Virus record (IMG/VR): IMGVR_UViG_3300009610_000028
Span: 1 to 64,000 of that record
Source of the DNA: a virus
Length of the DNA stretch: 64,000 nt
Strand: one strand, 5' to 3'
Positions 1 through 64,000 of this stretch are shown in pieces. The number at the start of each line of letters is the position of its first letter. Position 1 is the first letter of the stretch. Position numbers and translations under genes: made by a program. Under the pieces are notes generated by a model. The model was given only the letters and a program-made list of their open reading frames with translations, had not been told where the DNA came from and did not search any database.

Positions 1-39
1 AAGCAAGCGCGGGGAAGCTTCGCGCAGTTTATGGCACAT
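1..39 (-). CDS. Partial small gene at left edge
   Basis: A leftward reading frame starts with ATG at 39 and runs off the window (MCHKLREASPRLL...). A GGAGAC ribosome-binding-like sequence lies upstream, in the same GTCTCCAG/CTGGAGAC context that precedes the two leftward genes starting at 305 and 623. Too little is visible to assign a function. The shared leader is the only support. Confidence 0.35.
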   Translation of the reverse strand, partial: MCHKLREASPRLL

Positions 40-62
40 TGCTTGCGTCTCCAGTTGTTTGC

Positions 63-106
63 GGTCTCCGCCTAGCTCGTCTCGTTTGACGAGCTAGGCG
101 GAGACC
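63..106. repeat. Perfect 19-bp inverted repeat (hairpin)
   Basis: Arms 63-81 (GGTCTCCGCCTAGCTCGTC) and 88-106 are perfect reverse complements around a 6-base loop. It lies downstream of the leftward gene at 144-305 and could end its transcript, although there is no clean T tract. The same GGTCTCCGCC/GGCGGAGACC core recurs to about 1115 and again near 1470-1580. Confidence 0.85.
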
Positions 107-128
107 CCGCCCGCATTCTAGCGGGCGG
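107..128. repeat. Short GC hairpin CCGCCCGC / GCGGGCGG
   Basis: Arms 107-114 and 121-128 are exact reverse complements with loop ATTCTA, directly next to the larger 63-106 hairpin. It belongs to the same family of palindromes that fills the left-end spacers. Confidence 0.8.
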
Positions 129-143
129 AGACCTACTCCGCCG

Positions 144-305
144 CTATTCGGAAACGTTGCAAGCGCGCAGGAAGCGCGCCCGATCAAAGCGCGAATTCTG
201 CGCTTTGCAAACCGCGCACATTGCGAGCGCCGCAACGCGCCGCGCCGTATCATCCTGGATAGTGGCAATTTCGGCCGCAATCGCGATAAAGTGTTTTCTC
301 GACAT
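144..305 (-). CDS. 53-residue MSRKHF-type small protein
   Basis: ATG at 305, TAG at 144-146. The product starts MSRKHFIAIAAEIATI and ends in ..NSRFDRARFLRACNVSE. Both ends match a pattern I know from small proteins of phages and plasmids (MSRKHF at the start, FNRARFLxACG-like at the end); their function is unknown. A GGAGAC sequence lies about 7 bases upstream of the ATG. Ala and Arg codons are almost all GCG and CGC, unlike the mixed usage of the genes after 2060. Confidence 0.75.
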   Translation of the reverse strand: MSRKHFIAIAAEIATIQDDTARRVAALAMCAVCKAQNSRFDRARFLRACNVSE

Positions 306-351
306 TGTTAGCGTCTCCAGTTGTGAAGCTTGGCGGGTCTCGTCTCGACAA

Positions 352-384
352 TCAATACTAGGTCAATGCTGACGAGACGCAAGC
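352..384. repeat. 33-bp direct repeat, copy 1
   Basis: Starts TCAATACTAGGTCAATG and continues GCTGACGAGACGCAAGC-like to 384. It is identical to 877-909, and its left part overlaps the 3' end of the leftward gene at 363-623. Confidence 0.9.
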
Positions 385-623
385 AATCCGGCGCGGATTG
401 TGGGAAATACTTGCGCGCCCATTGCTTGCGCGGTCTCCAGTGCGGCGCGTTTGCTCGTTTCAAAGCAATCGGCGCTTTCCAGGCGCGCGCCGTTCGCGCC
501 GTAAACCTTTACCCGATATTCGGTCTCGCCTAGCGTTTTCCGAATTGTGGCGAACAATTGCGCGGCGGGCGCGCTGGCCAGAATTTGCTCTAGTTCGGTT
601 TGCGTCAATTCAAACGCGCTCAT
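363..623 (-). CDS. 86-residue hypothetical protein
   Basis: ATG at 623, TGA at 363. The product begins MSAFELTQTELEQIL and reads like a natural small alpha/beta protein with no low complexity. CTGGAGACGCAACAA in front of the ATG supplies GGAG at normal spacing, matching the leader of the neighbouring small gene that starts at 305. The last codons run into 33-bp repeat copy 1, so the natural C-terminus may have been altered there. Function unknown. Confidence 0.65.
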   Translation of the reverse strand: MSAFELTQTELEQILASAPAAQLFATIRKTLGETEYRVKVYGANGARLESADCFETSKRAALETAQAMGAQVFPTIRAGLLASRQH

Positions 624-674
624 TTGTTGCGTCTCCAGTTGTGACGAGCTAGGCGGAGACGGTCTCCGCCCGCC

Positions 675-854
675 CTAGATAAACTCAACGCGCAGCAATT
701 GCCCACTAGGCAAATTGAATTCCACAAATTGCGGGCGGAATGCCAGTAAATCGGCAAGCGCCCATCCGCTATAGCGTTTGCTTGCGCCCATCCGCCGCAA
801 TTCCAGGCGGAGACCCCGCAAACCGTTGCGCGTCAATTGGAATTTGTGGAACAT
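675..854 (-). CDS. 59-residue hypothetical protein
   Basis: ATG at 854 after GGAGACCGCAAGCA; TAG at 675-677. The product begins MFHKFQLTRNGLRGL and ends ..QLLRVEFI, mixed basic and aromatic, without an obvious membrane helix. It shares the GGAGAC leader and GCG/CGC/TTG codon habit of the other left-end genes, which together form a small leftward cluster separated by palindromes. Function unknown. Confidence 0.6.
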   Translation of the reverse strand: MFHKFQLTRNGLRGLRLELRRMGASKRYSGWALADLLAFRPQFVEFNLPSGQLLRVEFI

Positions 855-876
855 TGCTTGCGGTCTCCCTTTACAC

Positions 877-909
877 TCAATACTAGGTCAATGCTGACGA
901 GACGCAAGC
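877..909. repeat. 33-bp direct repeat, copy 2
   Basis: Exact copy of 352-384, here in a non-coding spacer upstream of the gene at 675-854. The copies are 525 bases apart in direct orientation, so recombination between them would remove one small gene plus spacer. Confidence 0.9.
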
Positions 910-938
910 GCCCGCCGCTAGAATTCGGCCGCTATCCA

Positions 939-1115
939 GGCGGAGACCGTCTCCGCCGCTAGTCGCCTGGAGACGATAGGCGGAGACCCCGCCCGCTAGT
1001 CGCCTAGTCGCCTAGTCGCCTGGAGACGGTCTCCGCCCGCCTGGAGACCCCGCCCGCTAGGTCTCCGCCCGCCTGGATAGCGGCGGAGTAGGTCTCCGCC
1101 CGCCCAGTATCCCCG
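939..1115. repeat. Array of GGCGGAGAC / GTCTCCGCC palindromes
   Basis: No gene is visible here. The stretch holds many half-sites GGCGGAGAC, GTCTCCGCC, GCCTGGAGAC and CCGCCCGC in both orientations. They include a nearly continuous palindrome at 939-957 and three tandem 8-base CTAGTCGC units at 996-1019. Similar half-sites recur at about 1471-1506 and 1557-1577. The density is far above anything after 2060. Repetitive-palindrome spacers or an assembly artefact are the main readings. Confidence 0.8.
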
Positions 1116-1156
1116 CGCCCTAGTAGGTGGAATGACAGGGGAGTAATTGCCACATT

Positions 1157-1189
1157 GACGCAAACCATTGCCACATATAGACTTACGTC
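1157..1189. repeat. 33-bp imperfect palindromic element, copy A
   Basis: Starts GACGCAAACC, has core TTGCCACATATA and ends GACTTACGTC. The same element with perfect 10-base arms is at 1605-1637; the right arm has diverged here. A binding or recombination site is possible. Confidence 0.6.
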
Positions 1190-1260
1190 GATCCGATTAT
1201 AATGAACGTCCTGATCGCCCTATTTATTCTATATGTAAGCGATGTATCATGTACGTGGGT

Positions 1261-1276
1261 GATAGATAGATAGATA
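1261..1276. repeat. (GATA)4 microsatellite
   Basis: Four exact GATA units, followed by GAATGAATC and an AT-rich patch (TTTTAATTAAG). It lies in the gene-free stretch between the palindrome array and the phage genes. Confidence 0.85.
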
Positions 1277-1604
1277 GAATGAATCAATTTTAATTAAGAG
1301 TGGGAGACTGCCGCGTCTCACGGTTATAACGCCCGCTCGCGGGGTTAGAGTGTAACCCGGAGGCTGCATAATCGTCACAACCGGAACAACCCGGAGAATC
1401 GCTACCACCAGGGCGACCCCTACACGTGGGCGATCCCTACAATCGGTGCCACCCCTACCACCGTACCATAGGCGGAGACCCGCCCGCCTGGAGACGGTCT
1501 CCGCCTGGATTGCTTGACGGATACGCGCCCCCATAGGGCGCATTGTGGCCAATATCCAGGCGGAGACCCGCCCGCCTAGCTCGTCAGCATGCGAGGGAAG
1601 ACGA

Positions 1605-1637
1605 GACGCAAACCCTTGCCACATATAGGTTTGCGTC
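1605..1637. repeat. 33-bp palindromic element, copy B
   Basis: GACGCAAACC (1605-1614) and GGTTTGCGTC (1628-1637) are perfect inverted arms around the core CTTGCCACATATA. The core matches copy A at 1157-1189 except for one base. Confidence 0.75.
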
Positions 1638-2059
1638 AGCATGCGATACGTTGCGGGGTATCATCTCGCCTAGCTAGTTTGCCTAGCTCATCTCGTCTCG
1701 TCTCGTCAGCATTGATGCACAACAAAGCAGACGAGACGAGCACAGAAAGGTGGGGTTGTAGTGGTGATCCTGATTGTGAGGTAGCGGAGATACCGGGTGG
1801 GGTCAAATGTGCCGAAGAACCGGATTGTGGGGGTTGCGCGGCCTCCCGGCCCTTCTGAGCATGTTTGGGGTCCGCGCCAAGGTACTGCCGCGTCAATTGG
1901 CAGGGGATCGAGCCATCGCCGCGCCTCGCGGGCGGCGCGGCCGGCGGCCGATGAGGGAAGAGGCGACGGCCGGCGGCCGGGGTTACCCGACTCGTAGTTC
2001 GGTGCGTCTGTCGGCCGTCGCCCTTTCCTTCCAGGCGGCCAGGCGTCTAAGATGCCGAT

Positions 2060-2365
2060 ATGACCGCCCTCGTCTTCTCGCTGATTCGCATCGCTCTCCT
2101 CTCCGGGAGCATCGTTTGTTTCTATCTGCTGTGGCGGTCGAACCGCAGCCTGCGAGCACAACTGGACCGCGCGACGTGGGCGCTCCGCATGAAGGCCAAC
2201 TCCGACCTTGAACTTGAACTGGCGCTCCGCGTCATTGCCAGTGGTGACAAGGAAGCGATTGCCTTGCTCCGAGAGGCGGCGGACAGGACGCGCGAAGAGA
2301 TGCGGCTAAAGTATGGGGACCAGAACATTGCCGCTGATCTGGTTCGGGAGGGGAGAGGCGGATGA
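2060..2365 (+). CDS. Small membrane-anchored protein
   Basis: 101 residues. One N-terminal hydrophobic helix (about residues 4-25, SLIRIALLSGSIVCFYLLW) is followed by a basic, Leu/Glu-rich helical tail likely to face the cytoplasm. It is the first gene of a tightly packed rightward run: its TGA overlaps the next ATG (ATGA). The start has only a weak ribosome-binding site. Function unknown. Confidence 0.6.
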   Translation: MTALVFSLIRIALLSGSIVCFYLLWRSNRSLRAQLDRATWALRMKANSDLELELALRVIASGDKEAIALLREAADRTREEMRLKYGDQNIAADLVREGRGG

Positions 2366-2463
2366 GTTGGTTGAAAGAGAATGGCCGCTACCACCTGACG
2401 TTCACCTTCCAAGGACGCCAGGTCACGATCATCTTCGACGCCGGTGGGTATTCGGTCCAATGA
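2362..2463 (+). CDS. 33-residue hypothetical protein
   Basis: ATG at 2362 overlaps the preceding stop (ATGA), with GGGAGAGG just upstream. The product begins MSWLKENGRYHLTFTF and looks like a short beta hairpin. Its TGA again overlaps the next ATG at 2460, so it is translationally coupled on both sides, which supports so short a gene. Function unknown. Confidence 0.6.
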   Translation: MSWLKENGRYHLTFTFQGRQVTIIFDAGGYSVQ

Positions 2464-2642
2464 CCTTCGTCTTCACCGACACACTTTCTGAGGGCGAAGT
2501 TCCATTCGCCATCAACATCATGGGCACCTGGCCGGATGGGATGCCCTTCGCAACACGCTACCTCGTGCTGCGAGAAGAGTGCGTTGTCTGCGGCCGAGCA
2601 GCCCCGCTCACAGACGGCGAATGTCCTGACTGCTGCCACTGA
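2460..2642 (+). CDS. 60-residue zinc-ribbon protein
   Basis: Starts at the ATGA overlap at 2460 (MTFVFTDTLSEGEVPF). The C-terminus carries CVVCGRA..GECPDCC, two CxxC knuckles typical of a rubredoxin-like zinc ribbon. An upstream in-frame ATG at 2313 lies inside two other genes and is not preferred. Probably a small nucleic-acid- or protein-binding phage factor; exact role unknown. Confidence 0.65.
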   Translation: MTFVFTDTLSEGEVPFAINIMGTWPDGMPFATRYLVLREECVVCGRAAPLTDGECPDCCH

Positions 2643-3019
2643 TGAACGATGACCTAGCCAACCTCGAAGGATTCTTCACCCGCCTGGAGGCGGAGGTAGC
2701 AAAGCATCCAACTCTGAACGATAAGCGCAACTTCATTCTCGACGATCAGAACCGAGTCGTGCCGGCCACGATGGTGGAGCACATGCGTTTCATGGCTCAG
2801 TGTGAGTTCGGTGGCAGGAACCGCGTTGTAGCGAAGACCGAAGTCAAAGGCATCCAGGTCTCCACAATGTTCCTGGGATACGGGAAACAGTGCATCTTCG
2901 AGACGATGATCTCCGGCGGCCAGGTGGGCGAGAAGTTCTATCAGTGGAAGACGTGGCAGACGGCCGAGGTCGGCCACATGCAGGTTCGTCACATGATCGA
3001 CGTGGGTGAAATCAAATGA
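2642..3019 (+). CDS. Conserved phage hypothetical protein (125 aa)
   Basis: Coupled to the previous gene by a one-base overlap (TGATGA). The pattern ...VAKTEVKGIQVSTMFLG..FETMISGG....WKTWQTAEVGHMQV is one I recognise from small early-region proteins of many phages (replaceable central VSTVFLG and FETM motifs). No enzymatic motif is known. It ends at ATGA with the next gene. Confidence 0.75.
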   Translation: MNDDLANLEGFFTRLEAEVAKHPTLNDKRNFILDDQNRVVPATMVEHMRFMAQCEFGGRNRVVAKTEVKGIQVSTMFLGYGKQCIFETMISGGQVGEKFYQWKTWQTAEVGHMQVRHMIDVGEIK

Positions 3020-3534
3020 GCATCTACAACATGGTCTGCGGGAACAACCCGCTCTTCGGACTCTACGCCCGCATCATCGAGACAGCCGAGAAGCTCCCGC
3101 CGATCCCGCGCTTCCGGGATATGTACACGCGGGAGCACGGCGGCACCGTCCAGATCGTGCTCTACACGCGGACGGGTGGCGGCAATCGCCCTGAGTACCA
3201 CGGCGAGAACGAAGCGATCACGCGGCATGCGCTCTACGTGGAGAACTTCGACGATGACTTTGACACGACCTTCGCGCACTGGGTCTTCACGTGCCCGCCG
3301 GCTTTCGAGAACCGGATGCTAGCGATGCACAAAATCTTCTCAAAGCACCCGAAGGGGATGACGCCGAGGCAGAAGTTCAAGCTGGCGATGGGTGAAGCCG
3401 AGGCACCGGAGTTTGATTCACGCGCGGTGGATGCCGTGCAAGAGCTTGGCGCACTGATGATGGATCAGCTACCCGCCCCATCGACGTTGGAGATCGCCTT
3501 GAGCGAGAGCACCCGACTTGGCGTGCCAAAGTAA
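3016..3534 (+). CDS. Conserved phage hypothetical protein (172 aa)
   Basis: Starts MSIYNMVCGNNPLFG, a start seen in a widespread phage early-gene family of unknown function. Mixed alpha/beta, soluble, with no signal or membrane segment. ATGA overlap with the upstream gene implies one operon. The last third is Ala/Glu-rich and probably helical. Confidence 0.75.
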   Translation: MSIYNMVCGNNPLFGLYARIIETAEKLPPIPRFRDMYTREHGGTVQIVLYTRTGGGNRPEYHGENEAITRHALYVENFDDDFDTTFAHWVFTCPPAFENRMLAMHKIFSKHPKGMTPRQKFKLAMGEAEAPEFDSRAVDAVQELGALMMDQLPAPSTLEIALSESTRLGVPK

Positions 3535-3573
3535 TCTTGACCGGCCGGGGGATGGCGGGCATACTCCCTCCCC

Positions 3574-3840
3574 ATGCCCCCAAGCCACCCATACCCCACG
3601 CATCCCGATCACCAGTTGCTATGGAGCAACGAGGTTCAGGTCGGCGACATCATCGTCTGCGGCGACCATCGCTTCCCGGTGCTCCGCATCGAGCAAGGCT
3701 GGACGACGGAGAAGTTCATCATTGATGTCCAGGGTGTGGAGACTCCGCACGACACCAGCCTCCAGGCGTTCGGCCGCTTCGAGGTCTGCCGGAACATCAC
3801 ATGCAAAGCCTGCCAGCGTGGAGTCCCATGTTACCCTTGA
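3574..3840 (+). CDS. 88-residue hypothetical protein with C-terminal cysteines
   Basis: ATG at 3574 begins MPPSHPYPTHPDHQLLW, then a beta-rich middle (VGDIIVCGDHRFPVLRIEQGW) and a Cys cluster near the end (CRNITCKACQRGVPC) that could bind zinc. The middle resembles small SH3-like or KOW-like domains, but this is only a visual impression. Overlaps the next start by 13 bases. Confidence 0.6.
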   Translation: MPPSHPYPTHPDHQLLWSNEVQVGDIIVCGDHRFPVLRIEQGWTTEKFIIDVQGVETPHDTSLQAFGRFEVCRNITCKACQRGVPCYP

Positions 3841-3998
3841 TCCAGCGGTGCCCGCTCTGCGCGGAGAAGCACGATGACAAGATCATTGTCGGCGGCACGA
3901 GCGAACAGCGGACGTGCCCAGAGTGCGGACGCCAGGTCCATCTGCTGGAGCTTCAAACGATGCAGTCTCGCGTTCAAGAATTTTCTCTGGCCCGGTGA
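3828..3998 (+). CDS. 56-residue zinc-ribbon protein
   Basis: Chosen start ATG at 3828 (MLPLIQRCPLCAEK); an in-frame ATG at 3801 would overlap the previous gene further. Two CxxC pairs (CPLC and CPEC) separated by about 18 residues form a classic zinc ribbon. Likely a small DNA- or protein-binding accessory factor; function unknown. Confidence 0.6.
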   Translation: MLPLIQRCPLCAEKHDDKIIVGGTSEQRTCPECGRQVHLLELQTMQSRVQEFSLAR

Positions 3999-4001
3999 AG
4001 C

Positions 4002-4214
4002 ATGGACCCGCCGCGTCAATTCTCAGGGGGTACATTCGACGCCATAATCATTGGCGCGATCTTCCTCGCGGTCTGCTACGCGATTGTCTGGCCGGGCACG
4101 CGGACCCTGATTGCCTATTACCGTTGCAAGTTCTTCCACGAGCACGCGACAGAGTGGACGAACTCGGACGGTCATCATTTTCGTTGTTCATGCGGAAAGG
4201 AATGGGACACGTGA
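4002..4214 (+). CDS. Small membrane protein with Cys/His tail
   Basis: 70 residues: a hydrophobic helix at about residues 13-32 (DAIIIGAIFLAVCYAIVW), then a cytoplasm-sized tail ending HHFRCSCGKEWDT. The H-x-H-x-x-x-C-S-C-G pattern may hold a metal. Starts 3 bases after the previous stop, and the stop overlaps the next gene's GTG (GTGA). Confidence 0.6.
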   Translation: MDPPRQFSGGTFDAIIIGAIFLAVCYAIVWPGTRTLIAYYRCKFFHEHATEWTNSDGHHFRCSCGKEWDT

Positions 4215-4423
4215 GCGTTGCCAAAGTATCAGGAGCAAAGCGGAAAGCCTTCAAGGGCTTCGTGGGGAAGTTCCTCGCAAAAGCCCGTGCTGCTATAAGG
4301 CCGTTGAAGCACCGCACGTCGCGGCGCAAAGAGACCCACGAGGAAGGAATCGAGCGGACCCGCCAGTTGGAGATCGCGCAGGCTCGCTTCGATGCCATTA
4401 GGGAGATTCACGCAAAGCTATGA
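4211..4423 (+). CDS. Basic helical hypothetical protein (70 aa)
   Basis: I prefer GTG at 4211 (GTGA overlap, AAAGG about 10 bases upstream) over the in-frame ATG at 4202, which sits one base after the same AAAGG. The product is strongly basic (GAKRKAFKGFVGKFLAKAR; HRTSRRKE) with a helical C-terminus, consistent with nucleic-acid binding. No family recognised. Confidence 0.55.
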   Translation: MSVAKVSGAKRKAFKGFVGKFLAKARAAIRPLKHRTSRRKETHEEGIERTRQLEIAQARFDAIREIHAKL

Positions 4424-4650
4424 TTCACGCACGATCCGACTACAACCGTATCCAAGACACCGCAAACCTGATCCCGGCGGATGAACCCGTGTTCCTTGTC
4501 CGAGGACAAGACGTGCTCGGCGCGGAGACGATCCGCTACTGGGCACGCCGCAATCAAGAGATTGGTGGCGACTCGATCCTTACGATGAAGGCGCTCCAAC
4601 ATGCAGATCGGATGGACGCCTGGCCCAAGAAGAAGAAAGCGGACCTATGA
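4420..4650 (+). CDS. Conserved phage hypothetical protein (76 aa)
   Basis: Contains IPADEPVFLVRGQDVLGAETIRYWA followed by a helix ending HADRMDAWPKKKK. This DEPVFLxRxQD..A...V..W pattern belongs to a very common small phage protein family of unknown function. ATGA-type coupling on both sides. Confidence 0.8.
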   Translation: MIHARSDYNRIQDTANLIPADEPVFLVRGQDVLGAETIRYWARRNQEIGGDSILTMKALQHADRMDAWPKKKKADL

Positions 4651-4937
4651 TTGGCGACCGAGAGACAAACATCCTGATGAATGCAGCAGCAGCCGGCAAG
4701 ATTAGGGATACGGATGGTGAGCGTATCTTGTCCATTTTTCGCGAAGGCGTTCAGCAACGTCTGACGCGCATTCGCTTGGATGAGATTCGGGTTCGCCGCC
4801 GGTCCACAAATCGAGACGAGATTACAAGATTGAAGCTGCTCGAAGAGGCGCGGATACTCAAAGCCGATGTTTCTGTCTTCCTCGGAGAAATCGACCGTAG
4901 AATGACGCAGATTCTATGCTCCAGGGAGATACAATGA
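4647..4937 (+). CDS. 96-residue basic helical protein
   Basis: Predicted almost all helix, rich in Arg/Glu/Leu (for example RLTRIRLDEIRVRRRSTNRDEITRLKLLEEARIL), so a coiled coil or nucleic-acid contact is possible. Overlaps both neighbours by 4 bases. Function unknown. Confidence 0.6.
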   Translation: MIGDRETNILMNAAAAGKIRDTDGERILSIFREGVQQRLTRIRLDEIRVRRRSTNRDEITRLKLLEEARILKADVSVFLGEIDRRMTQILCSREIQ

Positions 4938-5128
4938 GCTTCGTGGACGCCGGCCAGCAAGTGGCCAACAACCTCCAGACCGTGCAAGGGCGATTCAAGC
5001 TCACCGACGCCCAGATGCTTATCATCTTGGGCGACATGCTGCACATCTGGCTCGACAAACTGACCAAGCCCGAACAGCCAGCGGAGTTCCGCAGCAAGCC
5101 AGGTTCCGGGGACACGATGAAGCCATAG
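4934..5128 (+). CDS. 64-residue hypothetical protein
   Basis: ATG at 4934 (MSFVDAGQQVANNLQ) follows CAGGGAG at good spacing and overlaps the previous TGA. An in-frame ATG 18 bases upstream is less likely. Short helical protein without recognised motifs, 15 bases ahead of the phosphoesterase gene. Confidence 0.6.
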   Translation: MSFVDAGQQVANNLQTVQGRFKLTDAQMLIILGDMLHIWLDKLTKPEQPAEFRSKPGSGDTMKP

Positions 5129-5143
5129 CTCAGGGAGGAGCGG

Positions 5144-6124
5144 ATGAAGGGCAAGACTTGGTTCACGGCGGACACGCACTTCGGCCACGACCGGATAATG
5201 GAGATGACAGGTCGGCCGTACAAGCACATTGACGAGCACGACCGCGAAGTCATCTACACGATCAACAAATATGTCGCCGAAGAAGACAGGCTCTTCATCC
5301 TCGGTGACTTCGCTTGGCGTGCTGCGCAGTCCTACGTGGATCGCATTCGCTGCCCGAACCTGCATCTGATCTGGGGCAATCACGACCGCGCGAACTTTGG
5401 CAAAGCATTCAAGACCACCGAGGACGTGACCGAGATCAAGCTTGGTGAGATCAAGGTCTTCCTCTCGCATTACCCGCACTGCTACTGGCCATCGAGTCAC
5501 TACGGATCACTGCACCTGTACGGCCACCTTCACTCCGAGCGCGAACGGACGCTCGATGAGATTTGGCCGACACGGAGATCAATGGACGTGGGCCTGGACA
5601 ACATCCGCCGCCTCTTCGGCGAGCTTCGTCCCATCCAAGATGTCGAGATCATCAACCGCCTGATGGCTCGACCTGGCCATGACCCGGTGACGTTCTACCG
5701 CGAGCAAGAGCAGAAACGCCTGGCCGAACATCTGAACGTCCCGCCCGCATGGACGGTGCCGGAGTTCTTCGGGGAAGAATTGAAGCCGCCCACGGCGATC
5801 CCTGTTGAACGTCAGTGGAAGCGTGCCCTGGATCGCGTGCGCCAGTTCCTCGGTGCCGATCTCCGCAAGTACAGCTACGTGGAATTCCACGCCCTGGCTT
5901 GCACACCTGGCCGGCGGCGATTCACGGATCACTCGCGGGCCGAACGGTTCCTCGATCTGCTCAAAGCCGAGCGGAATCATCGTTGCGAAGGCTCGGTCAT
6001 TCGTTATCGCTCAGACGAGTTGCTTTCTGAGCTTGGCTTGATTACCAATGAGCGATACCGCAGCAGCGAGACGTGGTATTCGTCGGTGCTGCAAGTCACA
6101 ACGAACGAGCCGGGAGCGACGTGA
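5144..6124 (+). CDS. Calcineurin-like metallophosphoesterase with C-terminal extension
   Basis: 326 residues, start after GGGAGGAGCGG. The N-terminal ~190 residues carry the full metallophosphoesterase signature: DTHFGH (D10, H12), LGDF (D55), GNHD (N79, H80, D81), SHYP (H109) and GHLH (127-130). The family hydrolyses phosphodiesters or phosphomonoesters with two metal ions; phage members often act on nucleotides or nucleic acid, but the substrate here is not visible. The last ~130 residues are an additional region of unknown role, longer than stand-alone phage enzymes of about 180-200 residues. Confidence 0.85.
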   Translation: MKGKTWFTADTHFGHDRIMEMTGRPYKHIDEHDREVIYTINKYVAEEDRLFILGDFAWRAAQSYVDRIRCPNLHLIWGNHDRANFGKAFKTTEDVTEIKLGEIKVFLSHYPHCYWPSSHYGSLHLYGHLHSERERTLDEIWPTRRSMDVGLDNIRRLFGELRPIQDVEIINRLMARPGHDPVTFYREQEQKRLAEHLNVPPAWTVPEFFGEELKPPTAIPVERQWKRALDRVRQFLGADLRKYSYVEFHALACTPGRRRFTDHSRAERFLDLLKAERNHRCEGSVIRYRSDELLSELGLITNERYRSSETWYSSVLQVTTNEPGAT

Positions 6125-6525
6125 TGGCGAATTGGATGGAGTGGCCTGACGAGAAAGAGCAACTCTGGCAAGAGTGGCTCAAGAACAAGCCACCGATCAT
6201 CAAGGAACTCGCGGCGAGATTCCCGCCGTACAAATTGTTCCGACTCAAGCCCACAGGGCAACGAGGACCGATTGTCTCGTTGAGCGAAAGCGGTACGGTC
6301 ACGATGCAGATCACCGGGGACTTCAACCGGGTGATGTTCGCAAAGAATGTGTTCGGTCTAAATCCTGACGATCTCGAAGAGTGTGATCTGCCAGGGCCAG
6401 ACGAGCTACTCGGCGACGAGTGCGAGGAACGAGGCATTGATCCAGAGAATGTGATTCCGATGATTCGTTCACAGATGATTCTCGATGGGCACCTGCCGAT
6501 ACCGCCGAGGAAACCCAATGACTGA
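6124..6525 (+). CDS. 133-residue hypothetical protein
   Basis: ATG at 6124 (MANWMEWPDEKEQLWQEW) overlaps the preceding stop as TGATG. Acidic C-terminal half (DDLEECDLPGPDELLGDECEERG) after a basic middle. It ends ..HLPIPPRKPND and overlaps the next gene by 8 bases. No recognised domain. Confidence 0.7.
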   Translation: MANWMEWPDEKEQLWQEWLKNKPPIIKELAARFPPYKLFRLKPTGQRGPIVSLSESGTVTMQITGDFNRVMFAKNVFGLNPDDLEECDLPGPDELLGDECEERGIDPENVIPMIRSQMILDGHLPIPPRKPND

Positions 6526-6805
6526 CAAAATAGTGCGACATCGCGAGTTCATCGAACTCATGGCTCGCAGCGATGATCCGATTATGATCGACCACCCCGA
6601 TGACTGCGGTCACTGCGCGAATTTGATTCTGTGGGCCACCGTCGCTCGCGAGATGCTCAAGGCCGAGGATTACGACATCGAGAAGTGGCAGGCGGAAACA
6701 CGCCGCCGCTGGATGGAAACAAAATACTTCAAGCTGTGGCAGGAAGAAACGGCCGCCGGCCGTGATCCGAAGATTGAATTTGAAAAACGAGGATGGGAAC
6801 CATGA
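6518..6805 (+). CDS. 95-residue hypothetical protein
   Basis: Start ATG 6518 (MTDKIVRHREFIEL), with GAGG 8-10 bases upstream. It has a possible metal site (DHPDDCGHC) and a Trp/Glu-rich helical C-terminus (WQAETRRRWMETKYFKLWQEE). Function unknown. Coupled to the next gene by ATGA. Confidence 0.65.
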   Translation: MTDKIVRHREFIELMARSDDPIMIDHPDDCGHCANLILWATVAREMLKAEDYDIEKWQAETRRRWMETKYFKLWQEETAAGRDPKIEFEKRGWEP

Positions 6806-7005
6806 AGAACGCAATTTATCTGTTCGTGCTCGCGGCATTCATCGCTGGATTCTTCCACGAGCGGTGGCAAGTTGGAATACTCACTGCCGAAGTCAAGCGC
6901 CTCGAACTAAAGTGTTCAGAACTCGAAGCACGGGATGTCATCCGTGCTGACGCAACGCCTCAGCGATGGGGCCAGGAATACCTCAATGAAAGAATACATC
7001 GGTGA
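6802..7005 (+). CDS. One-helix membrane protein with coiled-coil tail
   Basis: 67 residues: MKNAIYLFVLAAFIAGFF forms a signal-anchor helix, followed by a short heptad-like segment (ILTAEVKRLELKCSELEARD). Topology resembles small phage i-spanin-like or anchor proteins, but there is no partner o-spanin next to it, so this is only a structural description. ATGA overlap upstream. Confidence 0.55.
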   Translation: MKNAIYLFVLAAFIAGFFHERWQVGILTAEVKRLELKCSELEARDVIRADATPQRWGQEYLNERIHR

Positions 7006-7315
7006 TGGCGTGTACGCGGAGTATGATGAGGTTCACGGGAGCATCTGGCTTCGCACCGAAGCTCAGTTTCCAGTCCACGAGATTTGCCTTGATCCCGACG
7101 TGCTCAGGGCACTCTTCACATTCGTAGGGCGCATCAATGAAGTCCATGAAGTTCGGCAAGGGTCAGACGATGGAGCGGACGCTGGAGATAGCGAAGGTGG
7201 GCGACGAGATCGCGATACTGGACTCAGCGGGCAATTTCCTCCGCATGGACAAGGTGACCAAACGGACGCCGAAGTCCGTTTGGACGGGGAAGACAGCGCT
7301 CCAGGCACGCTTTAG
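6986..7315 (+). CDS. Conserved phage protein, unusually long 3' overlap
   Basis: Starts MKEYIGDGVYAEYDEVHGSIWL, typical of a small phage family (MxxYxGDGVYVEFD...) normally about 50-60 residues long. The expected domain ends near ..RINEVHEVRQ; the frame then stays open for another ~60 low-complexity Gly/Asp codons across the next gene. The extension is probably not functional or reflects loss of a stop, so only the first ~55 residues are well supported. Confidence 0.6.
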   Translation: MKEYIGDGVYAEYDEVHGSIWLRTEAQFPVHEICLDPDVLRALFTFVGRINEVHEVRQGSDDGADAGDSEGGRRDRDTGLSGQFPPHGQGDQTDAEVRLDGEDSAPGTL

Positions 7316-7703
7316 CTTCGACGGCCTGTGCCTCAATGGGCGGGGCACGGCCCGCATTCCGACGCATAACGACGTGAAGTCGTGGCGGAAGAAACGAGCC
7401 GACCTGGCCAAGTGGCAACTTGAACAGAAGCGACTTGAGGGCGTGCGAGCCACCGAGGAGTATTCCTCTGCAAGGAACATCGGCTATCATCTCTGCGACG
7501 GGCCGCTGACCAGCGACCCCGATCAGTACCTGGCTTTCGTTAAGCTGATCGGCCTCAAGGCACTTCAAGCGTTTGAGAAACTTGTCGATGATGCAGTGGC
7601 TAAAGCGAGTGCTCCTGAACTGGCTCAGCGACGGCCTCGAAATAAGGCAGTACGGCGACTACGTGATGTGGACGCGAGCGTACAACCACTACCCGTTTCG
7701 TGA
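7137..7703 (+). CDS. 188-residue hypothetical protein
   Basis: Alternative starts are ATG 7137, 7146 or 7170; the last (MERTLEIAKVGDEIAIL) has AAGGG about 9 bases upstream and may be the true one. The N-terminal half (GDEIAILDSAGNFLRMDKVTKRTPKSVWTG) looks like a small beta-barrel. The last ~38 codons overlap the next gene in the frame before it, as with the gene upstream. Function unknown. Confidence 0.55.
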   Translation: MKSMKFGKGQTMERTLEIAKVGDEIAILDSAGNFLRMDKVTKRTPKSVWTGKTALQARFSFDGLCLNGRGTARIPTHNDVKSWRKKRADLAKWQLEQKRLEGVRATEEYSSARNIGYHLCDGPLTSDPDQYLAFVKLIGLKALQAFEKLVDDAVAKASAPELAQRRPRNKAVRRLRDVDASVQPLPVS

Positions 7704-7815
7704 TTACTGGTGCCCGGCCTGCGGCAAGAAATTGTGCGAGGGCCGCGAGGGCTGCGGCGCAGTCGATCACGAGTGCAAGAACTGCAAAGTCAACTACGGA
7801 GTGCTCGATGGCTAG
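7588..7815 (+). CDS. 75-residue zinc-finger-like protein
   Basis: ATG 7588 (MMQWLKRVLLNWLSDG). Cys pairs CPACGKKLC and C..HECKNC are arranged as two zinc-binding knuckles, with a short amphipathic N-terminal helix. Overlaps the end of the previous gene by over 100 bases and the next by 8. Function unknown. Confidence 0.55.
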   Translation: MMQWLKRVLLNWLSDGLEIRQYGDYVMWTRAYNHYPFRDYWCPACGKKLCEGREGCGAVDHECKNCKVNYGVLDG

Positions 7816-7963
7816 TTATCTGAACTTGGCATTGCTCGTGGTCAACGTCATACTCATTGTGCGCGTAGTCCAACTCTCGCGACAAAACTACTGGCTGCGC
7901 GAGCGGCTGAGGAATGCCCGTCAAGCGGATCGTGGCAACCCGCAACAACTCTTGGAGAAGTAA
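7808..7963 (+). CDS. 51-residue one-helix membrane protein
   Basis: ATG at 7808. MASYLNLALLVVNVILIVRVVQL is a clear transmembrane helix, followed by a basic helical tail (WLRERLRNARQADRG). Probably an inner-membrane phage accessory protein; function unknown. Confidence 0.55.
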   Translation: MASYLNLALLVVNVILIVRVVQLSRQNYWLRERLRNARQADRGNPQQLLEK

Positions 7964-7965
7964 CG

Positions 7966-8490
7966 ATGAATTGCACACTCCTTGGTTTCGAGATCGGCAT
8001 GGCAGCCCACGCCTTCCAGCACAGCCACGATCCTCTCTTCGCGATCCTGCTTCGCGATCCTGCTTGGCGTTCACGTGGCCGCCGCCTTCATCACTTTGAC
8101 TCGCAAGTGATTGGCATTGCATTCAGAATTCCCGACGTGAGCGACGAAGCCGAGATCAAGGCTGCCATCGCTCGCATGACGCGGGAAATCTGGCTTGCCG
8201 GCCAGGTGCTCAAGCTGACGTATCAGCCACGCGATCCGAAGCTGGCCTACTACCAGATGATTGTCGCTCGCGGCGGTGGTATCATCACCCTCGGTGACTT
8301 CCTTGGCGTCTTCGTCGCAGCGACCGAGCTTGCGGCTCGCACGCCGGCCGGTTGGCTGTTCGTGCCAATCGAGGGACTCACGGCCGAGATGCTCAAGGAT
8401 CGCGTCGATGAAGTTCGCGATGGCCGCAAGGGGTGGCCACCAAAAGAGATTCCCGTCAAGCCTGACAAACCGAAATTGGACAAGCGATGA
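7966..8490 (+). CDS. 174-residue hypothetical protein
   Basis: Starts 2 bases after the previous stop. Mixed alpha/beta, with a Pro/Lys-rich C-terminal tail (KEIPVKPDKPKLDKR). Near residues 23-36 the codons include two tandem copies of CGCGATCCTGCTT. No family recognised. ATGA overlap with the next gene. Confidence 0.65.
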   Translation: MNCTLLGFEIGMAAHAFQHSHDPLFAILLRDPAWRSRGRRLHHFDSQVIGIAFRIPDVSDEAEIKAAIARMTREIWLAGQVLKLTYQPRDPKLAYYQMIVARGGGIITLGDFLGVFVAATELAARTPAGWLFVPIEGLTAEMLKDRVDEVRDGRKGWPPKEIPVKPDKPKLDKR

Positions 8491-8603
8491 ACGGCCTACC
8501 TGGACCGATGCAGAATCCGTGGATGCTCGTACTCGGCATTCTCGTGGCGATGATCTCTGGTGCCATCGCCGGCACGATCACCAAGCGGTGGATGAAGCGA
8601 TGA
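8487..8603 (+). CDS. 38-residue membrane peptide
   Basis: ATG 8487 overlaps the previous stop. MNGLPGPMQNPWMLVLGILVAMISGAIAG contains one hydrophobic helix, then a KRWMKR cytoplasmic anchor. Its TGA overlaps the next ATG at 8600. Coupling on both sides makes a real gene likely despite the length. Confidence 0.55.
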   Translation: MNGLPGPMQNPWMLVLGILVAMISGAIAGTITKRWMKR

Positions 8604-8836
8604 ATTTTTGGTGCGCCCGCTGCGGTGAACATCAGGTGCCAGAACGCGGGCAGGCATGCGAGGCATGCAGGACGAAGCCCAGGCTCGAAGATTTTGCCTG
8701 CGGCGTATGCGGCGAGCGGGCGGCCGTCATGTTCGTGTACGGGTTTCGCTGCGACCAACATCGAGACCAGCGAGAACCGAGCCAGATGGTCCAGGGACCG
8801 GGCATCATCGGCGTGGTAGGATGGCGATATGGATGA
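8600..8836 (+). CDS. 78-residue double zinc-ribbon protein
   Basis: Starts MNFWCARCGEHQVPERG. CARC, CEAC and CGVC pairs plus CDQH near residue 57 suggest two zinc knuckles. The in-frame sequence upstream overlaps other genes and is not coding. Likely a small nucleic-acid- or protein-binding factor. Confidence 0.6.
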   Translation: MNFWCARCGEHQVPERGQACEACRTKPRLEDFACGVCGERAAVMFVYGFRCDQHRDQREPSQMVQGPGIIGVVGWRYG

Positions 8837-9227
8837 CGATCTTTGTTTCTACGACCTCGTTGAAGCCGTGGCCTACGGTATCATCGACGCAGACGATGCC
8901 GCTGCACTTCTCATGCAACCGAGGCCCTCCATGTTTGAACTCATCAGCGAAGACTTCGGCGCGTTTCGATTCCGAGGAGAGAGCACGCACAAGTGCCATC
9001 ACTGCGACGAGCCAATCGTGGAAGGCGAGATCGTCTTCCCGCTCAACAACAAGACTCTGTGGATGCACCAGGCGTGCATGGTGCGTGGCATCGCGGGCAG
9101 CGTCGGCTGTCAGAAGCTTGGTCCAGGGCACGCTCCAGGGCACGCGGACGACAGCGAGGACGGGCTGACGAAACGCGAGGCGGCAAATCGAGCGTTGGCC
9201 TATTGGCGCTTGACGAACCTGCGTTAA
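8829..9227 (+). CDS. 132-residue protein with CHHC-type metal site
   Basis: N-terminal helix MDDDLCFYDLVEAVAYG, then HKCHHCDEPIVEGEIVFPL...WMHQACMV, which spaces C-x2-C and H-x2-C like a PARP/LIM-style zinc finger. Last gene of the first rightward block; the stop at 9225-9227 is followed by about 240 bases without a gene and a terminator at 9385-9410. Confidence 0.65.
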   Translation: MDDDLCFYDLVEAVAYGIIDADDAAALLMQPRPSMFELISEDFGAFRFRGESTHKCHHCDEPIVEGEIVFPLNNKTLWMHQACMVRGIAGSVGCQKLGPGHAPGHADDSEDGLTKREAANRALAYWRLTNLR

Positions 9228-9469
9228 GATTTGCCGGCGGGGCGAGCAAGAGGCAACCTGATGGGGCACGGAGGCCACCCCCGCTTGTAAACTGCTAGCA
9301 CTCACGTACAACAGAGGCACACGCGGCCACATTGAAGCTCGCCCTATCGTCGTCGTCTCCTGAGTGACGGACGTACCGCGTGGGAAAGCCGTGCTACCAA
9401 GCGCGGCTTTCTTTGTTTCTTGACCTGCTAGCGGTCGATGATTGGCGCGTCGAAATATGGAGACGCGCT
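9228..9469. other. Intergenic region with terminator
   Basis: No gene seen between the small-gene block and the gene at 9470. The only clear structure is the terminator at 9385-9410. An open frame from 9380 joins the gene at 9470 in frame but runs through the hairpin and lacks a ribosome-binding site. Confidence 0.55.
9385..9410 (+). terminator. Intrinsic terminator of the small-gene block
   Basis: AAAGCCGTGCT and AGCGCGGCTTT pair around loop ACCA with a single G-U, followed by the T-rich CTTTGTTTCTT. It ends the rightward run that starts at 2060. Confidence 0.75.
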
Positions 9470-10060
9470 ATGGCACTAGGCAGCAAAATCGGACGGCACC
9501 GAGCCGCACAACGGTTCATTGGCTATTTTCTGCCGACGCATTGGTTGCCAGAGAGCGCCACGCCACTCCACCCCTCGAAGCGGCGCATCCACACACCGCA
9601 GTCCGTCGAAATCACCGCGCAAACGCTTGCGAGGCTCATGGCCGACCTGTTTCCGAAGGGTCGGCTGTTGGAATTTCGCGATGAAGAGGGTTTCGATGGC
9701 AAACGGCTCGTTTGGGATGGCCAACTCACGGAAACGGGCCTGTATTACGTCAATTTCGCACTCTACAGCGGCGACGGCGACCTGTGGGGCGACATGGACA
9801 ACTTCGAGGCGGCCTATCTGCAACCTGCGGCGATGTCGCTCGTCCGCTCGGCCTGCCGGGACCGCGACGACATGAATCCAGTGCTCTTCCAGCGCCCGCC
9901 GAAGGAATACCTGCCTCTGCACACCATGCACACGTTCACAGCGGTGTACAACGGCGTTTGCGTTCGTGCGACCGAATATCTCAACGACCACGAGCCGACG
10001 ATCCTCATCGACACCGTTTCAGCCGTCAAAGGCAAGGCGGCACAGCTTTATCAGGTCTAA
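9470..10060 (+). CDS. 196-residue hypothetical protein
   Basis: ATG at 9470 follows GGAGACGCGCT (GGAG 7 bases away); the open frame upstream passes through the terminator and is excluded. Soluble alpha/beta protein with a central WDGQLTETGLYYVNFALYSGDGDLWGDMDNFEAAYL segment. A stand-alone rightward gene convergent with the leftward block at 10162. Function unknown. Confidence 0.65.
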   Translation: MALGSKIGRHRAAQRFIGYFLPTHWLPESATPLHPSKRRIHTPQSVEITAQTLARLMADLFPKGRLLEFRDEEGFDGKRLVWDGQLTETGLYYVNFALYSGDGDLWGDMDNFEAAYLQPAAMSLVRSACRDRDDMNPVLFQRPPKEYLPLHTMHTFTAVYNGVCVRATEYLNDHEPTILIDTVSAVKGKAAQLYQV

Positions 10061-10161
10061 AATGGCTGATTTTTCGCGTAAAAATGGCCCAAAACGAGTT
10101 TTCTGTGGCCGAAAATGGCCCGCTTACAGGTCCAAATCGCTAAAACGTGCGACTTTGCGAC
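10061..10161. repeat. Convergent spacer with AAAATGGC repeats
   Basis: Between convergent genes. AAAATGGC occurs three times (near 10060, 10080 and 10112), and AAAACGAGTTTT plus flanking GGCC pairs can fold. It may work as a weak bidirectional terminator; no gene seen. Confidence 0.4.
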
Positions 10162-10569
10162 TCAATGCTCGTACCAGATGCGTCTCGGCAGCTTAATGGG
10201 AGTACCCGGCTCTGGCTGCGCGTCGATGAACGCTTGGAACGTGTCGAACACCGGCGCGTCGAGCTTGAGCCGGTCGAGATCGAGCCAGTCAAGCCGCGAG
10301 GCGACTTGTTGCAGGCAGCCCAGGTGCTCCGACTTCACCATCAGGATCAGAGCGCCGGCGCAGTGCTGCTCGACGCGAGGCGCGAAGGTGCCATCCGTAG
10401 CACGAGGCTGCTCTTTGGTCGCGCTCGTGGTCTCGTGGCACGCGAAAGTGGCCTCTTCAAGGCTCAGAGCGATGCCTTGGGCACGCGATTGCGTCAGGAA
10501 GGCTCGAATGTCACAGCGGAACGGACAGAGGGCGCACGGCTGCGTCAGCTTGAACTCCATCCGACTCAT
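10162..10569 (-). CDS. Conserved Cys-rich phage protein (CxxCPFR family)
   Basis: ATG at 10569 (MSRMEFKLTQPCALCPFRCDI). C-x2-C-PFR near the N-terminus, CHET in the middle and HCAGALILM later match a phage family I know as xPCxxCPFRxD..FCHKT..CAGALI. The Cys/His arrangement suggests a metal or Fe-S site, but the function is unknown. 135 residues. Coupled to the upstream leftward gene by ATGA. Confidence 0.75.
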   Translation of the reverse strand: MSRMEFKLTQPCALCPFRCDIRAFLTQSRAQGIALSLEEATFACHETTSATKEQPRATDGTFAPRVEQHCAGALILMVKSEHLGCLQQVASRLDWLDLDRLKLDAPVFDTFQAFIDAQPEPGTPIKLPRRIWYEH

Positions 10570-11102
10570 CGGCGGGCCTTCTCGTAGATGCGCGTGAAGC
10601 GACCGCTGCATCCGATCTCGTCGCGGTTCGGCGGTCGATCATAGGGTACGCGATTCAGTGCCCAGTAGCCGAGCCGATCTGGCTTTCGCTTGATCTCTGC
10701 GGTGGCGAGAATTCCCCACTCTGCCGTCTCGTAGGTCACCATCAGCTTCTCGACGCGATCCGGGTGCCGGTGCAGAAGGCCCTCGCGGGCGATCTCCACT
10801 GCCAACTCCGAATAGAACGGGTCAACGCCCATTTTGTGTGACTCGATGGTCCAGATTTCGGACACGACGGCCACCGCGAGCGCGCCTTCGCGAGCACGGG
10901 CTTTCAGTAAGCCCTCGATCATGTACTTGTCGGCCGGGTTCATCAGCGCCGAGACATCGCGGCTTGTAATTTCTTTCTCAGTGACCGCGCGAACACGCGC
11001 CTTTGCGCGACCTCGCTTTTTGAACTCGCGCGTCACGTCGGCGATGATTTTCTGGAGCGGCGTCGGCGCATCGGCCAACTTCATGTTCGACGGGAGCTTC
11101 AT
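10566..11102 (-). CDS. Conserved phage hypothetical protein (178 aa)
   Basis: Leftward, overlapping both neighbours by 4 bases. The pattern DRVEKLMVTYETAEWGILATAEIKR...GRFTRIY resembles the phage family with HPDRxEVLMxxxE......A.AEI.R.......GRF. An acidic/basic helical N-terminus precedes an alpha/beta core. Function unknown. Confidence 0.7.
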   Translation of the reverse strand: MKLPSNMKLADAPTPLQKIIADVTREFKKRGRAKARVRAVTEKEITSRDVSALMNPADKYMIEGLLKARAREGALAVAVVSEIWTIESHKMGVDPFYSELAVEIAREGLLHRHPDRVEKLMVTYETAEWGILATAEIKRKPDRLGYWALNRVPYDRPPNRDEIGCSGRFTRIYEKARR

Positions 11103-11323
11103 GGGCTGCGTTCAACGAGGTAGCGTTCGATTCCGATGAAGTCGGCGTAGCTGCCTGTCTCGCCAACCTTCATCGGAAGGGTCTGGAGACGAGGCCAGTC
11201 AACTTCTGGGATCACGGTGTCACAACCATTTCCACAATACACCGTTCGGTCGGTTACGCTAGTCACGATCCCAAAGTAGCCATCGGGCGTGACCACAAGT
11301 CGTCCTTGCTTGATTTCATCCAC
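11099..11323 (-). CDS. 74-residue KOW/SH3-like hypothetical protein
   Basis: MDEIKQGRLVVTPDGYFGIVTSV looks like a small beta-barrel in which a Gly-x-Val-x-Thr turn follows a short basic strand. Leftward, ATGA overlap downstream and 8-base overlap upstream. Function unknown. Confidence 0.6.
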   Translation of the reverse strand: MDEIKQGRLVVTPDGYFGIVTSVTDRTVYCGNGCDTVIPEVDWPRLQTLPMKVGETGSYADFIGIERYLVERSP

Positions 11324-11939
11324 CGCGTTTCCTCCTCTTTAGAATGGCATCGAGCAAATTGTCCTCTCTGGGCTGTTCCTTGGGAGCATACCTCACCGCA
11401 CCCATCATCACCGGCACGGGGCCTCTCTCTGCATGTTGTTGTTCGAGGGAAAACGTCTGCTGATTGTTCAGCGGGAAGATTTTATCGTGGGGCGTGATCT
11501 CGCGTCTAGTCGAACCGATGCCGTGGACGCCATCCATCTCGAACATTCGTGGTGGACCATCAACGAGCCGGAGATTGTTGATGCTGGCCGCCACGTAAGC
11601 CTTGTTCGCGTCCGCAACGGGCACCGAGAGAATTGCCCACAGCAAATCTTCCCACTTGAACACTCGGTAGTGGAAGTTGTCGTTTGCCGGCGTGTGCGGT
11701 GGGTAATGCGTGAACTCCAGATGTTGGGCAAACTCGCAAGCGCCGGGCCGCTGAAACATCGTGACGACGTGGAACCAGGCTAGATCGTCGTTCAACTTCT
11801 CAAGCATTCCTGGATTGATCTTGAAAACCTTGGTCCATTCCTCGCGGATTTCCTTGTACCAGAAGCCGTGGTTGTTCGGCAGCGATCCCAACGTGCTCGC
11901 GAGAATTTCGTGCGTCAGCACCAGCGGTTCGTCGTACAT
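11316..11939 (-). CDS. 207-residue hypothetical protein, first gene of a leftward block
   Basis: I choose ATG 11939 (MYDEPLVLTHEILASTLG). An in-frame ATG at 11972 lies inside a terminator-shaped hairpin with a following T6 run, which argues against it. The N-terminal two thirds are well-folded-looking alpha/beta; the C-terminus is charged (KEQPREDNLLDAILKRRKRGG). Function unknown. Confidence 0.6.
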   Translation of the reverse strand: MYDEPLVLTHEILASTLGSLPNNHGFWYKEIREEWTKVFKINPGMLEKLNDDLAWFHVVTMFQRPGACEFAQHLEFTHYPPHTPANDNFHYRVFKWEDLLWAILSVPVADANKAYVAASINNLRLVDGPPRMFEMDGVHGIGSTRREITPHDKIFPLNNQQTFSLEQQHAERGPVPVMMGAVRYAPKEQPREDNLLDAILKRRKRGG

Positions 11940-11956
11940 GCGGTCCTCAAACGAAA

Positions 11957-11989
11957 AAAGCTGCCCGCCCATCCTTGGGCCGGGCAGCC
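11957..11989 (-). terminator. Terminator or attenuator hairpin just upstream of leftward gene
   Basis: GCTGCCCG/CGGGC(A)GC arms (11960-11967 and 11980-11988) with inner CCCA-TCCT-TGGG, followed in the leftward direction by TTTTTT. It is positioned before the start at 11939, so leftward transcripts from the right would stop or be attenuated here. Confidence 0.65.
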
Positions 11990-12378
11990 TCTATGGGTCG
12001 CCACTAGCATAGCTTCCGAGGAAGCCATTCTCCAGGTCGCCAAGCACAATGCGGCCGAGTAAACAGGCCACGGGCCATCAACTCCTTGGGCGGCCTAACC
12101 ACCGGGCGGTTCCTGCGGCGGGACGGTGGTTTGCGGAGACGGAGCACTCGTTTCATACGTGAAACCCCTGCGAGAAGAGAAGTGGGACCAACGACTTCTC
12201 TTTCTTACCCGATTCTTAACTGCGGGGAAGGGATTTTCTTGGAGAATTGGCCGTTTGGGGCTGCGTCTCGCCAGCATGACCCACATATTCGGAAATCTTT
12301 GACAGCGGATTTGACACCGGCCAGGCTCGGTGTAATCTTGAGTTATACAACGTCTCGCCAGCTTTCTGAGATACATCC
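11990..12378. promoter_or_regulatory. Control region of the recombinase module
   Basis: 389 bases without a gene. It contains the inverted repeat GTTTCA-TACG-TGAAAC (near 12150), AGAGAAGT-N10-ACTTCTCT (near 12177), two copies of CGTCTCGCCAGC (12264-12275 and 12351-12362), and the promoter at 12311-12338, whose spacer sits inside ACACCG-N8-CGGTGT. The arrangement resembles a resolvase regulatory and recombination (res) site next to its own gene; this is an inference. Confidence 0.5.
12311..12338 (+). promoter_or_regulatory. Sigma70-like promoter of the serine recombinase
   Basis: TTGACA (12311-12316), 16-base spacer, TAATCT (12333-12338), about 40 bases upstream of the recombinase ATG. The ACACCG/CGGTGT inverted repeat overlaps the -35 and spacer, which would allow autoregulation. 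Confidence 0.6.
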
Positions 12379-13107
12379 ATGCGTACCAACCCGATCACCA
12401 AGATTGTCGCCTACCTTCGCCTCAGCAAGCCGAAGAAGGGCAAAAACAAAGCGGAGACGATTGCCGATGCTTATGGAATCGAGCACCAGCGCCAGGTCAT
12501 CCAGCGGTTCGCCGACTCCATTGGGGTCAAGGTCATCGCCGAGTTCGTGGAAGTCGAAACGGGCAGTGACGCGGATCGCGTGGAGCTTGGCAAGGCCATT
12601 CACCGGGCGCGGATGCACAAGGCCACGCTCGTGATCGGCAAGCAGGACCGCTTGGGCCGCAATGTTCACTTCATCAGCACGTTGATGAACGAAGGGATTG
12701 ATTTTGTCTCCGCCGACCGCCCAGACGCTGACCGGATGGAGATTTACTTTCGAGCCATCATCGACGAAGAGGAACTTCGCCGGATCGGACAGCGGACGAA
12801 GGACGGCTTGCAGACCGCCAAAGAGAAGGGCAAGCTGCTCGGCTCGTCACGTCCTGGCCACTGGGAGAACCGCGAACACCTGCGTGGCTTCAAGCAAGCC
12901 ACCGAAGCCAGCGCGAAGGCCCGCGTCCAGCGTGCCCTCGCCGCCTACGAACCAGTCATCGAGATCGTCCGCGACTTGGAAGGGCAGTCGCTGACCGTGA
13001 TCGCCATGCGATTGAACGAGCTTGGCCATGTCACCACGGCCGGCAAGCCCTTCACGAAGCAGAACGTGTCTCGCATCACGAAAATTTTTGAACGAGAAGC
13101 CGCTTAG
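12379..13107 (+). CDS. Serine recombinase, resolvase/invertase type
   Basis: 242 residues. N-terminal resolvase fold: IVAYLRLS with the nucleophile Ser16 and Arg14, Q38 (EHQRQV), and LVIGKQDRLGRN with Asp90, Arg91 and Arg94, the standard active-site set. A long helix (AKARVQRALAAYEPVIEIVRDL) leads to a C-terminal helix-turn-helix (SLTVIAMRLNELG...KQNVSRI, about 200-236). The length fits small resolvases and invertases, not the 450-600-residue large serine integrases. Predicted to cut and religate DNA at a dimer site, possibly the upstream control region. Next to a degenerate paralogue. Confidence 0.85.
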   Translation: MRTNPITKIVAYLRLSKPKKGKNKAETIADAYGIEHQRQVIQRFADSIGVKVIAEFVEVETGSDADRVELGKAIHRARMHKATLVIGKQDRLGRNVHFISTLMNEGIDFVSADRPDADRMEIYFRAIIDEEELRRIGQRTKDGLQTAKEKGKLLGSSRPGHWENREHLRGFKQATEASAKARVQRALAAYEPVIEIVRDLEGQSLTVIAMRLNELGHVTTAGKPFTKQNVSRITKIFEREAA

Positions 13108-13117
13108 GAGCACAACC

Positions 13118-13645
13118 ATGAAGCTGAAACTGATTGCTTATCTGTGGGAAGGGGTCCGAGGCCCGACGCCCACGGTGTTTTCGATTTCGCAGCAGAGAAA
13201 AAACATCAGACAGATCGCGGCGAAGAATGACGCCGAGATTCTGTGCGAGATCATCGACAAGGACGGCGAAGGAATCACGAAGGCGATTCGCATGGCCCGC
13301 GCCAAACATGCTACATTGGCCCTCGGCAAGCCCGTGCAAAACGTCCGCGTCACACCGTACTTGCGGAAGGCGCTCTCCAAATCGGGCGTGAAAGTCCTCA
13401 CTGTGAAAGACGACACCGGCTTCCAACAGGCCGCCGAGGCGTCCGCCGGGCTGCGGACGAAGCGGGCACTGGACGCCTACCAGTTCATCATCGAGATCGT
13501 CCGTCAGCAGAAGGCGGCCGAGAAAAACATGGCTGAGATTGCCGAGCACTTGAACGGCCTCGGCCACATGACCACTGCCGGCCAGCAGTTCACGCGAAAG
13601 AACCTGCACCGCATCGTGTCCATCTTCGAGCGAGAGGCGGCATGA
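13118..13645 (+). CDS. Degenerate serine-recombinase paralogue, catalytic residues lost
   Basis: 175 residues, ATG 13118 after TTAGGAGCACAACC. Aligns with the preceding recombinase: IAYLWEG against VAYLRLS (nucleophile Ser and Arg gone), ATLALGKPVQNVRV against ATLVIGKQDRLGRN (Asp and first Arg gone), and about 50 residues of the catalytic-core helix region missing. The C-terminal part is well kept: QAAEASAGLRTKRALDAYQFIIEIVR and the HTH ending IFEREAA, identical to its neighbour. Likely binds the same DNA without recombining it, perhaps as repressor, co-factor or directionality factor. Confidence 0.75.
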   Translation: MKLKLIAYLWEGVRGPTPTVFSISQQRKNIRQIAAKNDAEILCEIIDKDGEGITKAIRMARAKHATLALGKPVQNVRVTPYLRKALSKSGVKVLTVKDDTGFQQAAEASAGLRTKRALDAYQFIIEIVRQQKAAEKNMAEIAEHLNGLGHMTTAGQQFTRKNLHRIVSIFEREAA

Positions 13646-13842
13646 ACCTGCAAGAGCAACTGGAGATCATCAAGTCGCAGTTCAAGGAACGCACGCGATT
13701 CCAATTCACAAGTCGGAAGGGATTCTGGGTCGTCGTGCAAGTCGTGGATCGTGGCTGCGTCGTTCAGAAGATCGACGGCACGCACCAGCATCTGGCAGAG
13801 TGGATTTCGCTACTTCAAGTCACCATTGAGTCACAGCCATGA
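13642..13842 (+). CDS. 66-residue hypothetical protein
   Basis: ATGA overlap with the degenerate recombinase and with the next gene. Beta-rich core (FQFTSRKGFWVVVQVVDRGCVVQKIDG) flanked by helices; possibly a small nucleic-acid-binding barrel. Function unknown. Confidence 0.6.
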   Translation: MNLQEQLEIIKSQFKERTRFQFTSRKGFWVVVQVVDRGCVVQKIDGTHQHLAEWISLLQVTIESQP

Positions 13843-14066
13843 CCGAGAAGAAACGGAACCCATTCACGATCACCGACTCGATGGAGATCGTGATGCTCCG
13901 CGTCTCGATTGGAGAAGTCGCACAAGCTCTGCACGTCGAGACGCCGGAGCTTCCCGTGATGGGCAAGACGTTGGAGCAACTCGCGATCATGGCAAAGCAC
14001 AACGAACGCGGTTGGAATACGTTGGCAAATAAAGTCAAAGAGCGTTTGCAAACCCTTCTCAATTGA
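13839..14066 (+). CDS. 75-residue hypothetical protein
   Basis: Overlaps the previous stop by 4 bases. Contains ITDSMEIVMLRVSIGEVAQALHVETPELPVMGKTLEQLA, which has helix-turn-helix-like spacing and could be a small DNA-binding protein. No family recognised. Confidence 0.55.
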   Translation: MTEKKRNPFTITDSMEIVMLRVSIGEVAQALHVETPELPVMGKTLEQLAIMAKHNERGWNTLANKVKERLQTLLN

Positions 14067-14075
14067 ACATTCACC

Positions 14076-14402
14076 ATGATTGTCAGAATTCTTCAAGCAC
14101 TCACTGAGCCTGAGTTGAAAGAGGCGAAACAACTCTTCAAGCAACACGGATCGGGCACGAACTTCCAGGAGTCCGCCCGCGCGTCGATCATCCGGCCCAA
14201 CCTGGACCGCATCAACAAGTCGCTTGGCTCGACGCAAAGCAACGAGCATTACCTGTCCATCGCATTGCAGGAGGCACTGAATGACTTGGGAGAAACGAAA
14301 GATAGTCGTCCCGGCAAACGTGACCATGACGCGCCAGCGCGACAGGTTCACGCGCAGCTACGACGGCGATCTGGTGTTCAACGCAAAAAGACAGGTCGAT
14401 GA
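14076..14402 (+). CDS. Hypothetical protein with long 3' overlap
   Basis: Starts MIVRILQALTEPELKEAKQLF. The first ~70 residues are natural-looking helices; after ..LNDLGETK the frame continues 122 bases into the next gene as an Arg/Gln-rich tail (RRRSGVQRKKTGR). The downstream start has a strong GGAGG, so the tail is probably dispensable or a non-selected extension. Confidence 0.55.
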   Translation: MIVRILQALTEPELKEAKQLFKQHGSGTNFQESARASIIRPNLDRINKSLGSTQSNEHYLSIALQEALNDLGETKDSRPGKRDHDAPARQVHAQLRRRSGVQRKKTGR

Positions 14403-14490
14403 CGACGGCCAGCCCGTCACCGATACCTGGGAATTCTTTTGGCTCGGCAAGGTCTATACCGTCCTCCAATCCCAAGTCAGGGTCGCATGA
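14281..14490 (+). CDS. 69-residue hypothetical protein
   Basis: ATG 14281 preceded by CAGGAGGCACTGA, the best ribosome-binding site in this block. Beta-rich (KRKIVVPANVTMTRQRDRFTRSYDGDLVF...WEFFWLGKVYTVLQ). Coupled to the ATPase gene by ATGA. Function unknown. Confidence 0.6.
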   Translation: MTWEKRKIVVPANVTMTRQRDRFTRSYDGDLVFNAKRQVDDDGQPVTDTWEFFWLGKVYTVLQSQVRVA

Positions 14491-15359
14491 TTAGCTCCGC
14501 GTTGACTGTGACGACGTTCGCCGATTTTGAGAGATACGCTGAGGGCTTCGCACGAAAGCGCATCGCCAACTTACTGATCGTCGGTGATCCCGGATGCTCC
14601 AAGAGCCAGACGGTGCGCCGAGCGATCAAAGGCAAGGTCTGTTGGATCGAAGGCCAAGCGAGCGCGGTGGGCATGTACGAAACGCTCTACCGCCATCGTC
14701 ACTGGCCTGTTGTCATCGACGACGTGGACGAACTCTACGCCAAGAGCAACACGCGGCGTCTGCTCAAGAGTCTCTGTCAGACAGACGCAGTGAAGGAACT
14801 GGCTTGGAACACGCAGAACCGCACGCTCGAAATGGATAAAATCCCGAAGTCGTTCACGACGAAGAGTCCCGTCTGCATCATCGCTAACCAGTGGGAAACG
14901 TTGAACAGCGACGTGGCGGCGATCCAGGATCGGGCGATCACTCTGCTGTTCAAGCCGACGCCACTTGAGATTCATCTGCACGCTGCACGCTGGTTCAAGG
15001 ATCAGGAAGTCTTCGACTTCATGGCGTCGATTCTCCATATCGTTGTGACGCCGAGTTTGCGCCACTACATCATCGGTCACAGCTTGCGGAAGACAACGGC
15101 GGACTGGCGGGAGCGGCTCATCGAGCGAGTCTGCGAGCCTGAGATTCGCGTTGTCGCTCAATTCAAGCTGAATCCGGCAATGACCACAGAGGAAGAGCGT
15201 GCCAAAGCCTTCGTCGCCGCCGGGCACGGCCACCGCGCTACATATTTTCGAGGCTTGAAGAAACTGCCCGATCCTGTGGACCCACCGCAAATCAAGTTGA
15301 AGAAAGTCGCAAAGTCGCAACGAACTCGCAATGTGATCCCCATCCGAAAGGCTAACTGA
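14487..15359 (+). CDS. AAA+ family ATPase
   Basis: 290 residues from ATG 14487 (ATGA overlap). Walker A GDPGCSKSQT (about 33-42), Walker B PVVIDDVDEL (74-83), a sensor-like CIIANQWETL and a possible arginine finger in AAIQDRAITLLF. The C-terminus is basic (KKVAKSQRTRNVIPIRK). AAA+ ATPases of this size load helicases or assist DNA transactions. Its position after two recombinase genes suggests a role in replication or recombination of this element, but no partner is proven. Confidence 0.75.
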   Translation: MISSALTVTTFADFERYAEGFARKRIANLLIVGDPGCSKSQTVRRAIKGKVCWIEGQASAVGMYETLYRHRHWPVVIDDVDELYAKSNTRRLLKSLCQTDAVKELAWNTQNRTLEMDKIPKSFTTKSPVCIIANQWETLNSDVAAIQDRAITLLFKPTPLEIHLHAARWFKDQEVFDFMASILHIVVTPSLRHYIIGHSLRKTTADWRERLIERVCEPEIRVVAQFKLNPAMTTEEERAKAFVAAGHGHRATYFRGLKKLPDPVDPPQIKLKKVAKSQRTRNVIPIRKAN

Positions 15360-15634
15360 TGATTCAGAAGAAACGCACAGGGGCCGGCACAATCCTGACC
15401 CTGGCCCCGTTTAGCTTGCCCAACGAGAACACACCCTGCCGCATTGTCGCGGAGATCAGCAGCCGCCGGGACGCGAGGCTCAGGATCACCGATCTGCGCA
15501 CGCTGACCATCGCCGACACGGCTATTCTGATGAATAACCTGCGAGCGATGGTTGACCGGGTACACAAAGAAATGGGGTTGGCCCAGAGGCGGGCCACGAA
15601 GAAAGCCACGAAGAAAACGCAGAGAAAACGCTAG
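15359..15634 (+). CDS. 91-residue basic hypothetical protein
   Basis: Starts at TGATG with the ATPase stop. Beta/alpha core (ILTLAPFSLPNENTPCRIVAEISSRR) and a very basic C-terminal tail (RRATKKATKKTQRKR) suggesting DNA binding. Likely cotranscribed with the ATPase. Function unknown. Confidence 0.6.
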   Translation: MIQKKRTGAGTILTLAPFSLPNENTPCRIVAEISSRRDARLRITDLRTLTIADTAILMNNLRAMVDRVHKEMGLAQRRATKKATKKTQRKR

Positions 15635-15704
15635 CAGGGCTTGAATTCACCACTGGCGCTAGGCAGAATCGAGGCCGTTCCGTTCACAAACCCCGGAGGC
15701 CGCC

Positions 15705-16619
15705 ATGCGTGCCGCAACTCTCGAACGTTTACTGAGTCCCAAGAGAACGAACATCCGATGGGATACAGACGAGTGGGAAGAGTTAGCAAAACGAGTTTGG
15801 AAACGCCGAGCACGGCATCCCGAAGAAAATCTGATTGTTCATGTCAACGCTGTGCAGAAACAGCAAGAGCAGCCAGGTTGTCCCGCCTGGCCGGAAGACA
15901 GAAGACGAACAATTACGACAATGGCTCAGATCGAAGCACTCTTTCCGTTGCTTCGACAACTTGATTTGGACATGATTGAGCTAAGGGACCGGACAGTCCC
16001 ATCTTTGCAAGACTCCATCGAGCAACTCCGGCAGCGGCCAGACAAAGAACAGCTATTAACACAACTTTGCCCTCAAGAGGTTTGCCGACGATTCACGGAA
16101 ACCGTATTCGAGAATCTCCCGCCGGCCGAAATCATTGGTCGCTTCAACACGATAGAGATTCTTTCGTGTATCTCACCAGCCGAAATCTACGGCTATCTTG
16201 GGCAGGCGATCTTCAACCAAATGGGCGAACTGGAATTGCGTCTCGCGGGGCATTTGGTCGATCATCAGAACGCCGGCGCTGTCAACGGCAAAACGCATCA
16301 CGCACTGACCAAAGCGAAGAACGTTGTTCTCAGCAGACCCAAGATTGCCATCGTGGGCATGCAGCAACGTCAGCTAGAGCTACTGATGAGTCACGTGGGC
16401 ACAAAATGCGAGATCATTTATATCGCCAAGGGCGTTGACGACTTCAATCAACTAAAGCCCGATCACGTCATTCTTTGGGAGACTTACGTCTCCGGCAACC
16501 AGAAGCAAGCCGTCAAGAAACATTTTCATGGTGACAGGCTGTCGATCCACAAGGGCACGTTGAATCAGATGGTGCCACTGATTGAACGTTTGCCCGTCGT
16601 CTCCAGTCGGGCCAAATGA
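15705..16619 (+). CDS. 304-residue protein with DUF2325-like C-terminus
   Basis: The N-terminal ~60 residues are basic, the middle is helical with coiled-coil potential, and the C-terminal ~95 residues (PKIAIVGMQQRQLELLMSHVG....KPDHVILWETYVSGNQKQAVKKHF.....GTLNQMVPLI) have the Rossmann-like VGG...H..D.VI..T..VSH layout of DUF2325 proteins, whose role is unknown. The match is by eye only. Its 3' end is overlapped by an antisense small gene at 16513-16695. Confidence 0.55.
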   Translation: MRAATLERLLSPKRTNIRWDTDEWEELAKRVWKRRARHPEENLIVHVNAVQKQQEQPGCPAWPEDRRRTITTMAQIEALFPLLRQLDLDMIELRDRTVPSLQDSIEQLRQRPDKEQLLTQLCPQEVCRRFTETVFENLPPAEIIGRFNTIEILSCISPAEIYGYLGQAIFNQMGELELRLAGHLVDHQNAGAVNGKTHHALTKAKNVVLSRPKIAIVGMQQRQLELLMSHVGTKCEIIYIAKGVDDFNQLKPDHVILWETYVSGNQKQAVKKHFHGDRLSIHKGTLNQMVPLIERLPVVSSRAK

Positions 16620-16695
16620 AGCCCACGATCAGCGACAGGACTCCCATCGCCAGGGCAACTTCAAGGATGCCGCCACACGCACATGCAATAATCAT
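16513..16695 (-). CDS. 60-residue membrane protein with Cys/His tail
   Basis: ATG 16695 lies 2 bases after the stop of the leftward exoribonuclease gene. MIIACACGGILEVALAMGVLSLIVGFIW is one hydrophobic helix; the tail holds CPCGSTACHH, a possible metal ligand set. It overlaps the 3' end of the rightward gene by 107 bases. Similar short MIxACxCGG peptides occur in phages, to my recollection. Moderate support only. Confidence 0.45.
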   Translation of the reverse strand: MIIACACGGILEVALAMGVLSLIVGFIWPDWRRRANVQSVAPSDSTCPCGSTACHHENVS

Positions 16696-16697
16696 TG

Positions 16698-17234
16698 TTA
16701 GAACGGGGTGGGGTGTTCCAGATCGAGTAGAAAGTGATGGGCCTCTTTGCACCAGCGTGCATCGTTGATGGCAACGTGGTTGGTGCCTTTCTGACCCGGT
16801 AGCACGAGCGTGCCATCCGTATTCAGTCGATCAAACTCTTGCTTGAGATCACGACAATACTTGCCGAAGTCTTGCGGTAGGTCGATCATCCGCCCGTAGA
16901 GTTGGCAGAGTGCAACCCAATCGTAGTCAGCGTAGTATGCCCACCACTCCGGCATCCAGTGCTCGCGCGTGTACTCCGGGTAAAGATCGCCGACGAAGAC
17001 CGGGATCGCCACGAAATCCTTGATCGCTTGTGCGATCTGCGCCCGCGTATGCCGCTTCATGCTCCCCGGAATATGGTTCAGCACTTTCCGGCGCACGAAG
17101 TCGTTCGCCTTCCCGGCGTCGAACTCGCTGGACACCATGTACAACTCGCGTTCATCGTCGCTGGCGATGCCAATCGAGATCAAGTCGATGATCCGCCCGT
17201 CTTCGATGAACTCGCAGTCGAAGTAGTACCTCAT
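16698..17234 (-). CDS. DEDDh 3'-5' exoribonuclease-like protein
   Basis: 178 residues from ATG 17234 (GAGGGGCAA upstream). MRYYFDCEFIEDG supplies motif I (Asp6, Glu8), WWAYYADYDWVAL motif II and HVAINDARW motif III with His and Asp, the arrangement of the Rv2179c-like polyadenylate/3'-5' exoribonuclease family. Phage members probably trim RNA or DNA ends; substrate not visible. ATGA overlap with the upstream leftward gene. Confidence 0.8.
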   Translation of the reverse strand: MRYYFDCEFIEDGRIIDLISIGIASDDERELYMVSSEFDAGKANDFVRRKVLNHIPGSMKRHTRAQIAQAIKDFVAIPVFVGDLYPEYTREHWMPEWWAYYADYDWVALCQLYGRMIDLPQDFGKYCRDLKQEFDRLNTDGTLVLPGQKGTNHVAINDARWCKEAHHFLLDLEHPTPF

Positions 17235-17707
17235 TTGCCCCTCAGCTTCTGATCGGCGAGCGCCGCTTCTATAATGGGGACGCGAGACATGAAGACGGCA
17301 TTGCTGCGATGCTCGTGCTTGAAGTCCCGGCACAGTTGGGCATCGGGATCACACGCCTCCGACAGGATGCGACGGTATTGCTCCGTCACGTCGGGCAAGC
17401 AGCGGGTCTCGATCAGGTAGCGACCACGTGGAATGTAGTCGTCCTTCGCGAGCACGTTCAGGATCAGCGGCACATGCTTGAGCCGCGATCCTTCTCGGAG
17501 ATCGCCGGCCATTCTCTCTTGTGCTTGGGTTATCGTGCCCGCGATGTCGTATTCCAAGCAAGGGCCGTTCAGCTTGATGCCTTCGGCGAACATGAAGTCG
17601 AACTCGAAGCCGAAGACTTGTCGGACATACTTCTCGAAGTCCTGGTAATGAACCCTGAATACCGGCATCGCCTTCATCTTGATGACCGGCTTCGGATTCG
17701 TGGGCAT
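17231..17707 (-). CDS. 158-residue hypothetical protein
   Basis: Preferred start ATG 17707 (MPTNPKPVIKMKAMPVFRV) after TCTGGAGA; an in-frame ATG at 17746 would add 13 residues without a ribosome-binding site. Soluble alpha/beta, first gene of the leftward pair with the exoribonuclease. Function unknown. Confidence 0.65.
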   Translation of the reverse strand: MPTNPKPVIKMKAMPVFRVHYQDFEKYVRQVFGFEFDFMFAEGIKLNGPCLEYDIAGTITQAQERMAGDLREGSRLKHVPLILNVLAKDDYIPRGRYLIETRCLPDVTEQYRRILSEACDPDAQLCRDFKHEHRSNAVFMSRVPIIEAALADQKLRGK

Positions 17708-17748
17708 TCTCCAGACTCTAGGCGGGGATGAACGGTCGATTAGCATGC

Positions 17749-17777
17749 TTGACTCTCTGTTGTCTTGGAAGTAGCCT
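17749..17777 (+). promoter_or_regulatory. Candidate promoter
   Basis: TTGACT (17749-17754), 17-base spacer, TAGCCT (17772-17777), about 42 bases before the ATG at 17820. It lies in the only spacer between divergent genes here. Confidence 0.4.
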
Positions 17778-17819
17778 GTTTCGCTGTGGTTCGATCACTC
17801 TTTCACAGGGACTAGACCG

Positions 17820-18140
17820 ATGTTTCGATTCTCTCTGGCTGGCGTCGAAGTTCAGTGCGACGACGCACAAGAACTCCGCGCCGCACTACTCAACGGATCA
17901 GCCAATGGAAAGGCCAAGCGCCCCAAGGCGCGTAGGGCCAAGGCCACCACGGCGGCCAAACCCACCGGGGATACGGGGGCGGGCAAAATGCCGCCGGATG
18001 CAGAGATGCCGCTGATTGTTGGACCGTTGACATGGCCGAAGATCGACAAGGCGATTAAGAAAGCTGGATTCACTGGCGACAAGCGTCAATTCCGCAGCGC
18101 ACTCAAGCGCCGTCAGGACATGGAGACTCAGAAGGCGTAG
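17820..18140 (+). CDS. 106-residue Lys/Ala-rich protein
   Basis: N-terminal MFRFSLAGVEVQCDDAQELRAALL, then a low-complexity basic linker (about residues 28-58: KAKRPKARRAKATTAAKP), then LIVGPLTWPKIDKAIKKAGFTGDKRQFRSALKRR, which looks like a small winged or helical DNA-binding unit. Single gene ended by a perfect terminator. Function unknown. Confidence 0.6.
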   Translation: MFRFSLAGVEVQCDDAQELRAALLNGSANGKAKRPKARRAKATTAAKPTGDTGAGKMPPDAEMPLIVGPLTWPKIDKAIKKAGFTGDKRQFRSALKRRQDMETQKA

Positions 18141-18161
18141 AACAGAGCAGAGGCAGGCAAT

Positions 18162-18190
18162 AGCCACGGGTAGGACGCCCGTGGCTTTTT
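18162..18190 (+). terminator. Intrinsic terminator
   Basis: AGCCACGGG (18162-18170), loop TAGGACG, CCCGTGGCT (18178-18186), then T5. Perfect 9-bp stem, lying between convergent genes at 17820 and 18453. Confidence 0.9.
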
Positions 18191-18453
18191 CATGCGCCCT
18201 CTTCGGCCAGGTCTTCCTTCGGAAAGTCCAACTCGAACGCATCCGGTGCATTTGCCTCTTGATCGAACGAGACGATGTTGAACAACTCGTCGTCGATTCG
18301 CACGCAGGCACCTTCCATGAACTTCCAATTTCGCATGGCTGCGATGGCGACGTTCACTTCAAAGCGGTCATAGAGTCCCTTGTGCTCAACCGGCTTGAGG
18401 CGGCCGAACTCTTTGGCCAGGCCCCGCTTGTACAGAATGATGTATTGGCGCAT
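18190..18453 (-). CDS. 87-residue hypothetical protein
   Basis: ATG 18453 (MRQYIILYKRGLAKEFGRL) with TAGGAGAAAACGCA upstream; a longer in-frame start at 18492 is not needed. Beta-rich with an acidic C-terminus (DAFELDFPKEDLAEEGA). Lone leftward gene. Function unknown. Confidence 0.6.
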   Translation of the reverse strand: MRQYIILYKRGLAKEFGRLKPVEHKGLYDRFEVNVAIAAMRNWKFMEGACVRIDDELFNIVSFDQEANAPDAFELDFPKEDLAEEGA

Positions 18454-18506
18454 TGCGTTTTCTCCTACCACGGCAAACGCAATATGCCCCATTTTGGGTC
18501 ATAATT

Positions 18507-18519
18507 CGGTTGTAGCGAT
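18507..18519. promoter_or_regulatory. CGGTTGTAGCGAT motif upstream of phage promoter A
   Basis: The identical 13-mer occurs at 59316-59328, between the two other copies of the phage promoter. A related TTGTAGGACT follows at 18528-18537. Possible operator. Confidence 0.45.
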
Positions 18520-18611
18520 TTTGCCGATTGTAGGACTGGCGCGTCAAAACCAGCATTGCCGTCACGATTCGACGCGGCGCGCGGATATTTTCGGAAATCT
18601 TTCGGCACCCT

Positions 18612-18643
18612 TTGGAATTTCGGCGACTTTTTGCTTCTAGTAT
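18612..18643 (+). promoter_or_regulatory. Phage-type promoter, copy A
   Basis: TTGGAAT (18612-18618), 13 bases, TGCTTCTAGTAT (18632-18643); the gene start is 20 bases further. Two other copies, at 59243-59274 (minus) and 59555-59586 (plus), keep the same two boxes and exactly the same spacing. Confidence 0.75.
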
Positions 18644-18663
18644 CTATGAGCAAAGGAACCGCA

Positions 18664-19215
18664 ATGAAACGTGTCACGGACCCGGCCGATCCCCGCCGCT
18701 GCAAGCACAGCTTCCCTCACGAACAGTGCTGGAATGAGGCCCCGGAACCTGGCAAGAATTGCACAGCCCACGGTGGCCGCGATATGATCGAAGAGAACGA
18801 GAAACGGCTATATCAACTAGCCGAAGTGGATGATCGAGCCAAGCTGGCTCACTTCTCAACGCACGAGCGAATCAAGTCACTCCGAGAGGAGATCGGCCTG
18901 GTGCGCCTTCTGATTGAGAAGCGTATGAACCTCATCAAGAATGAGGCAGACCTTCTCGCTGCATGTGGTCCACTCAACAGCATGTTCCTGACGCTGGAGA
19001 AGCTCATCAAGAGTTGCCACAGTCTGGAGCAAAGCCTGGGCGAACTTCTGACCAGAGACACCGTTGTGCGTCTCGGCCAAACGCTCTGCAACATCGTCAT
19101 TGAAGAGTTGCAAGGGATGGAAGGACACGAAGAGGTCATCGACCGAATCGTCGAGCGCCTCTTCCCCACTATCAACAGCACACGCAATTCTGAAATTCTG
19201 AAACTCAGCCTCTAG
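18664..19215 (+). CDS. Hypothetical protein, possible terminase small subunit-like
   Basis: 183 residues from ATG 18664 (AAAGGA upstream); the in-frame ATG 18646 touches the promoter and lacks a leader. The N-terminus RCKHSFPHEQCWN......CTAHGG resembles the zinc-type C..H..C..C..HGG start seen in phage small terminase-like and HNH-associated proteins; the rest is long helices (for example RIKSLREEIGLVRLLIEKRMNLIKNEADLL). It is the first gene after promoter A. The terminase role is a guess. Confidence 0.55.
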   Translation: MKRVTDPADPRRCKHSFPHEQCWNEAPEPGKNCTAHGGRDMIEENEKRLYQLAEVDDRAKLAHFSTHERIKSLREEIGLVRLLIEKRMNLIKNEADLLAACGPLNSMFLTLEKLIKSCHSLEQSLGELLTRDTVVRLGQTLCNIVIEELQGMEGHEEVIDRIVERLFPTINSTRNSEILKLSL

Positions 19216-19408
19216 CTGACCGTGCTCAGTGCATAAAGGCCCGACTCAGCCCGCCTAGCGAATGAGTTACCCTCCCCACGGATAGTATCCGTGGGCCGAC
19301 GCCTTCGGGCGTTTCAACCGCGTGTGACGACATGCGGGTTCGGCGCGTACGGCCGGACATCTTTTTCAAGCTGTCGCACGTGGACAGCTTTCTTACACAA
19401 GAGGTTCT
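19216..19408. other. Spacer with two hairpins
   Basis: No gene of its own. CCCACGGAT-AGT-ATCCGTGGG (19275-19295) is a perfect 9-bp hairpin, followed by ACGCC-TTCG-GGCGT (19299-19312), a stable UUCG tetraloop stem with a short T/C tail. Together they probably terminate the 18664 transcript. Confidence 0.65.
19299..19312 (+). terminator. UUCG-tetraloop terminator candidate
   Basis: ACGCC (19299-19303), TTCG, GGCGT (19308-19312) then TTC. Short stem with a weak T tract; stacked on the upstream 9-bp hairpin. Confidence 0.5.
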
Positions 19409-19615
19409 GTGTTCCTTCCACGTTGGTGCAAGTGCGGCAAGCCTATCAAGTTTGTTGACGAGCTTCGTTGCGAAGATTGCTTCGCGGACGACTCGCAGAA
19501 ATATACAGGCAAGAGTAACCGCGTGCAGACCACCAGTTGGCCGCCGGACACAGATCGTAAGTCTTCCAGTCCTCTTGGCCGGAGCAAACCCAATGTTCAA
19601 GTTCCGGCCTGTTGA
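19409..19615 (+). CDS. Small zinc-ribbon protein
   Basis: GTG start at 19409 preceded by AGAGG. VFLPRWCKCGKPIKFVDELRCEDCF forms a compact C-x-C...C-x2-C metal site; the C-terminal half is Ser/Pro/Lys-rich and overlaps the next gene by 23 bases. Function unknown. First gene of the envelope cassette by position. Confidence 0.5.
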   Translation: MFLPRWCKCGKPIKFVDELRCEDCFADDSQKYTGKSNRVQTTSWPPDTDRKSSSPLGRSKPNVQVPAC

Positions 19616-20186
19616 TGTTCCTGAATTCAAAGCCGGAGACATTCTCGGCTTCTCAGGCCACGCACTACTTAGTGCCTGGATCAACCTAATGACCTATGGT
19701 GTTCCCTTTTGGGGATTGAGTCATTGCGGCATTATCGCCGAGCATCAAGGACGACTGGTCCTCTTTGAGTCATGTGCCGAAACTCCTGACCCCTGCATCG
19801 TTCAAGAGAAGTTGGTCAGTGGATCGCAGGCACATGACATAGGCCAAGCCGTCGCGAGTTATCCCGGCAAGGTCTGGCACTATCCGCTGTACCGTAAGCT
19901 TTATGACTTCGAGTCAAAGCGGCTGTCTAAGTTCCTGCGTGGAAGTTTGGGCATGCCATACGACACGATTGGCGCGTTTCGTGCCACTGGTGTCGGGTTC
20001 TCGACGCTTGAGTCAATGCTTCGTCCGGCGGACCTGAGCAGCTTGTTCTGCTCGGAATGGTGTTGTGCGGCGCACAGTGACATCGGAGTCTTTCCGACCG
20101 ATCACTCCGGCCGTTACAGCCCCAATCGTTTTGTAAGGACAGAACGCCGACACGGCATCTTGCTCAAGCCCACGAGGTTGAAATGA
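19593..20186 (+). CDS. Papain-fold hydrolase, YiiX / NlpC-P60-like (possible lysin)
   Basis: 197 residues, ATG 19593 after GGAG. GDILGFSGHALLSAWIN opens the domain; FWGLSHCGIIAE gives a catalytic-type His44 and SLFCSEWCCAA gives Cys153, the reversed His-then-Cys order of circularly permuted NlpC/P60 enzymes (YiiX/YebB group). Such enzymes cut peptide or amide bonds, often in peptidoglycan, so this is my best candidate for an endolysin-type gene, although no separate wall-binding domain or adjacent holin is obvious. Confidence 0.6.
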   Translation: MFKFRPVDVPEFKAGDILGFSGHALLSAWINLMTYGVPFWGLSHCGIIAEHQGRLVLFESCAETPDPCIVQEKLVSGSQAHDIGQAVASYPGKVWHYPLYRKLYDFESKRLSKFLRGSLGMPYDTIGAFRATGVGFSTLESMLRPADLSSLFCSEWCCAAHSDIGVFPTDHSGRYSPNRFVRTERRHGILLKPTRLK

Positions 20187-20782
20187 AACAAATTCTAGCG
20201 GCTGCTTTGCTGTCGCTTGTGATGTTGGCTGGTTGTGGACACGTCGCGATTGACTATGGCGGACCAATAAAGGGTGTAACCCCGGTCGTCAGGAAAGAGT
20301 ATCCGACTGTCAACCTGCCACTTAACCTTCGCCAGCCGAATTGGCTTGGTAACAAACGTGAAGGTTCCTGCGTGCATGCCACTGTGGTCATGCTGTTCCG
20401 CTGGCAAGGCCGTTATGCAATGGCCAACCACTGGCGAAACACTTATGGCAACGGAGAAGTTGCTGATGAGACGTGGGATGCAAGGGATAGCCTGGCAAAG
20501 AAATTTGATCGTGAAGGAGTCCGCTACGCCTATACCATTAAAGGTGACGTAGCGTTCCTCGAATGGGCTTGCTCGACACGTCGCGGTTGCGGCGTCACTG
20601 TCATGGGCGGCAAGCACATGGTTGCTCTAGTTCACTTCGACAACGAGTGGGCCGGCATCCTCGACAACAATGACATTGACACCATCACTTGGGTCGCCCG
20701 TGAGACCTTCGTGGCTGAATGGCAGAACAGCAACGGCTGGGCGGTGACGCCTGTTTATACGCCGGCCCCACCCCTGCCGTAA
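20183..20782 (+). CDS. Lipoprotein with C39-like cysteine protease domain
   Basis: 199 residues. Signal peptide with lipobox LAGC (Cys18), so exported and lipid-anchored. Domain: REGSCVHATVVML (catalytic-type Cys63), GKHMVALVHF (His145), ILDNND (Asp161 or Asn162), the Cys-His-Asn/Asp order of papain-like C39 peptidases. A phage-encoded anchored protease could remodel or guard the envelope, for example in superinfection exclusion or lysis control; this is inference. ATGA overlap with the previous gene. Confidence 0.65.
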   Translation: MKQILAAALLSLVMLAGCGHVAIDYGGPIKGVTPVVRKEYPTVNLPLNLRQPNWLGNKREGSCVHATVVMLFRWQGRYAMANHWRNTYGNGEVADETWDARDSLAKKFDREGVRYAYTIKGDVAFLEWACSTRRGCGVTVMGGKHMVALVHFDNEWAGILDNNDIDTITWVARETFVAEWQNSNGWAVTPVYTPAPPLP

Positions 20783-20796
20783 TGAAAGAGGAAAAC

Positions 20797-21444
20797 ATGC
20801 TCCGTCACCTGTTGGCGGTCGCCCTTTTGGTGGCCGCGATGTGTTCGCCGGTCGCTGCGCAGACTGCTATGAAAGCAGATGCTGCGTATGGCGTCCGCTA
20901 TGTCGAAGAGAGGGTCGTCGAACTGCCTGGCGATCAACTCAAACCTTATCTCACAGTCTTTGGTGAGAAGGGTGATCCAAAGATGGCAGCGATGGTTAAG
21001 TGGTTTGAGACCAACGATACCCTCAAGGGAATCAAGGACCAAACGCACTTCCTGGTGATGTACACGGACGATCCGATGTATCACCGCTACGCTGGCAACG
21101 TGCCTGCGTTGCCGTATGTGTGCCTACAAGCCGTGAACGTTGAGAAGCCAATTGCGGAATACGCCGGCTCTCAAGTTCCCATGACGGCCGACGCTCTGGC
21201 TAGGGGTCTTAACGTGACCGCCAGTAAAGCCGAGTGCTTCCGACGCCGGAATCAAGTGCAGCCTCAGCCTGGCCCTGGACCTGGACCATACATTGATCCA
21301 GCCCCGCAGCCGCTGCCGCCTACGCCTGGTCCCCCGTCTCGTCCCACGCCCCGCTTCCCTTGGTTCTTGCTCATCCTGATCGTGACTTTGAGTGCCGCTG
21401 GTGGCGCGGGTCGCGAGTGGTACAAGACCTACTACTCGAAATAA
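20797..21444 (+). CDS. Exported protein with Pro-rich linker and C-terminal membrane helix
   Basis: 215 residues from ATG 20797 (AAAGAGGAAAAC upstream); an ATG at 20782 would add 5 residues. Signal peptide MLRHLLAVALLVAAMCSPVAAQ, an extracytoplasmic domain of about 140 residues, a linker of Pro/Gly (QPGPGPGPYIDPAPQPLPP, around 160-185), then one transmembrane helix (FPWFLLILIVTLSAAGG) and a short cytoplasmic tail. Looks like an envelope-facing anchored protein working with its neighbours. No homologous family recognised. Confidence 0.65.
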   Translation: MLRHLLAVALLVAAMCSPVAAQTAMKADAAYGVRYVEERVVELPGDQLKPYLTVFGEKGDPKMAAMVKWFETNDTLKGIKDQTHFLVMYTDDPMYHRYAGNVPALPYVCLQAVNVEKPIAEYAGSQVPMTADALARGLNVTASKAECFRRRNQVQPQPGPGPGPYIDPAPQPLPPTPGPPSRPTPRFPWFLLILIVTLSAAGGAGREWYKTYYSK

Positions 21445-21457
21445 GTCGGAGACAACA

Positions 21458-21841
21458 ATGTTCGTTCTGTCTGGTTCTACCCTGGCCATCCTTGTGTTGG
21501 GTGGCGTCTGTGCGTTCCTCGCCGGCAAATGGCTGTTCACCAAGGACAGCGAGGCCGAGGCCCGCAAGCGTGCCGCGATCAAGGTTGCGAGCACGATGGA
21601 AGCGATGGGCCTGGTTCGCCTGCCCAAGCTGCTTGAGTGCTACGCCGTCAATGACTGGAGTGGCCTGGCTCACGAGATCAAGCTTATGGCTGAACTCGCC
21701 GTCAACGAGAAAGCTCTGCTCGCAGAGTTTGACGTGACGTTCTCTCGCGTTCTCGACATGAAGCTTCGCTCGGAAGAGGGTCGCGCTCTGCTCGCCGCGA
21801 AGCTCGCCGCCACTGCCGCGCCCACGCCGGCTGTCGCCTAA
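21458..21841 (+). CDS. 127-residue membrane-anchored phage protein
   Basis: N-terminal helix MFVLSGSTLAILVLGGVCAFLAGKWLF, then a helical domain (ARKRAAIKVASTMEAMGLVRLPKLLECYAVNDWSGLAHEIKLMAEL). I recall similar soluble helical domains in phage proteins, but without a function. TAATG junction with the thioredoxin gene. A holin role is possible from topology alone but unproven. Confidence 0.6.
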   Translation: MFVLSGSTLAILVLGGVCAFLAGKWLFTKDSEAEARKRAAIKVASTMEAMGLVRLPKLLECYAVNDWSGLAHEIKLMAELAVNEKALLAEFDVTFSRVLDMKLRSEEGRALLAAKLAATAAPTPAVA

Positions 21842-22167
21842 TGCGAGCCTTACTGGCCGCATTTCTGTTCGCGATTCTGATTGCAGGTTGTGAGGTTCAA
21901 TCCTCATCTTCTCCATCGCTGGTCGCTGTTACCGCGACATGGTGCGAACCCTGCCAACGCGACAAACCAAAGCTCGTGGAAGTCAGTCAAGAGTTTCCTG
22001 TAACCGTGCTTGACTTTGACCAACAGCGAGCGGATGCCGACCGCCTCGGTGTCTCAAGTGTGCCTACCTACGTCGTCTATGACGCCAACGGTAAGGAAGT
22101 GCAACGGTTCGACAACTTGAAGCGTGCCATTTGGCTGCTTCGCAAGTTGTATCAATTGAGCAATTGA
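21841..22167 (+). CDS. Thioredoxin-fold lipoprotein
   Basis: 108 residues. Signal peptide and lipobox ILIAGC (Cys17) predict export and lipid anchoring. Thioredoxin motif TATWCEPCQRDKPKL (W34, C35, C38) and the cis-Pro loop VSSVPTYVVY (P75) are intact, so it should catalyse thiol-disulfide exchange on the outside of the membrane. Last gene of the 19409-22167 cassette, whose neighbours include two proteins with catalytic-type cysteines. Confidence 0.8.
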   Translation: MRALLAAFLFAILIAGCEVQSSSSPSLVAVTATWCEPCQRDKPKLVEVSQEFPVTVLDFDQQRADADRLGVSSVPTYVVYDANGKEVQRFDNLKRAIWLLRKLYQLSN

Positions 22168-22172
22168 TCGGT

Positions 22173-22222
22173 GGCCCTCATTAGAGGGCCGCTTCGTTCA
22201 CCTACTGAGAGTGAACGAAGCG
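22173..22222 (+). terminator. Double hairpin after envelope cassette
   Basis: GGCCCTC-ATTA-GAGGGCC (22173-22190) followed by a perfect 12-bp stem CGCTTCGTTCAC / GTGAACGAAGCG (22190-22201 and 22211-22222). No T tract, so either a processed/structured end or a weak terminator; it separates the cassette from 22235. Confidence 0.55.
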
Positions 22223-22234
22223 GAGGTTAAGGAA

Positions 22235-22360
22235 ATGGATTACTACGACAAGGTAATGATGCTCATCTTTGCTCTGAGTTGCTTATACGCAGCCGTCCGC
22301 ATCGCTGAGATAAACGTCACTGCCTCGTCGCCTAACCGCCGGACCAAGAAGGAAACCTAA
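22235..22360 (+). CDS. 41-residue one-helix membrane peptide
   Basis: ATG 22235 after GGAGGTTAAGGAA, a strong ribosome-binding site. MDYYDKVMMLIFALSCLYAAVRIAEI contains one membrane helix, and the tail is basic (PNRRTKKE). Immediately followed by the next ATG. Function unknown. Confidence 0.6.
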   Translation: MDYYDKVMMLIFALSCLYAAVRIAEINVTASSPNRRTKKET

Positions 22361-22960
22361 ATGACAGTACGCAACCCTCGCAGGTGCCGCCGCAACTGTC
22401 CAGAGGAAGCTCCTAAGCCGGGAATTGCACCAGCGCGTCCAGCGCAGTCACTGTCTGTGACTTCCAAATCGGAAGGTGATCGGATTTGGAGGCACGCGCT
22501 TTACGGTACGGGCACGTGCATCGGAATGATCGAAGGCTATGCCCAAATGGGTATGCCTGGCGATCCTTTGGACACCATCAACGAATTTGTTAGGCGGCTC
22601 GTATCGGTCGCTGCTCACATAAAGGCCAAGAGAAATGAAAGTACGGATGCCCAGAGCGGACAACTTCCCGCTCGTGAAGATCACAGCCAAGGGTCTGAAC
22701 TGGTCGAGCGAGATGCTCCTGGATCAGACGCACAAGGAATGCGACATCCCGCTCCCAACAGGGACGGACGAGAACGACGTGGAAGTGACCGCGACGTTCT
22801 GCAACGGTCGGGGACAGACGGTGGAAGATTGCGGAGTGCTGAAAGCACGAGTCGAGAAACCGAAACCGGCCCCAAAGAAAGCCGAGCCGAAACCGGAACC
22901 AAAGGTGGAAGCAAAGGCCGAAGCAAAGCCGGAAGCAAAGTCAGCGCCGGCGAAGAGTGA
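22361..22960 (+). CDS. Hypothetical protein running over the next gene
   Basis: Starts MTVRNPRRCRRNCPEEAPK. Residues 1-95 look natural, with a helical segment (WRHALYGTGTCIGMIEGYAQMG..DTINEFVRRLVSVAAHI). From about 22635 the frame overlaps a better gene and turns into a Gly/Ser/Arg/Glu-rich string, so only the first half is well supported. Confidence 0.45.
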   Translation: MTVRNPRRCRRNCPEEAPKPGIAPARPAQSLSVTSKSEGDRIWRHALYGTGTCIGMIEGYAQMGMPGDPLDTINEFVRRLVSVAAHIKAKRNESTDAQSGQLPAREDHSQGSELVERDAPGSDAQGMRHPAPNRDGRERRGSDRDVLQRSGTDGGRLRSAESTSRETETGPKESRAETGTKGGSKGRSKAGSKVSAGEE

Positions 22961-22973
22961 GTCAGTCGAATAA
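22635..22973 (+). CDS. 112-residue protein with Lys/Pro/Glu/Ala tail
   Basis: ATG 22635 after AAGGCCAAGAGAA. Folded N-terminus MKVRMPRADNFPLVKITAKGLNWSSEM and a C-terminal tail of KPEPKVEAKAEAKPEAK-type repeats. Placed just before the structural genes; possibly a minor virion or scaffolding-associated protein, not recognised. Confidence 0.6.
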   Translation: MKVRMPRADNFPLVKITAKGLNWSSEMLLDQTHKECDIPLPTGTDENDVEVTATFCNGRGQTVEDCGVLKARVEKPKPAPKKAEPKPEPKVEAKAEAKPEAKSAPAKSESVE

Positions 22974-23041
22974 CTTCTGCGGGCCTTCTATGCCCGCGCC
23001 GCCGATCTGCGGCTTTCTTTCAGCGATCCAAGGAGCCGTAG

Positions 23042-23503
23042 ATGGCCAATCTCGTTTACAACAGGTTCAAGAAAAACATCGCTGACGGCACGATTGACTT
23101 CGATGCCGCCGGCACAGTCGTGCGGTGCTTGCTCGAACGCAGCACTTCCACCTATTCGCCGAACGCCGACGATGACTTCGTTGGTGATCTGACCGGGCTG
23201 GTGGAGATCACGGTCGCCAGCTATGCCCGCCAGACTGTTGCCAGCAAGGCGGTCAACCAAGACGACACGAATGATCGAGCGGAACTCGATTTCGATGACC
23301 TTGCCTTTGGCAACCTCGAATCAGGTCAGACCGTCAAAGCTCTGATCTTCTACGTCCAGACCGGCGGCAGTGATGCCACGCCGAACGACGACATTCTGAT
23401 CGCCCGCGTTGATACCGACGCTGGAGCGATTCTTCCCGTGGCCCTGGCCGGCGGCGCGTTCAACGTCGCAGTGAATGCCGAAGGCTTCCTCCAACTCACG
23501 TAA
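23042..23503 (+). CDS. Virion structural protein (153 aa)
   Basis: MANLVYNRFKKNIADGTIDFDAAGTVVRCLLERSTSTYSPN resembles the common phage structural family that starts with xNxxxxKxIxDGTIDxDxDT.VALL. Beta-rich, no signal. First of three adjacent minor structural genes. Confidence 0.7.
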   Translation: MANLVYNRFKKNIADGTIDFDAAGTVVRCLLERSTSTYSPNADDDFVGDLTGLVEITVASYARQTVASKAVNQDDTNDRAELDFDDLAFGNLESGQTVKALIFYVQTGGSDATPNDDILIARVDTDAGAILPVALAGGAFNVAVNAEGFLQLT

Positions 23504-23508
23504 ACAAC

Positions 23509-24024
23509 ATGGCTTTCTTTGCAGTCTTTGATCGGGTTAGTCCCAATCTGAACAAGTACATGGCGACGTTGTTCAACACGTCGGCCACACGCAAGGTTGT
23601 CGTCAATCGCATCTACCGCTTCGATTGGCAAGTGCAAGCGGCGACTGGTGTGCAACTTGAGCAAGAGTTGCGGGGCATTACTGCCCGCAGCGGCGGTAAC
23701 GCCGTGACGATTGTGTCCGAAGACCCTAACGATTCGTTGAGCGCCGGCATTACCGCCGAGCATGGTTCAACTGGTGTTACGGAAGGCGGACACGGACTTG
23801 TGCGACGGCTGTTTGCAACCAGTGAGGAAGTGGCGCTTGCTGCTTCAATCACACCGCCCTTTGTGTTGGGCCATGACAGCGATGCGCAACTCATCTACCA
23901 GCGCAGTGCAAACTCCAGCGGTCTCGTACTACGCGAGAACGACGGACTCACAATCAAGAATCTGACCAACAGCAACGTCGGCACTGTTAGCTACGTGTTC
24001 GAGTTTGAAGATCAGCCGGCGTAA
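23509..24024 (+). CDS. Virion structural protein (171 aa)
   Basis: Beta-rich, Ser/Thr/Asn-rich protein starting MAFFAVFDRVSPNLNKYMATLFN; the pattern LRENDGLTIKNLTNSNVGTVSYVFEFE resembles phage decoration or minor head proteins. Five-base gap from the previous gene. Function not proven. Confidence 0.6.
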   Translation: MAFFAVFDRVSPNLNKYMATLFNTSATRKVVVNRIYRFDWQVQAATGVQLEQELRGITARSGGNAVTIVSEDPNDSLSAGITAEHGSTGVTEGGHGLVRRLFATSEEVALAASITPPFVLGHDSDAQLIYQRSANSSGLVLRENDGLTIKNLTNSNVGTVSYVFEFEDQPA

Positions 24025-24036
24025 AGAAGGTGACTC

Positions 24037-24681
24037 ATGGCTCTGGCAGGTGATTCAATCCTGGTGACTCCAGGTTCTGGTGCAACGGTTGCGACCCATA
24101 CCGTTTCGTCCAAGGAACATCAGGTAGTGATGTTCGCCGATCAGACCGGCCACATCTGGGGTTCCAAGCCGCTCTACTACTTTCGTGTTCCGTTTCAGGT
24201 TCACGTCGGCGCTGCCAATACGAAGCATTGGGATTTGTTCAATGCTGACGCCTCACTAATCGTGCGCGTAGTCAGCACCATAATGATTCCTGACACGGTT
24301 ACAGCCGTGACAGGGCAAATGTTTGATTGGAACATGTCTCGCACTACGGCAGTCGGCACAGGCGGCACTGCGCTAACAGCATGGTTGCCAGATTTGAATC
24401 AGACCGCCTTGGACGCGGACATTACCTGCCGCGCCAAACCAACAGGCGGTGCAACGAATTCTACCATTTTGACGCAATGGCAGATGAATTCAGAAGAAAC
24501 CAATACCAACTCACAGCTAGTGGCTTCATTAGGCGGCTATGAGGCAATGCCAGAACCATTACGACCTGTGAATGGCGGGCAGGGCATTGTCCTTCGTCAA
24601 AATCAGGGTTTGGAAATGCTGCAAGTCACTGCGGCCTCTGCGGGAAACAGTGCTTTCTTGATTGGATTTACTGTGGAGTAA
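24037..24681 (+). CDS. Virion structural protein (214 aa)
   Basis: MALAGDSILVTPGSGATVATHTV, beta-rich, ending ..LRQNQGLEMLQVTAASAGNSAFLIGFTVE, similar in style and ending to the preceding protein (LRENDGLTIKNL), so the two may share a receptor or decoration domain. Noticeably more AT-rich codons than its neighbours. Confidence 0.6.
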   Translation: MALAGDSILVTPGSGATVATHTVSSKEHQVVMFADQTGHIWGSKPLYYFRVPFQVHVGAANTKHWDLFNADASLIVRVVSTIMIPDTVTAVTGQMFDWNMSRTTAVGTGGTALTAWLPDLNQTALDADITCRAKPTGGATNSTILTQWQMNSEETNTNSQLVASLGGYEAMPEPLRPVNGGQGIVLRQNQGLEMLQVTAASAGNSAFLIGFTVE

Positions 24682-24687
24682 CCTCGT

Positions 24688-25806
24688 GTGTCGCTACTCC
24701 TACTACTCAATCAGATACCGCCGACCAATGTCTCGCTGAATGCAGTTTCGGCAGCGTGGTCAACAGTAGCGCCAACAGTCCGACGCGGAACGTCTCTCTC
24801 GCTTAGCCCGCTCAGTCGGACAATCTCAGTCGTCACTCCTACCATCACGGTAGGACGCTCGCTAAGCCTCTCACCGATTAGTCGCACGATCTCGGTTGTC
24901 GCTCCGACAGTCCGAGTTGGGACATCGCTTGCGTTGACTCCTGTCACCGCTGCCTGGTCTGTTGTCGCCCCGACCGTCTCAGCCAACACGCAAGTCTCGT
25001 TTGCTCCGCTAGTCGTCTCGACGCAGGCGGTTGCACCGAGCATCACGGTTGGAACCACGCTCGCACCTAATGTGCTGGTTGTGGCCTCTTCGCTCACTCA
25101 GCCTACGATCACTCGCGGCATCAACCTTACGTTGACACCGCTTGTCGTTCAGGCAACGTCTGTCGCGACTACGATCACTCGCGGCGTTGAAGTGACGTTG
25201 ACCCCGGCTGATGCTCACTGGTCGGTGGTTGCTCCTGCGGTCACGAGTGGAACAACGCTTAGCCTGGCACCGCTGGTTGTGGCGACAAGCATCGTTGCTC
25301 CTGCGATTACGTTCGCCACGGATCACAACGTATCGCTTGCTCCGCTTGTTGTCAGTGTGACTTCGGTCGCACCAACAATCACAGTCGGACGCACACTTCA
25401 ACTCAGTCCGCTTAGTGTTGCATTCTCTAGTCCACTGCCTAGCATCACGCGGGGTGTGGCTCTCGCGCTTTCACCAGCGGTCATCAGTTCGGCGATTATC
25501 GCGCCAGCGATTAGTCGCGGTGTATCTGCGACACTCACGCCGCTCGTACTGACGTTCACGCCAGTCGCTGTCACTCTTGGTGACATCACGACAATCGTCC
25601 TCAATCCGCTCGTCGTATCAATGACGTTCGGTTTGCCGTTGCTCACCGTAGAAGCCGGCGTTCACCCCTTCTTCTTTGAGTTTCTCCGCTCTGTGAACGT
25701 CGAGTTTCCGAAACGTCGAAGGAATCGGTTTGTGATGCCAATCGTGAACCAGTATCCAATCGCGTTTGTGTTCGACCGGCAGGAACGATTGAAACTGGAG
25801 AGTTAA
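24688..25806 (+). CDS. Tandem 22-residue repeat protein
   Basis: 372 residues, GTG start at 24688. From about residue 13 to 320 it is about 14 tandem copies of a 22-residue unit of the form xxSLxPLxxxxSVVAPTITxGT, a strict beta-strand/turn periodicity likely to form a solenoid or fibre. The C-terminal ~60 residues are unique (FFFEFLRSVNVEFPKRRRNRF). Sits among virion genes, so probably a fibre or decoration element. No similar repeat recognised elsewhere. Confidence 0.65.
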   Translation: MSLLLLLNQIPPTNVSLNAVSAAWSTVAPTVRRGTSLSLSPLSRTISVVTPTITVGRSLSLSPISRTISVVAPTVRVGTSLALTPVTAAWSVVAPTVSANTQVSFAPLVVSTQAVAPSITVGTTLAPNVLVVASSLTQPTITRGINLTLTPLVVQATSVATTITRGVEVTLTPADAHWSVVAPAVTSGTTLSLAPLVVATSIVAPAITFATDHNVSLAPLVVSVTSVAPTITVGRTLQLSPLSVAFSSPLPSITRGVALALSPAVISSAIIAPAISRGVSATLTPLVLTFTPVAVTLGDITTIVLNPLVVSMTFGLPLLTVEAGVHPFFFEFLRSVNVEFPKRRRNRFVMPIVNQYPIAFVFDRQERLKLES

Positions 25807-25807
25807 T

Positions 25808-26116
25808 ATGGCCGGTCAAATTCATCAGTTCGACATTGGTACTGAGTTCATCTTTGAGTTCAGAGACCAAGACGCCATTCTCCCTCTCGATGACGCCACT
25901 CTGATCGAAGTCATCTTTCGCAAACCGGGTGCTCCGAACGTCACTAAGGAACCAACCTTGGTGACAGATGGTTCCGATGGATTGGCCCGCTACATCGCCC
26001 TCGAAAATGATCTCGATGTAACCGGCAAGTGGCGAGCACAGGGTCACGTCATTAAACCTTCCGGCGAGTGGCACTCTACAGAAGCCGAGTTCACGGTCTA
26101 TCCGAACTTGGATTAA
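25808..26116 (+). CDS. BppU-N/baseplate-like beta-domain protein
   Basis: 102 residues: FDIGTEFIFEFRDQD.....DATLIEVIFRKPGA....DGSDGLARYIALENDLDVTGKWRAQGHV...GEWHSTEAEFTVYPNL follows the pattern of small phage proteins related to the N-terminal domain of BppU (GTxF..xxdxxDGsDG..Y.t...dLd..G.W..Q....). Probably virion-associated. Confidence 0.65.
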   Translation: MAGQIHQFDIGTEFIFEFRDQDAILPLDDATLIEVIFRKPGAPNVTKEPTLVTDGSDGLARYIALENDLDVTGKWRAQGHVIKPSGEWHSTEAEFTVYPNLD

Positions 26117-26157
26117 CGGTGGTCGAAAGATCGCCACTCTCAGGCCGGTGATCTTTT

Positions 26158-27834
26158 ATGAGTTCGATTTACGACGAGCTACGCGCGTCAATCGCGGACG
26201 GTCTCAAGAACCGTACATTGACAAGCTGCTCACGATGGGCTGCTCGTCGCAGAATCATGGGCGGCGAATTCGCCGGACCATATTCGGATTGTAAGCATCC
26301 GTGGGTCAGAGAGATGCACGACAGTTGGGCACCGTTCAACTGGGTAATGAAGGGCGCACAAGTCGGATGCACCGAAGTCGCCATCAACCGAGCGCTCTAC
26401 ACGATTGACAAGCTGCACCGGGACGTGATGTACGTCCTGCCCACCACGAAGAACGCCAGCAAGTTCAGCAAGGGTCGTTTTGGTACTGCTCTTGCTCTGA
26501 GTCCCTATCTCAAGGGTCTCTTCACTGACACGAACTCGGTGGACCTCAAGCAGGCCGGGGCCAACTGTCTCTACATCAGTGGCTCACGAGGCGACAGCAA
26601 CCTCAAGTCGGTGCCTGTCTCCGAACTCGTTCTCGACGAGTTGGACGAAATGGACAAGTGGGCGATCAGTCTAGCGCTGACTCGTCTTCAAGGTCATACC
26701 GAGAAGCACGTCTTCGGTCTCTCGACTCCCACCATTCCTAATCGTGGCATCCACGAGCAGTTCAAGAATAGCACCCAAGAACATTTTGTGTTCCCGTGCC
26801 CAAGCTGCTCGCGGCAAATCCACCTAACGTGGCCAGACAACATTGAAATCCTCGGCGAAAGCCTGATCGACCCGAAAATCAAAGACTCCTATCTCAAGTG
26901 CCATCTCTGCAATGCTCGTCTTGAGCATCTCGACAAGCCTAACTTTCTAAAGCATGCGACATGGGTCTCCATGAATCCCAACGGGATCAAGGAGCACCGA
27001 GGCTTCCACGTCTCGCAGATGTACAGCTTCACGATGAGTCCTGCGGAACTCGTCTATTTCTACTTCAAAGGCTTCGGCAGCGAGTGGGACGCCAAACAGT
27101 TCCACAATTCGCAGCTAGGCGTGCCATTCATCAGTGACGGAGCACAAGTCACTGACGAGATGATCGACCGTTCTATTCGTAACCATACGAAGAACGATGA
27201 CCGACCAGTGGTTGGCGGTGAGAAGATCATCACGATGGGCGTGGATCAAGGCGACTGGAGCTACTACGAAATCTGCGAGTGGACGATTGAGAGCTTCGGC
27301 CTCGATCTGAATGCAACGTCGCAATGCAAAGTGATTTGCGAAGGCAAGTTCTGGCGAGAAGACTTCGACCGTGAACTCAATCGACTAATGCGTGAGTGGC
27401 AAGTCCTCACGTGCGTCATCGACGCTGACCCCTTCGGCCTTGAAGCTCGACGATTCGCTCGTCGCTTCCCTGGCCACGTCTATCTCTGCCGCTATCGCAG
27501 CGGAGTGACGGCACGGGAGATCGCGATCACCGATGACGAAGACGGCGCACCGATCATCACAGTGGATCGCTCCAACTGGATGAGTGCGGCTTTGGGACGG
27601 TTCAAAAACAACCCGTCTCGGATTTGGTTACCCGCTGATGTGTCGCATGAATACCGCGAGCACGTCAAGAACCTCGTCGGCACGTACAAGCAAGACGAGG
27701 AGTTCGGCAATCCGGTCTATGTCTATGAAGACATCGGACCAGATCACTTCGGACATGCCCGCTGCTATGCGGAGATCGCGTTGCCGCTGGTGGCAGTGCA
27801 AATGACCAACAAGGATGTCAAGGCGTTCCTATGA
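26158..27834 (+). CDS. Terminase large subunit, GpA type
   Basis: 558 residues. Motor: Walker A-like KGAQVGCTE (65-73), Walker B LVLDELDE (157-164). A zinc knuckle CPSC...CHLC (Cys214, 217, 248, 251) and the nuclease-type Asp363 in MGVDQGDWSY follow, as in lambda GpA-like packaging enzymes; a further acid is at about 424 (VIDADPFGLE). It translocates DNA into the prohead and cuts the concatemer. Complete length for the family. ATGA overlap with the portal gene. Confidence 0.9.
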   Translation: MSSIYDELRASIADGLKNRTLTSCSRWAARRRIMGGEFAGPYSDCKHPWVREMHDSWAPFNWVMKGAQVGCTEVAINRALYTIDKLHRDVMYVLPTTKNASKFSKGRFGTALALSPYLKGLFTDTNSVDLKQAGANCLYISGSRGDSNLKSVPVSELVLDELDEMDKWAISLALTRLQGHTEKHVFGLSTPTIPNRGIHEQFKNSTQEHFVFPCPSCSRQIHLTWPDNIEILGESLIDPKIKDSYLKCHLCNARLEHLDKPNFLKHATWVSMNPNGIKEHRGFHVSQMYSFTMSPAELVYFYFKGFGSEWDAKQFHNSQLGVPFISDGAQVTDEMIDRSIRNHTKNDDRPVVGGEKIITMGVDQGDWSYYEICEWTIESFGLDLNATSQCKVICEGKFWREDFDRELNRLMREWQVLTCVIDADPFGLEARRFARRFPGHVYLCRYRSGVTAREIAITDDEDGAPIITVDRSNWMSAALGRFKNNPSRIWLPADVSHEYREHVKNLVGTYKQDEEFGNPVYVYEDIGPDHFGHARCYAEIALPLVAVQMTNKDVKAFL

Positions 27835-29612
27835 CTTTGTATCAAACGCGAATCATCGACAGCCGGCATCCCAACTTCCTGTCGAACGTAGGTGACTGGG
27901 AGAAGTGGCGACTGACCTACCGGGGTGGGGAAGAGTTTCGCAACAAGTACCTCGAACAATTTACTAACCGCGAAGATCGACAGGACTTTGAAGCCCGCAA
28001 GCGAGTGACTCCTATTCCGAGTTACGCGAAAGCGGCCATCAACGACATCCGTAACTCGATCTTCCAGCGGATGCACGACATCACACGTCGAGACGGCAGC
28101 AAAGCTTATCAACGAGCGATTGCTGGCTTGGATGACGGAGTAGATCGTCGTGGATCAACGATGAATTCGTTCCTCGGCATCAAATGCCTGACGGAACTTC
28201 TGGTGATGGGGCGAGTCGGCGTCTGCGTCGATTCCCCGGTAGTTGAAGGTGCTACGCTCGCCGACGCCAAGGGCGCTCGGCCGTATCTCTACAGCTATCA
28301 AGTTGAAGACATTCTCAACTACTCATGCACCAAGCCTGACGAGCCGAGTGAGTTCCAATCCGTGTTGCTTCGCGACACGTGCATGGACTACGACCAACGC
28401 ACCATGCTGCCGCTTGGAACCTTCCAGCGGCTGCGGATGATGTGGATCGACAAAGAGACTGGCTTCGTCAATGTGCAGTTCTACAACGCAGCCGGCGATC
28501 CAATCGACAGCTACGGGAACACATCAGGCCCGGTGCAACTCGAACTCACGAAGATTCCCTTCGTACTATTCGACGTTGGTGACTCGCTCATCAAGGATGT
28601 CTGTAACCACCAAGTTACGCTTCTGAATCTGATCTCCAGTGACGTGAACTTCGCGCTCAAGGCGAACTTTCCGTTCTACGTCGAGCAACGCGACATGCGT
28701 GCGGTCGGCAGCCACTTGAAGGTCGCTGCTAACCCGGATGGCACCGCCACAACTGGTGGCCAAACATCCCACGACAACGAGATCAAGGTCGGTGCCACGC
28801 AAGGTCGGTTCTACGACATCAAAGCGAACGCACCAGCCTTCATCAATCCGTCGCCCGACCCGCTCAAGGCGTCGATGCAGTTGCGAGCCGAAATCGCAAC
28901 CGAGATTCGACGCTTGGTCAACCTTCGAGTTGAAGGCATGGCAGAACGAGCCAGCGCCGAGAGCAAGGCAATGGACAACCAAGGGCTGGAAGCTGGTCTC
29001 AGCTTCATCGGCCTGGTCCTGGAGAGTGGCGAACGCAAGATCGCCGAACATTGGGCCGCGTTTGAGGATCGAGTCGAAACCCGCCGCAAGGTGGCCACGA
29101 TCAAGTATCCCGACCGCTATAGCCTCAAGACCGATGCTGATCGCATCGACGAGGCCACTAAGCTCTCCAAGCTGATGTACACGGTGCCGGGCCAGACAGT
29201 GAAGAAAGAGATCGCCAAGATCATCAAAGATTCGCTGCTCGGTGGCAAGGTCAACGTGGAAACCATCTCGACAATCAATTCAGAGATCGACAATTCGGAC
29301 TATACGACTAGCGATCCTGAGACGATTGTTCTGGCCGTCGAGAACGGCCTATGCGGTGACCAAACCGCTTCTATGGCACTGGGCTTTGACGAGAACGAAT
29401 ACTTGCAAGCTCAGAAGGATCACGCCGCTAAAGCCAAGCGTGTTGCTGAGGCGCAAGCCAGCGTCAAGCCGGACCCAGGAGCACGGGGCGTCGATTCACT
29501 TTCGACCGATCCCAAGTCTGCTCCGAAAGAGAAGGCCGCCAGTCGGGATAAGTCCCTACAAAGTGACAATCAGAAGCGTGTTCGTGGCAACGGCCGCTTT
29601 CCCAAGGAGTAA
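27831..29612 (+). CDS. Portal protein (DUF4055-like)
   Basis: 593 residues, directly after the terminase as usual. SRHPNFLSNVGDWEKWRLTYRGGEEFRNKYLEQF at the N-terminus and IPFVLFDVGDSLIKDVCNHQVTLLNLISSDVN in the middle fit the DUF4055 portal group, which forms the ring at the head vertex. The C-terminal ~70 residues are charged and low complexity, a common feature. Confidence 0.8.
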   Translation: MTLYQTRIIDSRHPNFLSNVGDWEKWRLTYRGGEEFRNKYLEQFTNREDRQDFEARKRVTPIPSYAKAAINDIRNSIFQRMHDITRRDGSKAYQRAIAGLDDGVDRRGSTMNSFLGIKCLTELLVMGRVGVCVDSPVVEGATLADAKGARPYLYSYQVEDILNYSCTKPDEPSEFQSVLLRDTCMDYDQRTMLPLGTFQRLRMMWIDKETGFVNVQFYNAAGDPIDSYGNTSGPVQLELTKIPFVLFDVGDSLIKDVCNHQVTLLNLISSDVNFALKANFPFYVEQRDMRAVGSHLKVAANPDGTATTGGQTSHDNEIKVGATQGRFYDIKANAPAFINPSPDPLKASMQLRAEIATEIRRLVNLRVEGMAERASAESKAMDNQGLEAGLSFIGLVLESGERKIAEHWAAFEDRVETRRKVATIKYPDRYSLKTDADRIDEATKLSKLMYTVPGQTVKKEIAKIIKDSLLGGKVNVETISTINSEIDNSDYTTSDPETIVLAVENGLCGDQTASMALGFDENEYLQAQKDHAAKAKRVAEAQASVKPDPGARGVDSLSTDPKSAPKEKAASRDKSLQSDNQKRVRGNGRFPKE

Positions 29613-29615
29613 GCA

Positions 29616-29915
29616 ATGTCAGCAGTTCAAGTGGTGAAAGAATCGTTGCCAGGTTTCATGGCAGGTAATGGGACAGTCGGCGGAACGCCGGCTCAACTCA
29701 CGACCATTGCGTTTCCAATCACCAAGCACGTCGTTGTCCAGGCTGCATCTGGCAATGGCAGTACGGTCAGCGTGGGGCCAGCCTCAGCGCAAGCCGCAAA
29801 CGGATACATCCTGGCAGCGGGCGAGAGCACGCCGCCGATTTACGTGGACGATACGTCCAAAGTGTGGGTCGTCGGGGGTGCCGCCGACCAGGATTACAAC
29901 TGGATCGCAAACTAA
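29616..29915 (+). CDS. Small structural protein A (99 aa)
   Basis: MSAVQVVKESLPGFMAGNGTVGG..., Gly/Ala-rich beta protein ending ..WVVGGAADQDYNWIAN. Shares the KES(V/L)PG opening, VWVxGG and the DQDxxWI ending with the protein at 30645-30962, so these are paralogues. Probably head decoration or tail-fibre attachment. Confidence 0.65.
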   Translation: MSAVQVVKESLPGFMAGNGTVGGTPAQLTTIAFPITKHVVVQAASGNGSTVSVGPASAQAANGYILAAGESTPPIYVDDTSKVWVVGGAADQDYNWIAN

Positions 29916-29927
29916 GGAATCAAATCA

Positions 29928-30632
29928 ATGGGTATTCTCGCCGACCTTCTTGCCGCCCCGCTCACGTACAGCAACACGCCTGGTGTTGGCCGACACGTGT
30001 ATCGGAACCTGGAAGACATCCTTCGCACGTATGGTGACTTTGACTATCCGAGTGGTTTCAACACCGGGAACGAAGTTCAAGGTATCGCTGTTCACTCCGG
30101 CACAGTCAGCGGTGGCACGTTCACCTTGACTCCTCAAGTGACTGGTGCCGTTGCAACTGGCAACATCAACCACAACGCCAACGCTGCCACGATTCAGACC
30201 GCTATCGACACCGCAATGACTGGTGTCGCTGGTTACGTTGCCGGACATCTGGCAATCACTGGTGGACCTCTCACCACGACCCCGCTGGTTCTCACCTACA
30301 GCGGTGCCTCGGTCGATGCGACCAACTACGCCCTGGTTGTGGGTGACGGTGCTCTGCTCACTGGTGGTGGCACGCTCGGTGCGATCACGCAGACGACCGC
30401 TGGTCAATCTGCCCGCGCTGCTTGGGCCTTCCTCAAAGTGGCTGGCATCATCACCAGTGCTCCGCCGGATCAAGGCAGTTCTGGCACTCCAACTGTTGGC
30501 TCTGGCCGTGGGCAGTTCCCGTTCAAGCTCAACAACGACACCGTGATCGCTCTCATCGAAGAGGCGGCTTCCAAGGACGGTGGAATCGCGGCTGTGAAGA
30601 CTTCCCTTCTGACCGCACTCCGCTTGCCGTAA
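29928..30632 (+). CDS. Structural protein with phage Ig-like repeat domain (234 aa)
   Basis: N-terminal MGILADLLAAPLTYSNTPGVGRHVYRNLEDILRTYGD, a middle beta domain of the form GGTFTLT...NINHNANAATIQTAIDTAMTG..AGHLAITGGPL...LTYSGAS, a domain found in many virion proteins and also inside the tail-tube paralogue at 41685-42707, then a C-terminal helical part. Likely exposed on the virion. Confidence 0.65.
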   Translation: MGILADLLAAPLTYSNTPGVGRHVYRNLEDILRTYGDFDYPSGFNTGNEVQGIAVHSGTVSGGTFTLTPQVTGAVATGNINHNANAATIQTAIDTAMTGVAGYVAGHLAITGGPLTTTPLVLTYSGASVDATNYALVVGDGALLTGGGTLGAITQTTAGQSARAAWAFLKVAGIITSAPPDQGSSGTPTVGSGRGQFPFKLNNDTVIALIEEAASKDGGIAAVKTSLLTALRLP

Positions 30633-30644
30633 GAGGTTTGACCC

Positions 30645-30962
30645 GTGGAGATCACAAAAGAATCAGTGCCTGGATTGCTACATGGGCACCAGGCTGCCGG
30701 CACTTCGCGGATTCGTCTCACTGATCTGGACATTCCAGTTCACAAAGGCGTGCTGATGCGATGCCCCGGATCGGAAGACGCGGGCGGTGGCAATACGGCA
30801 CCCGTTTGGGTCGGTGGCAACGGCGTAACAGCCGATTCAGCCGCGACCGGCGGCATCCCAATCCTGCCAGGCGATTCGCTCTTCGTGCCGATTGAGCGGC
30901 CGATGTCGCTCTTCATCATCTCGACCGATGCGGACCAAGACGTTGCGTGGATCGGACTATGA
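30645..30962 (+). CDS. Small structural protein B (105 aa), paralogue of 29616
   Basis: GTG start at 30645 (VEITKESVPGLLHG). It shares the opening and C-terminal pattern with the 29616 protein, ending ..FIISTDADQDVAWIGL. Its stop overlaps the start of the first adhesion fibre (ATGA), suggesting it acts with the fibres. Confidence 0.6.
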   Translation: MEITKESVPGLLHGHQAAGTSRIRLTDLDIPVHKGVLMRCPGSEDAGGGNTAPVWVGGNGVTADSAATGGIPILPGDSLFVPIERPMSLFIISTDADQDVAWIGL

Positions 30963-32200
30963 GCATCATTTACATCAGCAGTAGGGGCGTGGCTGGCCCA
31001 CAAGGCATTCAAGGCGACCCCGGTGCCGGTGTAATCAATTGGCTCGGCGTTTGGGACAGCGGCACTACTTACGAAATCAACGATGCTGTTTCCTACCAAG
31101 GAAGCAGCTACATCTGCCTCGTTCAGCATTCCAACCAAGTTCCTCCGAACCCGACCTATTGGGGCGTGCTCGCGGAAGTTGGTGACACAGGTGCAACCGG
31201 CCTGACCGGCGACACTGGTCTTGGAATCACCTGGCTTGGCGACTGGGACAGCGGTGACCCATACGTCGTCAACGATGCAGTGGTCTTGGATGGCACGAGT
31301 TACATCTGCATCCAGGATCATACGAATCAACAACCGCCGAATGTCGCGTACTGGAACATCCTCGCACAGAAGGGTGGCACTGGAGCGACGGGCAACACGG
31401 GCGCAACCGGCGCTCGTGGCCTCACGTGGCGAAACGCTTGGAACAGCATCACGGCCTATGCAGTGGACGATGCCGTTCAATACAACGGCAGCGCATACAT
31501 CTGTCTTCAAGCACACACGAATCAGTTTCCAACGAACCCTACCTATTGGAGTCTGCTGGCTTCAAAAGGTGACACTGGCACGACGGGCGACACCGGATTA
31601 ACCGGAGCGGCCGGTGCTGACGGGCAGGGCTTCACCTGGCGTGGCTCATGGAGCGGCGCAATCACCTACGCTCCCTACGACGTAGTTGAGTTCGACGGGT
31701 CCAGCTACAACTGCATTCTCGGCCACACGAATCAAACCCCACCGAATCCCACCTACTGGGAGACGATGGCCCAAGCTGGAGAAGATGGCGGCGGTGGCGG
31801 CAGTGGCGAAGGGCTGGTCACCGAGGCCGAGAACACGAACGCTGGTTCAATCTCAAAATGTCGCGTGGTCTATATCAGCGGCGTTGAAGAAGTTGATCTG
31901 GCGCGGGCTAACAACACAACCACCGCCAAAGCTTTTGGCCTGGTTGCGGATAACTCCATCTCTGCGAGTGTCTCCGGCAACATTCAGATCAGTGGCATTC
32001 TCGAAGCCACAACCGGCCAGTGGGACACTGTGACCGGGCAAAGCGGTGGGCTGACATCAGGTGCCATCTATTACCTCAGCGCAGCCACCGCAGGCGCAAT
32101 GACGACGACAGCGCCTGTCTCTGGATTCATCGTCGAACTCGGCAAGGCGCTGAGCACAACCAAATTTGACACCACGATAAGGCGGCCGATTCGGCTGTAA
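30959..32200 (+). CDS. Adhesion fibre 1: collagen-like spacers and CBM5/12-type repeats
   Basis: 413 residues. MSIIYISSRGVAGPQGIQGDPG begins a collagen-like Gly-x-y segment. Four repeats of about 45 residues of the type W.G.W(D/N)S...Y..NDAV..xGssYICx..HTNQ.PPN.TYW..LA resemble carbohydrate-binding module family 5/12 and are separated by GDTGATGLTGDTG-like triplet spacers. The C-terminal ~130 residues are homologous to the whole protein at 32205. Predicted sugar-binding fibre. Paralogue at 35207-36577 shares only the repeat part. Confidence 0.75.
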   Translation: MSIIYISSRGVAGPQGIQGDPGAGVINWLGVWDSGTTYEINDAVSYQGSSYICLVQHSNQVPPNPTYWGVLAEVGDTGATGLTGDTGLGITWLGDWDSGDPYVVNDAVVLDGTSYICIQDHTNQQPPNVAYWNILAQKGGTGATGNTGATGARGLTWRNAWNSITAYAVDDAVQYNGSAYICLQAHTNQFPTNPTYWSLLASKGDTGTTGDTGLTGAAGADGQGFTWRGSWSGAITYAPYDVVEFDGSSYNCILGHTNQTPPNPTYWETMAQAGEDGGGGGSGEGLVTEAENTNAGSISKCRVVYISGVEEVDLARANNTTTAKAFGLVADNSISASVSGNIQISGILEATTGQWDTVTGQSGGLTSGAIYYLSAATAGAMTTTAPVSGFIVELGKALSTTKFDTTIRRPIRL

Positions 32201-32204
32201 ATAA

Positions 32205-32687
32205 ATGGCTGCTCGCAAACCGCTAGTCATCAACGGCGGACAAATCGAACAACTCCAAGCCGGCGATACGCTTGATGCGTCAGTCACCGAAGTGGATGTG
32301 GTCAGCAAGACCAATGACAACGCCAGTCCAATCGTCATTGGCAACGTTGTCTATAACAAGACAGACGGTGACGTTGACCTGGCTCGCGCAAACGCGCAGG
32401 GCACCGTTCAAGTTCTCGGCTTGGTCCGAGACGCAAGCATTGCCGCAGCCGCCGCCGGCAACATCCAGACAGACGGAATCCTGACAGCCACTACCGGCGA
32501 ATGGGACGCTGTGACTGGAGGGTCTGGTGGTCTCTCGCCCGGCGTGCCGTACTACGTCAGCGCCGCGACAGCGGGCTTGATTACAAGCACCGCACCTTCT
32601 AGCGCCGGTCAGTTTGTTGTGCGCATTGGACTGGCCAGTAGCGCTACCTCATTGGACATCTCAGTCGAACCCCCGATCAAGCTATGA
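32205..32687 (+). CDS. Fibre-tip domain protein (160 aa)
   Basis: MAARKPLVINGGQIEQLQAGDTL..., then a beta domain (DVDLARANAQGTVQVLGLVRDASI...LTATTGEWDAVTGGSGGLSPGVPYYVSAATAGLI) clearly related to the C-terminus of the 30959 fibre. The opening motif KPLxIxxGQIExxQxGD is shared with the next protein, probably a common attachment segment. Confidence 0.7.
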   Translation: MAARKPLVINGGQIEQLQAGDTLDASVTEVDVVSKTNDNASPIVIGNVVYNKTDGDVDLARANAQGTVQVLGLVRDASIAAAAAGNIQTDGILTATTGEWDAVTGGSGGLSPGVPYYVSAATAGLITSTAPSSAGQFVVRIGLASSATSLDISVEPPIKL

Positions 32688-34891
32688 CCATCCGCAAACC
32701 GCTTACTATCACCAACGGACAGATTGAAGCATTCCAATCCGGTGATCTAGTCAGCGGAGTTGCGAATGTTCTCACCAACACAACTCTCTATGTTGAGACT
32801 ACGGGCAACGACACGACCGGCGACGGTTCGATTGGCAATCCTTGGTTGACCATCGGGAAAGCACTCAGCTATCTCGCGGACAAATGGATCGAGAAAGACA
32901 ACTTTGTCACGATCAACGTTGGTGACGGCAACTTTGCCATCTCTTCGTCGCTCACGATCAAGCATCCCTGCGGCGACCGGATTACGATCACTGGCACCAA
33001 CACCCACGACAAAACGTTGTCGAGCATTCAGAGTTCCTCCGGCTCGGCCGGTGCCTGGTCATACGTGCTCAATGTCAATACGGTGACCAACATTGCCGTG
33101 AATGACTACGTGCTCATTCGCGGGCCAGCCAATGGGACTCGACCAGAGTTTATCGCTGGTTGCCACGAAGTCACCAACGTCGATGCAGTCAATACTCGCA
33201 TCACAATCGCGGTCAAGCATAAGCACACTTCTGTGGCGTCTGGCTCTGTCACAGGCACGGTCACGTGTGTGAAGACACGAGTGACAGTCACGGGCGTGGA
33301 CGGATTGGTAGTCGATCCCAATCACACGCTTGGCTTCATGGACAAGGTAGTGTTCGTGGGCGATGCCACGGCAACCAAGAGTGGAATTCTTAGTGGTCAT
33401 GGTCTGGCCGCAGCCAATACCCATCTGTGGGTTGGCAACAATGTAGGCGTCGTGAACTTCCAGTATGGCGTACAAGTTGTCGGCGGCTCGTTCCGTGGCA
33501 ACATTATCGCGTCTGGTTGTGTTTCTGATGGCGCACGTACATTCGCTGGTGCCAAAATCTATGCTTCGAGTGGAATCACGGCTACTGGCTGTGGTGCCTT
33601 TGGAGTCTTTGCCACGCTGAATGGTTCGATCTATTGCCCGGCATCCCGGCTAACAGGTAACTCTGACAGCGGCGCTGGCGCTAGCGCTGGCGGGGTAGTT
33701 AGTTGTCCCTCGGCCCATCTGACGGGAAATACGCTCAACGGTGCTGTTGCTGAAAATCAAGGTTGCATTCTGTGCGACCTGGCTTTTATCAACAACAACT
33801 TGGACAATGGCATCATAGCTCTGAATCAAAGCCATATCAGTTCGCCCTCAGCGACGATCCAAACGAACTTCAAAGGCGTGTACTGCGACAAAGGTTCTTA
33901 CATCTATGTCGAAGGCAGTACCATCTCCAGCAACACGAGCGGAAGTTACAACATTTCCGCAGATACGCTTTCAGTCAATGGCTCGTACATTGACACGGGC
34001 GCAGCGGCAGGCTTCCCAATTCACGGTTCACCAGTGCCTGGTGGTCGTTTGACCCTGGAAAGCAACGTGGCGGTCTCAACCACCGATCAAGCTTCCGCTT
34101 CGACTATTTACTACAAATCATTTCAACACGGCCATATCTGGCTCTACAACGGCTCGGAGTGGCTCCGGCGAACTCTGCCAGGCGGCCAAATCTCCGCAGC
34201 GTGCCCCACAGCTTCCGGCTCAAACAAGCCTTATGACGTTTTCATTTATGATGATAACGGCACACCAACCTTAGAGTTCCTGGCGTGGACGAATAACACG
34301 ACACGCGCAACTGGCCTCCTTAATACTAGCTCTCCCTACTTGTGGACAAAGAGTGGTGACACCACGCGGCTCTACGTCGGGACGATCTATGTAACTACTA
34401 GCGGTAATACAAACGACACACTGCGCAGTCGCCACGTGTGGAATATGTTTAACCGCGTAGTACGCGATATGTTTTGGATCGGCCCTCAAGCAAGTTACAC
34501 ATACAGTGCGAACAATGTTGCACGCTATGTGAATGGTGGCACAGCACCATCGCTTTCAATAGTTGTTGGACTCTCTGAGGACATCTACCAAGCCGAAGCG
34601 CGAGTTACCGCCTCCAAATCTGTTGGAGCGAATGGTACAGCGATTGATATGGGCATCGCTCGCGATGCAACCAATACCACATTTGCGGTTGGTTGCCAGG
34701 CGGGAGTGATCCGTTCTACGACGGCAACTGATCTTGACCTCAGAACGCTGCAAACCACGTTCAGCGAAATCGCCCCTATTGGCTACCACGAATACAACTG
34801 GACTGAGCGTACTGGTACGAATTCCGTGACTCTCAACGTGGTTGGCACGAATGCCAATGAATGCGGCATGTTCGGTTGGTTCCCAATGTAG
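32684..34891 (+). CDS. Tailspike-like beta-helix protein (735 aa)
   Basis: N-terminus RKPLTITNGQIEAFQSGD matches the attachment segment of the 32205 protein. Then LYVETTGNDTTGDGSIGNPWLTIGKAL starts a right-handed beta-helix with many short Gly/Ser/Asn strands (about residues 45-440), typical of tailspikes that bind or cleave surface polysaccharide. The rest is C-terminal beta domains. No catalytic residues can be assigned. Confidence 0.75.
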   Translation: MTIRKPLTITNGQIEAFQSGDLVSGVANVLTNTTLYVETTGNDTTGDGSIGNPWLTIGKALSYLADKWIEKDNFVTINVGDGNFAISSSLTIKHPCGDRITITGTNTHDKTLSSIQSSSGSAGAWSYVLNVNTVTNIAVNDYVLIRGPANGTRPEFIAGCHEVTNVDAVNTRITIAVKHKHTSVASGSVTGTVTCVKTRVTVTGVDGLVVDPNHTLGFMDKVVFVGDATATKSGILSGHGLAAANTHLWVGNNVGVVNFQYGVQVVGGSFRGNIIASGCVSDGARTFAGAKIYASSGITATGCGAFGVFATLNGSIYCPASRLTGNSDSGAGASAGGVVSCPSAHLTGNTLNGAVAENQGCILCDLAFINNNLDNGIIALNQSHISSPSATIQTNFKGVYCDKGSYIYVEGSTISSNTSGSYNISADTLSVNGSYIDTGAAAGFPIHGSPVPGGRLTLESNVAVSTTDQASASTIYYKSFQHGHIWLYNGSEWLRRTLPGGQISAACPTASGSNKPYDVFIYDDNGTPTLEFLAWTNNTTRATGLLNTSSPYLWTKSGDTTRLYVGTIYVTTSGNTNDTLRSRHVWNMFNRVVRDMFWIGPQASYTYSANNVARYVNGGTAPSLSIVVGLSEDIYQAEARVTASKSVGANGTAIDMGIARDATNTTFAVGCQAGVIRSTTATDLDLRTLQTTFSEIAPIGYHEYNWTERTGTNSVTLNVVGTNANECGMFGWFPM

Positions 34892-34898
34892 GTGACAG

Positions 34899-35201
34899 AT
34901 GAGAGACATTCTCGCTTTGCATAATGCGTTACGAGACGCAGGACTCGACATCTCCGGTGTCAGTGATCCAGGGCCAAACGCCTACATCAACGGATGGAAC
35001 ACCACGCCCACAGAAGCTGAGCGTGCTCAAGCGGGTGCCATTCTAAAAGCATTCGATTGGACCGAGAAGCCAGCACTAACTCTCGCGACTATTGAAGCGC
35101 TTTCAAGTGATGAGAAATCGCGACTGATTGATTTGCTACTGACACAAGCGGCTGGCGTGCGACCGGACCTATTGGACATGGCGAAGAAACCAAAGGCGTA
35201 G
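34899..35201 (+). CDS. 100-residue hypothetical protein
   Basis: MRDILALHNALRDAGLDISGVSD, helical, with Pro-rich middle. It lies between the beta-helix spike and the second fibre; perhaps a fibre chaperone or minor virion protein. Not recognised. Confidence 0.6.
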   Translation: MRDILALHNALRDAGLDISGVSDPGPNAYINGWNTTPTEAERAQAGAILKAFDWTEKPALTLATIEALSSDEKSRLIDLLLTQAAGVRPDLLDMAKKPKA

Positions 35202-35206
35202 GACAA

Positions 35207-36577
35207 ATGAGTATCATTCATGTCAGTAGCCGTGGTGTTGCCGGTCCCCAAGGCATCCAAGGTGATCCAGGACCAGGCGTCATTAACTGGCTAGGCGAGT
35301 GGTCAGACGCCACCGCCTACGAAGAGAATGATGCGGTAACCTGGCTCGGCACGAGCTATATCTGCATCGTCGCTCACACCGATCAAGAGCCACCTGATCC
35401 CACCTACTGGGACGTGCTCGCTTCCAAAGGCGATGAGGGTGACGCGGGCGACCAAGGTGATGCCGGCCTCAGCATTGAGTGGCAAGGCAATTGGGATAGT
35501 GGTCAACCATACGTGGTGAATGATGCTATCACACTCGATGGCACCAGCTACATTTGCACGGTCAATCACACAAATCAATCGCCGCCCAACGCTGGCATTT
35601 GGAATGTGCTCGCCGCGAAAGGTAGTACAGGTCTCACTGGAAACACCGGCCTCACGGGTCCGATTGGAATCACCTGGCGAGGCGCGTGGAACTCAATCAC
35701 GAGTTATGCCCTCAATGACGCAGTGACTTCTGGTGGCAGTGACTACATCTGCATTCAAGCTCACAGCAATCATCAACCGCCCAACGTCATCTACTGGGAC
35801 TTTGTAGCCTCGAAGGGCGACACTGGCACCACGGGTGACACTGGCGAGACAGGTGACACTGGTGCTACCGGCGATGGCTTCACATGGGAAGGTGAATGGA
35901 GCGGCGCAGAACCTTACCAAGTGCGTGATGTCGTTCAGTTCGATGGATCGAGCTACAACTGCATCCTCGGACACACCAATCAAACGCCACCGAATCCCAC
36001 CTATTGGGAATTGATGGCGTCGAAGGGTGACACTGGCACTTTTGACACAGACCCACTCACAGGCGCTGAGACCGGCACGGACGTAACCGCACAAACGGTG
36101 TCCACTCATCGGCGACCTGAGACGATCCAATCGACGCACACATTCACTAACCAAAGCGTCACGATCACGGATCACACGACGGATGGCGGCCACGGCGGTG
36201 TGAAAATCTTCGACTATCCCGAAGGCCATTTCGTGGTCGTTGGTGCTGTCGGCAATCTCACGATTGCTCGCGTCGGCACGAACCTGACAGCAACTGCTGC
36301 TCTGGTGTTCTCACTCGGTACGACGGTCGCTGGTATCGACAACGATACGCTCACCGGAACCGAAGCTGACATCATTCCGTCAACAGCCGCCACGCTGAGT
36401 GGTGGAACAGTCACGGTCAACTTTCAGAAGTCAGCCTTGCAATTCATCGACGGCACCGCCGGAGCGGCCGACGCCTACTTCAACGTGGTGTCTCCCGATG
36501 CTGGCATTTCTGGCAATGATGCTGTGCTCGTCAATGGCACTGTCATCCTCACCTTGATTCGCTTGGGTGACAACTAA
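35207..36577 (+). CDS. Adhesion fibre 2, paralogue with a different C-terminus
   Basis: 456 residues. The first ~275 residues repeat the plan of fibre 1 (start MSIIHVSSRGVAGPQGIQGDPGPG, collagen-like spacers, four CBM5/12-like repeats). The remaining ~180 residues are unrelated to fibre 1 (TVSTHRRPETIQSTHTFTNQSVTITDHTTDGGHGGVKIFDYPEG...). Duplication followed by replacement of the tip domain is the simplest explanation. Confidence 0.75.
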   Translation: MSIIHVSSRGVAGPQGIQGDPGPGVINWLGEWSDATAYEENDAVTWLGTSYICIVAHTDQEPPDPTYWDVLASKGDEGDAGDQGDAGLSIEWQGNWDSGQPYVVNDAITLDGTSYICTVNHTNQSPPNAGIWNVLAAKGSTGLTGNTGLTGPIGITWRGAWNSITSYALNDAVTSGGSDYICIQAHSNHQPPNVIYWDFVASKGDTGTTGDTGETGDTGATGDGFTWEGEWSGAEPYQVRDVVQFDGSSYNCILGHTNQTPPNPTYWELMASKGDTGTFDTDPLTGAETGTDVTAQTVSTHRRPETIQSTHTFTNQSVTITDHTTDGGHGGVKIFDYPEGHFVVVGAVGNLTIARVGTNLTATAALVFSLGTTVAGIDNDTLTGTEADIIPSTAATLSGGTVTVNFQKSALQFIDGTAGAADAYFNVVSPDAGISGNDAVLVNGTVILTLIRLGDN

Positions 36578-37134
36578 TGGCCATCAACTTCGACTACTAC
36601 GGCTCGCTCAGCGAAGCCAATGAATACTTTGACATGCGTCTCCACGAGAGCGCATGGTATGGGGCGACTCTCACGACTCGTCCCAAGGCACTGTGGGCCG
36701 CGACCAGAATCATCGACACCTTGAACTACAAAGGGTTCAAGAGCACTGTCTATGACTTGCTGGTTGCAAACAGCCTCACAGACTTGCCACGCGATCTCAG
36801 TGACACGAGCACTCCAACATTGGACGAAGTTCTGGCTGCTGAGGCCGCGCAGGTGCTGGAGTTTCCGCGAGGCTTGGATTCAACAGTGCCAGAGGCGATT
36901 CGCATCGCCCAGTATGAGATCGCTCACACGCTCCTCGATGGCAAAGACCCAGAGTTGGAGCTTGAGAACCTTGGCATTATCAGTCAAGGCTATGCGTCAG
37001 TTCGCACAACCTTTAGCAGAACGCACGTGCCCGTTGAACATATCGTCAACGGCGTGCCTAGCTCTACGGCCTGGCGACTTCTAGTCCCGTTTCTTCGGGA
37101 TGACGACGCGATTCGCGTTAGCCGGGTGTCGTAA
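36577..37134 (+). CDS. Head-tail connector, DnaT-like family
   Basis: 185 residues. FDYYGSLSEANEYFDMRLHESAWYGA....ALWAATRIIDTLNYKGF...AQVLEFPRGLDSTVPEAIRIAQYEIAHTLLDG matches the phage family annotated as putative DnaT-like, which serves as an adaptor below the portal. TAATG junction with the fibre gene. Confidence 0.75.
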   Translation: MAINFDYYGSLSEANEYFDMRLHESAWYGATLTTRPKALWAATRIIDTLNYKGFKSTVYDLLVANSLTDLPRDLSDTSTPTLDEVLAAEAAQVLEFPRGLDSTVPEAIRIAQYEIAHTLLDGKDPELELENLGIISQGYASVRTTFSRTHVPVEHIVNGVPSSTAWRLLVPFLRDDDAIRVSRVS

Positions 37135-37221
37135 CACCAGGCTTCTAGGGCTACGGCCCATCCTTACCGGCTGGCAGAACCCGTGCCAGACCTACCGGGT
37201 CCAAATTCGGGGTGCAAGGAA

Positions 37222-38088
37222 ATGTTGGTCATGTTCGTGAATGATTGGTACAAGCTGTGCGCGCTCGTTGCCTGCTATGACGGCGAAAACGAGGAGATTC
37301 CTGATCCGCCTGTCGCTCCCAAAGAAGAGGAGATGAAGGCACCGGAAGGATTCACTGCCGAGCAGCAAAAGAAATTCAATGATGCCGTCGCGGCCGAGCG
37401 CCGCAAGCAAGAGACGAAGTGGCGAAGTCAGCTAGAGAAGGCTGAGGCCACTTACAAAGAGATGCTCGCGAAGACGGAAGGTCTCAGCGCCAAAGAGCGT
37501 GCGACCATCCAAGAGAATCTCGATACGGTCTCTGGACAACTCCGCAGCAAAGAGCATCAAGCTCAACTGGAGAAGAAGGAGTTGGAAGCTTCCTACCAAG
37601 GGAAGCTCACAGAAGCTCAACGTCGGGCCGAGATCGCTGAACAGCGTTATCGCGATTCGACCATCATGCGTGCGCTACAAGACGCCGCAGTTGAGCACGA
37701 GGCGTATAGCGCCTCACAGGTCGTCACGCTTCTCCGTGAGAAGACCAAGCTCGTCGAGACGCTCGACGAGAAGACCAACAAACCCAACGGACAGTTCAAG
37801 GTCGTCGTCGAGTTTCCTGACAAAGACAACACGACTGGCCAAGAGGTAATGACCACCAAGACGCCGGCAGAGGCAGTGAAGCGGATGACAGAGGTTGCTG
37901 AGTTCCAAAACCTCTTCCGCAAGAACGTCGTGTCTGGTGTTGGTGGCAACTCGGCTATCGGTGGCCTTACACCGGGTTCAAACGGGCGTATTGATGCGGC
38001 GAAGCTAACGCCGGAGCAATACCAAAAGGTGCGAGCAGAGAACCCTGAACTGCTCGGTCTGCGGCCTACTACTAAGCGCCGCCGTTAA
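37222..38088 (+). CDS. Scaffold protein
   Basis: Start uncertain: GTG 37183, ATG 37222 (used here) or ATG 37231, which is 10 bases from AAGGA. A very charged, helical protein (EQQKKFNDAVAAERRKQETKWRSQLEKAEATYKEML..) with a Gly-rich C-terminal region ending LLGLRPTTKRRR, immediately before the coat gene: classic scaffold features. It would direct prohead assembly and leave before packaging. Confidence 0.75.
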   Translation: MLVMFVNDWYKLCALVACYDGENEEIPDPPVAPKEEEMKAPEGFTAEQQKKFNDAVAAERRKQETKWRSQLEKAEATYKEMLAKTEGLSAKERATIQENLDTVSGQLRSKEHQAQLEKKELEASYQGKLTEAQRRAEIAEQRYRDSTIMRALQDAAVEHEAYSASQVVTLLREKTKLVETLDEKTNKPNGQFKVVVEFPDKDNTTGQEVMTTKTPAEAVKRMTEVAEFQNLFRKNVVSGVGGNSAIGGLTPGSNGRIDAAKLTPEQYQKVRAENPELLGLRPTTKRRR

Positions 38089-38143
38089 AGCGATCAGGGG
38101 TCGAATTTCCCGAAACAAAGAAACGTCCCTTTTGGAGACAAAC

Positions 38144-39562
38144 ATGAACCTGTGGTATCTCTCTGTGGCCGCTGTGGCGTGCTACGCAAATGACAATGAT
38201 GCTTTCGTGCCCGAATTGTGGGCGAACGAGGGGTTGGCCATCCTCGAAGAGAATATGGTCGCCGCGAATCTCGTTCACCGCGATTTCGAGCCGGAGATTC
38301 GCAACTTCGGCGATGTGGTCAACACCCGCCGGCCGGGCACCTTCGGCATTCGCCGGAAGGTTGACGGAGACACACTGAGCCAGCAAGACGCGAACGCGAC
38401 GAACGTCCGTGTGCCTCTGGATCAGTGGTTCTACAACTCGTTCACGATCAAGGATGGCGAGGCTTCGCTGAGCTTCCAAGACCTCGTGGACATCTATCTG
38501 CTCCCCGGCATGCAGACCATTGCCCGCTCGGTTGACCGCGCGGTGCTCGGTCGCATCCATGCCTTCTTCAACACTCCGACCAAGCGAGCCGGCAAGCTCG
38601 GTGGCTTGGATTCCACGACCGCCAAGGATTACACCTTGGAGGCTCGCCAGATTCTCAACGAGAACCTGGCCCCTCTCGACGGACGCCGGAGCCTTGTGCT
38701 CTCGCCCGCGAGCGAGACCGGAATGCTCAAGAACGAACTCTTCATCCGCGCCAACGAGCGTGGTGATGGTGGGTCGGCTCTTGAGAATGCGACCCTCGGT
38801 CGTATCCTCGGCTTCAACACGTTCCTTGACCAGAACGTGAACAACATCTCGACTGGTGCCGAGACTATCGCTGGCACGATCACCAACGCCCTCGCGGCTG
38901 GTGGATCGGGCAGCCAAGCTTGCACCGTCACGGCGTATGAGGTCAATGTTGGCGAGTTCGCGACGGTGGCTGGCAACATGCAGCCCACCTACGTGACCGC
39001 CCGCACGGCTTCGACCAACACCACTGCCGTCACCTTCAATGAGGCCAACAAGTACGCCACGCTCGCTTCGGCGGTCCTGACTGTGTACAAGGCTTGCGAT
39101 GTCAACGGCGCTTACGCCGCTGGCTACAGCAAGGGCATCATCCTGGATGGCTGGAACACCGATCAGCCCCCGCAGGCTGGTCAGTTGGTTGCGTTCAACA
39201 CCGGCAGCAACCGCCGGACCTACACCGTCATCAACAGCGAGCTTACCGCCGCTGGCGAGCAGACTGTGTACCTGGATCGGCCGCTCGAAGTCGCCCTGGC
39301 GAACAACGACCTGGCCTTCCCCGGTCCCTACGGTAGCTTCAACTGGGCGCTGCACCGCGAGGCCATTGCCCTCGTGAGCCGTCCGTTGGCCATGCCGAAC
39401 AACCGCATGGGCGTGATGAGCCAAGTTGGTGTCCACAACGACATCAGCATGCGCGTCAGCATGCAGTACGACATCAGCGCCGGTGGCACCATCGTCAATC
39501 TCGACCTGCTCTGCGGTGTCGCGGTTCTCGATAGCCGTCTGTGCGTGCCGCTGCTTGGTTAA
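38144..39562 (+). CDS. Major capsid protein, P22 coat-like
   Basis: 472 residues from ATG 38144 after TTGGAGACAAAC. FVPELWANEGLAILEENMVAANLVHRDFEPEIRNFGDVVNTRRPGTF is the signature start of P22 gp5-like coat proteins. A ~95-residue Ig-like insertion domain (about residues 245-335) is followed by the C-terminal P-domain. Very even GC-rich codon use, as expected for a highly expressed gene. Strong terminator downstream. Confidence 0.9.
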   Translation: MNLWYLSVAAVACYANDNDAFVPELWANEGLAILEENMVAANLVHRDFEPEIRNFGDVVNTRRPGTFGIRRKVDGDTLSQQDANATNVRVPLDQWFYNSFTIKDGEASLSFQDLVDIYLLPGMQTIARSVDRAVLGRIHAFFNTPTKRAGKLGGLDSTTAKDYTLEARQILNENLAPLDGRRSLVLSPASETGMLKNELFIRANERGDGGSALENATLGRILGFNTFLDQNVNNISTGAETIAGTITNALAAGGSGSQACTVTAYEVNVGEFATVAGNMQPTYVTARTASTNTTAVTFNEANKYATLASAVLTVYKACDVNGAYAAGYSKGIILDGWNTDQPPQAGQLVAFNTGSNRRTYTVINSELTAAGEQTVYLDRPLEVALANNDLAFPGPYGSFNWALHREAIALVSRPLAMPNNRMGVMSQVGVHNDISMRVSMQYDISAGGTIVNLDLLCGVAVLDSRLCVPLLG

Positions 39563-39584
39563 TCCAAGGCAGTAGCCTTCATCG

Positions 39585-39625
39585 GGCTGCCCGGTCCAAC
39601 CGGGCCGGGCAGCCTTTCTTTTTAT
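39585..39625 (+). terminator. Terminator after coat gene
   Basis: GGCTGCCCGG (39585-39594) and CCGGGCAGCC (39605-39614) form a perfect 10-bp stem followed by TTTCTTTTTAT. Good rho-independent terminator for the coat transcript. Confidence 0.9.
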
Positions 39626-39638
39626 CTCCGAGGGGAAC

Positions 39639-39893
39639 ATGCCCACGATTCTAGCAGTGGGTGAGTTTGGAGATGCGGTCGCACTGGTGAAACAGTTTGG
39701 CCCCTTCTTTCTCGCCGTAGTTTTCTTTCTGTGGCGGGACTGGCAGCGTGAAAACCGCCTCTCCAAACGCATCGACGAGCTAGAAGACGAGCATCGTCAA
39801 GTGCTTCTACCACTTGTCAAAGAGTCTTCGGCTTGCATCGCAACCAACACGCACGTGTTGGAACGCATCGAGAAATACCTTGACCGTTTGTAG
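39639..39893 (+). CDS. 84-residue one-helix membrane protein (holin-like)
   Basis: ATG 39639 after GAGGGGAA. FGPFFLAVVFFLWRDWQRENRL is one membrane helix followed by an acidic/basic coiled-coil-like tail (RIDELEDEHRQVLLPLV). Topology fits small phage membrane proteins sometimes called holins, but there is no lysin next to it. Position between coat and head-closure genes. Confidence 0.5.
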   Translation: MPTILAVGEFGDAVALVKQFGPFFLAVVFFLWRDWQRENRLSKRIDELEDEHRQVLLPLVKESSACIATNTHVLERIEKYLDRL

Positions 39894-39902
39894 GAACATT
39901 GC

Positions 39903-40409
39903 ATGCAACCGCCTATCAACAGAAATCTCAACCAGCGGATTCGCATGGCGCTCTACGCTCTCAAGCGGGACTACGGAGCACCAATCGACATCTACAAGCT
40001 GGTCAGCAGTTCAACCGACGTGCGGACAGGGGTGAAGTCAGTCACCAAAACTGTCACTCATGTGCGTCGGGCAATTGTAGTCCCATCAAGAATTGATCGT
40101 ATCGCTCAGCAAACGATCTCCCTTATCTCAGCGAACAAACAGTTCGTTACCGGCGGCACTTGGGACGCGAGTCAGCGCGAATTCATCATCGACCGCCGAG
40201 ACGTGCCAGTTCTTCCAGAACTCACTGCGGATGATTGGATTGTTTACAACAGCCGCAAGTATCAGGTCCGACAGATTGAAGCATTCGAGGTTGACGCCGG
40301 GTGGGTGATTGTCGCCCGCGAATTGGTAGGCGAAGTCCCCGAACAAATCTTTGATCTCTCAGCGGAATCACATCTTTCACTTACAGATGCCGCCGAGCTA
40401 ACGGCATAG
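39903..40409 (+). CDS. Head-tail joining protein (168 aa)
   Basis: MQPPINRNLNQRIRMALYALKRDYGAPIDIYKL, then a beta-rich core (RRDVPVLPELTADDWIVYNSRKYQVRQIEAFEVDAGWVIVARELVGE). This is the layout of head-closure (gp16-like, Phage_H_T_join) proteins located just after the coat gene. Function inferred from position and pattern. Confidence 0.65.
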   Translation: MQPPINRNLNQRIRMALYALKRDYGAPIDIYKLVSSSTDVRTGVKSVTKTVTHVRRAIVVPSRIDRIAQQTISLISANKQFVTGGTWDASQREFIIDRRDVPVLPELTADDWIVYNSRKYQVRQIEAFEVDAGWVIVARELVGEVPEQIFDLSAESHLSLTDAAELTA

Positions 40410-40417
40410 GAGCAACC

Positions 40418-40930
40418 ATGCCGGCGAACCCTAACTGGGCACGATGGATTTTCGCTTCCGTGGCAGACACGCTCAAAGCGGTCGCCACCGACATTGACTT
40501 GCCGGTGCTCGTAGAGCACTTCGATGAGCGCACAGCCGCCTTCGAGCAAGCCACCGACAAAGTGGAAATTCGCATCACGGGACCGTTCACTCAGGAACTG
40601 TCTCACAACTACCACCGCATCTGGGTTGATGCGAACGTGCTTCTCACAAGCCGCTACGACGGCGCGAAGAAGAACCCGTTCAACATCATCAAGTACGCGG
40701 GTTTGTTTCACGAGGCTATGGCGGCCCCGATTCCTGTTTGGAATTTCGGGAACGAGCCAGGCGACTACCAGGATGGAAATGTGGATAGCCAGGTATTTCT
40801 TGGCTGCCTCGAACCTCGGCCTGGGAAGAACGACAGCATTCGAGTCTTGCACTTCGGACAGATGGACAAGACCGACAAGATCAAACAGACGGCCGTGGAT
40901 GCACGGTATGTCATCTACCTCAACGAATAA
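40418..40930 (+). CDS. Tail terminator / head-tail protein (170 aa)
   Basis: MPANPNWARWIFASVADTLKAVATDIDLPVLVEHFDERTAAFEQATDKVEIRITGP, then LSHNYHRIWVDANVLLTSRY. Mixed alpha/beta; order coat, head closure, this gene, tail tube is the usual place of the tail terminator. No single decisive motif. Confidence 0.6.
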   Translation: MPANPNWARWIFASVADTLKAVATDIDLPVLVEHFDERTAAFEQATDKVEIRITGPFTQELSHNYHRIWVDANVLLTSRYDGAKKNPFNIIKYAGLFHEAMAAPIPVWNFGNEPGDYQDGNVDSQVFLGCLEPRPGKNDSIRVLHFGQMDKTDKIKQTAVDARYVIYLNE

Positions 40931-40945
40931 TAGCAGGAGATACGA

Positions 40946-41674
40946 ATGGCTCGTATTGAATTGCGAGACGCCGTTATCAAGATCAAAGACGGTCTTGCTG
41001 GAACGGCGCTCATCAACGAGAGCATGGCGATGTCGGGCGATACTGACCTGACCATCGACACTGTTTCTCTCAACACCACGGATACCGATCTGGTTCCCGT
41101 TGGTGCGCGTTTCACTGTGCAAGGCGAGACCGCGAGCACGACTGTTCACACTGTTACCCAACGCACGGGTAACCCGGTGACGAACATTGTCTTCACGCCC
41201 GCTCTCACCGCCGGCACCTATAGCAACAACAACGTCCTCACGTTCACCAGCCAAGAAGTCGAGATCAAAGTCGGCGATGGCGATGTGACCTACACGGAAT
41301 CGAACGAGTACAACTACGATCTTGATCGTGGTGATCTTGACACCGTGCGCGAGGGCAACCAAGTCCCGATGGATGTGTCGTTCGACATTGTGTACGAACA
41401 CATCACCACGGGCACGAATGAGACCATCTCTCCAATGGATGCTCTCAAGCGGAAGGGTGGGGCCACTGAATGGGTCTCCAGTGCGAGCGATCTCTGCGAG
41501 CCTTACGCCGTGGATGTCGAAGTCACGCACGCTTCGCCTTGCGGCACTTCGCAAGACGAGACCACGACCTTCCCCGACTTCCGTAGCGAGTCGCGCGAGA
41601 TCAGTTTCGCCGATTCGGTCATCTCTGTCTCTGGCCGCTGCAATGCCGTCGAACCCATCGTGGCCCGCAGCTAA
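40946..41674 (+). CDS. Tail tube protein, copy 1
   Basis: 242 residues. MARIELRDAVIKIKDGLAGTAL..., beta-rich; C-terminal block EIKVGDGDVTYTESNEYNYDLDRGDLDTVREGNQVPMDVSFDIVYEHITTGT..DALKRKGG is nearly identical in protein and DNA to the next gene. As the first of a recently duplicated pair upstream of the tail chaperone and tape measure it is the likely major tail (tube) protein. Confidence 0.75.
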   Translation: MARIELRDAVIKIKDGLAGTALINESMAMSGDTDLTIDTVSLNTTDTDLVPVGARFTVQGETASTTVHTVTQRTGNPVTNIVFTPALTAGTYSNNNVLTFTSQEVEIKVGDGDVTYTESNEYNYDLDRGDLDTVREGNQVPMDVSFDIVYEHITTGTNETISPMDALKRKGGATEWVSSASDLCEPYAVDVEVTHASPCGTSQDETTTFPDFRSESREISFADSVISVSGRCNAVEPIVARS

Positions 41675-41684
41675 GGAGATATAA

Positions 41685-42707
41685 ATGGCACGGATTGAGC
41701 TTCGAGACGCCATCGTGCGTTTCAAGGATGGTTTTGGAGGGAGCGGCCTAGTCGATGACACGGCAATTGCTGGCGGCAACGACAGCTTGTCCATCGACAC
41801 GCTCACCGGCCTAACCAACAGTGTGACGCTGGTCCCTGTCGGGGCACGCTTCACAATCAACACGGTTGCGGACACGGTGTTCACCGTGACCGAATCAACT
41901 GCGAACGAGATTCAGCGGCTGACGATTGACGCTACTAGCGGCAACTTCACCCTAGACTTCGACGGCGAAGAGACCGCCAACATCTTGTTCAACGCGAATG
42001 CTGCCGCGATCCAAGCAGCGCTGGTTGCTCTGTCCAACATTGGACCGAGCGACGTGGTTGTCACCCTTGTGAGTGGCAGCATCTTCGACATCGAGTTCAC
42101 TGGAGTCTATGAAGGACTCGACGTGGCCTTGATTATTGCAACGGACGTGGACCTTTCCGGCGGTGGCGACACCGTGGGCGTGGTTCTCCGCGAGCCGGCT
42201 GCCAGCACGAACTACATCGAGTTCACCCCTGTCTTGGACGGCGGCGATCTGCCGGCGAACAACGACACGATCACGTTCCTGCCTCAGCAGATCGAAATCA
42301 AGGTGGGCGATGGCGATGTGACCTACACGGAATCAAACGAGTACAACTACGATCTTGATCGTGGCGATCTCGATACCGTCCGTGAAGGCAACCAAGTGCC
42401 GATGGATGTCGCGCTCGACATTGTGTACGAGCACATCACGACTGGCACCAGTGAAACCGTTTCGCCGATGGACGCCTTGAAGAAGAAGGGCGGAGCGTCG
42501 GGATGGTTTAGCTCAGCTTCGGATCAATGCGAACCCTACGCCATTGATGTTGAGATTGAGCATGCGTCTCCCTGCGGAACTTCGCAGGACGAGATTACGG
42601 TGTTCCCAGACTTCCGCAGTGAGTCCCGTGAAGTCAGCTTCTCGGATGCGGTGATCTCTGTCTCTGGTCGCTGCAATGCGGTCGAGCCGATTGTGACTCG
42701 CGTCTAA
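41685..42707 (+). CDS. Tail tube protein, copy 2 with inserted Ig-like domain
   Basis: 340 residues, starting MARIELRDAIVRFKDGFGGSGL. Same frame as copy 1, but with about 90 extra residues in the middle (SGNFTLDFDGEETANILFNANAAAIQAALVAL...VVVTLVSGSIFDIEFTG), the Ig-like phage domain also found at 29928-30632. The last ~155 residues match copy 1 almost exactly. Probably an alternative tube protein carrying surface projections. Confidence 0.75.
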   Translation: MARIELRDAIVRFKDGFGGSGLVDDTAIAGGNDSLSIDTLTGLTNSVTLVPVGARFTINTVADTVFTVTESTANEIQRLTIDATSGNFTLDFDGEETANILFNANAAAIQAALVALSNIGPSDVVVTLVSGSIFDIEFTGVYEGLDVALIIATDVDLSGGGDTVGVVLREPAASTNYIEFTPVLDGGDLPANNDTITFLPQQIEIKVGDGDVTYTESNEYNYDLDRGDLDTVREGNQVPMDVALDIVYEHITTGTSETVSPMDALKKKGGASGWFSSASDQCEPYAIDVEIEHASPCGTSQDEITVFPDFRSESREVSFSDAVISVSGRCNAVEPIVTRV

Positions 42708-42727
42708 ACAGTTCTCAGTCAGTTCAT

Positions 42728-42758
42728 AGCCGGGCTGACGCTCTGCGCCAGCCCGGCT
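42728..42758 (+). terminator. Terminator after tail tube genes
   Basis: AGCCGGGCTG (42728-42737) and CAGCCCGGCT (42749-42758) form a perfect 10-bp stem with an 11-base loop; the tail TCTCTTAAC is only moderately T-rich. Would let the tube genes be transcribed above the tape-measure genes. Confidence 0.7.
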
Positions 42759-42787
42759 TCTCTTAACTATGCGAGGGAGAAATCGCA

Positions 42788-43309
42788 ATGAAGATTGGTG
42801 GAGTTGATCCGAAGACTTTGACCCCGGAGTACACGCTTGTTCTTCCGCGTGGCGAGTCTGTCATCGTATTCAAAGCTCGTGGTCTGAAAGATTACGACGA
42901 GTTCAACAAGCTGTGCCCTGAGCCGTCCGTGCCCCGGAAGCTCACGAAGGACGGCTACGTTGATGACCTCAAGAACACAAACTACACGATTGATCGTGCC
43001 AGCTACGAGAAGCGACGGCTGGCTTACATGATCGTCAAGTCACTGGAACCATCGGCCATCGAGTGGGAGACAGTGAACATCGACGTTCCCGGAACGTGGG
43101 CAAATTGGGAAGTCGATCTCAAGAACTCGGAATTCTCGCAAGTCGAGATGAACCGAGTTGTCGGCCTTGTCCTCGAAGCGAACTGCCTTGACGAACTCAA
43201 GCTCAAGCAGGCCCGCGATGTTTTTCTACGTGGTCCTCAGCCGGGGTCGGCCGCATCAAGTGGCCAGACTACCGAACCGGAGAATACGCCGTCTGGCGTG
43301 CCTGCGTAA
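42788..43309 (+). CDS. Tail assembly chaperone (G-like, unshifted product)
   Basis: 173 residues, between the tube genes and the tape measure, the standard place for the two overlapping chaperones. LPRGESVIVFKARGLKDYDEFNKLCPEPSVP and the helical ..KQARDVFLRGPQPGSAAS... The zero frame ends at 43309 with a Ser/Gly/Pro tail (QTTEPENTPSGVPA). See the frameshift product entry. Confidence 0.8.
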   Translation: MKIGGVDPKTLTPEYTLVLPRGESVIVFKARGLKDYDEFNKLCPEPSVPRKLTKDGYVDDLKNTNYTIDRASYEKRRLAYMIVKSLEPSAIEWETVNIDVPGTWANWEVDLKNSEFSQVEMNRVVGLVLEANCLDELKLKQARDVFLRGPQPGSAASSGQTTEPENTPSGVPA

Positions 43310-43470
43310 GGCTAGGCATTCTCCCGCCCAACGTGAATCCACGTTGGGACGAAAACGGCCCAATGACTCAGGCCATGATCGTCGCCTTCGATCAGATCAC
43401 GACGAACGACGAAATGGAGCATGAGGCTCGAATGCTTGGGGCAGGGAAGCCCTCGGCCAAGAAAGCATAA
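43243..43470 (+). CDS. -1 frameshift extension of the tail chaperone (GT-like)
   Basis: In the -1 frame, after a stop at about 43190, the sequence is open to TAA 43468-43470 and reads VGRIKWPDYRTGEYAVWRACVRLGILPPNVNPRW...GAGKPSAKKA, clearly protein-like and with no start codon near its beginning. Candidate slip sites in the overlap are T5 C (43221-43226) and GGGG T (43243-43247), where a -1 slip of the P-site GGG re-pairs perfectly. The long GT product and short G product would together guide the tape measure, as in lambda. Confidence 0.75.
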   Translation, partial: GVGRIKWPDYRTGEYAVWRACVRLGILPPNVNPRWDENGPMTQAMIVAFDQITTNDEMEHEARMLGAGKPSAKKA

Positions 43471-43482
43471 GGGCTGTGGACC

Positions 43483-44001
43483 ATGAAATTCACGGGCAAG
43501 TTCAAAGCACCACGACTGGCGCTCAAGCAATACCAAAAGCGCCTTGCTCAACAACTCAACACAGCCATCGCGGAAGCGACGGCTGAATGGTTGGGCGCAG
43601 TAGTAGATCGGGTGCCGGTGTGGAGTGGTGCATCACGCGCTACGTTCCTGCCGCTCGCCCGCGCAATCGACTACTCGTTGACCATTCAACCCTCCGTATT
43701 CGCAGGGCGGAATCGAGTCAACCTCGGCTTGTCACGATCAGACGGCGTAGTCGTATCTGATCCTGCCGCCGGCAAGTTCTTCATGCACTACGAGACGAGC
43801 TTACCGCATCTGATCTGGAACGAGTTTCACAACGCAAACATCGACCCCGATCCTACTAAGTTCCGCGACGTGGACCTTATTGACCCAGGCCCTTACGAGT
43901 TTCAAAAGCTCGGCCAGGAAGCCTTCGAGCGTTACGCGGCAGGCGTCTCTCTGCCTGATCCGTATCTTTCTCTTCGCGTCAGAACAATCCGGGTGAAGTA
44001 G
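43483..44001 (+). CDS. Minor tail protein (172 aa)
   Basis: MKFTGKFKAPRLALKQYQKRLAQQLNTAIAEATAEWLGAVVDRVPVWSGASRATF has the features of HK97-gp10-like minor head-tail proteins (helical basic N-terminus, VPVxxGxSRxT). Located between chaperone and tape measure here. One base before the tape-measure start. Confidence 0.65.
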   Translation: MKFTGKFKAPRLALKQYQKRLAQQLNTAIAEATAEWLGAVVDRVPVWSGASRATFLPLARAIDYSLTIQPSVFAGRNRVNLGLSRSDGVVVSDPAAGKFFMHYETSLPHLIWNEFHNANIDPDPTKFRDVDLIDPGPYEFQKLGQEAFERYAAGVSLPDPYLSLRVRTIRVK

Positions 44002-47000
44002 ATGGCTGATATTACCCAGACACTCGGCTTTGACGCCGGGCAGGCTCTGGCTGCGCTCCAGCAGCTAGACGGCAGCCTTGCCACGTTCGAGGCACGGCTG
44101 CAAAGCACGGCGACTGCGCTCAATACCTTCAAGACAGGTGGGCGTGGCATCGCTGGTGGCTTCACGAGAATTGGTAACGCCGCTGGTACAGCAACCACGG
44201 CACTCAATTCATTCCATCAAGCGGCTGCGGCAGCGAACCAAGCGGCGGTCCCACAGACGCCCGCTAACATCCAGGCGCTCATCCAAACGCTCACTCAGGT
44301 TCAAAGTAGCCTGAACGGACTGGTTGGATCGGCGAACAAAGCACAAGCCGCGATCAACAAGCTCGCGACAAGCTCTGGACAGAATCTGAAAGCAGCCCAA
44401 GGGGCGGCCTCCAAACTGGTAGTCACCTTCGGCACGCTGGCACGAGTCGTACAGACTCAGTTGATTGTGCGTGCCCTCTCGACCCTGCGCAGCGGACTAG
44501 AAGATTCAGTCGGCCAGGCAATTAAGTTCGAGACGCAACTAGCTCAGATTCAAACGATTGGCGGGCAGACAGTTGGCAGCTTGGGCGCAATCGGCGCACA
44601 AGTCCGAGCACTCAGCGAAGAGTTCGCTCAGCCGATTGAAGACGTAGCCCAAGGCTTCTATGACATCTTGTCGAATCAGATCGGCAACGCCGCTGATTCG
44701 GCCCTGGTGCTCCGTGAGTCCTTGCTGCTCTCCAAGGTCGCTGTGTCGAGCACGGCCGATGCCGCGAATGCTCTGTCGAGCATCATCAACAGCTACAACC
44801 TGAACGCCTCCGACGCTGCCGACATTAGCGGCAAGCTGTTCGCTGCGGTGGATGTCGGGCGATTCGTGCTTAGCGACATCGCGAACACCATCGGTCGAGT
44901 GACAACGCTCGGTGCTGAGATGGGCGTCACGCTGGACGAAGTGCTCGCCTCTCTCTCGACGTTGACGATCAACGGTGTCAAGGCTGACGAAGCCATGACG
45001 CTCTTGTCGAATGCGATGCGTGGTCTGCTCAAGCCGACAAAGGCTATGCAGGCGGCGTTCGCCGAACTCAACGTCGATAGCGCCGAGATCGGTATTGCCA
45101 CCTTCGGCTTCCAAGGCTTCCTAGAGAAGTTGCGGGAGACGACGAATGGCACCGCCTCGGAGATCACCCAACTCACTGAGAACATCCGCGTGGGTCGCGG
45201 AGTGTTCGGCTTGACCGGAAAGGCCGCCGAACAATACCAGAAGGCCCTCGAAGAGATCAGAAAGAGCGGCGCGCAAAACGCTCGCGAGAAGTCGGCTCTG
45301 ATCCTGGAGACCAATGCTCAGCAAGTCCAGAAGGAATTTACCGAGCTTCGCAACCTGTTGGTTGTGGACTTCGGTCAGAAGGCTCTGCCTGTCATCAAAG
45401 AACTCTTCGACGCCTTCGGTGTCGAAGGGAAGACTGGAATCCTGGCGGTCACTGACTCCCTATTGTTCTTCCTTAGCTCACTTGCAAAGGCACAGAAGGA
45501 AGCCTCCGAGTTTTGGGGTCCGATCATCACGGGGGCCTTGCGGTTTTCAGACATCATCACACTTGGAATCATTCCAGGTCTCGGTGAGTTGAACGATGCG
45601 CTCACTGGCAACGCACTGAGCGTTGACCAAATCCGGCGCAAGCAGGAAGTGCAGTTCAATGAGTTCAGCAAGAACGTCGATCAAGAGGCCGCGCTGCTCT
45701 TGATCGCTGAGAAGAAGAAACAAACCTCTCGGCAAGAAACGATTGACATTGCGTTCAAGTCACAACTTGAACTCGCTGCTCAAGTCGATGCGATCTACAA
45801 GAAGGATCGCGACAGTGCCGTTGCTGCCCAGAAGCAAATCACGGATCGCATCAAGGGCCAATTGAAAGAGCGGCTCTCGTTGATCGAGAAGGTCATCAAC
45901 GAGCTTGAGAAGAAGCAGCAAGACTCGCAGCGAATCGTTGATAAGAATCGCAAAGAGAGTGCTGACCTCTTCCTCAAGGGCGAAGAGAAGTTCTTTGACC
46001 GACGCATTCGGTTTTTCAGCGAAGAGCAAAAAGCTGTTCTTGATATTCAGCGGTCACAGGAACTGAGTCGCCGAGCGTCCGACCTTGCGAACAAGCAGGA
46101 CTTCGAGGGCGCAGACGAGCTTCTCCAGAACGCAGACGCCCGCGCCAATGCGGCCTTGGAACTCGCAGACAACCGGCTCAAGGAAGCGAAGAGTTCCCAA
46201 GAGCAGTTCGACGCCCAACAGCAAATCCTGTCAGCAGAGAACGAGGTCAAGAGGGTTCTACAAGAACGCCTCAATCTGCGAGCACAAGAGAACAAGCTGG
46301 CAGAGGAACAAGCGGCTGCGGCTCAGAAGGAAATCGTTGCCCGTCGCGAACAGTTGAAAGACGCGAAGGAACTGATCGGTCAGATCACCAAGTTCCAAGT
46401 GCTCGCCAAGGATGAAGGCAAGAGCATTGGTGATCGAGAGACCGCGAAGAAAGCAATCGAGCCACTCGCAAAGCAGCTTGAAAGCGTCTTGAGTCGCGGC
46501 GATCTGAGCATCGAGCAATTTCTAGGTATCCAGGACTTCACAAAGAAGATTCGCGGTGACTTTGAAAGCGCACTCGATGGTCGGCCTGTCAGTTTGAACT
46601 TTGCCTTCCAAGAAGGCATCAACGACATCTTCAACAAGCTGAACGGACATCGCGTCGAGATCACTGGACTTATCAACAAGCTCGAACTGTCGAGCGAAGC
46701 GAAGTTCAGCGAAGTGACCGGAGCGAAGGAGATTCGCAAGGCATTAGTCGATAAGAAAAACGAACTCGGCAAAGCCATCAACGATCTCTCCGGCATCCCG
46801 CAGAGCGAAGCGAATCTCAAGAAGACTCGCGAGCGGGCTGGCAAACTAGCTTTAGACCCCTCGCTGGAAAATGCCAATAAGTTTCTCAGGGGCGATCTGA
46901 CTGATGTTCAGGCTGAGGCCGAGAAGGCAATTCAAGGCCAGGCGAACATCCTCGAAGTCCTGATCGACCACTTCCTGACGGCTCGGAAAGAGATGCAGGC

Positions 47001-47775
47001 GGAGGCTCAAACCCTCACGGGCGAAGAGAATCAGGTCAAGCGCGATACGCTTGTCACAGGTGCCGAAACTCTGTTCACGCTAGTCGGCACTCTCAAAGAG
47101 TTGCAAGAGGGCGCGATCAAGCTCCAGGCTCTCAAGAACTCTGAGTCCCAGGTAAACGCCGCTATCAACCAGAATCAGGCCGTTGGCCTGGGCGCTGAGT
47201 TTGATAAGACGAAGCTTGCGGAGAATCAGCAAGCGGCCATCGACAAAGCGAAAGAACTCAATGTGCAGACGGCTGGTGTTGGCACGGCTGCCATCGCCGG
47301 CGCTGCGGCGGCGGCTCAGCCGCTTGACGGTTTGAAGGGCAAGCTGGACGCTGCGGCAACTTCTGCTGCTCGACTGAAAGCGATCCTGAATGACATCAAC
47401 GCTCCCGACATTGAAGAACCCGATTTCGAGTTCGACATGCGGGGTGGAGTGATTCGTGGATTCAATCGTGGTGGTCGGATCAACAGTCGCTACTTCGCCA
47501 AGGGCGGACTCGCTCGTGGCACCGACACAATTCCAACGATGCTTGGCTCTGGCGAAACAGTCGTCGATGCCAAGAACAGTTCTCGCTTCTTCTCTCAACT
47601 CCAAGCAATTCGTGCTGGTGTGACGCCCAACTTCGACCGAAGTCCAGGCGTGACCCATCACAACACCACTGTGGGTGACATCATCATCCAGGGCGCTCAG
47701 CAACCTAACAAGGTTGCACGAGAAGTCATGTCTGCGATCAAGCGTGAGCAACGTCGCAACACGAGCCGCCTGTAA
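44002..47775 (+). CDS. Tail tape measure protein
   Basis: 1257 residues, by far the longest gene, after the chaperones. Residues about 170-370 (FETQLAQIQTIGGQTVGSLGAIGAQVRALSEEFAQPIEDVAQGFYDIL....LGAEMGVTLDEVLASLSTLTINGVKADEAMTLLSNAMRGLLKPTKAMQAAF) match the TP901-type tape-measure core. Long charged coiled coils fill the middle and a Gly-rich segment with RGGVIRGFNRGGRINSRYFAKGG precedes the end. Sets tail length; long enough for a tail of roughly 180 nm at 1.5 angstroms per residue. Confidence 0.9.
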   Translation: MADITQTLGFDAGQALAALQQLDGSLATFEARLQSTATALNTFKTGGRGIAGGFTRIGNAAGTATTALNSFHQAAAAANQAAVPQTPANIQALIQTLTQVQSSLNGLVGSANKAQAAINKLATSSGQNLKAAQGAASKLVVTFGTLARVVQTQLIVRALSTLRSGLEDSVGQAIKFETQLAQIQTIGGQTVGSLGAIGAQVRALSEEFAQPIEDVAQGFYDILSNQIGNAADSALVLRESLLLSKVAVSSTADAANALSSIINSYNLNASDAADISGKLFAAVDVGRFVLSDIANTIGRVTTLGAEMGVTLDEVLASLSTLTINGVKADEAMTLLSNAMRGLLKPTKAMQAAFAELNVDSAEIGIATFGFQGFLEKLRETTNGTASEITQLTENIRVGRGVFGLTGKAAEQYQKALEEIRKSGAQNAREKSALILETNAQQVQKEFTELRNLLVVDFGQKALPVIKELFDAFGVEGKTGILAVTDSLLFFLSSLAKAQKEASEFWGPIITGALRFSDIITLGIIPGLGELNDALTGNALSVDQIRRKQEVQFNEFSKNVDQEAALLLIAEKKKQTSRQETIDIAFKSQLELAAQVDAIYKKDRDSAVAAQKQITDRIKGQLKERLSLIEKVINELEKKQQDSQRIVDKNRKESADLFLKGEEKFFDRRIRFFSEEQKAVLDIQRSQELSRRASDLANKQDFEGADELLQNADARANAALELADNRLKEAKSSQEQFDAQQQILSAENEVKRVLQERLNLRAQENKLAEEQAAAAQKEIVARREQLKDAKELIGQITKFQVLAKDEGKSIGDRETAKKAIEPLAKQLESVLSRGDLSIEQFLGIQDFTKKIRGDFESALDGRPVSLNFAFQEGINDIFNKLNGHRVEITGLINKLELSSEAKFSEVTGAKEIRKALVDKKNELGKAINDLSGIPQSEANLKKTRERAGKLALDPSLENANKFLRGDLTDVQAEAEKAIQGQANILEVLIDHFLTARKEMQAEAQTLTGEENQVKRDTLVTGAETLFTLVGTLKELQEGAIKLQALKNSESQVNAAINQNQAVGLGAEFDKTKLAENQQAAIDKAKELNVQTAGVGTAAIAGAAAAAQPLDGLKGKLDAAATSAARLKAILNDINAPDIEEPDFEFDMRGGVIRGFNRGGRINSRYFAKGGLARGTDTIPTMLGSGETVVDAKNSSRFFSQLQAIRAGVTPNFDRSPGVTHHNTTVGDIIIQGAQQPNKVAREVMSAIKREQRRNTSRL

Positions 47776-47854
47776 CTGAGTGGCCGCAACGTGTGGCCCT
47801 CTTCTTTTGCCGCCGGCTCAGGCGGTCGCGCATTCATCTCTTTGGGGAGACCCT

Positions 47855-48409
47855 ATGGCTGACGTTAAGACTCATATTCCACTCCGAGGTAAATTCCGCG
47901 TCGAGCACTGGCGTGAAGGCAAGTTGCTCCGCGTGCATGAATTTCCCAACGGCATCACAACCGAAGGCAAGAACCGCTTGCTCGATGTGATGTTCCACGG
48001 CACCACTGCCCACGGCACGTGGTATCTGGGACTCATCGACAACGCGAGCTTTACCGCGTTGGCCGCTGCCGACAACTACGACAACATCAACCAGGCCGGC
48101 AACGGTTGGGATGAGTTCGATGACTACACTGACGCCAACAACGCCAGTAGCGCGGTCACTCGGCCTACATGGGCTGAGGGTGCTGCGGCGAGTTCTTCGA
48201 TTACCAACTCCACTGCTGCCATCTACGACATCACCGCGACTGGGACGGTGAAAGGAATCTTCGCTGTAGCAGGCACGAATGCTCAGACGAAGAACGATCA
48301 CACTGCTGGAACCGCGCACGCCCTCTGGGCCACGGCGTTGTTCAATCAGGGTGACCAAGCCGTGAATAACGGTGACCAACTTCGCGTCACATACACGGTG
48401 AGTGCATAA
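47855..48409 (+). CDS. Tail-associated structural protein (184 aa)
   Basis: ATG 47855 after TTTGGGGAGACCCT. LRGKFRVEHWREGKLLRVHEFPNGITTEGKNRLLDVMFHG...WYLGLIDNASFTALAAADNYDNINQAGNGWDEFDDYTD is a very common phage structural pattern. Followed by a terminator, so it may be made in large amounts. Confidence 0.75.
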   Translation: MADVKTHIPLRGKFRVEHWREGKLLRVHEFPNGITTEGKNRLLDVMFHGTTAHGTWYLGLIDNASFTALAAADNYDNINQAGNGWDEFDDYTDANNASSAVTRPTWAEGAAASSSITNSTAAIYDITATGTVKGIFAVAGTNAQTKNDHTAGTAHALWATALFNQGDQAVNNGDQLRVTYTVSA

Positions 48410-48419
48410 CTCCCTCGCC

Positions 48420-48460
48420 AAGGCCGGGTGTGGGTGCAAGCCCCGCCCGGCCTTGTTTTC
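48420..48460 (+). terminator. Terminator
   Basis: AAGGCCGGG (48420-48428) and CCCGGCCTT (48446-48454), then GTTTTC. Strong stem, short T tract. Confidence 0.8.
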
Positions 48461-48475
48461 TATATGGAGGGTGCA

Positions 48476-49579
48476 ATGAGCGTAAGAGACTTTGACGGCT
48501 TCGAGAGCTATGGCACCACTGGTGCTGTCGCCAGTTACTTTGGCAACCGTTATACGTGGTACGACACTCCGGGTGGCGATCAAGTCCCATTCTACAACAA
48601 CCTGGAAGTTGCCACCGGCAGACTTGCAGGCTTCGGTGTCAAGAATGGTGCAAGTGCGGCAGCCTGCTATTTCCGCTTGCAGAAGTCAGGCCCGTTCGCA
48701 GACGGCAATGTCACGGTTGGCTTCGCGTGCAAAATCGGCGGTGAGCATAAGTTCTTCACCCTTATCGAACTGGCACTCGAAGACGACTTTGATTTCGTAG
48801 AGGCCGAGAACTTCAATCTCCGCACAGAAGCTGACGGGAACATTTCGGTCTATTTCCAGAACTCATTGCTCGACACGACTACCGGCATTGATCTGGACGA
48901 CAGCGACTGGCACTACATTGAGTTCAACGCCAAGTGTCATCCCAGTGCTGGTTCATACCAATTGATCGTCGATGGCGTAACTGCATTGTCGGACACGGGT
49001 CTCGATAGTCAAGTCTTCCCCGATGCCGGTCACTTCATTGAAGGCCGATACGAGGGAATGGAATGGGGCAATCAGGACGATACCGATCCCGATTATCAGT
49101 TCGACGATATGTACATCACGCTGGACGATGCGTCTGGCTTGAATGACGGTGTGCTAGGTCCACGAGTTGTGGAAGCGATCACTCCCAATGCGGACGGTGA
49201 CACCACTGACTGGACTCCAAGCACGGGAACCGATAACTACGCGCTGGTTGATGAGAATCCGCCAAACGACGACACCGACTACAACGAGGCAGCCGACTCC
49301 AGCAACGTCACAGACTTGTACCAATACACGAGTCTTTCAACAATCGTTGGTGCGGTGAATGCGGTGATGATTCTCACCACACTGAAACATGACACAAGCA
49401 TCGGTTTCTACGACACGCTCTGGAAAGAAAACGGCACACAAGACGATGACAGCGGCCCAAGCATCTCCACTGATTACGAACAGCGCCCGGTACTCGTAGA
49501 GCAAAGTCCTGACGGTCCTACGAACTGGACGGTCTCACGAGTAAACGGCGCACAATTCGGGATCAAGGAGGACGGCTAA
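48476..49579 (+). CDS. LamG-like jelly-roll virion protein (367 aa)
   Basis: ATG 48476 after TATGGAGGGTGCA. MSVRDFDGFESYGT, then a concanavalin-like beta-sandwich with ..NLRTEADGNISVYFQNSLLDT....DDSDWHYIEFNAKCHPSAGSYQLIVDGVTAL, as in LamG/laminin-G phage domains, and a more acidic C-terminal part. Probably a tail fibre or surface carbohydrate-binding protein. Confidence 0.7.
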   Translation: MSVRDFDGFESYGTTGAVASYFGNRYTWYDTPGGDQVPFYNNLEVATGRLAGFGVKNGASAAACYFRLQKSGPFADGNVTVGFACKIGGEHKFFTLIELALEDDFDFVEAENFNLRTEADGNISVYFQNSLLDTTTGIDLDDSDWHYIEFNAKCHPSAGSYQLIVDGVTALSDTGLDSQVFPDAGHFIEGRYEGMEWGNQDDTDPDYQFDDMYITLDDASGLNDGVLGPRVVEAITPNADGDTTDWTPSTGTDNYALVDENPPNDDTDYNEAADSSNVTDLYQYTSLSTIVGAVNAVMILTTLKHDTSIGFYDTLWKENGTQDDDSGPSISTDYEQRPVLVEQSPDGPTNWTVSRVNGAQFGIKEDG

Positions 49580-50622
49580 TGTCAGCTATTCGCATTACTC
49601 GTCAGATCGTTGAAGTTCTCGGTAAAGACCCGACCTTTCCAACGTTGGTCGATGCCAGCAGTCCGATTAGTCTTACGTCAACCGCCAGCGTCGGTTTCAC
49701 GAAGTCGATCTCGGCAACCAGTACAATCGCGCTCACGCAAACTGCGTCGGTCAAGGGCACAAAGAATCTTAGTGCATTAAGCGAGGTCACCCGGCAAGAG
49801 CTTGATCCTGAGACGCTGGAAATCATTGAAGTCGGCCTCAGCCAGAATGTGGGTCTCGGCCTCACGGTATCCAAGAGCATCGTCGATTCGATCCCGCTAA
49901 CGCAGGACGCGGACGGCGTTCGCTATGATGCCGACGCAGAGATTCTCACTGCTGACAGCACGATCTCACTGGCTCACTCGTCATTGATCGTTGAAGAGCC
50001 GTTGGGAGATTCTGTCATCACGGTGACTGACTCGGCCGACGTGATGGTGGTTAAGCCACTCTACAGCACGTTGGAACTGACGCATGAAGCGTCGGTCAGT
50101 GGCACCTGGGCGCGATCTGCGGAGAGCGAGATCGAGCTTACTCAATCGGTTGGCATGGTGTATATCCCCGGCGGCGGGGTCAAGCTGTGCGAATCTGACA
50201 TCGACCTAGATGGCCCGTACACTGGTGTCACTTCTCCCTTCGCCCTGATCTATCCAGCCACGGGCGGGGCGACTGATACCGTCGAGTTGAAAGCCCCAAA
50301 TCTTGGCAATCGAGATCGGCTCAGCTTCGACAAGATCAATGAAGAGACAAGAGGCGGCACGTTGATCGTGTTCGCTGATCCCATCTGGCCAAAGGTGCAA
50401 ACCCTGGCGCTAACCTTCTCTGGCCTCACGTCAGCGGAAGGCCAAGAGCTTCTCCGATTCATGCAAGAGCATCTCGGCGAAGAGATCAGGCTAAGCGACT
50501 GGGAGCAACGAGTCTGGCGCGGAATCATCACAACCCCAAACGAACCACTCGTTCAAGACGGGCCAGGATGTCAATTCACCGCCAGCTTTGAATTTGAAGG
50601 CGAACTGACAACCCCACCGTAA
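49579..50622 (+). CDS. Virion protein with ~20-residue repeats (347 aa)
   Basis: The first ~200 residues contain imperfect repeats of the form STIxLTxTASVxGTKxLSA (SPISLTSTASVGFTKSISA, STIALTQTASVKGTKNLSA, ...). The C-terminal ~140 residues form a compact domain (LIYPATGGATDTVELKAPNLGNRDRLSFDKINEETRGGTLIVFADPIWPKVQTLALTFSGL). Similar in logic to, but different in sequence from, the 22-residue repeat protein at 24688. Tail tip or fibre. Confidence 0.6.
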   Translation: MSAIRITRQIVEVLGKDPTFPTLVDASSPISLTSTASVGFTKSISATSTIALTQTASVKGTKNLSALSEVTRQELDPETLEIIEVGLSQNVGLGLTVSKSIVDSIPLTQDADGVRYDADAEILTADSTISLAHSSLIVEEPLGDSVITVTDSADVMVVKPLYSTLELTHEASVSGTWARSAESEIELTQSVGMVYIPGGGVKLCESDIDLDGPYTGVTSPFALIYPATGGATDTVELKAPNLGNRDRLSFDKINEETRGGTLIVFADPIWPKVQTLALTFSGLTSAEGQELLRFMQEHLGEEIRLSDWEQRVWRGIITTPNEPLVQDGPGCQFTASFEFEGELTTPP

Positions 50623-50633
50623 GCGAGGCGAGC

Positions 50634-51032
50634 ATGTTCACGTTTGAAGCGCCCGCTTCGGGCGTTGTCACAACGGTGTTTCTACCGAACCCGTTGTTCA
50701 GCGACACCGAGTCCCTCACGGACACGGTACAAGTCAAGCGTGCAATGGATGGCACGCTCTACAGCTACATCAAGACGAAGAATGGCCGCAGGCGTCTTCA
50801 ATGGACCTTTCGGACAACGCGGAACAAGGGATTGGAATTCCGCGCCTTCCTCTTGACGTATTTTGCTTCCAAGGTTCGAGCAACGGACCACAACGGCCGC
50901 GTGTGGGTGGGCAACTTCACCAACAACCCGTTTGAGTTCGACACGACAAGTCGTGCGGCACCGGCTATCTCGCCGATGCCCAGAGGCGAGACCCAGGAAA
51001 TCACGATTGAGTTCGAGGGAGTGGAGCAATGA
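50634..51032 (+). CDS. 132-residue tail protein
   Basis: MFTFEAPASGVVTTVFLPNPLFSDTESLTDTVQVKRAMDGTLYSYIKT..., beta-rich, with a pattern shared with the C-terminal domain of the previous protein (both small domains ending in EGVEQ/EGELTTPP). Probably a tail-tip component. ATGA overlap with the tail hub gene. Confidence 0.65.
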   Translation: MFTFEAPASGVVTTVFLPNPLFSDTESLTDTVQVKRAMDGTLYSYIKTKNGRRRLQWTFRTTRNKGLEFRAFLLTYFASKVRATDHNGRVWVGNFTNNPFEFDTTSRAAPAISPMPRGETQEITIEFEGVEQ

Positions 51033-53620
51033 GAGACATTTCGGTGACCTCGTTGGCCGAGATCGCCATGAAGACTGGCACTGAGCCAATCAACATCTTG
51101 GCGATCCAGTGGGTGGATGGTGGAAGCCTTGACCAATATGCCGACCGCGATCTCGCAGGCGGGATCAAGGGCAAGATCAAATTCCTTAGCGAGCTAGACG
51201 CAGTAATCAATGTGTCTGGTGGCGGGCAATCTCAGGCAATTGAAGTCACTCTCGATGACACCGATGGCTCGATCAAAGCCATCCTCGATGCCAACGACAT
51301 CCATAAGCGTCCGTGCTATATCTACCAATGGTTCGAGGGCCTGGACCTGACCGAGAAGTTTCTGATCTTCCAGGGTCAGGTGTCTAGCCCGATCACCTGG
51401 AACGAATCTGGACGCCAGGTCTCGTTCACCGTGATCTCAAAACTCGAAGACCGTGAAGTCGGCTTCTCGGCCGAGGACGGAGCATTCGAGGCCATCCCGG
51501 AAGAGATTGTTGGCCAACCCTGGCCAATGATCTTCGGCACTGCGTTGCATGTACCCGCACTCGCAATCAGTAAGCCACGGGTCGGAACGATCACGAGTGG
51601 TGCAGCCATCCGTGACTTCACGATCCCGCTCCAGATCGACGTGCTCGCTTTGCAAAGAGCGAACACGCTTTCGATTGCTTTGATTTTCCGCAACAACGCG
51701 GAGCACGCCGAAGAAACCGGCGACCTGGCGGCAAAGACCGACTTCCTGAATCGCAAGGCCCAAGCGGAGACGCGGGCCGGAGAGTTGCTCTTTCAAGCCG
51801 GCCAACTCCAGGATGCGCTCGACGAACAAATTCTCCAAGAGACATCGACGCTGACCATCCTCGGTGGCGAAGACTTCCCGCAAGGCACGTCGATCACACT
51901 CGACATCAACGGCGGGCTGTTCACTGGTTACTTCTCTGGCGTCAACGGAACGACCTTCCACATCACGGATAGGCAGCACCCAGAGTTCGGCAACATCGAG
52001 ACGCCGTTTATCGAAGTGTTGTTCGTTACGAAGTCACCATCGACCGGGCCACTTGAACTTGTCGGCTATAGCGAAGAGGTCACTGGCGATAGCGCTGGAT
52101 TCTTCTTTGCCCAAGCCGGCAGTCGCGTGAAGCTGGCCGGTGCTGAGCCGATTGACCACGTGGTATCCATTGTGCCCGGCGAAATCATCAGCGTACATGC
52201 GTACCGCGCCTTTGAAGGCGTTCGACGCCTGGTCACGGTGCCGCCGAACTACTACACGACACGCACGCAAAGCTTCGGTTCAATCAGCGCAGAGATGGTT
52301 CGCCTGGTGAAGCCGCTGTCGAACTACGAAGACGAAGGATGGGACGACGACATTTATGTCACGTTCGAGTCCGACGTTGGTCCGAACGTGGTTGACATCC
52401 TAGAGTATCTGATCGAGCAGTACACGCCGGAGTTGACAGTTGATGCCACGAGCTTCAACTACGTCAAGACACGCCAGGAAGAATACCCGGCAAACTTCGC
52501 TCTGCTCGAACGCAAGAATGTGGTCCAGGTATTAGAAGAGATTGCTCGGCAAGCCCGCTGCGCAATCTGGCTGACGGGAGACACGTTCTACCTTCGCTAT
52601 TTGTCTGAGGAACCTTCGCCTACCGTGAGCATCGCGGAAAGCGATGTTGTGCCGAAGACAATGGAAGTCTTCCATACCAACACGGAAGACTTGGTGACGA
52701 AGTATGTGGCTGAGTGGCGTGAGCACTACGCCGTCGCTGAGCCGAACAAGGTAATCCTCAAGCACAACGTCAAGAAATACGGAACGCAGGAGCTTGTTGA
52801 AGACTACTACATCTACAACACGCAAGAGCTTGTCATCAAGAGTGCCACGTTCTGGCTCATTCGGATGGCGAACACTTGGAAGAAGATTCGCTTCTCGACC
52901 TACCTGACGAAGCTGCAACTGGAGACACTGGATTCTGTCGATCTCGACTTCACAAACACCTACGTTGCCAACGAGTCTGTCGTTGGAATCATTGAACAAG
53001 CCAACTACGATTCCGACAACAACCAGATCGCCTTTGAGATTTGGACGCCGGTAAAAGCCGGCACGATGGTCGCGTATGACTTTGCGTTCCCGGCCGACAT
53101 CGACCAGACGCTTATCTTCCCGACTATCGAAGAGGAGTTCGCTGGTAATGCTGGTGGCGATGGTCCTGGCAAGGATGCTGACGGTGATCTCGGTAGCGGT
53201 ACGATTGTGACAATCACTGGCTACCGCGCGAACCAAAGCTACGGCGACAAGAATCCTTCTGACACTGGTGATGTTGCTCCGCCACTCCCACCCATTGTCA
53301 CCACAGGCGTATTCGATGTCACGAATCCCAACCTGACGAGTCCTGTCTTCCAGAAGAACGCTTCGTACAACCCCGGCGCATCTGCGACTGGTGGGTCAGT
53401 CATTGACATCCACACGACGATTATCAATGACTCGCTGACGAACAAGCAAGCCAAGCTCGACACGTTCTTCAAAGAGATCGGCACAGATTTGAAGCTGCAC
53501 ATGGACACCAACGCCGTAATCGACGATGGCACCAATGAAGGAACGTTTGACTTCTTCTATGACTCCGTGAACTCACCCAACAAGTGGGCCGCCGGACGTG
53601 CGAAACTCTTAGACGTGTAA
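51029..53620 (+). CDS. Tail hub / baseplate protein (863 aa)
   Basis: Starts MRDISVTSLAEIAMKTGTEPINILAIQWVDG. The segment SQAIEVTLDDTDGSIKAILDANDIHKRPCYIYQWFEGLDLTEKFLIFQGQVSSPITW resembles gp27/gpD-like hub folds, and YPANFALLERKNVVQVLEEIARQARCAIWLTGDTFYLRYL is the ligand-domain part. A central beta-rich region is followed by a unique C-terminus. Closes the tail tip. Confidence 0.7.
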   Translation: MRDISVTSLAEIAMKTGTEPINILAIQWVDGGSLDQYADRDLAGGIKGKIKFLSELDAVINVSGGGQSQAIEVTLDDTDGSIKAILDANDIHKRPCYIYQWFEGLDLTEKFLIFQGQVSSPITWNESGRQVSFTVISKLEDREVGFSAEDGAFEAIPEEIVGQPWPMIFGTALHVPALAISKPRVGTITSGAAIRDFTIPLQIDVLALQRANTLSIALIFRNNAEHAEETGDLAAKTDFLNRKAQAETRAGELLFQAGQLQDALDEQILQETSTLTILGGEDFPQGTSITLDINGGLFTGYFSGVNGTTFHITDRQHPEFGNIETPFIEVLFVTKSPSTGPLELVGYSEEVTGDSAGFFFAQAGSRVKLAGAEPIDHVVSIVPGEIISVHAYRAFEGVRRLVTVPPNYYTTRTQSFGSISAEMVRLVKPLSNYEDEGWDDDIYVTFESDVGPNVVDILEYLIEQYTPELTVDATSFNYVKTRQEEYPANFALLERKNVVQVLEEIARQARCAIWLTGDTFYLRYLSEEPSPTVSIAESDVVPKTMEVFHTNTEDLVTKYVAEWREHYAVAEPNKVILKHNVKKYGTQELVEDYYIYNTQELVIKSATFWLIRMANTWKKIRFSTYLTKLQLETLDSVDLDFTNTYVANESVVGIIEQANYDSDNNQIAFEIWTPVKAGTMVAYDFAFPADIDQTLIFPTIEEEFAGNAGGDGPGKDADGDLGSGTIVTITGYRANQSYGDKNPSDTGDVAPPLPPIVTTGVFDVTNPNLTSPVFQKNASYNPGASATGGSVIDIHTTIINDSLTNKQAKLDTFFKEIGTDLKLHMDTNAVIDDGTNEGTFDFFYDSVNSPNKWAAGRAKLLDV

Positions 53621-53631
53621 GGGAGCGAAGG

Positions 53632-54201
53632 ATGAAGCTGGCGAAGGAGAGCATTGATCGTTTCTTTGACTACGACATTCACGTCGAGAGTCGAACGATC
53701 TGGCTAGGTGATGACGAAGATGGCATCACGGAGAAAACATCGGAGCGTCTCGTGAAGGCGCTCCACATGCTGGCCAACGCCGCGCCCGACAGGGAGATCA
53801 CTATCTTCCTGAATAGTCTGGGCGGCTGTTGGTTCAATGGCATGGCAATCTACGATGCGATTCGGGCCTGCCCATGCCCGATCACTTGCTACATCATCGG
53901 CGCTGCGATGTCGATGGGTAGCATCATTGCACAGGCATGCGACCAGCGTCTGATCTATCCGAACGCAACCATGATGGTCCACGACGGGTACGAGACACGG
54001 GTCGATGACATCCCACGGACGTTTCAGAACTGGGCGGACTACTCGAAGCACACCCAGAAGAAGATGTACGAAATCTATGCTGAGCGGTCTGGACGGCCAG
54101 TGACCTTCTGGCGGAAGAAGTGTTCGGCCGATCTCATCCTGACAGCGGCCGAGGCCAGGGAGCTTGGCCTGGTCGATGCGATCTTCGGAGAGCCAGCATG
54201 A
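53632..54201 (+). CDS. ClpP-like serine protease
   Basis: 189 residues, ATG 53632 after GGGAGCGAAGG. NSLGGCWFNGMAIYDAI gives the oxyanion helix, GAAMSMGSIIAQA the nucleophile Ser94, and TMMVHDGYE the catalytic His117; the third residue lies in the C-terminal ADLILTAAEARELGLVDAIFG region. The ClpP/S14-S49 fold is used by many phages as prohead protease. Here it sits far from portal and coat, after the tail hub. Confidence 0.85.
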   Translation: MKLAKESIDRFFDYDIHVESRTIWLGDDEDGITEKTSERLVKALHMLANAAPDREITIFLNSLGGCWFNGMAIYDAIRACPCPITCYIIGAAMSMGSIIAQACDQRLIYPNATMMVHDGYETRVDDIPRTFQNWADYSKHTQKKMYEIYAERSGRPVTFWRKKCSADLILTAAEARELGLVDAIFGEPA

Positions 54202-54995
54202 TTTTTACGCTCGATGATTGGAATGGCCTCATCACTGACATCAATGCCTTGGCCGTTGACCCGCCGGCTGGCTGCTCGGCCGTGGCTACCTTGCCACTAG
54301 CCGTTGATCCCCACATCTTCAAGAAGACGGACATTACCAGTGCGCGTGCCACGCTCTTGCAGCTATGCTATGAGAATGCGTTTCCGTCGCCCCTGGTAAT
54401 CTGGCTTCAAGATAACATCGACGAAATCGAAGCTGCGATTGCCACAGGATGGTGCAACTGCGATTGCGATAATTGTGATGCACTCTATGCGGGCATCTGC
54501 GCGATCAGCGATCTCGCGAGTCTGGATCGTGAACGGTTCCCCGACATTAGCTGCACCAATCCTGAGAACGAAGCCGGCGCTCACAAGATCAGCGGTCATA
54601 GACACTGGACCGTAACCTGGCACGAAGCTACGGAAGTCACGCGAGTTGAGTTCGCGGACGTGGATTGTGAAGGTACAGGAACGTTCGGAACACTGCCGTT
54701 CGATGTGGGGATCGTGGACGACGATAACTCAGGCAGCGATCAGCGGACGAAGATATTCTATACAAACAACGAGGCACGCGCTCGGCTGGTGTATGACGTA
54801 GTTACGCGAGCGCTCGCTTCGCCCTGTGCGATTGTGGGCTTTCCTTGGGTGACGCCGTTCTTCGCTGCACCAACAATCGCTTTGGAAAACACCATCTTTC
54901 CCACTTTCATTGACCAAGAGTATTTCCACAGAAGCAATAACTGCTTCGGAAGCAATCCGTTTCCGTTCTCAATCTTTGATGCAGTCGATTGCTAA
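54198..54995 (+). CDS. 265-residue Cys-rich hypothetical protein
   Basis: ATG 54198 overlaps the ClpP stop (ATGA). N-terminal ~60 residues helical/extended, a strongly Cys-rich stretch (NCDCDNCDALYAGICAISD, about residues 92-114), and a beta-rich C-terminus ending FSIFDAVDC. Last gene of the structural block. Function unknown; extracellular disulfides or a metal site are possible. Confidence 0.6.
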   Translation: MIFTLDDWNGLITDINALAVDPPAGCSAVATLPLAVDPHIFKKTDITSARATLLQLCYENAFPSPLVIWLQDNIDEIEAAIATGWCNCDCDNCDALYAGICAISDLASLDRERFPDISCTNPENEAGAHKISGHRHWTVTWHEATEVTRVEFADVDCEGTGTFGTLPFDVGIVDDDNSGSDQRTKIFYTNNEARARLVYDVVTRALASPCAIVGFPWVTPFFAAPTIALENTIFPTFIDQEYFHRSNNCFGSNPFPFSIFDAVDC

Positions 54996-55000
54996 AACGA

Positions 55001-55033
55001 AAAAGGCCCGCCTGGATTCCAGGCGGGCCTTTT
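55001..55033. terminator. Bidirectional terminator between structural and replication blocks
   Basis: Perfect 15-bp inverted repeat AAAAGGCCCGCCTGG (55001-55015) / 55019-55033 with loop ATT. The arms end in A4 and T4, so it can terminate both the rightward structural and the leftward replication transcripts. Confidence 0.95.
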
Positions 55034-55038
55034 GGCGT

Positions 55039-55659
55039 TTACAGGATGTCCATCATCAACATTGCCCGGTACACTTCCGTCTCTGCGATGGCATCACAGA
55101 GAGCGTCGTGTGGATTCGGGTTGTGGACGTTGAAGCGGTTGCACAGAGCACCGAGGCCAACCTTGGGAAAGAGTGGCGTCAGTCCGGCGAATGCTGCCTT
55201 GTCGTTCATGTGAATGGCGGTCAGCATCGCGTCACGAGCATGGCTATGGAATAGCTGCTGCGCGAGATCGACGCCTAGCCAGGCTTCTAGGAACTTGGAC
55301 TCGAAGGCCCAGTTGTGGGCCAGCGGTACAAGACATTTGCCAAAGGGCAGATCGAGGCTGGCGACCCACGCCGTCAGCAGATCGGCTACCTTGCCCGGCT
55401 CTGGAGCGTGGAGAAGTAAATCCTCCATGCTGATGCCGTGAACGAAGCCTGCCTTGTGTTCTTGACGTTCGGGATAGTTGGGCTTGATTGTGGTGTAGAA
55501 CGGTCGCACGCCTTCCAGCGGGCGAATGTCAGAGTTGAGTGGCACCACGGCGATTTGAATCGGCTCGTGGAAACCGGCACGACGGCCGGTGGTCTCCAGA
55601 TCAACAGATGCCAGGAGGTTGCCGTTTAGATTGACCAAGCCCGAATAGGTCTTGGTCAT
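55039..55659 (-). CDS. DEDDh exonuclease, DnaQ-like
   Basis: 206 residues from ATG 55659. LLASVDLETTG is motif I (Asp20, Glu22), LVPLAHNWAFESKFL motif II, and NPHDALCDAIAE motif III with His and Asp. Replacement of the usual motif II Asp by Glu is noted. 3'-5' exonuclease proofreading or recombination-type activity is likely. No DNA polymerase gene lies in the window. Coupled to the dNMP kinase by ATGA. Confidence 0.8.
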   Translation of the reverse strand: MTKTYSGLVNLNGNLLASVDLETTGRRAGFHEPIQIAVVPLNSDIRPLEGVRPFYTTIKPNYPERQEHKAGFVHGISMEDLLLHAPEPGKVADLLTAWVASLDLPFGKCLVPLAHNWAFESKFLEAWLGVDLAQQLFHSHARDAMLTAIHMNDKAAFAGLTPLFPKVGLGALCNRFNVHNPNPHDALCDAIAETEVYRAMLMMDIL

Positions 55660-56312
55660 GCGGCAATTGCCTCCCACGGCTCGATGACTTCCACTTCTAG
55701 CGCTCGACGCATGACGCCTGGCCCGCGTTCCGGCTTGCAGCCTTCATCGCAAAGCCATCTCGCATACATCTCACCCCATCGGCGAAGTTCTTCAATGTCG
55801 CCAGTTTCGCCGAAGATATTATCCCAACCGTCGAAGTTGAGTAGCTCCCGATCCGGCTTGTTCTTCCCAGGCCCATAGCCTGGTCGAACGATCTTGATTA
55901 GTTCACCGCCGACTTCCTTAACGGCCGCCGCCTCGTTGTAGAAGCGCGTGTCGGGGATCAGCACTATGTCCAAACCGAGATCGCTCTTGAGCACATAGTC
56001 GAGCCACGTGCGTTCATAGACCTTCTCGCGGACTGCCGCCGTGCCCATGTCGATCCAAATCTGGCGCGGACTTTTGCCGACTGCCGGCAGCACGACTTCG
56101 CGTAGGCTTGCGCCGGGTTCCGTTTCGTAGAACTCAAGCTCTCGCAGGCCCGCCCAAGCATAAAGCTGGTGACATACGTCCTTGAGCTTCATCGCCCACG
56201 GCACCTTCCCGACGCGAATATCAGGATTCAGGTGTCGAACGTTGGCGATCACTGAGTTTGCGAACGTGTCTTTGCCAACACGGGCATAATGCCCGATGGC
56301 GATAACTTTCAT
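55656..56312 (-). CDS. Deoxynucleoside monophosphate kinase-like protein
   Basis: 218 residues from ATG 56312, preceded by CTGGAGGAGCAAGA. MKVIAIGHYARVGKDTFANSV has the P-loop GHYARVGKD (7-15) in the form found in phage dNMP kinases (T4 gp1-like). IVLIPDTRFYNEAAAVKEVGGELIKIVRP fits the second strand and substrate region. Would supply dNDPs during replication. Confidence 0.8.
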   Translation of the reverse strand: MKVIAIGHYARVGKDTFANSVIANVRHLNPDIRVGKVPWAMKLKDVCHQLYAWAGLRELEFYETEPGASLREVVLPAVGKSPRQIWIDMGTAAVREKVYERTWLDYVLKSDLGLDIVLIPDTRFYNEAAAVKEVGGELIKIVRPGYGPGKNKPDRELLNFDGWDNIFGETGDIEELRRWGEMYARWLCDEGCKPERGPGVMRRALEVEVIEPWEAIAA

Positions 56313-56470
56313 TCTTGCTCCTCCAGTAGTTGTATGAAGTCTCCGCCGTACTTTCGTAGGAGGGACTCTTCGTCTTCTGGCCACTGGTCAAGCTCGATCT
56401 CCACAACCAGTTCCGCGCCTTGCACGGAACGAGAGACCGGGCCGACCACCCGATAGATACCGACGCGCAT
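56309..56470 (-). CDS. 53-residue hypothetical protein
   Basis: ATG 56470 directly follows the primase-helicase stop; its TGA overlaps the kinase ATG (ATGA). MRVGIYRVVGPVSRSVQ..., acidic helix at the end (EDEESLLRKYGGDFIQLLEEQE). Its last codons include the kinase ribosome-binding site. Translational coupling supports a real gene; function unknown. Confidence 0.65.
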   Translation of the reverse strand: MRVGIYRVVGPVSRSVQGAELVVEIELDQWPEDEESLLRKYGGDFIQLLEEQE

Positions 56471-59188
56471 TTATTCCTTCCTCGTCAACCAACCATCGAC
56501 CACAATCCAAGGTCGCACGTCAGCCGGAGCCTTTTGCTCCCATGAGAGATTGCCGATCATTCGCTTGTTGTCCGTGTACGCCCCATACGGGAAGCGACGG
56601 CGGACTTCTTCGATTACCACGCTCTTCTTCCACTCGTAGCGCTTCTCGGCAGGTAGCCACTCTTGGAACTTCTGGAAGAACTTACTGAACTCGACCATCT
56701 CGCCCGGTACTTCGTGCAACTCGGCAAGGAAATTGTCCAAAGCACTGCGGTTCATTTCCTCGGCGTGCTCTTTGTTTCGAGTCTTGATTGCTGGAAGCAA
56801 GAGGCGGCTGTGAGGCGAGGGCAGAGTCAGGTCCATGATCGTCCGCATGAAGTGCGAAGCTTCCTCTTCGAGCTTCGACATCAGGTGTCGTTTGGGAATC
56901 TCGTCGCCGGGCAGAAGGTCGGGCACGAAGAGCACGCAGATGCGTGTGTCACCAGGCGGGATCGGGCAGGCTTTCAACTCATTGGCAACGTGAATGATGT
57001 GGAGCGTGTTCGGCTGCGAGTACGCATCCGTCCGCATCTTCCTGATCCACAGCACGGGGCTGGTCACCCAATCCTTGAGCTTGTTGTAGGCCGATGCGCC
57101 GGCGGTCGAGATGTCTTTCTCTTCGACGTAGGCCAGCACGCAGTTCGCAAGCTCGCCGTTGAAGTCTCCCGTATTCGTGAGTGCCCGGTCGGCTGATGCC
57201 ACGCCCTTTGTCATCAGCAATGCGATTGCCTCATGCAAGATCGACTTGCCGCTATTCTGATTCCCATACAGGAATAAGTAGGGCAACGGATGGAACGGCT
57301 CTTTGAGGAGTGAAGCGGTCCAGTACAGAAGGTAATCGGCACCGTTCTTGATGTTGTTCTCGTGGCACCACTCGTCGCGGCGCACAGCGGCATCGAGGTC
57401 TTGGCCACAATGCTTGAAGATGCGATCCCAGTGCGGATGGAATGGGGCCTCATCGTCACTCAGATTGGCGGGCTGGAAGCGATACTGAGCCGCATCGAGG
57501 TTCCACTGGCGGTCGCCGGGGTACTCTGCCTGGAAAGGCAGGTTCACCAGCTTCCATGATTTGCCGATGGTGCTTCCAAGGATGAGTTCGACTTCTGGCT
57601 TCGTGTTACCTAGCGTCAGGAGGCGCAGCTTCACCTTCTCGGTCGAGAAGCGTTGCCAGCCACCGTCCGTGCTACGCAGATACCAGCCAGCGTCCTCGCG
57701 TGACGGCGTGATGAGTTGGCGGATAATGTTGTCGTACTCAGCGAAGCCGGCATCCTCTTTCTTCGTGTCCGTTTGGACCTCGAAAACTTTGACCCACTTG
57801 CCTTTCTTGCTTAGCCATCCGTCAATGTCACCGCGATCACGATCCTTCTCACGCTTGAGGATTTGCATCACCAGGCGGCCGTCCTTGTGCGGCTTGAGGA
57901 CCGCTCGTCGGCTCTTGAGCTTCTCTGGGAACGTGATCTTCTGTCCGAGAACCTCGGCAGCTTTCACGGCATCTTCGACGTTCTTGAATGCAAAGCCCCC
58001 GACATCCGGGTCTTCCTTCCCACCGAGCGACTTGGCGGCGACGGCTAGGTTTGGCCGCCTGTTGAAGAAACATTCCGTCCAGCCCTCTTTGTCCTGATTC
58101 CAGGTCTCGGCCTCATTGATGCCAGGAGAGAAGCGATAGACTCGCCAGCCGCCATGTTCCAAAGGGAACATGAAGCAATTTGGTGTGCCGGGGTCTTTAC
58201 CGTTGGAGATCGTCTTGAAGACGCCGACCAGTTCAAGCTCCTCGGCTTGCTCACTCATCAACTTGGCCAGGGCGCAGGTATGCGTCTGGAGAAGATGGTG
58301 GTCGGGCACCCAGATCGCCGTGAAGCCTGACGACGCCAAGGCGTCCAGGACAGCCTTGTGCTTCTCGTCGAGCGGCACGATCTTGCGAGCGGACGCCAGC
58401 GCCTCGAACGGATCGAGATGCTCGTCTTTCATTTCGGTGTGGACGCGGACCTTGGCGCGGCGTCGAGTAACAACCTCGATGTGATCCCGCCAGTTAGTCG
58501 GCAGATCAGAGAGCGACAAAGTTTTCTCGGCCGACTTGATGAGCTTGAGACCCTCGTTGGCCTCGCTCATCTTGCGATGCCAAATCCACATATTGCCACC
58601 GCAGGCGTCGATCTGACTTGCAAAGTCAAACCCCGTCTCCGACGACATCATGCCGAGCACGGCTCGGCCGAGGGCCGCGTGCTCCGTGTGATTCGATGTT
58701 GGAATGCCGGCTTCGTCGAAGTACACGTAAAGGTGCAGACCGTTGCCGCCAGTGCTCTTACGCACTTCGACATACGGCAGACACTTTGCGGCTTCCTTGA
58801 CTCGATCAAGCTCTTCATCACTGACGCCGATGCCCTTGGCATGGCCCACGATGGAGTCGAAGTCGAATCCGAGTGCGCGGCTCTTGCGTGCTGACCAATC
58901 CCATCCTGTCCAACCGATGCCTTCCGCGTGAAGGTCGAGTGGCCAGCGGAGTTCGTAGTCACGAAACTCTGGCGATGAGGATGCGTTCTTTGGAATGCGG
59001 ATGTTGAACCACTCGTACACGCCATCTGTGTAGGTGTTCGGCTTCCCGTCAACACGTTCGCCGTTTCCGGCAGCGACGTTTATCTGTGTCTCCATGAATG
59101 GAGTCCAGCGGTCCAGGAGATCGGGACCGTTGTGACTGGCGCGGCGTGCGCGCAGGAAGTTCTGGATGGCTTCCGTAACCTTGGGCAT
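56471..59188 (-). CDS. Primase-helicase (AEP primase fused to SF3/D5-like helicase)
   Basis: 905 residues from ATG 59188 (CTGGAGTAC upstream); a GTG at 59218 is less likely. N-terminal archaeo-eukaryotic primase motifs: ALGFDFDS (Asp109, Asp111), KSTGGNGLHLYV (145-155) and IDACGG (Asp194). After a linker, the helicase has Walker A GNQNSGKS (642-649), Walker B VLAYVEEKD (684-692) and a sensor IIHVANE (about 723-729) as in D5-like superfamily 3. Primes and unwinds DNA for phage replication. First gene of the leftward operon, under promoter C. Confidence 0.85.
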   Translation of the reverse strand: MPKVTEAIQNFLRARRASHNGPDLLDRWTPFMETQINVAAGNGERVDGKPNTYTDGVYEWFNIRIPKNASSSPEFRDYELRWPLDLHAEGIGWTGWDWSARKSRALGFDFDSIVGHAKGIGVSDEELDRVKEAAKCLPYVEVRKSTGGNGLHLYVYFDEAGIPTSNHTEHAALGRAVLGMMSSETGFDFASQIDACGGNMWIWHRKMSEANEGLKLIKSAEKTLSLSDLPTNWRDHIEVVTRRRAKVRVHTEMKDEHLDPFEALASARKIVPLDEKHKAVLDALASSGFTAIWVPDHHLLQTHTCALAKLMSEQAEELELVGVFKTISNGKDPGTPNCFMFPLEHGGWRVYRFSPGINEAETWNQDKEGWTECFFNRRPNLAVAAKSLGGKEDPDVGGFAFKNVEDAVKAAEVLGQKITFPEKLKSRRAVLKPHKDGRLVMQILKREKDRDRGDIDGWLSKKGKWVKVFEVQTDTKKEDAGFAEYDNIIRQLITPSREDAGWYLRSTDGGWQRFSTEKVKLRLLTLGNTKPEVELILGSTIGKSWKLVNLPFQAEYPGDRQWNLDAAQYRFQPANLSDDEAPFHPHWDRIFKHCGQDLDAAVRRDEWCHENNIKNGADYLLYWTASLLKEPFHPLPYLFLYGNQNSGKSILHEAIALLMTKGVASADRALTNTGDFNGELANCVLAYVEEKDISTAGASAYNKLKDWVTSPVLWIRKMRTDAYSQPNTLHIIHVANELKACPIPPGDTRICVLFVPDLLPGDEIPKRHLMSKLEEEASHFMRTIMDLTLPSPHSRLLLPAIKTRNKEHAEEMNRSALDNFLAELHEVPGEMVEFSKFFQKFQEWLPAEKRYEWKKSVVIEEVRRRFPYGAYTDNKRMIGNLSWEQKAPADVRPWIVVDGWLTRKE

Positions 59189-59242
59189 GTGTACTCCAGA
59201 AGGGAGAGAAGACGCCACGATGGCGTGCTTGACTTGCTGGAG

Positions 59243-59274
59243 ATACTAGAAGCAGAATGTTCGCCGGATTCCAA
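59243..59274 (-). promoter_or_regulatory. Phage-type promoter, copy C (leftward)
   Basis: Read leftward: TTGGAAT (59274-59268), 13 bases, TGCTTCTAGTAT (59254-59243). It is 54 bases upstream of the primase-helicase ATG. Same spacing and 12-base box as copies A and B. Confidence 0.75.
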
Positions 59275-59315
59275 CCTCGCGGCTGTCTAGCCGTTAGAAC
59301 TAGCAGAATCGGTAT

Positions 59316-59328
59316 CGGTTGTAGCGAT
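59316..59328. promoter_or_regulatory. CGGTTGTAGCGAT motif
   Basis: Exact 13-base match to 18507-18519, upstream of the other phage promoter. Related TGTAGGGAT-like forms are near 1433 and 59502. Confidence 0.45.
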
Positions 59329-59554
59329 GCGCCTAATTACTCCGGTCCTGTCGGACATACTGCGCAATGAATGAATTGATTCATTCTTCTATATTACCTC
59401 ACGCACAAGAAAGTATAGAAGGCTAACATATATGCCGGTAATGTAGGCCGCCGTCTCGTTCATCTGGCACTACAGTCGTCACAGTCGTTACTGTCGGCAC
59501 AATCCCTACAGGCTACGCATTCTTAGGCAATCTCTGCTTGCCGCGTTGGCCACG

Positions 59555-59586
59555 TTGGAATTCCTCAAGAATTCTGCTTCTAGTAT
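59555..59586 (+). promoter_or_regulatory. Phage-type promoter, copy B
   Basis: TTGGAAT (59555-59561), 13 bases, TGCTTCTAGTAT (59575-59586); ATG of the ParB-like gene 27 bases downstream, after GGAG. Divergent from copy C. Confidence 0.75.
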
Positions 59587-59613
59587 TGGCAAGTAAGAAC
59601 GGAGAACAGCCGC

Positions 59614-60510
59614 ATGGACGACAAGGTTGCGTTCCTGCCCGTTGATCGTCTTTTAGAACCTAAGAGTCTGCTGCGGCTGGTTGATCGGAACTCACTCGAC
59701 TACATGCAGATGCTGGACAGCATCCGCGAGTGGAAGGTGTTGAAGCCGATCCTCGTTAGACCGTCCTCGCAAGACGGGTACTACGAGATCATCGACGGTC
59801 TGTATCGCTATAGCTGTGCTAAGGATGCCGGCCTGGCAACAGTGCCCGCGCACATCAAGCACGGCGTCACAGACGACGACGTACTGATCCTGCAAATTCA
59901 GACGAACGCGATCTCGCCTGAAACAAAGCCGATGGAGTACGCCGAGCAGATGAAACGTCTGCTCGTGCGGAAACCGGACTTAACGGTGCGTGAATTGGCT
60001 CGCCTCATCCGCAAGTCAACCTCATGGATCAATGATCGCCTCGGATTGCTAAACCTTCGCAAAGAGTTGAAGCAAGTTGTGGAGCGCGGAGAAATCTCGC
60101 TCGCCAATGCTTACATGCTCGCGAAGATTCCCAAGTCGATGCAACTCGACTATGTGGACCAAGCGAAGACGATGCCAGGTAGAGCCTTCAAGGCGCTGGC
60201 CGCTGCTTGTGTAAAGCGATTCATGGAGGCGGTGCAACAGGGAAAGATGGATGCCTTCTATGCGGAGCAATTCTCTCCGCAGGCCCATCTCAGATCGCTA
60301 ACGGACATCGAGAACGAGATCAGCAAGCAAGGGGTCGGAGCACTGGTTGCGGTGGGTGAGGGCTGCCAAACCGTGCTGGACGGCTTCTATGCGGGCCTGC
60401 GTTGGGCCTGCCATCTCGATAGAGCCAGCGTGCAGGAACAAGAAGCCACGATTCGTGGCCGGGAAAGGCAGGTGCTTGATGTATCTGCGCTAGACGAAAG
60501 TCCTAGCTAA
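59614..60510 (+). CDS. ParB-like nuclease/partition-domain protein
   Basis: 298 residues. YYEIIDGLYRYSCAKDAGLATVPAHI (about 57-81) is the ParB/sulfiredoxin GERRxRA-type motif with Asp-Gly-x-Tyr-Arg; DLTVRELARLIRKSTSWINDRLGLL (122-147) is its helix-turn-helix. No ParA gene is next to it. Phage ParB-like proteins often act in transcription or DNA processing, in some cases with CTP or nuclease activity. Role here uncertain. Confidence 0.75.
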   Translation: MDDKVAFLPVDRLLEPKSLLRLVDRNSLDYMQMLDSIREWKVLKPILVRPSSQDGYYEIIDGLYRYSCAKDAGLATVPAHIKHGVTDDDVLILQIQTNAISPETKPMEYAEQMKRLLVRKPDLTVRELARLIRKSTSWINDRLGLLNLRKELKQVVERGEISLANAYMLAKIPKSMQLDYVDQAKTMPGRAFKALAAACVKRFMEAVQQGKMDAFYAEQFSPQAHLRSLTDIENEISKQGVGALVAVGEGCQTVLDGFYAGLRWACHLDRASVQEQEATIRGRERQVLDVSALDESPS

Positions 60511-60560
60511 ATTTCCTCTCACATTGAAACAAGAACCCTCAAATTTCGGAAACCACACAA

Positions 60561-61301
60561 ATGAGTAATGCTTTAGCCGTCCTTGATCCGAATCTTCTCC
60601 CTTCAACGCAACTCGGCACTGACGACCAGTTTGAGGAGGCCAGTCGTAGTACCGGCTTCCTCGGTCGCATGCAGTTGTACTCGAAGGGCCGTGCCATTGA
60701 TGAGGGCCTGATTCCGCCGGGCAACTACGGTATCCCGGAGACAGACAAGAAGATCATCAACCTTGGCAAGGAGATCGACATCCTCCCGTTGGCCCGCCGC
60801 CTCAAGGCACTCGACATGAGTGACAAAGATGCGGTGATCGCGAACTACGATGCAACGAGTGACACGTTCCTCGACATTCAAGCGCGCAGCAAGGAAAGCG
60901 AATCGGGCTGCCAATGGGGCACCAGCTTCCTCGTCATTGAGCGAAGCACGAGACGGTTCCTGGAGTTCTTCTGCGGCACCAAGAGTGCCCGCCCTGTCGC
61001 TGGCGAAATCGCCTGGTACTGCCCGCTGAATCAAGCGGACATCGACCGCAAGGCTGCCAAGGGCGACGACGTGAGCAAGCTGTTCGTCCACGGTCCTCTG
61101 CCTTGCACCCTCAAGGTGCGGCTGGCCAAGGGCGGTAGCTTCTCGTGGCACGTGCCAGAGCCGCAAGAGTGCTCGATGCCCTTCACCAATCTCCCGAAGA
61201 TGGAAACCATCATCGCGGAGATCAACAAGTTCGTCGCGGCGAAGACGGATGGCGATGAGACGGTCAAAGAGCCGGCCGGCAAGAAAGTCCGCGCTCGCTA
61301 G
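60561..61301 (+). CDS. 246-residue conserved-looking hypothetical protein
   Basis: MSNALAVLDPNLLPSTQLGTDDQFEEASRSTGFLGRMQLYSKG, then alpha/beta core with a Ser/Cys-rich middle (ESESGCQWGTSFLVIERS...EFFCGTKSARP) and a helical Lys-rich C-terminus. Strongly expressed-looking codon use, and ended by its own terminator. Could be a DNA-binding protein of the replication machinery; not recognised. Confidence 0.65.
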   Translation: MSNALAVLDPNLLPSTQLGTDDQFEEASRSTGFLGRMQLYSKGRAIDEGLIPPGNYGIPETDKKIINLGKEIDILPLARRLKALDMSDKDAVIANYDATSDTFLDIQARSKESESGCQWGTSFLVIERSTRRFLEFFCGTKSARPVAGEIAWYCPLNQADIDRKAAKGDDVSKLFVHGPLPCTLKVRLAKGGSFSWHVPEPQECSMPFTNLPKMETIIAEINKFVAAKTDGDETVKEPAGKKVRAR

Positions 61302-61325
61302 ACCCATTTTGGCGGTCTAGTCCTT
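61298..61325 (+). terminator. Terminator
   Basis: CTAGACC (61298-61304), loop CATTTTGGC, GGTCTAG (61314-61320), then TCCTTTT. Overlaps the stop of the previous gene. Confidence 0.65.
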
Positions 61326-61352
61326 TTGCCGGACAGAGACTTCTACACCGTT

Positions 61353-61368
61353 CCGGGATTCGTCCCGG
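61353..61368 (+). repeat. CCGGGA-TTCG-TCCCGG hairpin
   Basis: Perfect 6-bp stem with a UUCG tetraloop in the leader of the lipoprotein gene at 61398. No T tract; mRNA-stabilising structure possible. Confidence 0.6.
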
Positions 61369-61397
61369 AGCGGTTCTACTTACACAACGAGGCACAC

Positions 61398-61622
61398 ATG
61401 CGATACGTCTTGATTTTTCTGGGCTTGCTCGCACTGCCTGGCTGCCATCTACAAATGGGCACGCAGCCGGCCAATCCGTATGGCATGCCCAAGCCGCCCA
61501 CCACGCCGCCCTACGAGAAGCCGTACTACGAGCCTCACCCTGAGCCTCGATACGACTACTACCAGGGCCACGGCCCGCAGCCGGTTCATGTGCAGCCGGC
61601 CCCGCGCCCGTACCAGTATTGA
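61398..61622 (+). CDS. Pro/Tyr-rich lipoprotein (74 aa)
   Basis: ATG 61398 after GAGGCACAC. Signal peptide with lipobox LALPGC (Cys about residue 16). The mature part is Pro/Tyr/His-rich (for example PYEKPYYEPHPEPRYDYYQGH). Short, exposed, extended lipoprotein; might serve in superinfection exclusion or as an outer spanin-like component, both unproven. Confidence 0.6.
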   Translation: MRYVLIFLGLLALPGCHLQMGTQPANPYGMPKPPTTPPYEKPYYEPHPEPRYDYYQGHGPQPVHVQPAPRPYQY

Positions 61623-61631
61623 TGCTTGTCT

Positions 61632-61656
61632 GTCACGCGGGCGTTGCCGGCGTGAC
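61632..61656. repeat. Hairpin GTCACGC / GCGTGAC
   Basis: Perfect 7-bp arms (61632-61638 and 61650-61656), just upstream of the tRNA-like element. Possible terminator for the lipoprotein gene, without T tract. Confidence 0.6.
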
Positions 61657-61658
61657 CC

Positions 61659-61753
61659 GACGCCGATGGTGTAACGGTTAGCACGCGGGAACGGGTTCGG
61701 TGCATGCGCCGATCAGCGTCTCCGGCGGATGCGGTTCGACTCCGCACGGTGTC
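61659..61753 (+). ncRNA. tRNA-like element without recognisable anticodon arm
   Basis: 95 bases. 5' GACGCCG (61659-61665) pairs with CGGTGTC (61747-61753) as a 7-bp acceptor stem with one G-U. GTG-TAACGGTTAG-CAC (69-84) is a D arm, and TGCGG-TTCGACT-CCGCA (61730-61746) a perfect T arm. Between D and T arms 44 bases hold CGGTG-CATG-CGCCG and other stems, but no 5-7-5 anticodon hairpin in any register I tried. No encoded CCA. Either an intron-containing/degenerate tRNA or a tRNA mimic. Confidence 0.55.
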
Positions 61754-61760
61754 CTTCTAT

Positions 61761-61778
61761 GCGGCGTGGCCACGCCGC
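61761..61778. repeat. 18-bp perfect palindrome GCGGCGTGG / CCACGCCGC
   Basis: Fully self-complementary 18-mer 7 bases after the tRNA-like element. Could end or stabilise it; no T tract. Confidence 0.7.
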
Positions 61779-61846
61779 GATCTTCGGTGGAGTGGGCTGC
61801 GCCTTTCAAGCGGGGCCTGCCACCGTTTTCTTACACAGGATTTGCC

Positions 61847-62089
61847 ATGAAGGTTTGGTCGTTGCGCCCATTGGACGAAGCACTTGGTCCGTGGGTTCCG
61901 TGGGAAGACAAGTGCTTTGGATTCGTGATCGCCGCTGAGGACGAAGCGACTGCTCGTGCTATGGCTGCCGGCGATCCTGGCGACGAGGGGGCGGATGCCT
62001 GGTTCGATCCTACGATGTCCTCTTGCATCGACATCTCTTCTAACCCACCGGCCGAAGCCACGGTCATCATGCGCGACTATGCGTCATAA
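61847..62089 (+). CDS. Conserved phage hypothetical protein (80 aa)
   Basis: ATG 61847 after CAGGATTTGCC. MKVWSLRPL.....WVPWEDKCFGFVIAAEDEATARAMAAGDPGDEG.AWFDPTMSSCIDI......VIMRDYAS fits a common phage family (W.PW.D.CFG.VV.A..E..AR..A..NxGDE...W.D...TSC). Function unknown. Confidence 0.75.
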   Translation: MKVWSLRPLDEALGPWVPWEDKCFGFVIAAEDEATARAMAAGDPGDEGADAWFDPTMSSCIDISSNPPAEATVIMRDYAS

Positions 62090-62099
62090 AGGATAACGA

Positions 62100-62627
62100 A
62101 TGCCTGTCGAAGCCGTGCTCATTCAACAGCCGGCAATCGACTTCACAACTCTTCTGACAATCAGTGGCCAAGCTCTCGGCCACAACATCGCCCGCGAGGC
62201 TGACACCAGTCACCGCAAGATGGCGGATGCTGAGAAGTTCCTGTCGTGCCTCTCAGCACTGCGGGATGAAGTCGTTGCACCAACTCCCAATCTTCTATCG
62301 CACGTCTCGTTCAGCGTCCTCTTGATCGCTGACAACTACGACCTACTAGACATCCTCGAATGCGCCTCCGGTATGCCGTTCGTGCGGGCTGAGACTACAG
62401 CCCCACAGGACATCGACCTGTGCGTCATCAGTGGAACGCTCCAGCAGTGGCGAGATGCCGTTGCCACGGGCACGTCCGAGTCAGTGTCGTCAAACGTGCG
62501 CCTCTGCTACTCAAAAATCCTTCTGCTGTTTGATCGCGTCGGCCTCTCGAACGTCTGGAAAGACTACGAGAAGCGCCCGTCCGCAGATCACAGCGGCTTC
62601 TACTTAGAGGACAAACGGCGTGTCTGA
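62100..62627 (+). CDS. 175-residue hypothetical protein
   Basis: ATG 62100 after AAAGGATAACGA. Mostly alpha with a central FSVLLIADNYDLLDILECASGMPFV segment. Its stop overlaps the GTG start of the helicase (8-base overlap), so the two are coupled. Function unknown. Confidence 0.65.
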   Translation: MPVEAVLIQQPAIDFTTLLTISGQALGHNIAREADTSHRKMADAEKFLSCLSALRDEVVAPTPNLLSHVSFSVLLIADNYDLLDILECASGMPFVRAETTAPQDIDLCVISGTLQQWRDAVATGTSESVSSNVRLCYSKILLLFDRVGLSNVWKDYEKRPSADHSGFYLEDKRRV

Positions 62628-64000
62628 AATTCTCGATGTCAAACTCACTACTCGAACTTCAAGCGGAAGACTGATTCGTTCATCGGCCAAGATTGAATAC
62701 AAGGACGGCCGCATCTACTTCGTCAAATCGCCCTTCTCGCTCAAAGACGAGATCAAGGCAATGCGGGGATCGCACTGGCACGGCCGGGAAGACGATTCCT
62801 ACGAAGACTACCGGAAGATTTGGTCGGTCGATGACTGCCAACGCAATCGCTTCCAACTTGGCTTCCTCATGGAAGAGGATGTCTATGCCTGGTTCGACCG
62901 CGACCTGATCCAGCACACCTATGAAGGCACGACGCTCGATGGGCTGCCCAAAGAGTTGATGCCCCACCAGAAGGACTTGGCGGATAGCGGCCTGACCTAT
63001 CACTTCCAACTGTGGGCTGCGGAGATGGGCGTCGGCAAGACGCTGGCCGCCCAGAAGGTGATTGAGAAGAGCGGCGCGAAGCTTTGGTATTGGATCGGAC
63101 CCAAGTCGTCGATACCCAACATCAAGCGTGAGTTCCGCCGATGGGGCTTCAACTTCGATGGCCCAATCAAAGTCGAGTTCATCACCTACGAAGAACTCGT
63201 TCGTCGCGTTGACGATTGGAACTGGGAAAGCGACAAGCTTCCCCAAGGCGTGATCTTCGACGAGTCCAGCCGCCTCAAGGGCGCTACGAGTCAACGGACC
63301 AAGGCCGCTCAGCGGCTGGCCGATTGGATTCGCGAGCACTACGGCGTCGAGAAGGGCTTCGTCATCGAGATGAGCGGAACGCCGTCTCCGAAGTCGCCTG
63401 TCGATTGGTGGAGTCAGTGCGAGATTGCCTGGCCTGGCTTCCTGCGAGAAGGCAGCCCGAAGGCGCTGGAGCAACGCTGCGGCTTTGTCGTTATGCAGCA
63501 GTTCGATGCGGGAGTGTTCCCGAAGCGGATTGGCTGGAAGGACGATGAGCGGAAATGCAAGCACTGCGGTCTCTTTGAAGAGGCCGGTGTTCACGAGCTT
63601 GATCCAGACGCGGCCGAGGCGGACTTTCACCGCTACGATCCGAGCATCAATGAAGTTGCCTTCATGTACGACCGGCTCAAGGGCCTGGTCGTAATCAAGC
63701 ACAAGAAAGATTGCTTGACGTTGCCGGACAAACGCTACCGGAAAATCATGTGCCCGCCCAACGCGAGCACGCTCCGAGTGGCCAGTGCGATTGCCGAGAG
63801 TGCGCCCAACACGATCACGGGCTTGACGCTGCTCCGCGAATTGAGCGACGGCTTCCAATACCGCGACGTGGAAGATGGAGAAATTCCTTGCCCGCACTGC
63901 CCGAAGAGTTGCGGGGAGATTGAGGAATGGTTCGATCCTTCTGACGAAGAGGCAACCTACAGTGCCATCGAGTTCCTCAGTGAGGAGTTCGTGGCCAAGC
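62620..64000 (+). CDS. SNF2/DEAD-like helicase, 3' end outside window
   Basis: GTG 62620 (GAGG upstream); open to the window edge, 460 codons visible. Contains a Q-like LMPHQKDLADSG, Walker A AEMGVGKTL, Walker B GVIFDESSRLKG (DESS box) and motif III EMSGTPSPKS, the order of superfamily 2/SNF2-type phage helicases. A zinc motif CKHC..., and CPHCPKSC further on, suggest an inserted metal-binding part. Likely replication or recombination helicase. Confidence 0.8.
   Translation, partial: MSEILDVKLTTRTSSGRLIRSSAKIEYKDGRIYFVKSPFSLKDEIKAMRGSHWHGREDDSYEDYRKIWSVDDCQRNRFQLGFLMEEDVYAWFDRDLIQHTYEGTTLDGLPKELMPHQKDLADSGLTYHFQLWAAEMGVGKTLAAQKVIEKSGAKLWYWIGPKSSIPNIKREFRRWGFNFDGPIKVEFITYEELVRRVDDWNWESDKLPQGVIFDESSRLKGATSQRTKAAQRLADWIREHYGVEKGFVIEMSGTPSPKSPVDWWSQCEIAWPGFLREGSPKALEQRCGFVVMQQFDAGVFPKRIGWKDDERKCKHCGLFEEAGVHELDPDAAEADFHRYDPSINEVAFMYDRLKGLVVIKHKKDCLTLPDKRYRKIMCPPNASTLRVASAIAESAPNTITGLTLLRELSDGFQYRDVEDGEIPCPHCPKSCGEIEEWFDPSDEEATYSAIEFLSEEFVAK

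Follow-up and report, generated by a model that had tools for sequence, protein, structure and literature searches.

A serine recombinase and its catalytically dead paralogue in phages most likely infecting Planctomycetota

We found that many Planctomycetota phages carry a working serine recombinase beside a kept sister protein that lacks the cutting chemistry and apparently binds DNA. The dead twin probably controls the recombinase or helps to assemble it rather than cutting DNA. The analysis concerned a tandem gene pair, P0001 and P0002, in a stretch of 64,000 nucleotides (the window) belonging to a virus record of 83,414 bases; the broader active/dead pattern in related phages is more interesting than the pair first flagged there. 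The explanation that we favour, at slightly less than even chances, is that P0002 and the dead paralogues of the relatives are non-catalytic, recombinase-derived DNA-binding proteins that act as regulators at the recombinase promoter. Resolvases combine catalytic, architectural and regulatory roles, which are hard to separate because one protein plays all three. Natural active/dead pairs would assign these roles to different genes, so that their division could be tested directly, and would document a site-specific recombinase turned into a non-catalytic regulator or scaffold under selection across many phages.

The pair lies at 12,379–13,645 of the window, where the original prediction had placed an active recombinase in tandem with a dead paralogue; the ORFs, their coordinates and the active-site set of P0001 were confirmed. 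P0001 (12,379–13,107, plus strand) encodes an active-type small serine recombinase of 242 aa with a Resolvase domain, the linker GSSRPGHWENREHLRG and a Recombinase-like HTH, and P0002 (13,118–13,645, plus strand) encodes a catalytically dead, shortened paralogue of 175 aa. The genes are separated by 10 bp, and GGAG precedes the ATG of P0002 at 13,118. Against Pfam, P0001 matched PF00239 (Resolvase, E 7e-19) and PF07508 (Recombinase, above cut-off), and its sequence matches in the PDB were invertases and the gamma-delta and Tn3 resolvases. Residues R14, S16, R67, D90, R91, R94 and R139 are the equivalents of gamma-delta R8, S10, R45, D67, R68, R71 and R125; the Resolvase domain thus holds the R8, S10, R45, D67, R68 and R71 positions that define a small serine recombinase. 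Judged from these residues, P0001 is an intact enzyme of this class with the full active-site set. Repeat searches around the window pair gave no crossover site for P0001 and no convincing invertible segment or res-like repeats.

In the alignment with P0001, P0002 lacks the equivalents of Ser10, Asp67, Arg68, Arg71 and R8, and likewise those of R45 and R125; YLRLS has become YLWEG and DRLGRN is lost. The predicted absence of the nucleophilic Ser and the active-site Asp/Arg is therefore correct. About 50 core residues had been described as lost; the missing part comprises about 55 residues and corresponds to helix E plus the GSSRPGHWENREHLRG linker, at approximately 113–169 of P0001. The linker helix had been thought to be kept together with the HTH; it is deleted, and only the HTH part of that claim stands. 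The retained helix and HTH region (13,418–13,642, plus strand) covers the last 75 aa and is 56% identical to P0001 170–242 (BLASTP E 6e-23). No other family member matches it better than P0001 does, and the two proteins share the terminal IFEREAA, as had been noticed. The N-terminal part of P0002 shows weak similarity to any family member, and the P0002 sequence gave no Pfam Resolvase match. Structure prediction, which had been proposed as a check, recovered the alpha/beta core of a catalytic domain and the C-terminal HTH and lacked the linker helix: in the AF2 model (pLDDT 88.7) the core is intact and a single 35-residue helix (residues 99–133) continues straight from it to the HTH. The nearest folds in Foldseek include the serine recombinases Bxb1, 3g13, 3guv and TP901-1, with modest TM scores of 0.37–0.45. 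Because helix E is lost, P0002 may not dimerise as the other dead proteins do.

P0002 was found only in this phage and in one second contig that is 99.98% identical, and it is missing from L004 and L005, the two nearest recombinase relatives. A tblastn search of phage and plasmid collections with P0002 gave nothing useful and matched no phage record. By itself, P0002 is a private and possibly young gene. It could be a decaying duplicate, a pseudogene in progress with a function unrelated to that of the dead paralogues elsewhere, which we regard as unlikely: its restriction to one phage, the missing residues and a long branch in the tree (2.03, versus 0.65 for P0001) fit such decay, but the ORF is intact, has a ribosome-binding site and shows coding-like GC3. 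The GC contents at the three codon positions (0.58/0.40/0.79) have a structure similar to those of P0001 (0.61/0.40/0.77). Many changes at the conserved residues are synonymous, 19 of the 41 identical P0001/P0002 residues in two aligned stretches being encoded by different codons, and the predicted fold is confident and compact. Duplicates do decay in this group, since L004 carries at 5953–6171 a 73-aa N-terminal recombinase fragment, a decayed duplicate, directly upstream of its intact active gene.

For the search in related phages, P0001 and two viral relatives were aligned and 25 virus loci were retrieved; broader alignments added viral and genome loci, and pairs were found by reading all ORFs of the retrieved loci and the whole records. 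This yielded 17 active/dead pairs on 16 related virus records, one of which (G007) holds two, so the search for the same arrangement in relatives succeeded for the pairing and failed for P0002 itself. In all 17 pairs both genes are on the same strand and the dead gene lies upstream, about 40 bp to 5.5 kb ahead of its partner. The window pair is the exception, with a dead gene that is downstream and shortened, the paired dead proteins being full length. An active partner accompanies 17 of the 20 full-length dead genes; the other three (G004, G005, G006) have none in their records, which may be fragments. On G007 (103 kb), the two pairs (L031 and L065) are separate, and one starts right at the end of the contig, which probably reflects trimming.

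Compared with their active partners, all 17 paired dead proteins have Gly in place of Asp67. Ser10 is lost in 15 (to Trp in nine and Gly in four) and kept in L038 and L050, and the Thr and Gln that follow it are mostly lost. The uniform change of Asp67, together with the two members that keep Ser, suggests that Asp was lost before Ser. In active enzymes, Arg68 and Arg71 contact the scissile phosphate; each is kept in 15 of the 17 dead proteins, Arg68 being Lys in the other two. Of the partner-invariant residues, the N-terminal domain retains 56% on average and the linker and C-terminal domain (CTD) 89%; most of helix E, the linker and the HTH is preserved. For the dead protein of L012, a complete resolvase fold including helix E was predicted. 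Among nine closer dead genes, pairwise dN/dS was about 0.18–0.46 with dN below dS in both domains, and these genes therefore encode maintained proteins. With 17 pairs and dN/dS well below 1, simple decay was ruled out as a general explanation for the relatives. The proposal that DNA binding had been selected without catalysis is supported far more widely than the original pair could show, by the related pairs and the purifying selection on their dead genes; P0002 itself, absent from L004 and L005, fares less well under the refuting condition set beforehand. An initial genome scan with a narrow alignment gave no matches, a search of 392 genomes of Planctomycetota at E<=1e-60 yielded no dead paralogue, the active-type protein of G030 alone passing, and a viral-contig motif scan for the linker returned no records beyond the known ones.

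A tree of 93 rows was built with the catalytic columns left out. The 17 dead proteins formed one group with L021 and L024, which are single-gene loci with D and S present (support 94/98), while L027+L028 and L026 fell elsewhere, outside this group. P0002 was placed beside P0001 (98/73) within a 100/100 clade with L004 and L005. Five changes are required by this tree, four of them forced by the starred branches. The AU test did not reject a tree holding P0002 with the dead clade (p-AU 0.21, for a short and long-branched protein), nor one joining all dead genes in a single origin (p-AU 0.077). At least four origins of dead genes is our preferred reading of the tree, short of proof, and P0002 looks like an inactivation separate from the dead clade. 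The similarity of its CTD to that of P0001 fits a local duplication; alternatively, the CTD of an older dead gene may have undergone gene conversion.

The relatives share the order c1 (on the opposite strand), dead gene, c8, active gene, c4 and c9, with a gpA-type terminase further on. The c1 gene (about 135 aa) lies directly upstream of the dead gene and divergent from it, and c8 encodes about 140 aa. By eye, c4 resembles SprT-type metalloproteases; Pfam gave no match for c1, c8 or c4 and none above cut-off for c9. None of these four genes was detected in the 64-kb window. At about 20 loci, a member of the c1 family (e.g. L055 1110–1529, minus strand) is transcribed away from the first recombinase gene; c1 is a candidate switch gene. 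At L026, L027 and L028, the place next to c1 is taken by a dead recombinase whose record lacks an active partner. Planctomycetota are the most likely hosts, because the best genome matches belong to this phylum and a 444-kb contig of a Planctomycetota MAG contains this block of phage genes together with a single active recombinase. The idea that the recombinase is an integrase located at the edge of a prophage was unsupported, since at G040 the gene is embedded in the phage block, which extends to either side of it, although many records have no tyrosine integrase.

A conserved element lies upstream of the recombinase genes. In the window, it is a promoter/operator-like sequence, TTGACACCGGCCAGGCTCGGTGTAATCT (12,311–12,338, plus strand), located about 40 bp upstream of P0001 and holding the inverted repeat ACACCG-N8-CGGTGT. 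It is the sole match in the 64 kb of the pattern TTGA[ACT]N14-19GTGTA[AT]NNT (expected 0.15), which was composed after inspecting these same sequences and of which 13 of 15 matches in the pair loci and the window fall no more than 200 bp ahead of a recombinase gene. For the majority of pair loci this is the c1-adjacent recombinase gene, and in L053 related 39-bp copies precede both the dead and the active gene. It looks like an ordinary extended sigma-70 promoter, and may be simply a strong one. The P0001 leader also contains a perfect 9-bp inverted repeat, AAGAGAAGT-N10-ACTTCTCTT (12,175–12,202).

We regard the dead proteins as pseudo-recombinases: they have lost the chemistry of strand cleavage and, we infer, have been kept for DNA binding. 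Such a protein would bind sites of recombinase type in the promoter region of the recombinase genes and, in the related phages, also in that of the divergent c1. It would thereby control how strongly the active recombinase and the neighbouring genes are expressed, as TnpR of Tn3 does from res besides its role in resolution. In the ancestral state, one active protein would have done both jobs, a state comparable to L060, L063 and L124, where a single active recombinase neighbours c1; once the gene was duplicated, the copy beside c1 would have retained binding alone. The fixed place of the dead gene divergent from c1 and the shared promoter element favour such regulation. The dead N-terminal domains, by contrast, are conserved beyond the need of a simple HTH repressor, with Arg68 and Arg71 kept, and in the window the order is reversed and c1 was not detected. 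TnpR of Tn3 was named for repressing the transposase by binding res, and the Tn3/gamma-delta protein, also a small serine recombinase, represses from its own sites, which hold the transposase and resolvase promoters (PMC7157771). There one protein does both jobs, whereas here active and dead genes coexist and no res site was identified.

A different role, possible but doubtful in our estimate, is that of architectural subunit: dead subunits would occupy the accessory (regulatory) half-sites of a synaptic complex and the active paralogue the crossover site, so that catalysis and architecture, united in one protein in Tn3 and Sin, would be divided between two genes. Tn3 resolvase recombines efficiently when sites II and III are occupied by catalytically inactive S10A domains, though not when site I is (PMC9943657), and Sin at its regulatory site is inactive and synapses via its DNA-binding domains (PMC2428073). 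The full resolvase fold of the dead proteins, modelled for L012 with helix E, the kept R68/R71, the purifying selection on their N-terminal domain and the partner present for most full-length dead genes agree with such a subunit. The partnerless dead genes, however, argue against an obligate recombination subunit, searches near the pairs gave no array of res-like sites, and P0002 has no helix E. Regulation is preferred on account of the dead genes that lack an active partner and of the loss of that helix from P0002; regulation and architecture may both hold. We give a similarly low probability to the wider proposal that in a group of planctomycete phages a serine recombinase was split into a catalytic subunit and a dedicated pseudo-enzyme one, that selection has maintained the latter in diverse phages and that it evolved more than once. 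If true, the pairs would amount to a Tn3-like synaptosome encoded naturally by two genes; in the Tn3 complex, S10A subunits are known to work at the accessory sites.

It is very improbable that the dead protein is a dominant-negative modulator or directionality factor, joining active dimers or tetramers to block or steer strand exchange. In the relatives, the paralogous N-terminal domains and helix E could allow hetero-oligomers, but dead genes exist without an active partner, P0002 has no helix E, no att-type sites were identified, and the active gene of G040 is flanked on both sides by phage genes and hence is not at a prophage edge. Among the roles originally suggested, regulator and assembly partner stay viable and no evidence favours a directionality factor.

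The Sin site II complex is similar in that inactive subunits at the regulatory site control active ones at the crossover site (PMC2428073). In Sin the inactivity is conformational and concerns the same protein, whereas here it is mutational and lies in a separate gene. CcrA and CcrB of SCCmec, both with active sites, are likewise two paralogous serine recombinases encoded by adjacent genes. Unlike the present proteins, they are large serine recombinases for excision and integration (PMC7581432), and the NCBIfam CcrA/CcrB equivalog cut-offs were far off: no Ccr model matched P0001, and the L012 proteins scored at most 29 bits against 700–900. The 'DNA invertase' of rV5/phAPEC8-type phages (phrog_125) is also a small serine recombinase of large phages, about 37% identical; it is single, and tblastn gave no match to P0002 in that phage collection. 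In agreement with the earlier remark that no such phage system was known, none of active/dead recombinase design was found in the open-access literature.

Some further features were observed. In L045 (7465–8061; the same as L010 6791–7387), a third gene overlaps the end of the active recombinase gene and encodes an HNH-like motif, CFECD...HH (by eye), fused to the linker and HTH; the recombinase DNA-binding half would thus be joined to a different, possibly nuclease, domain. Dead recombinases at L011 (1–996) and L027 (5096–5974) apparently carry the C-terminal HTH segment twice in tandem. Elsewhere in the window, positions 1–1700 contain dense short direct and inverted repeats, with a perfect 27-nt inverted pair (121–147 and 1077–1103) and GGCGGAGAC-type units. 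Imperfect inverted repeats of 34–38 nt at 59,243–59,280/59,549–59,586 and 18,612–18,645 have ATACTAGAAGCAGAAT-like sequence in common, with arms far apart, and a 92-nt repeat occurs five times over 4.7 kb (31,274–36,018) with 63–85% identity to the reference copy.
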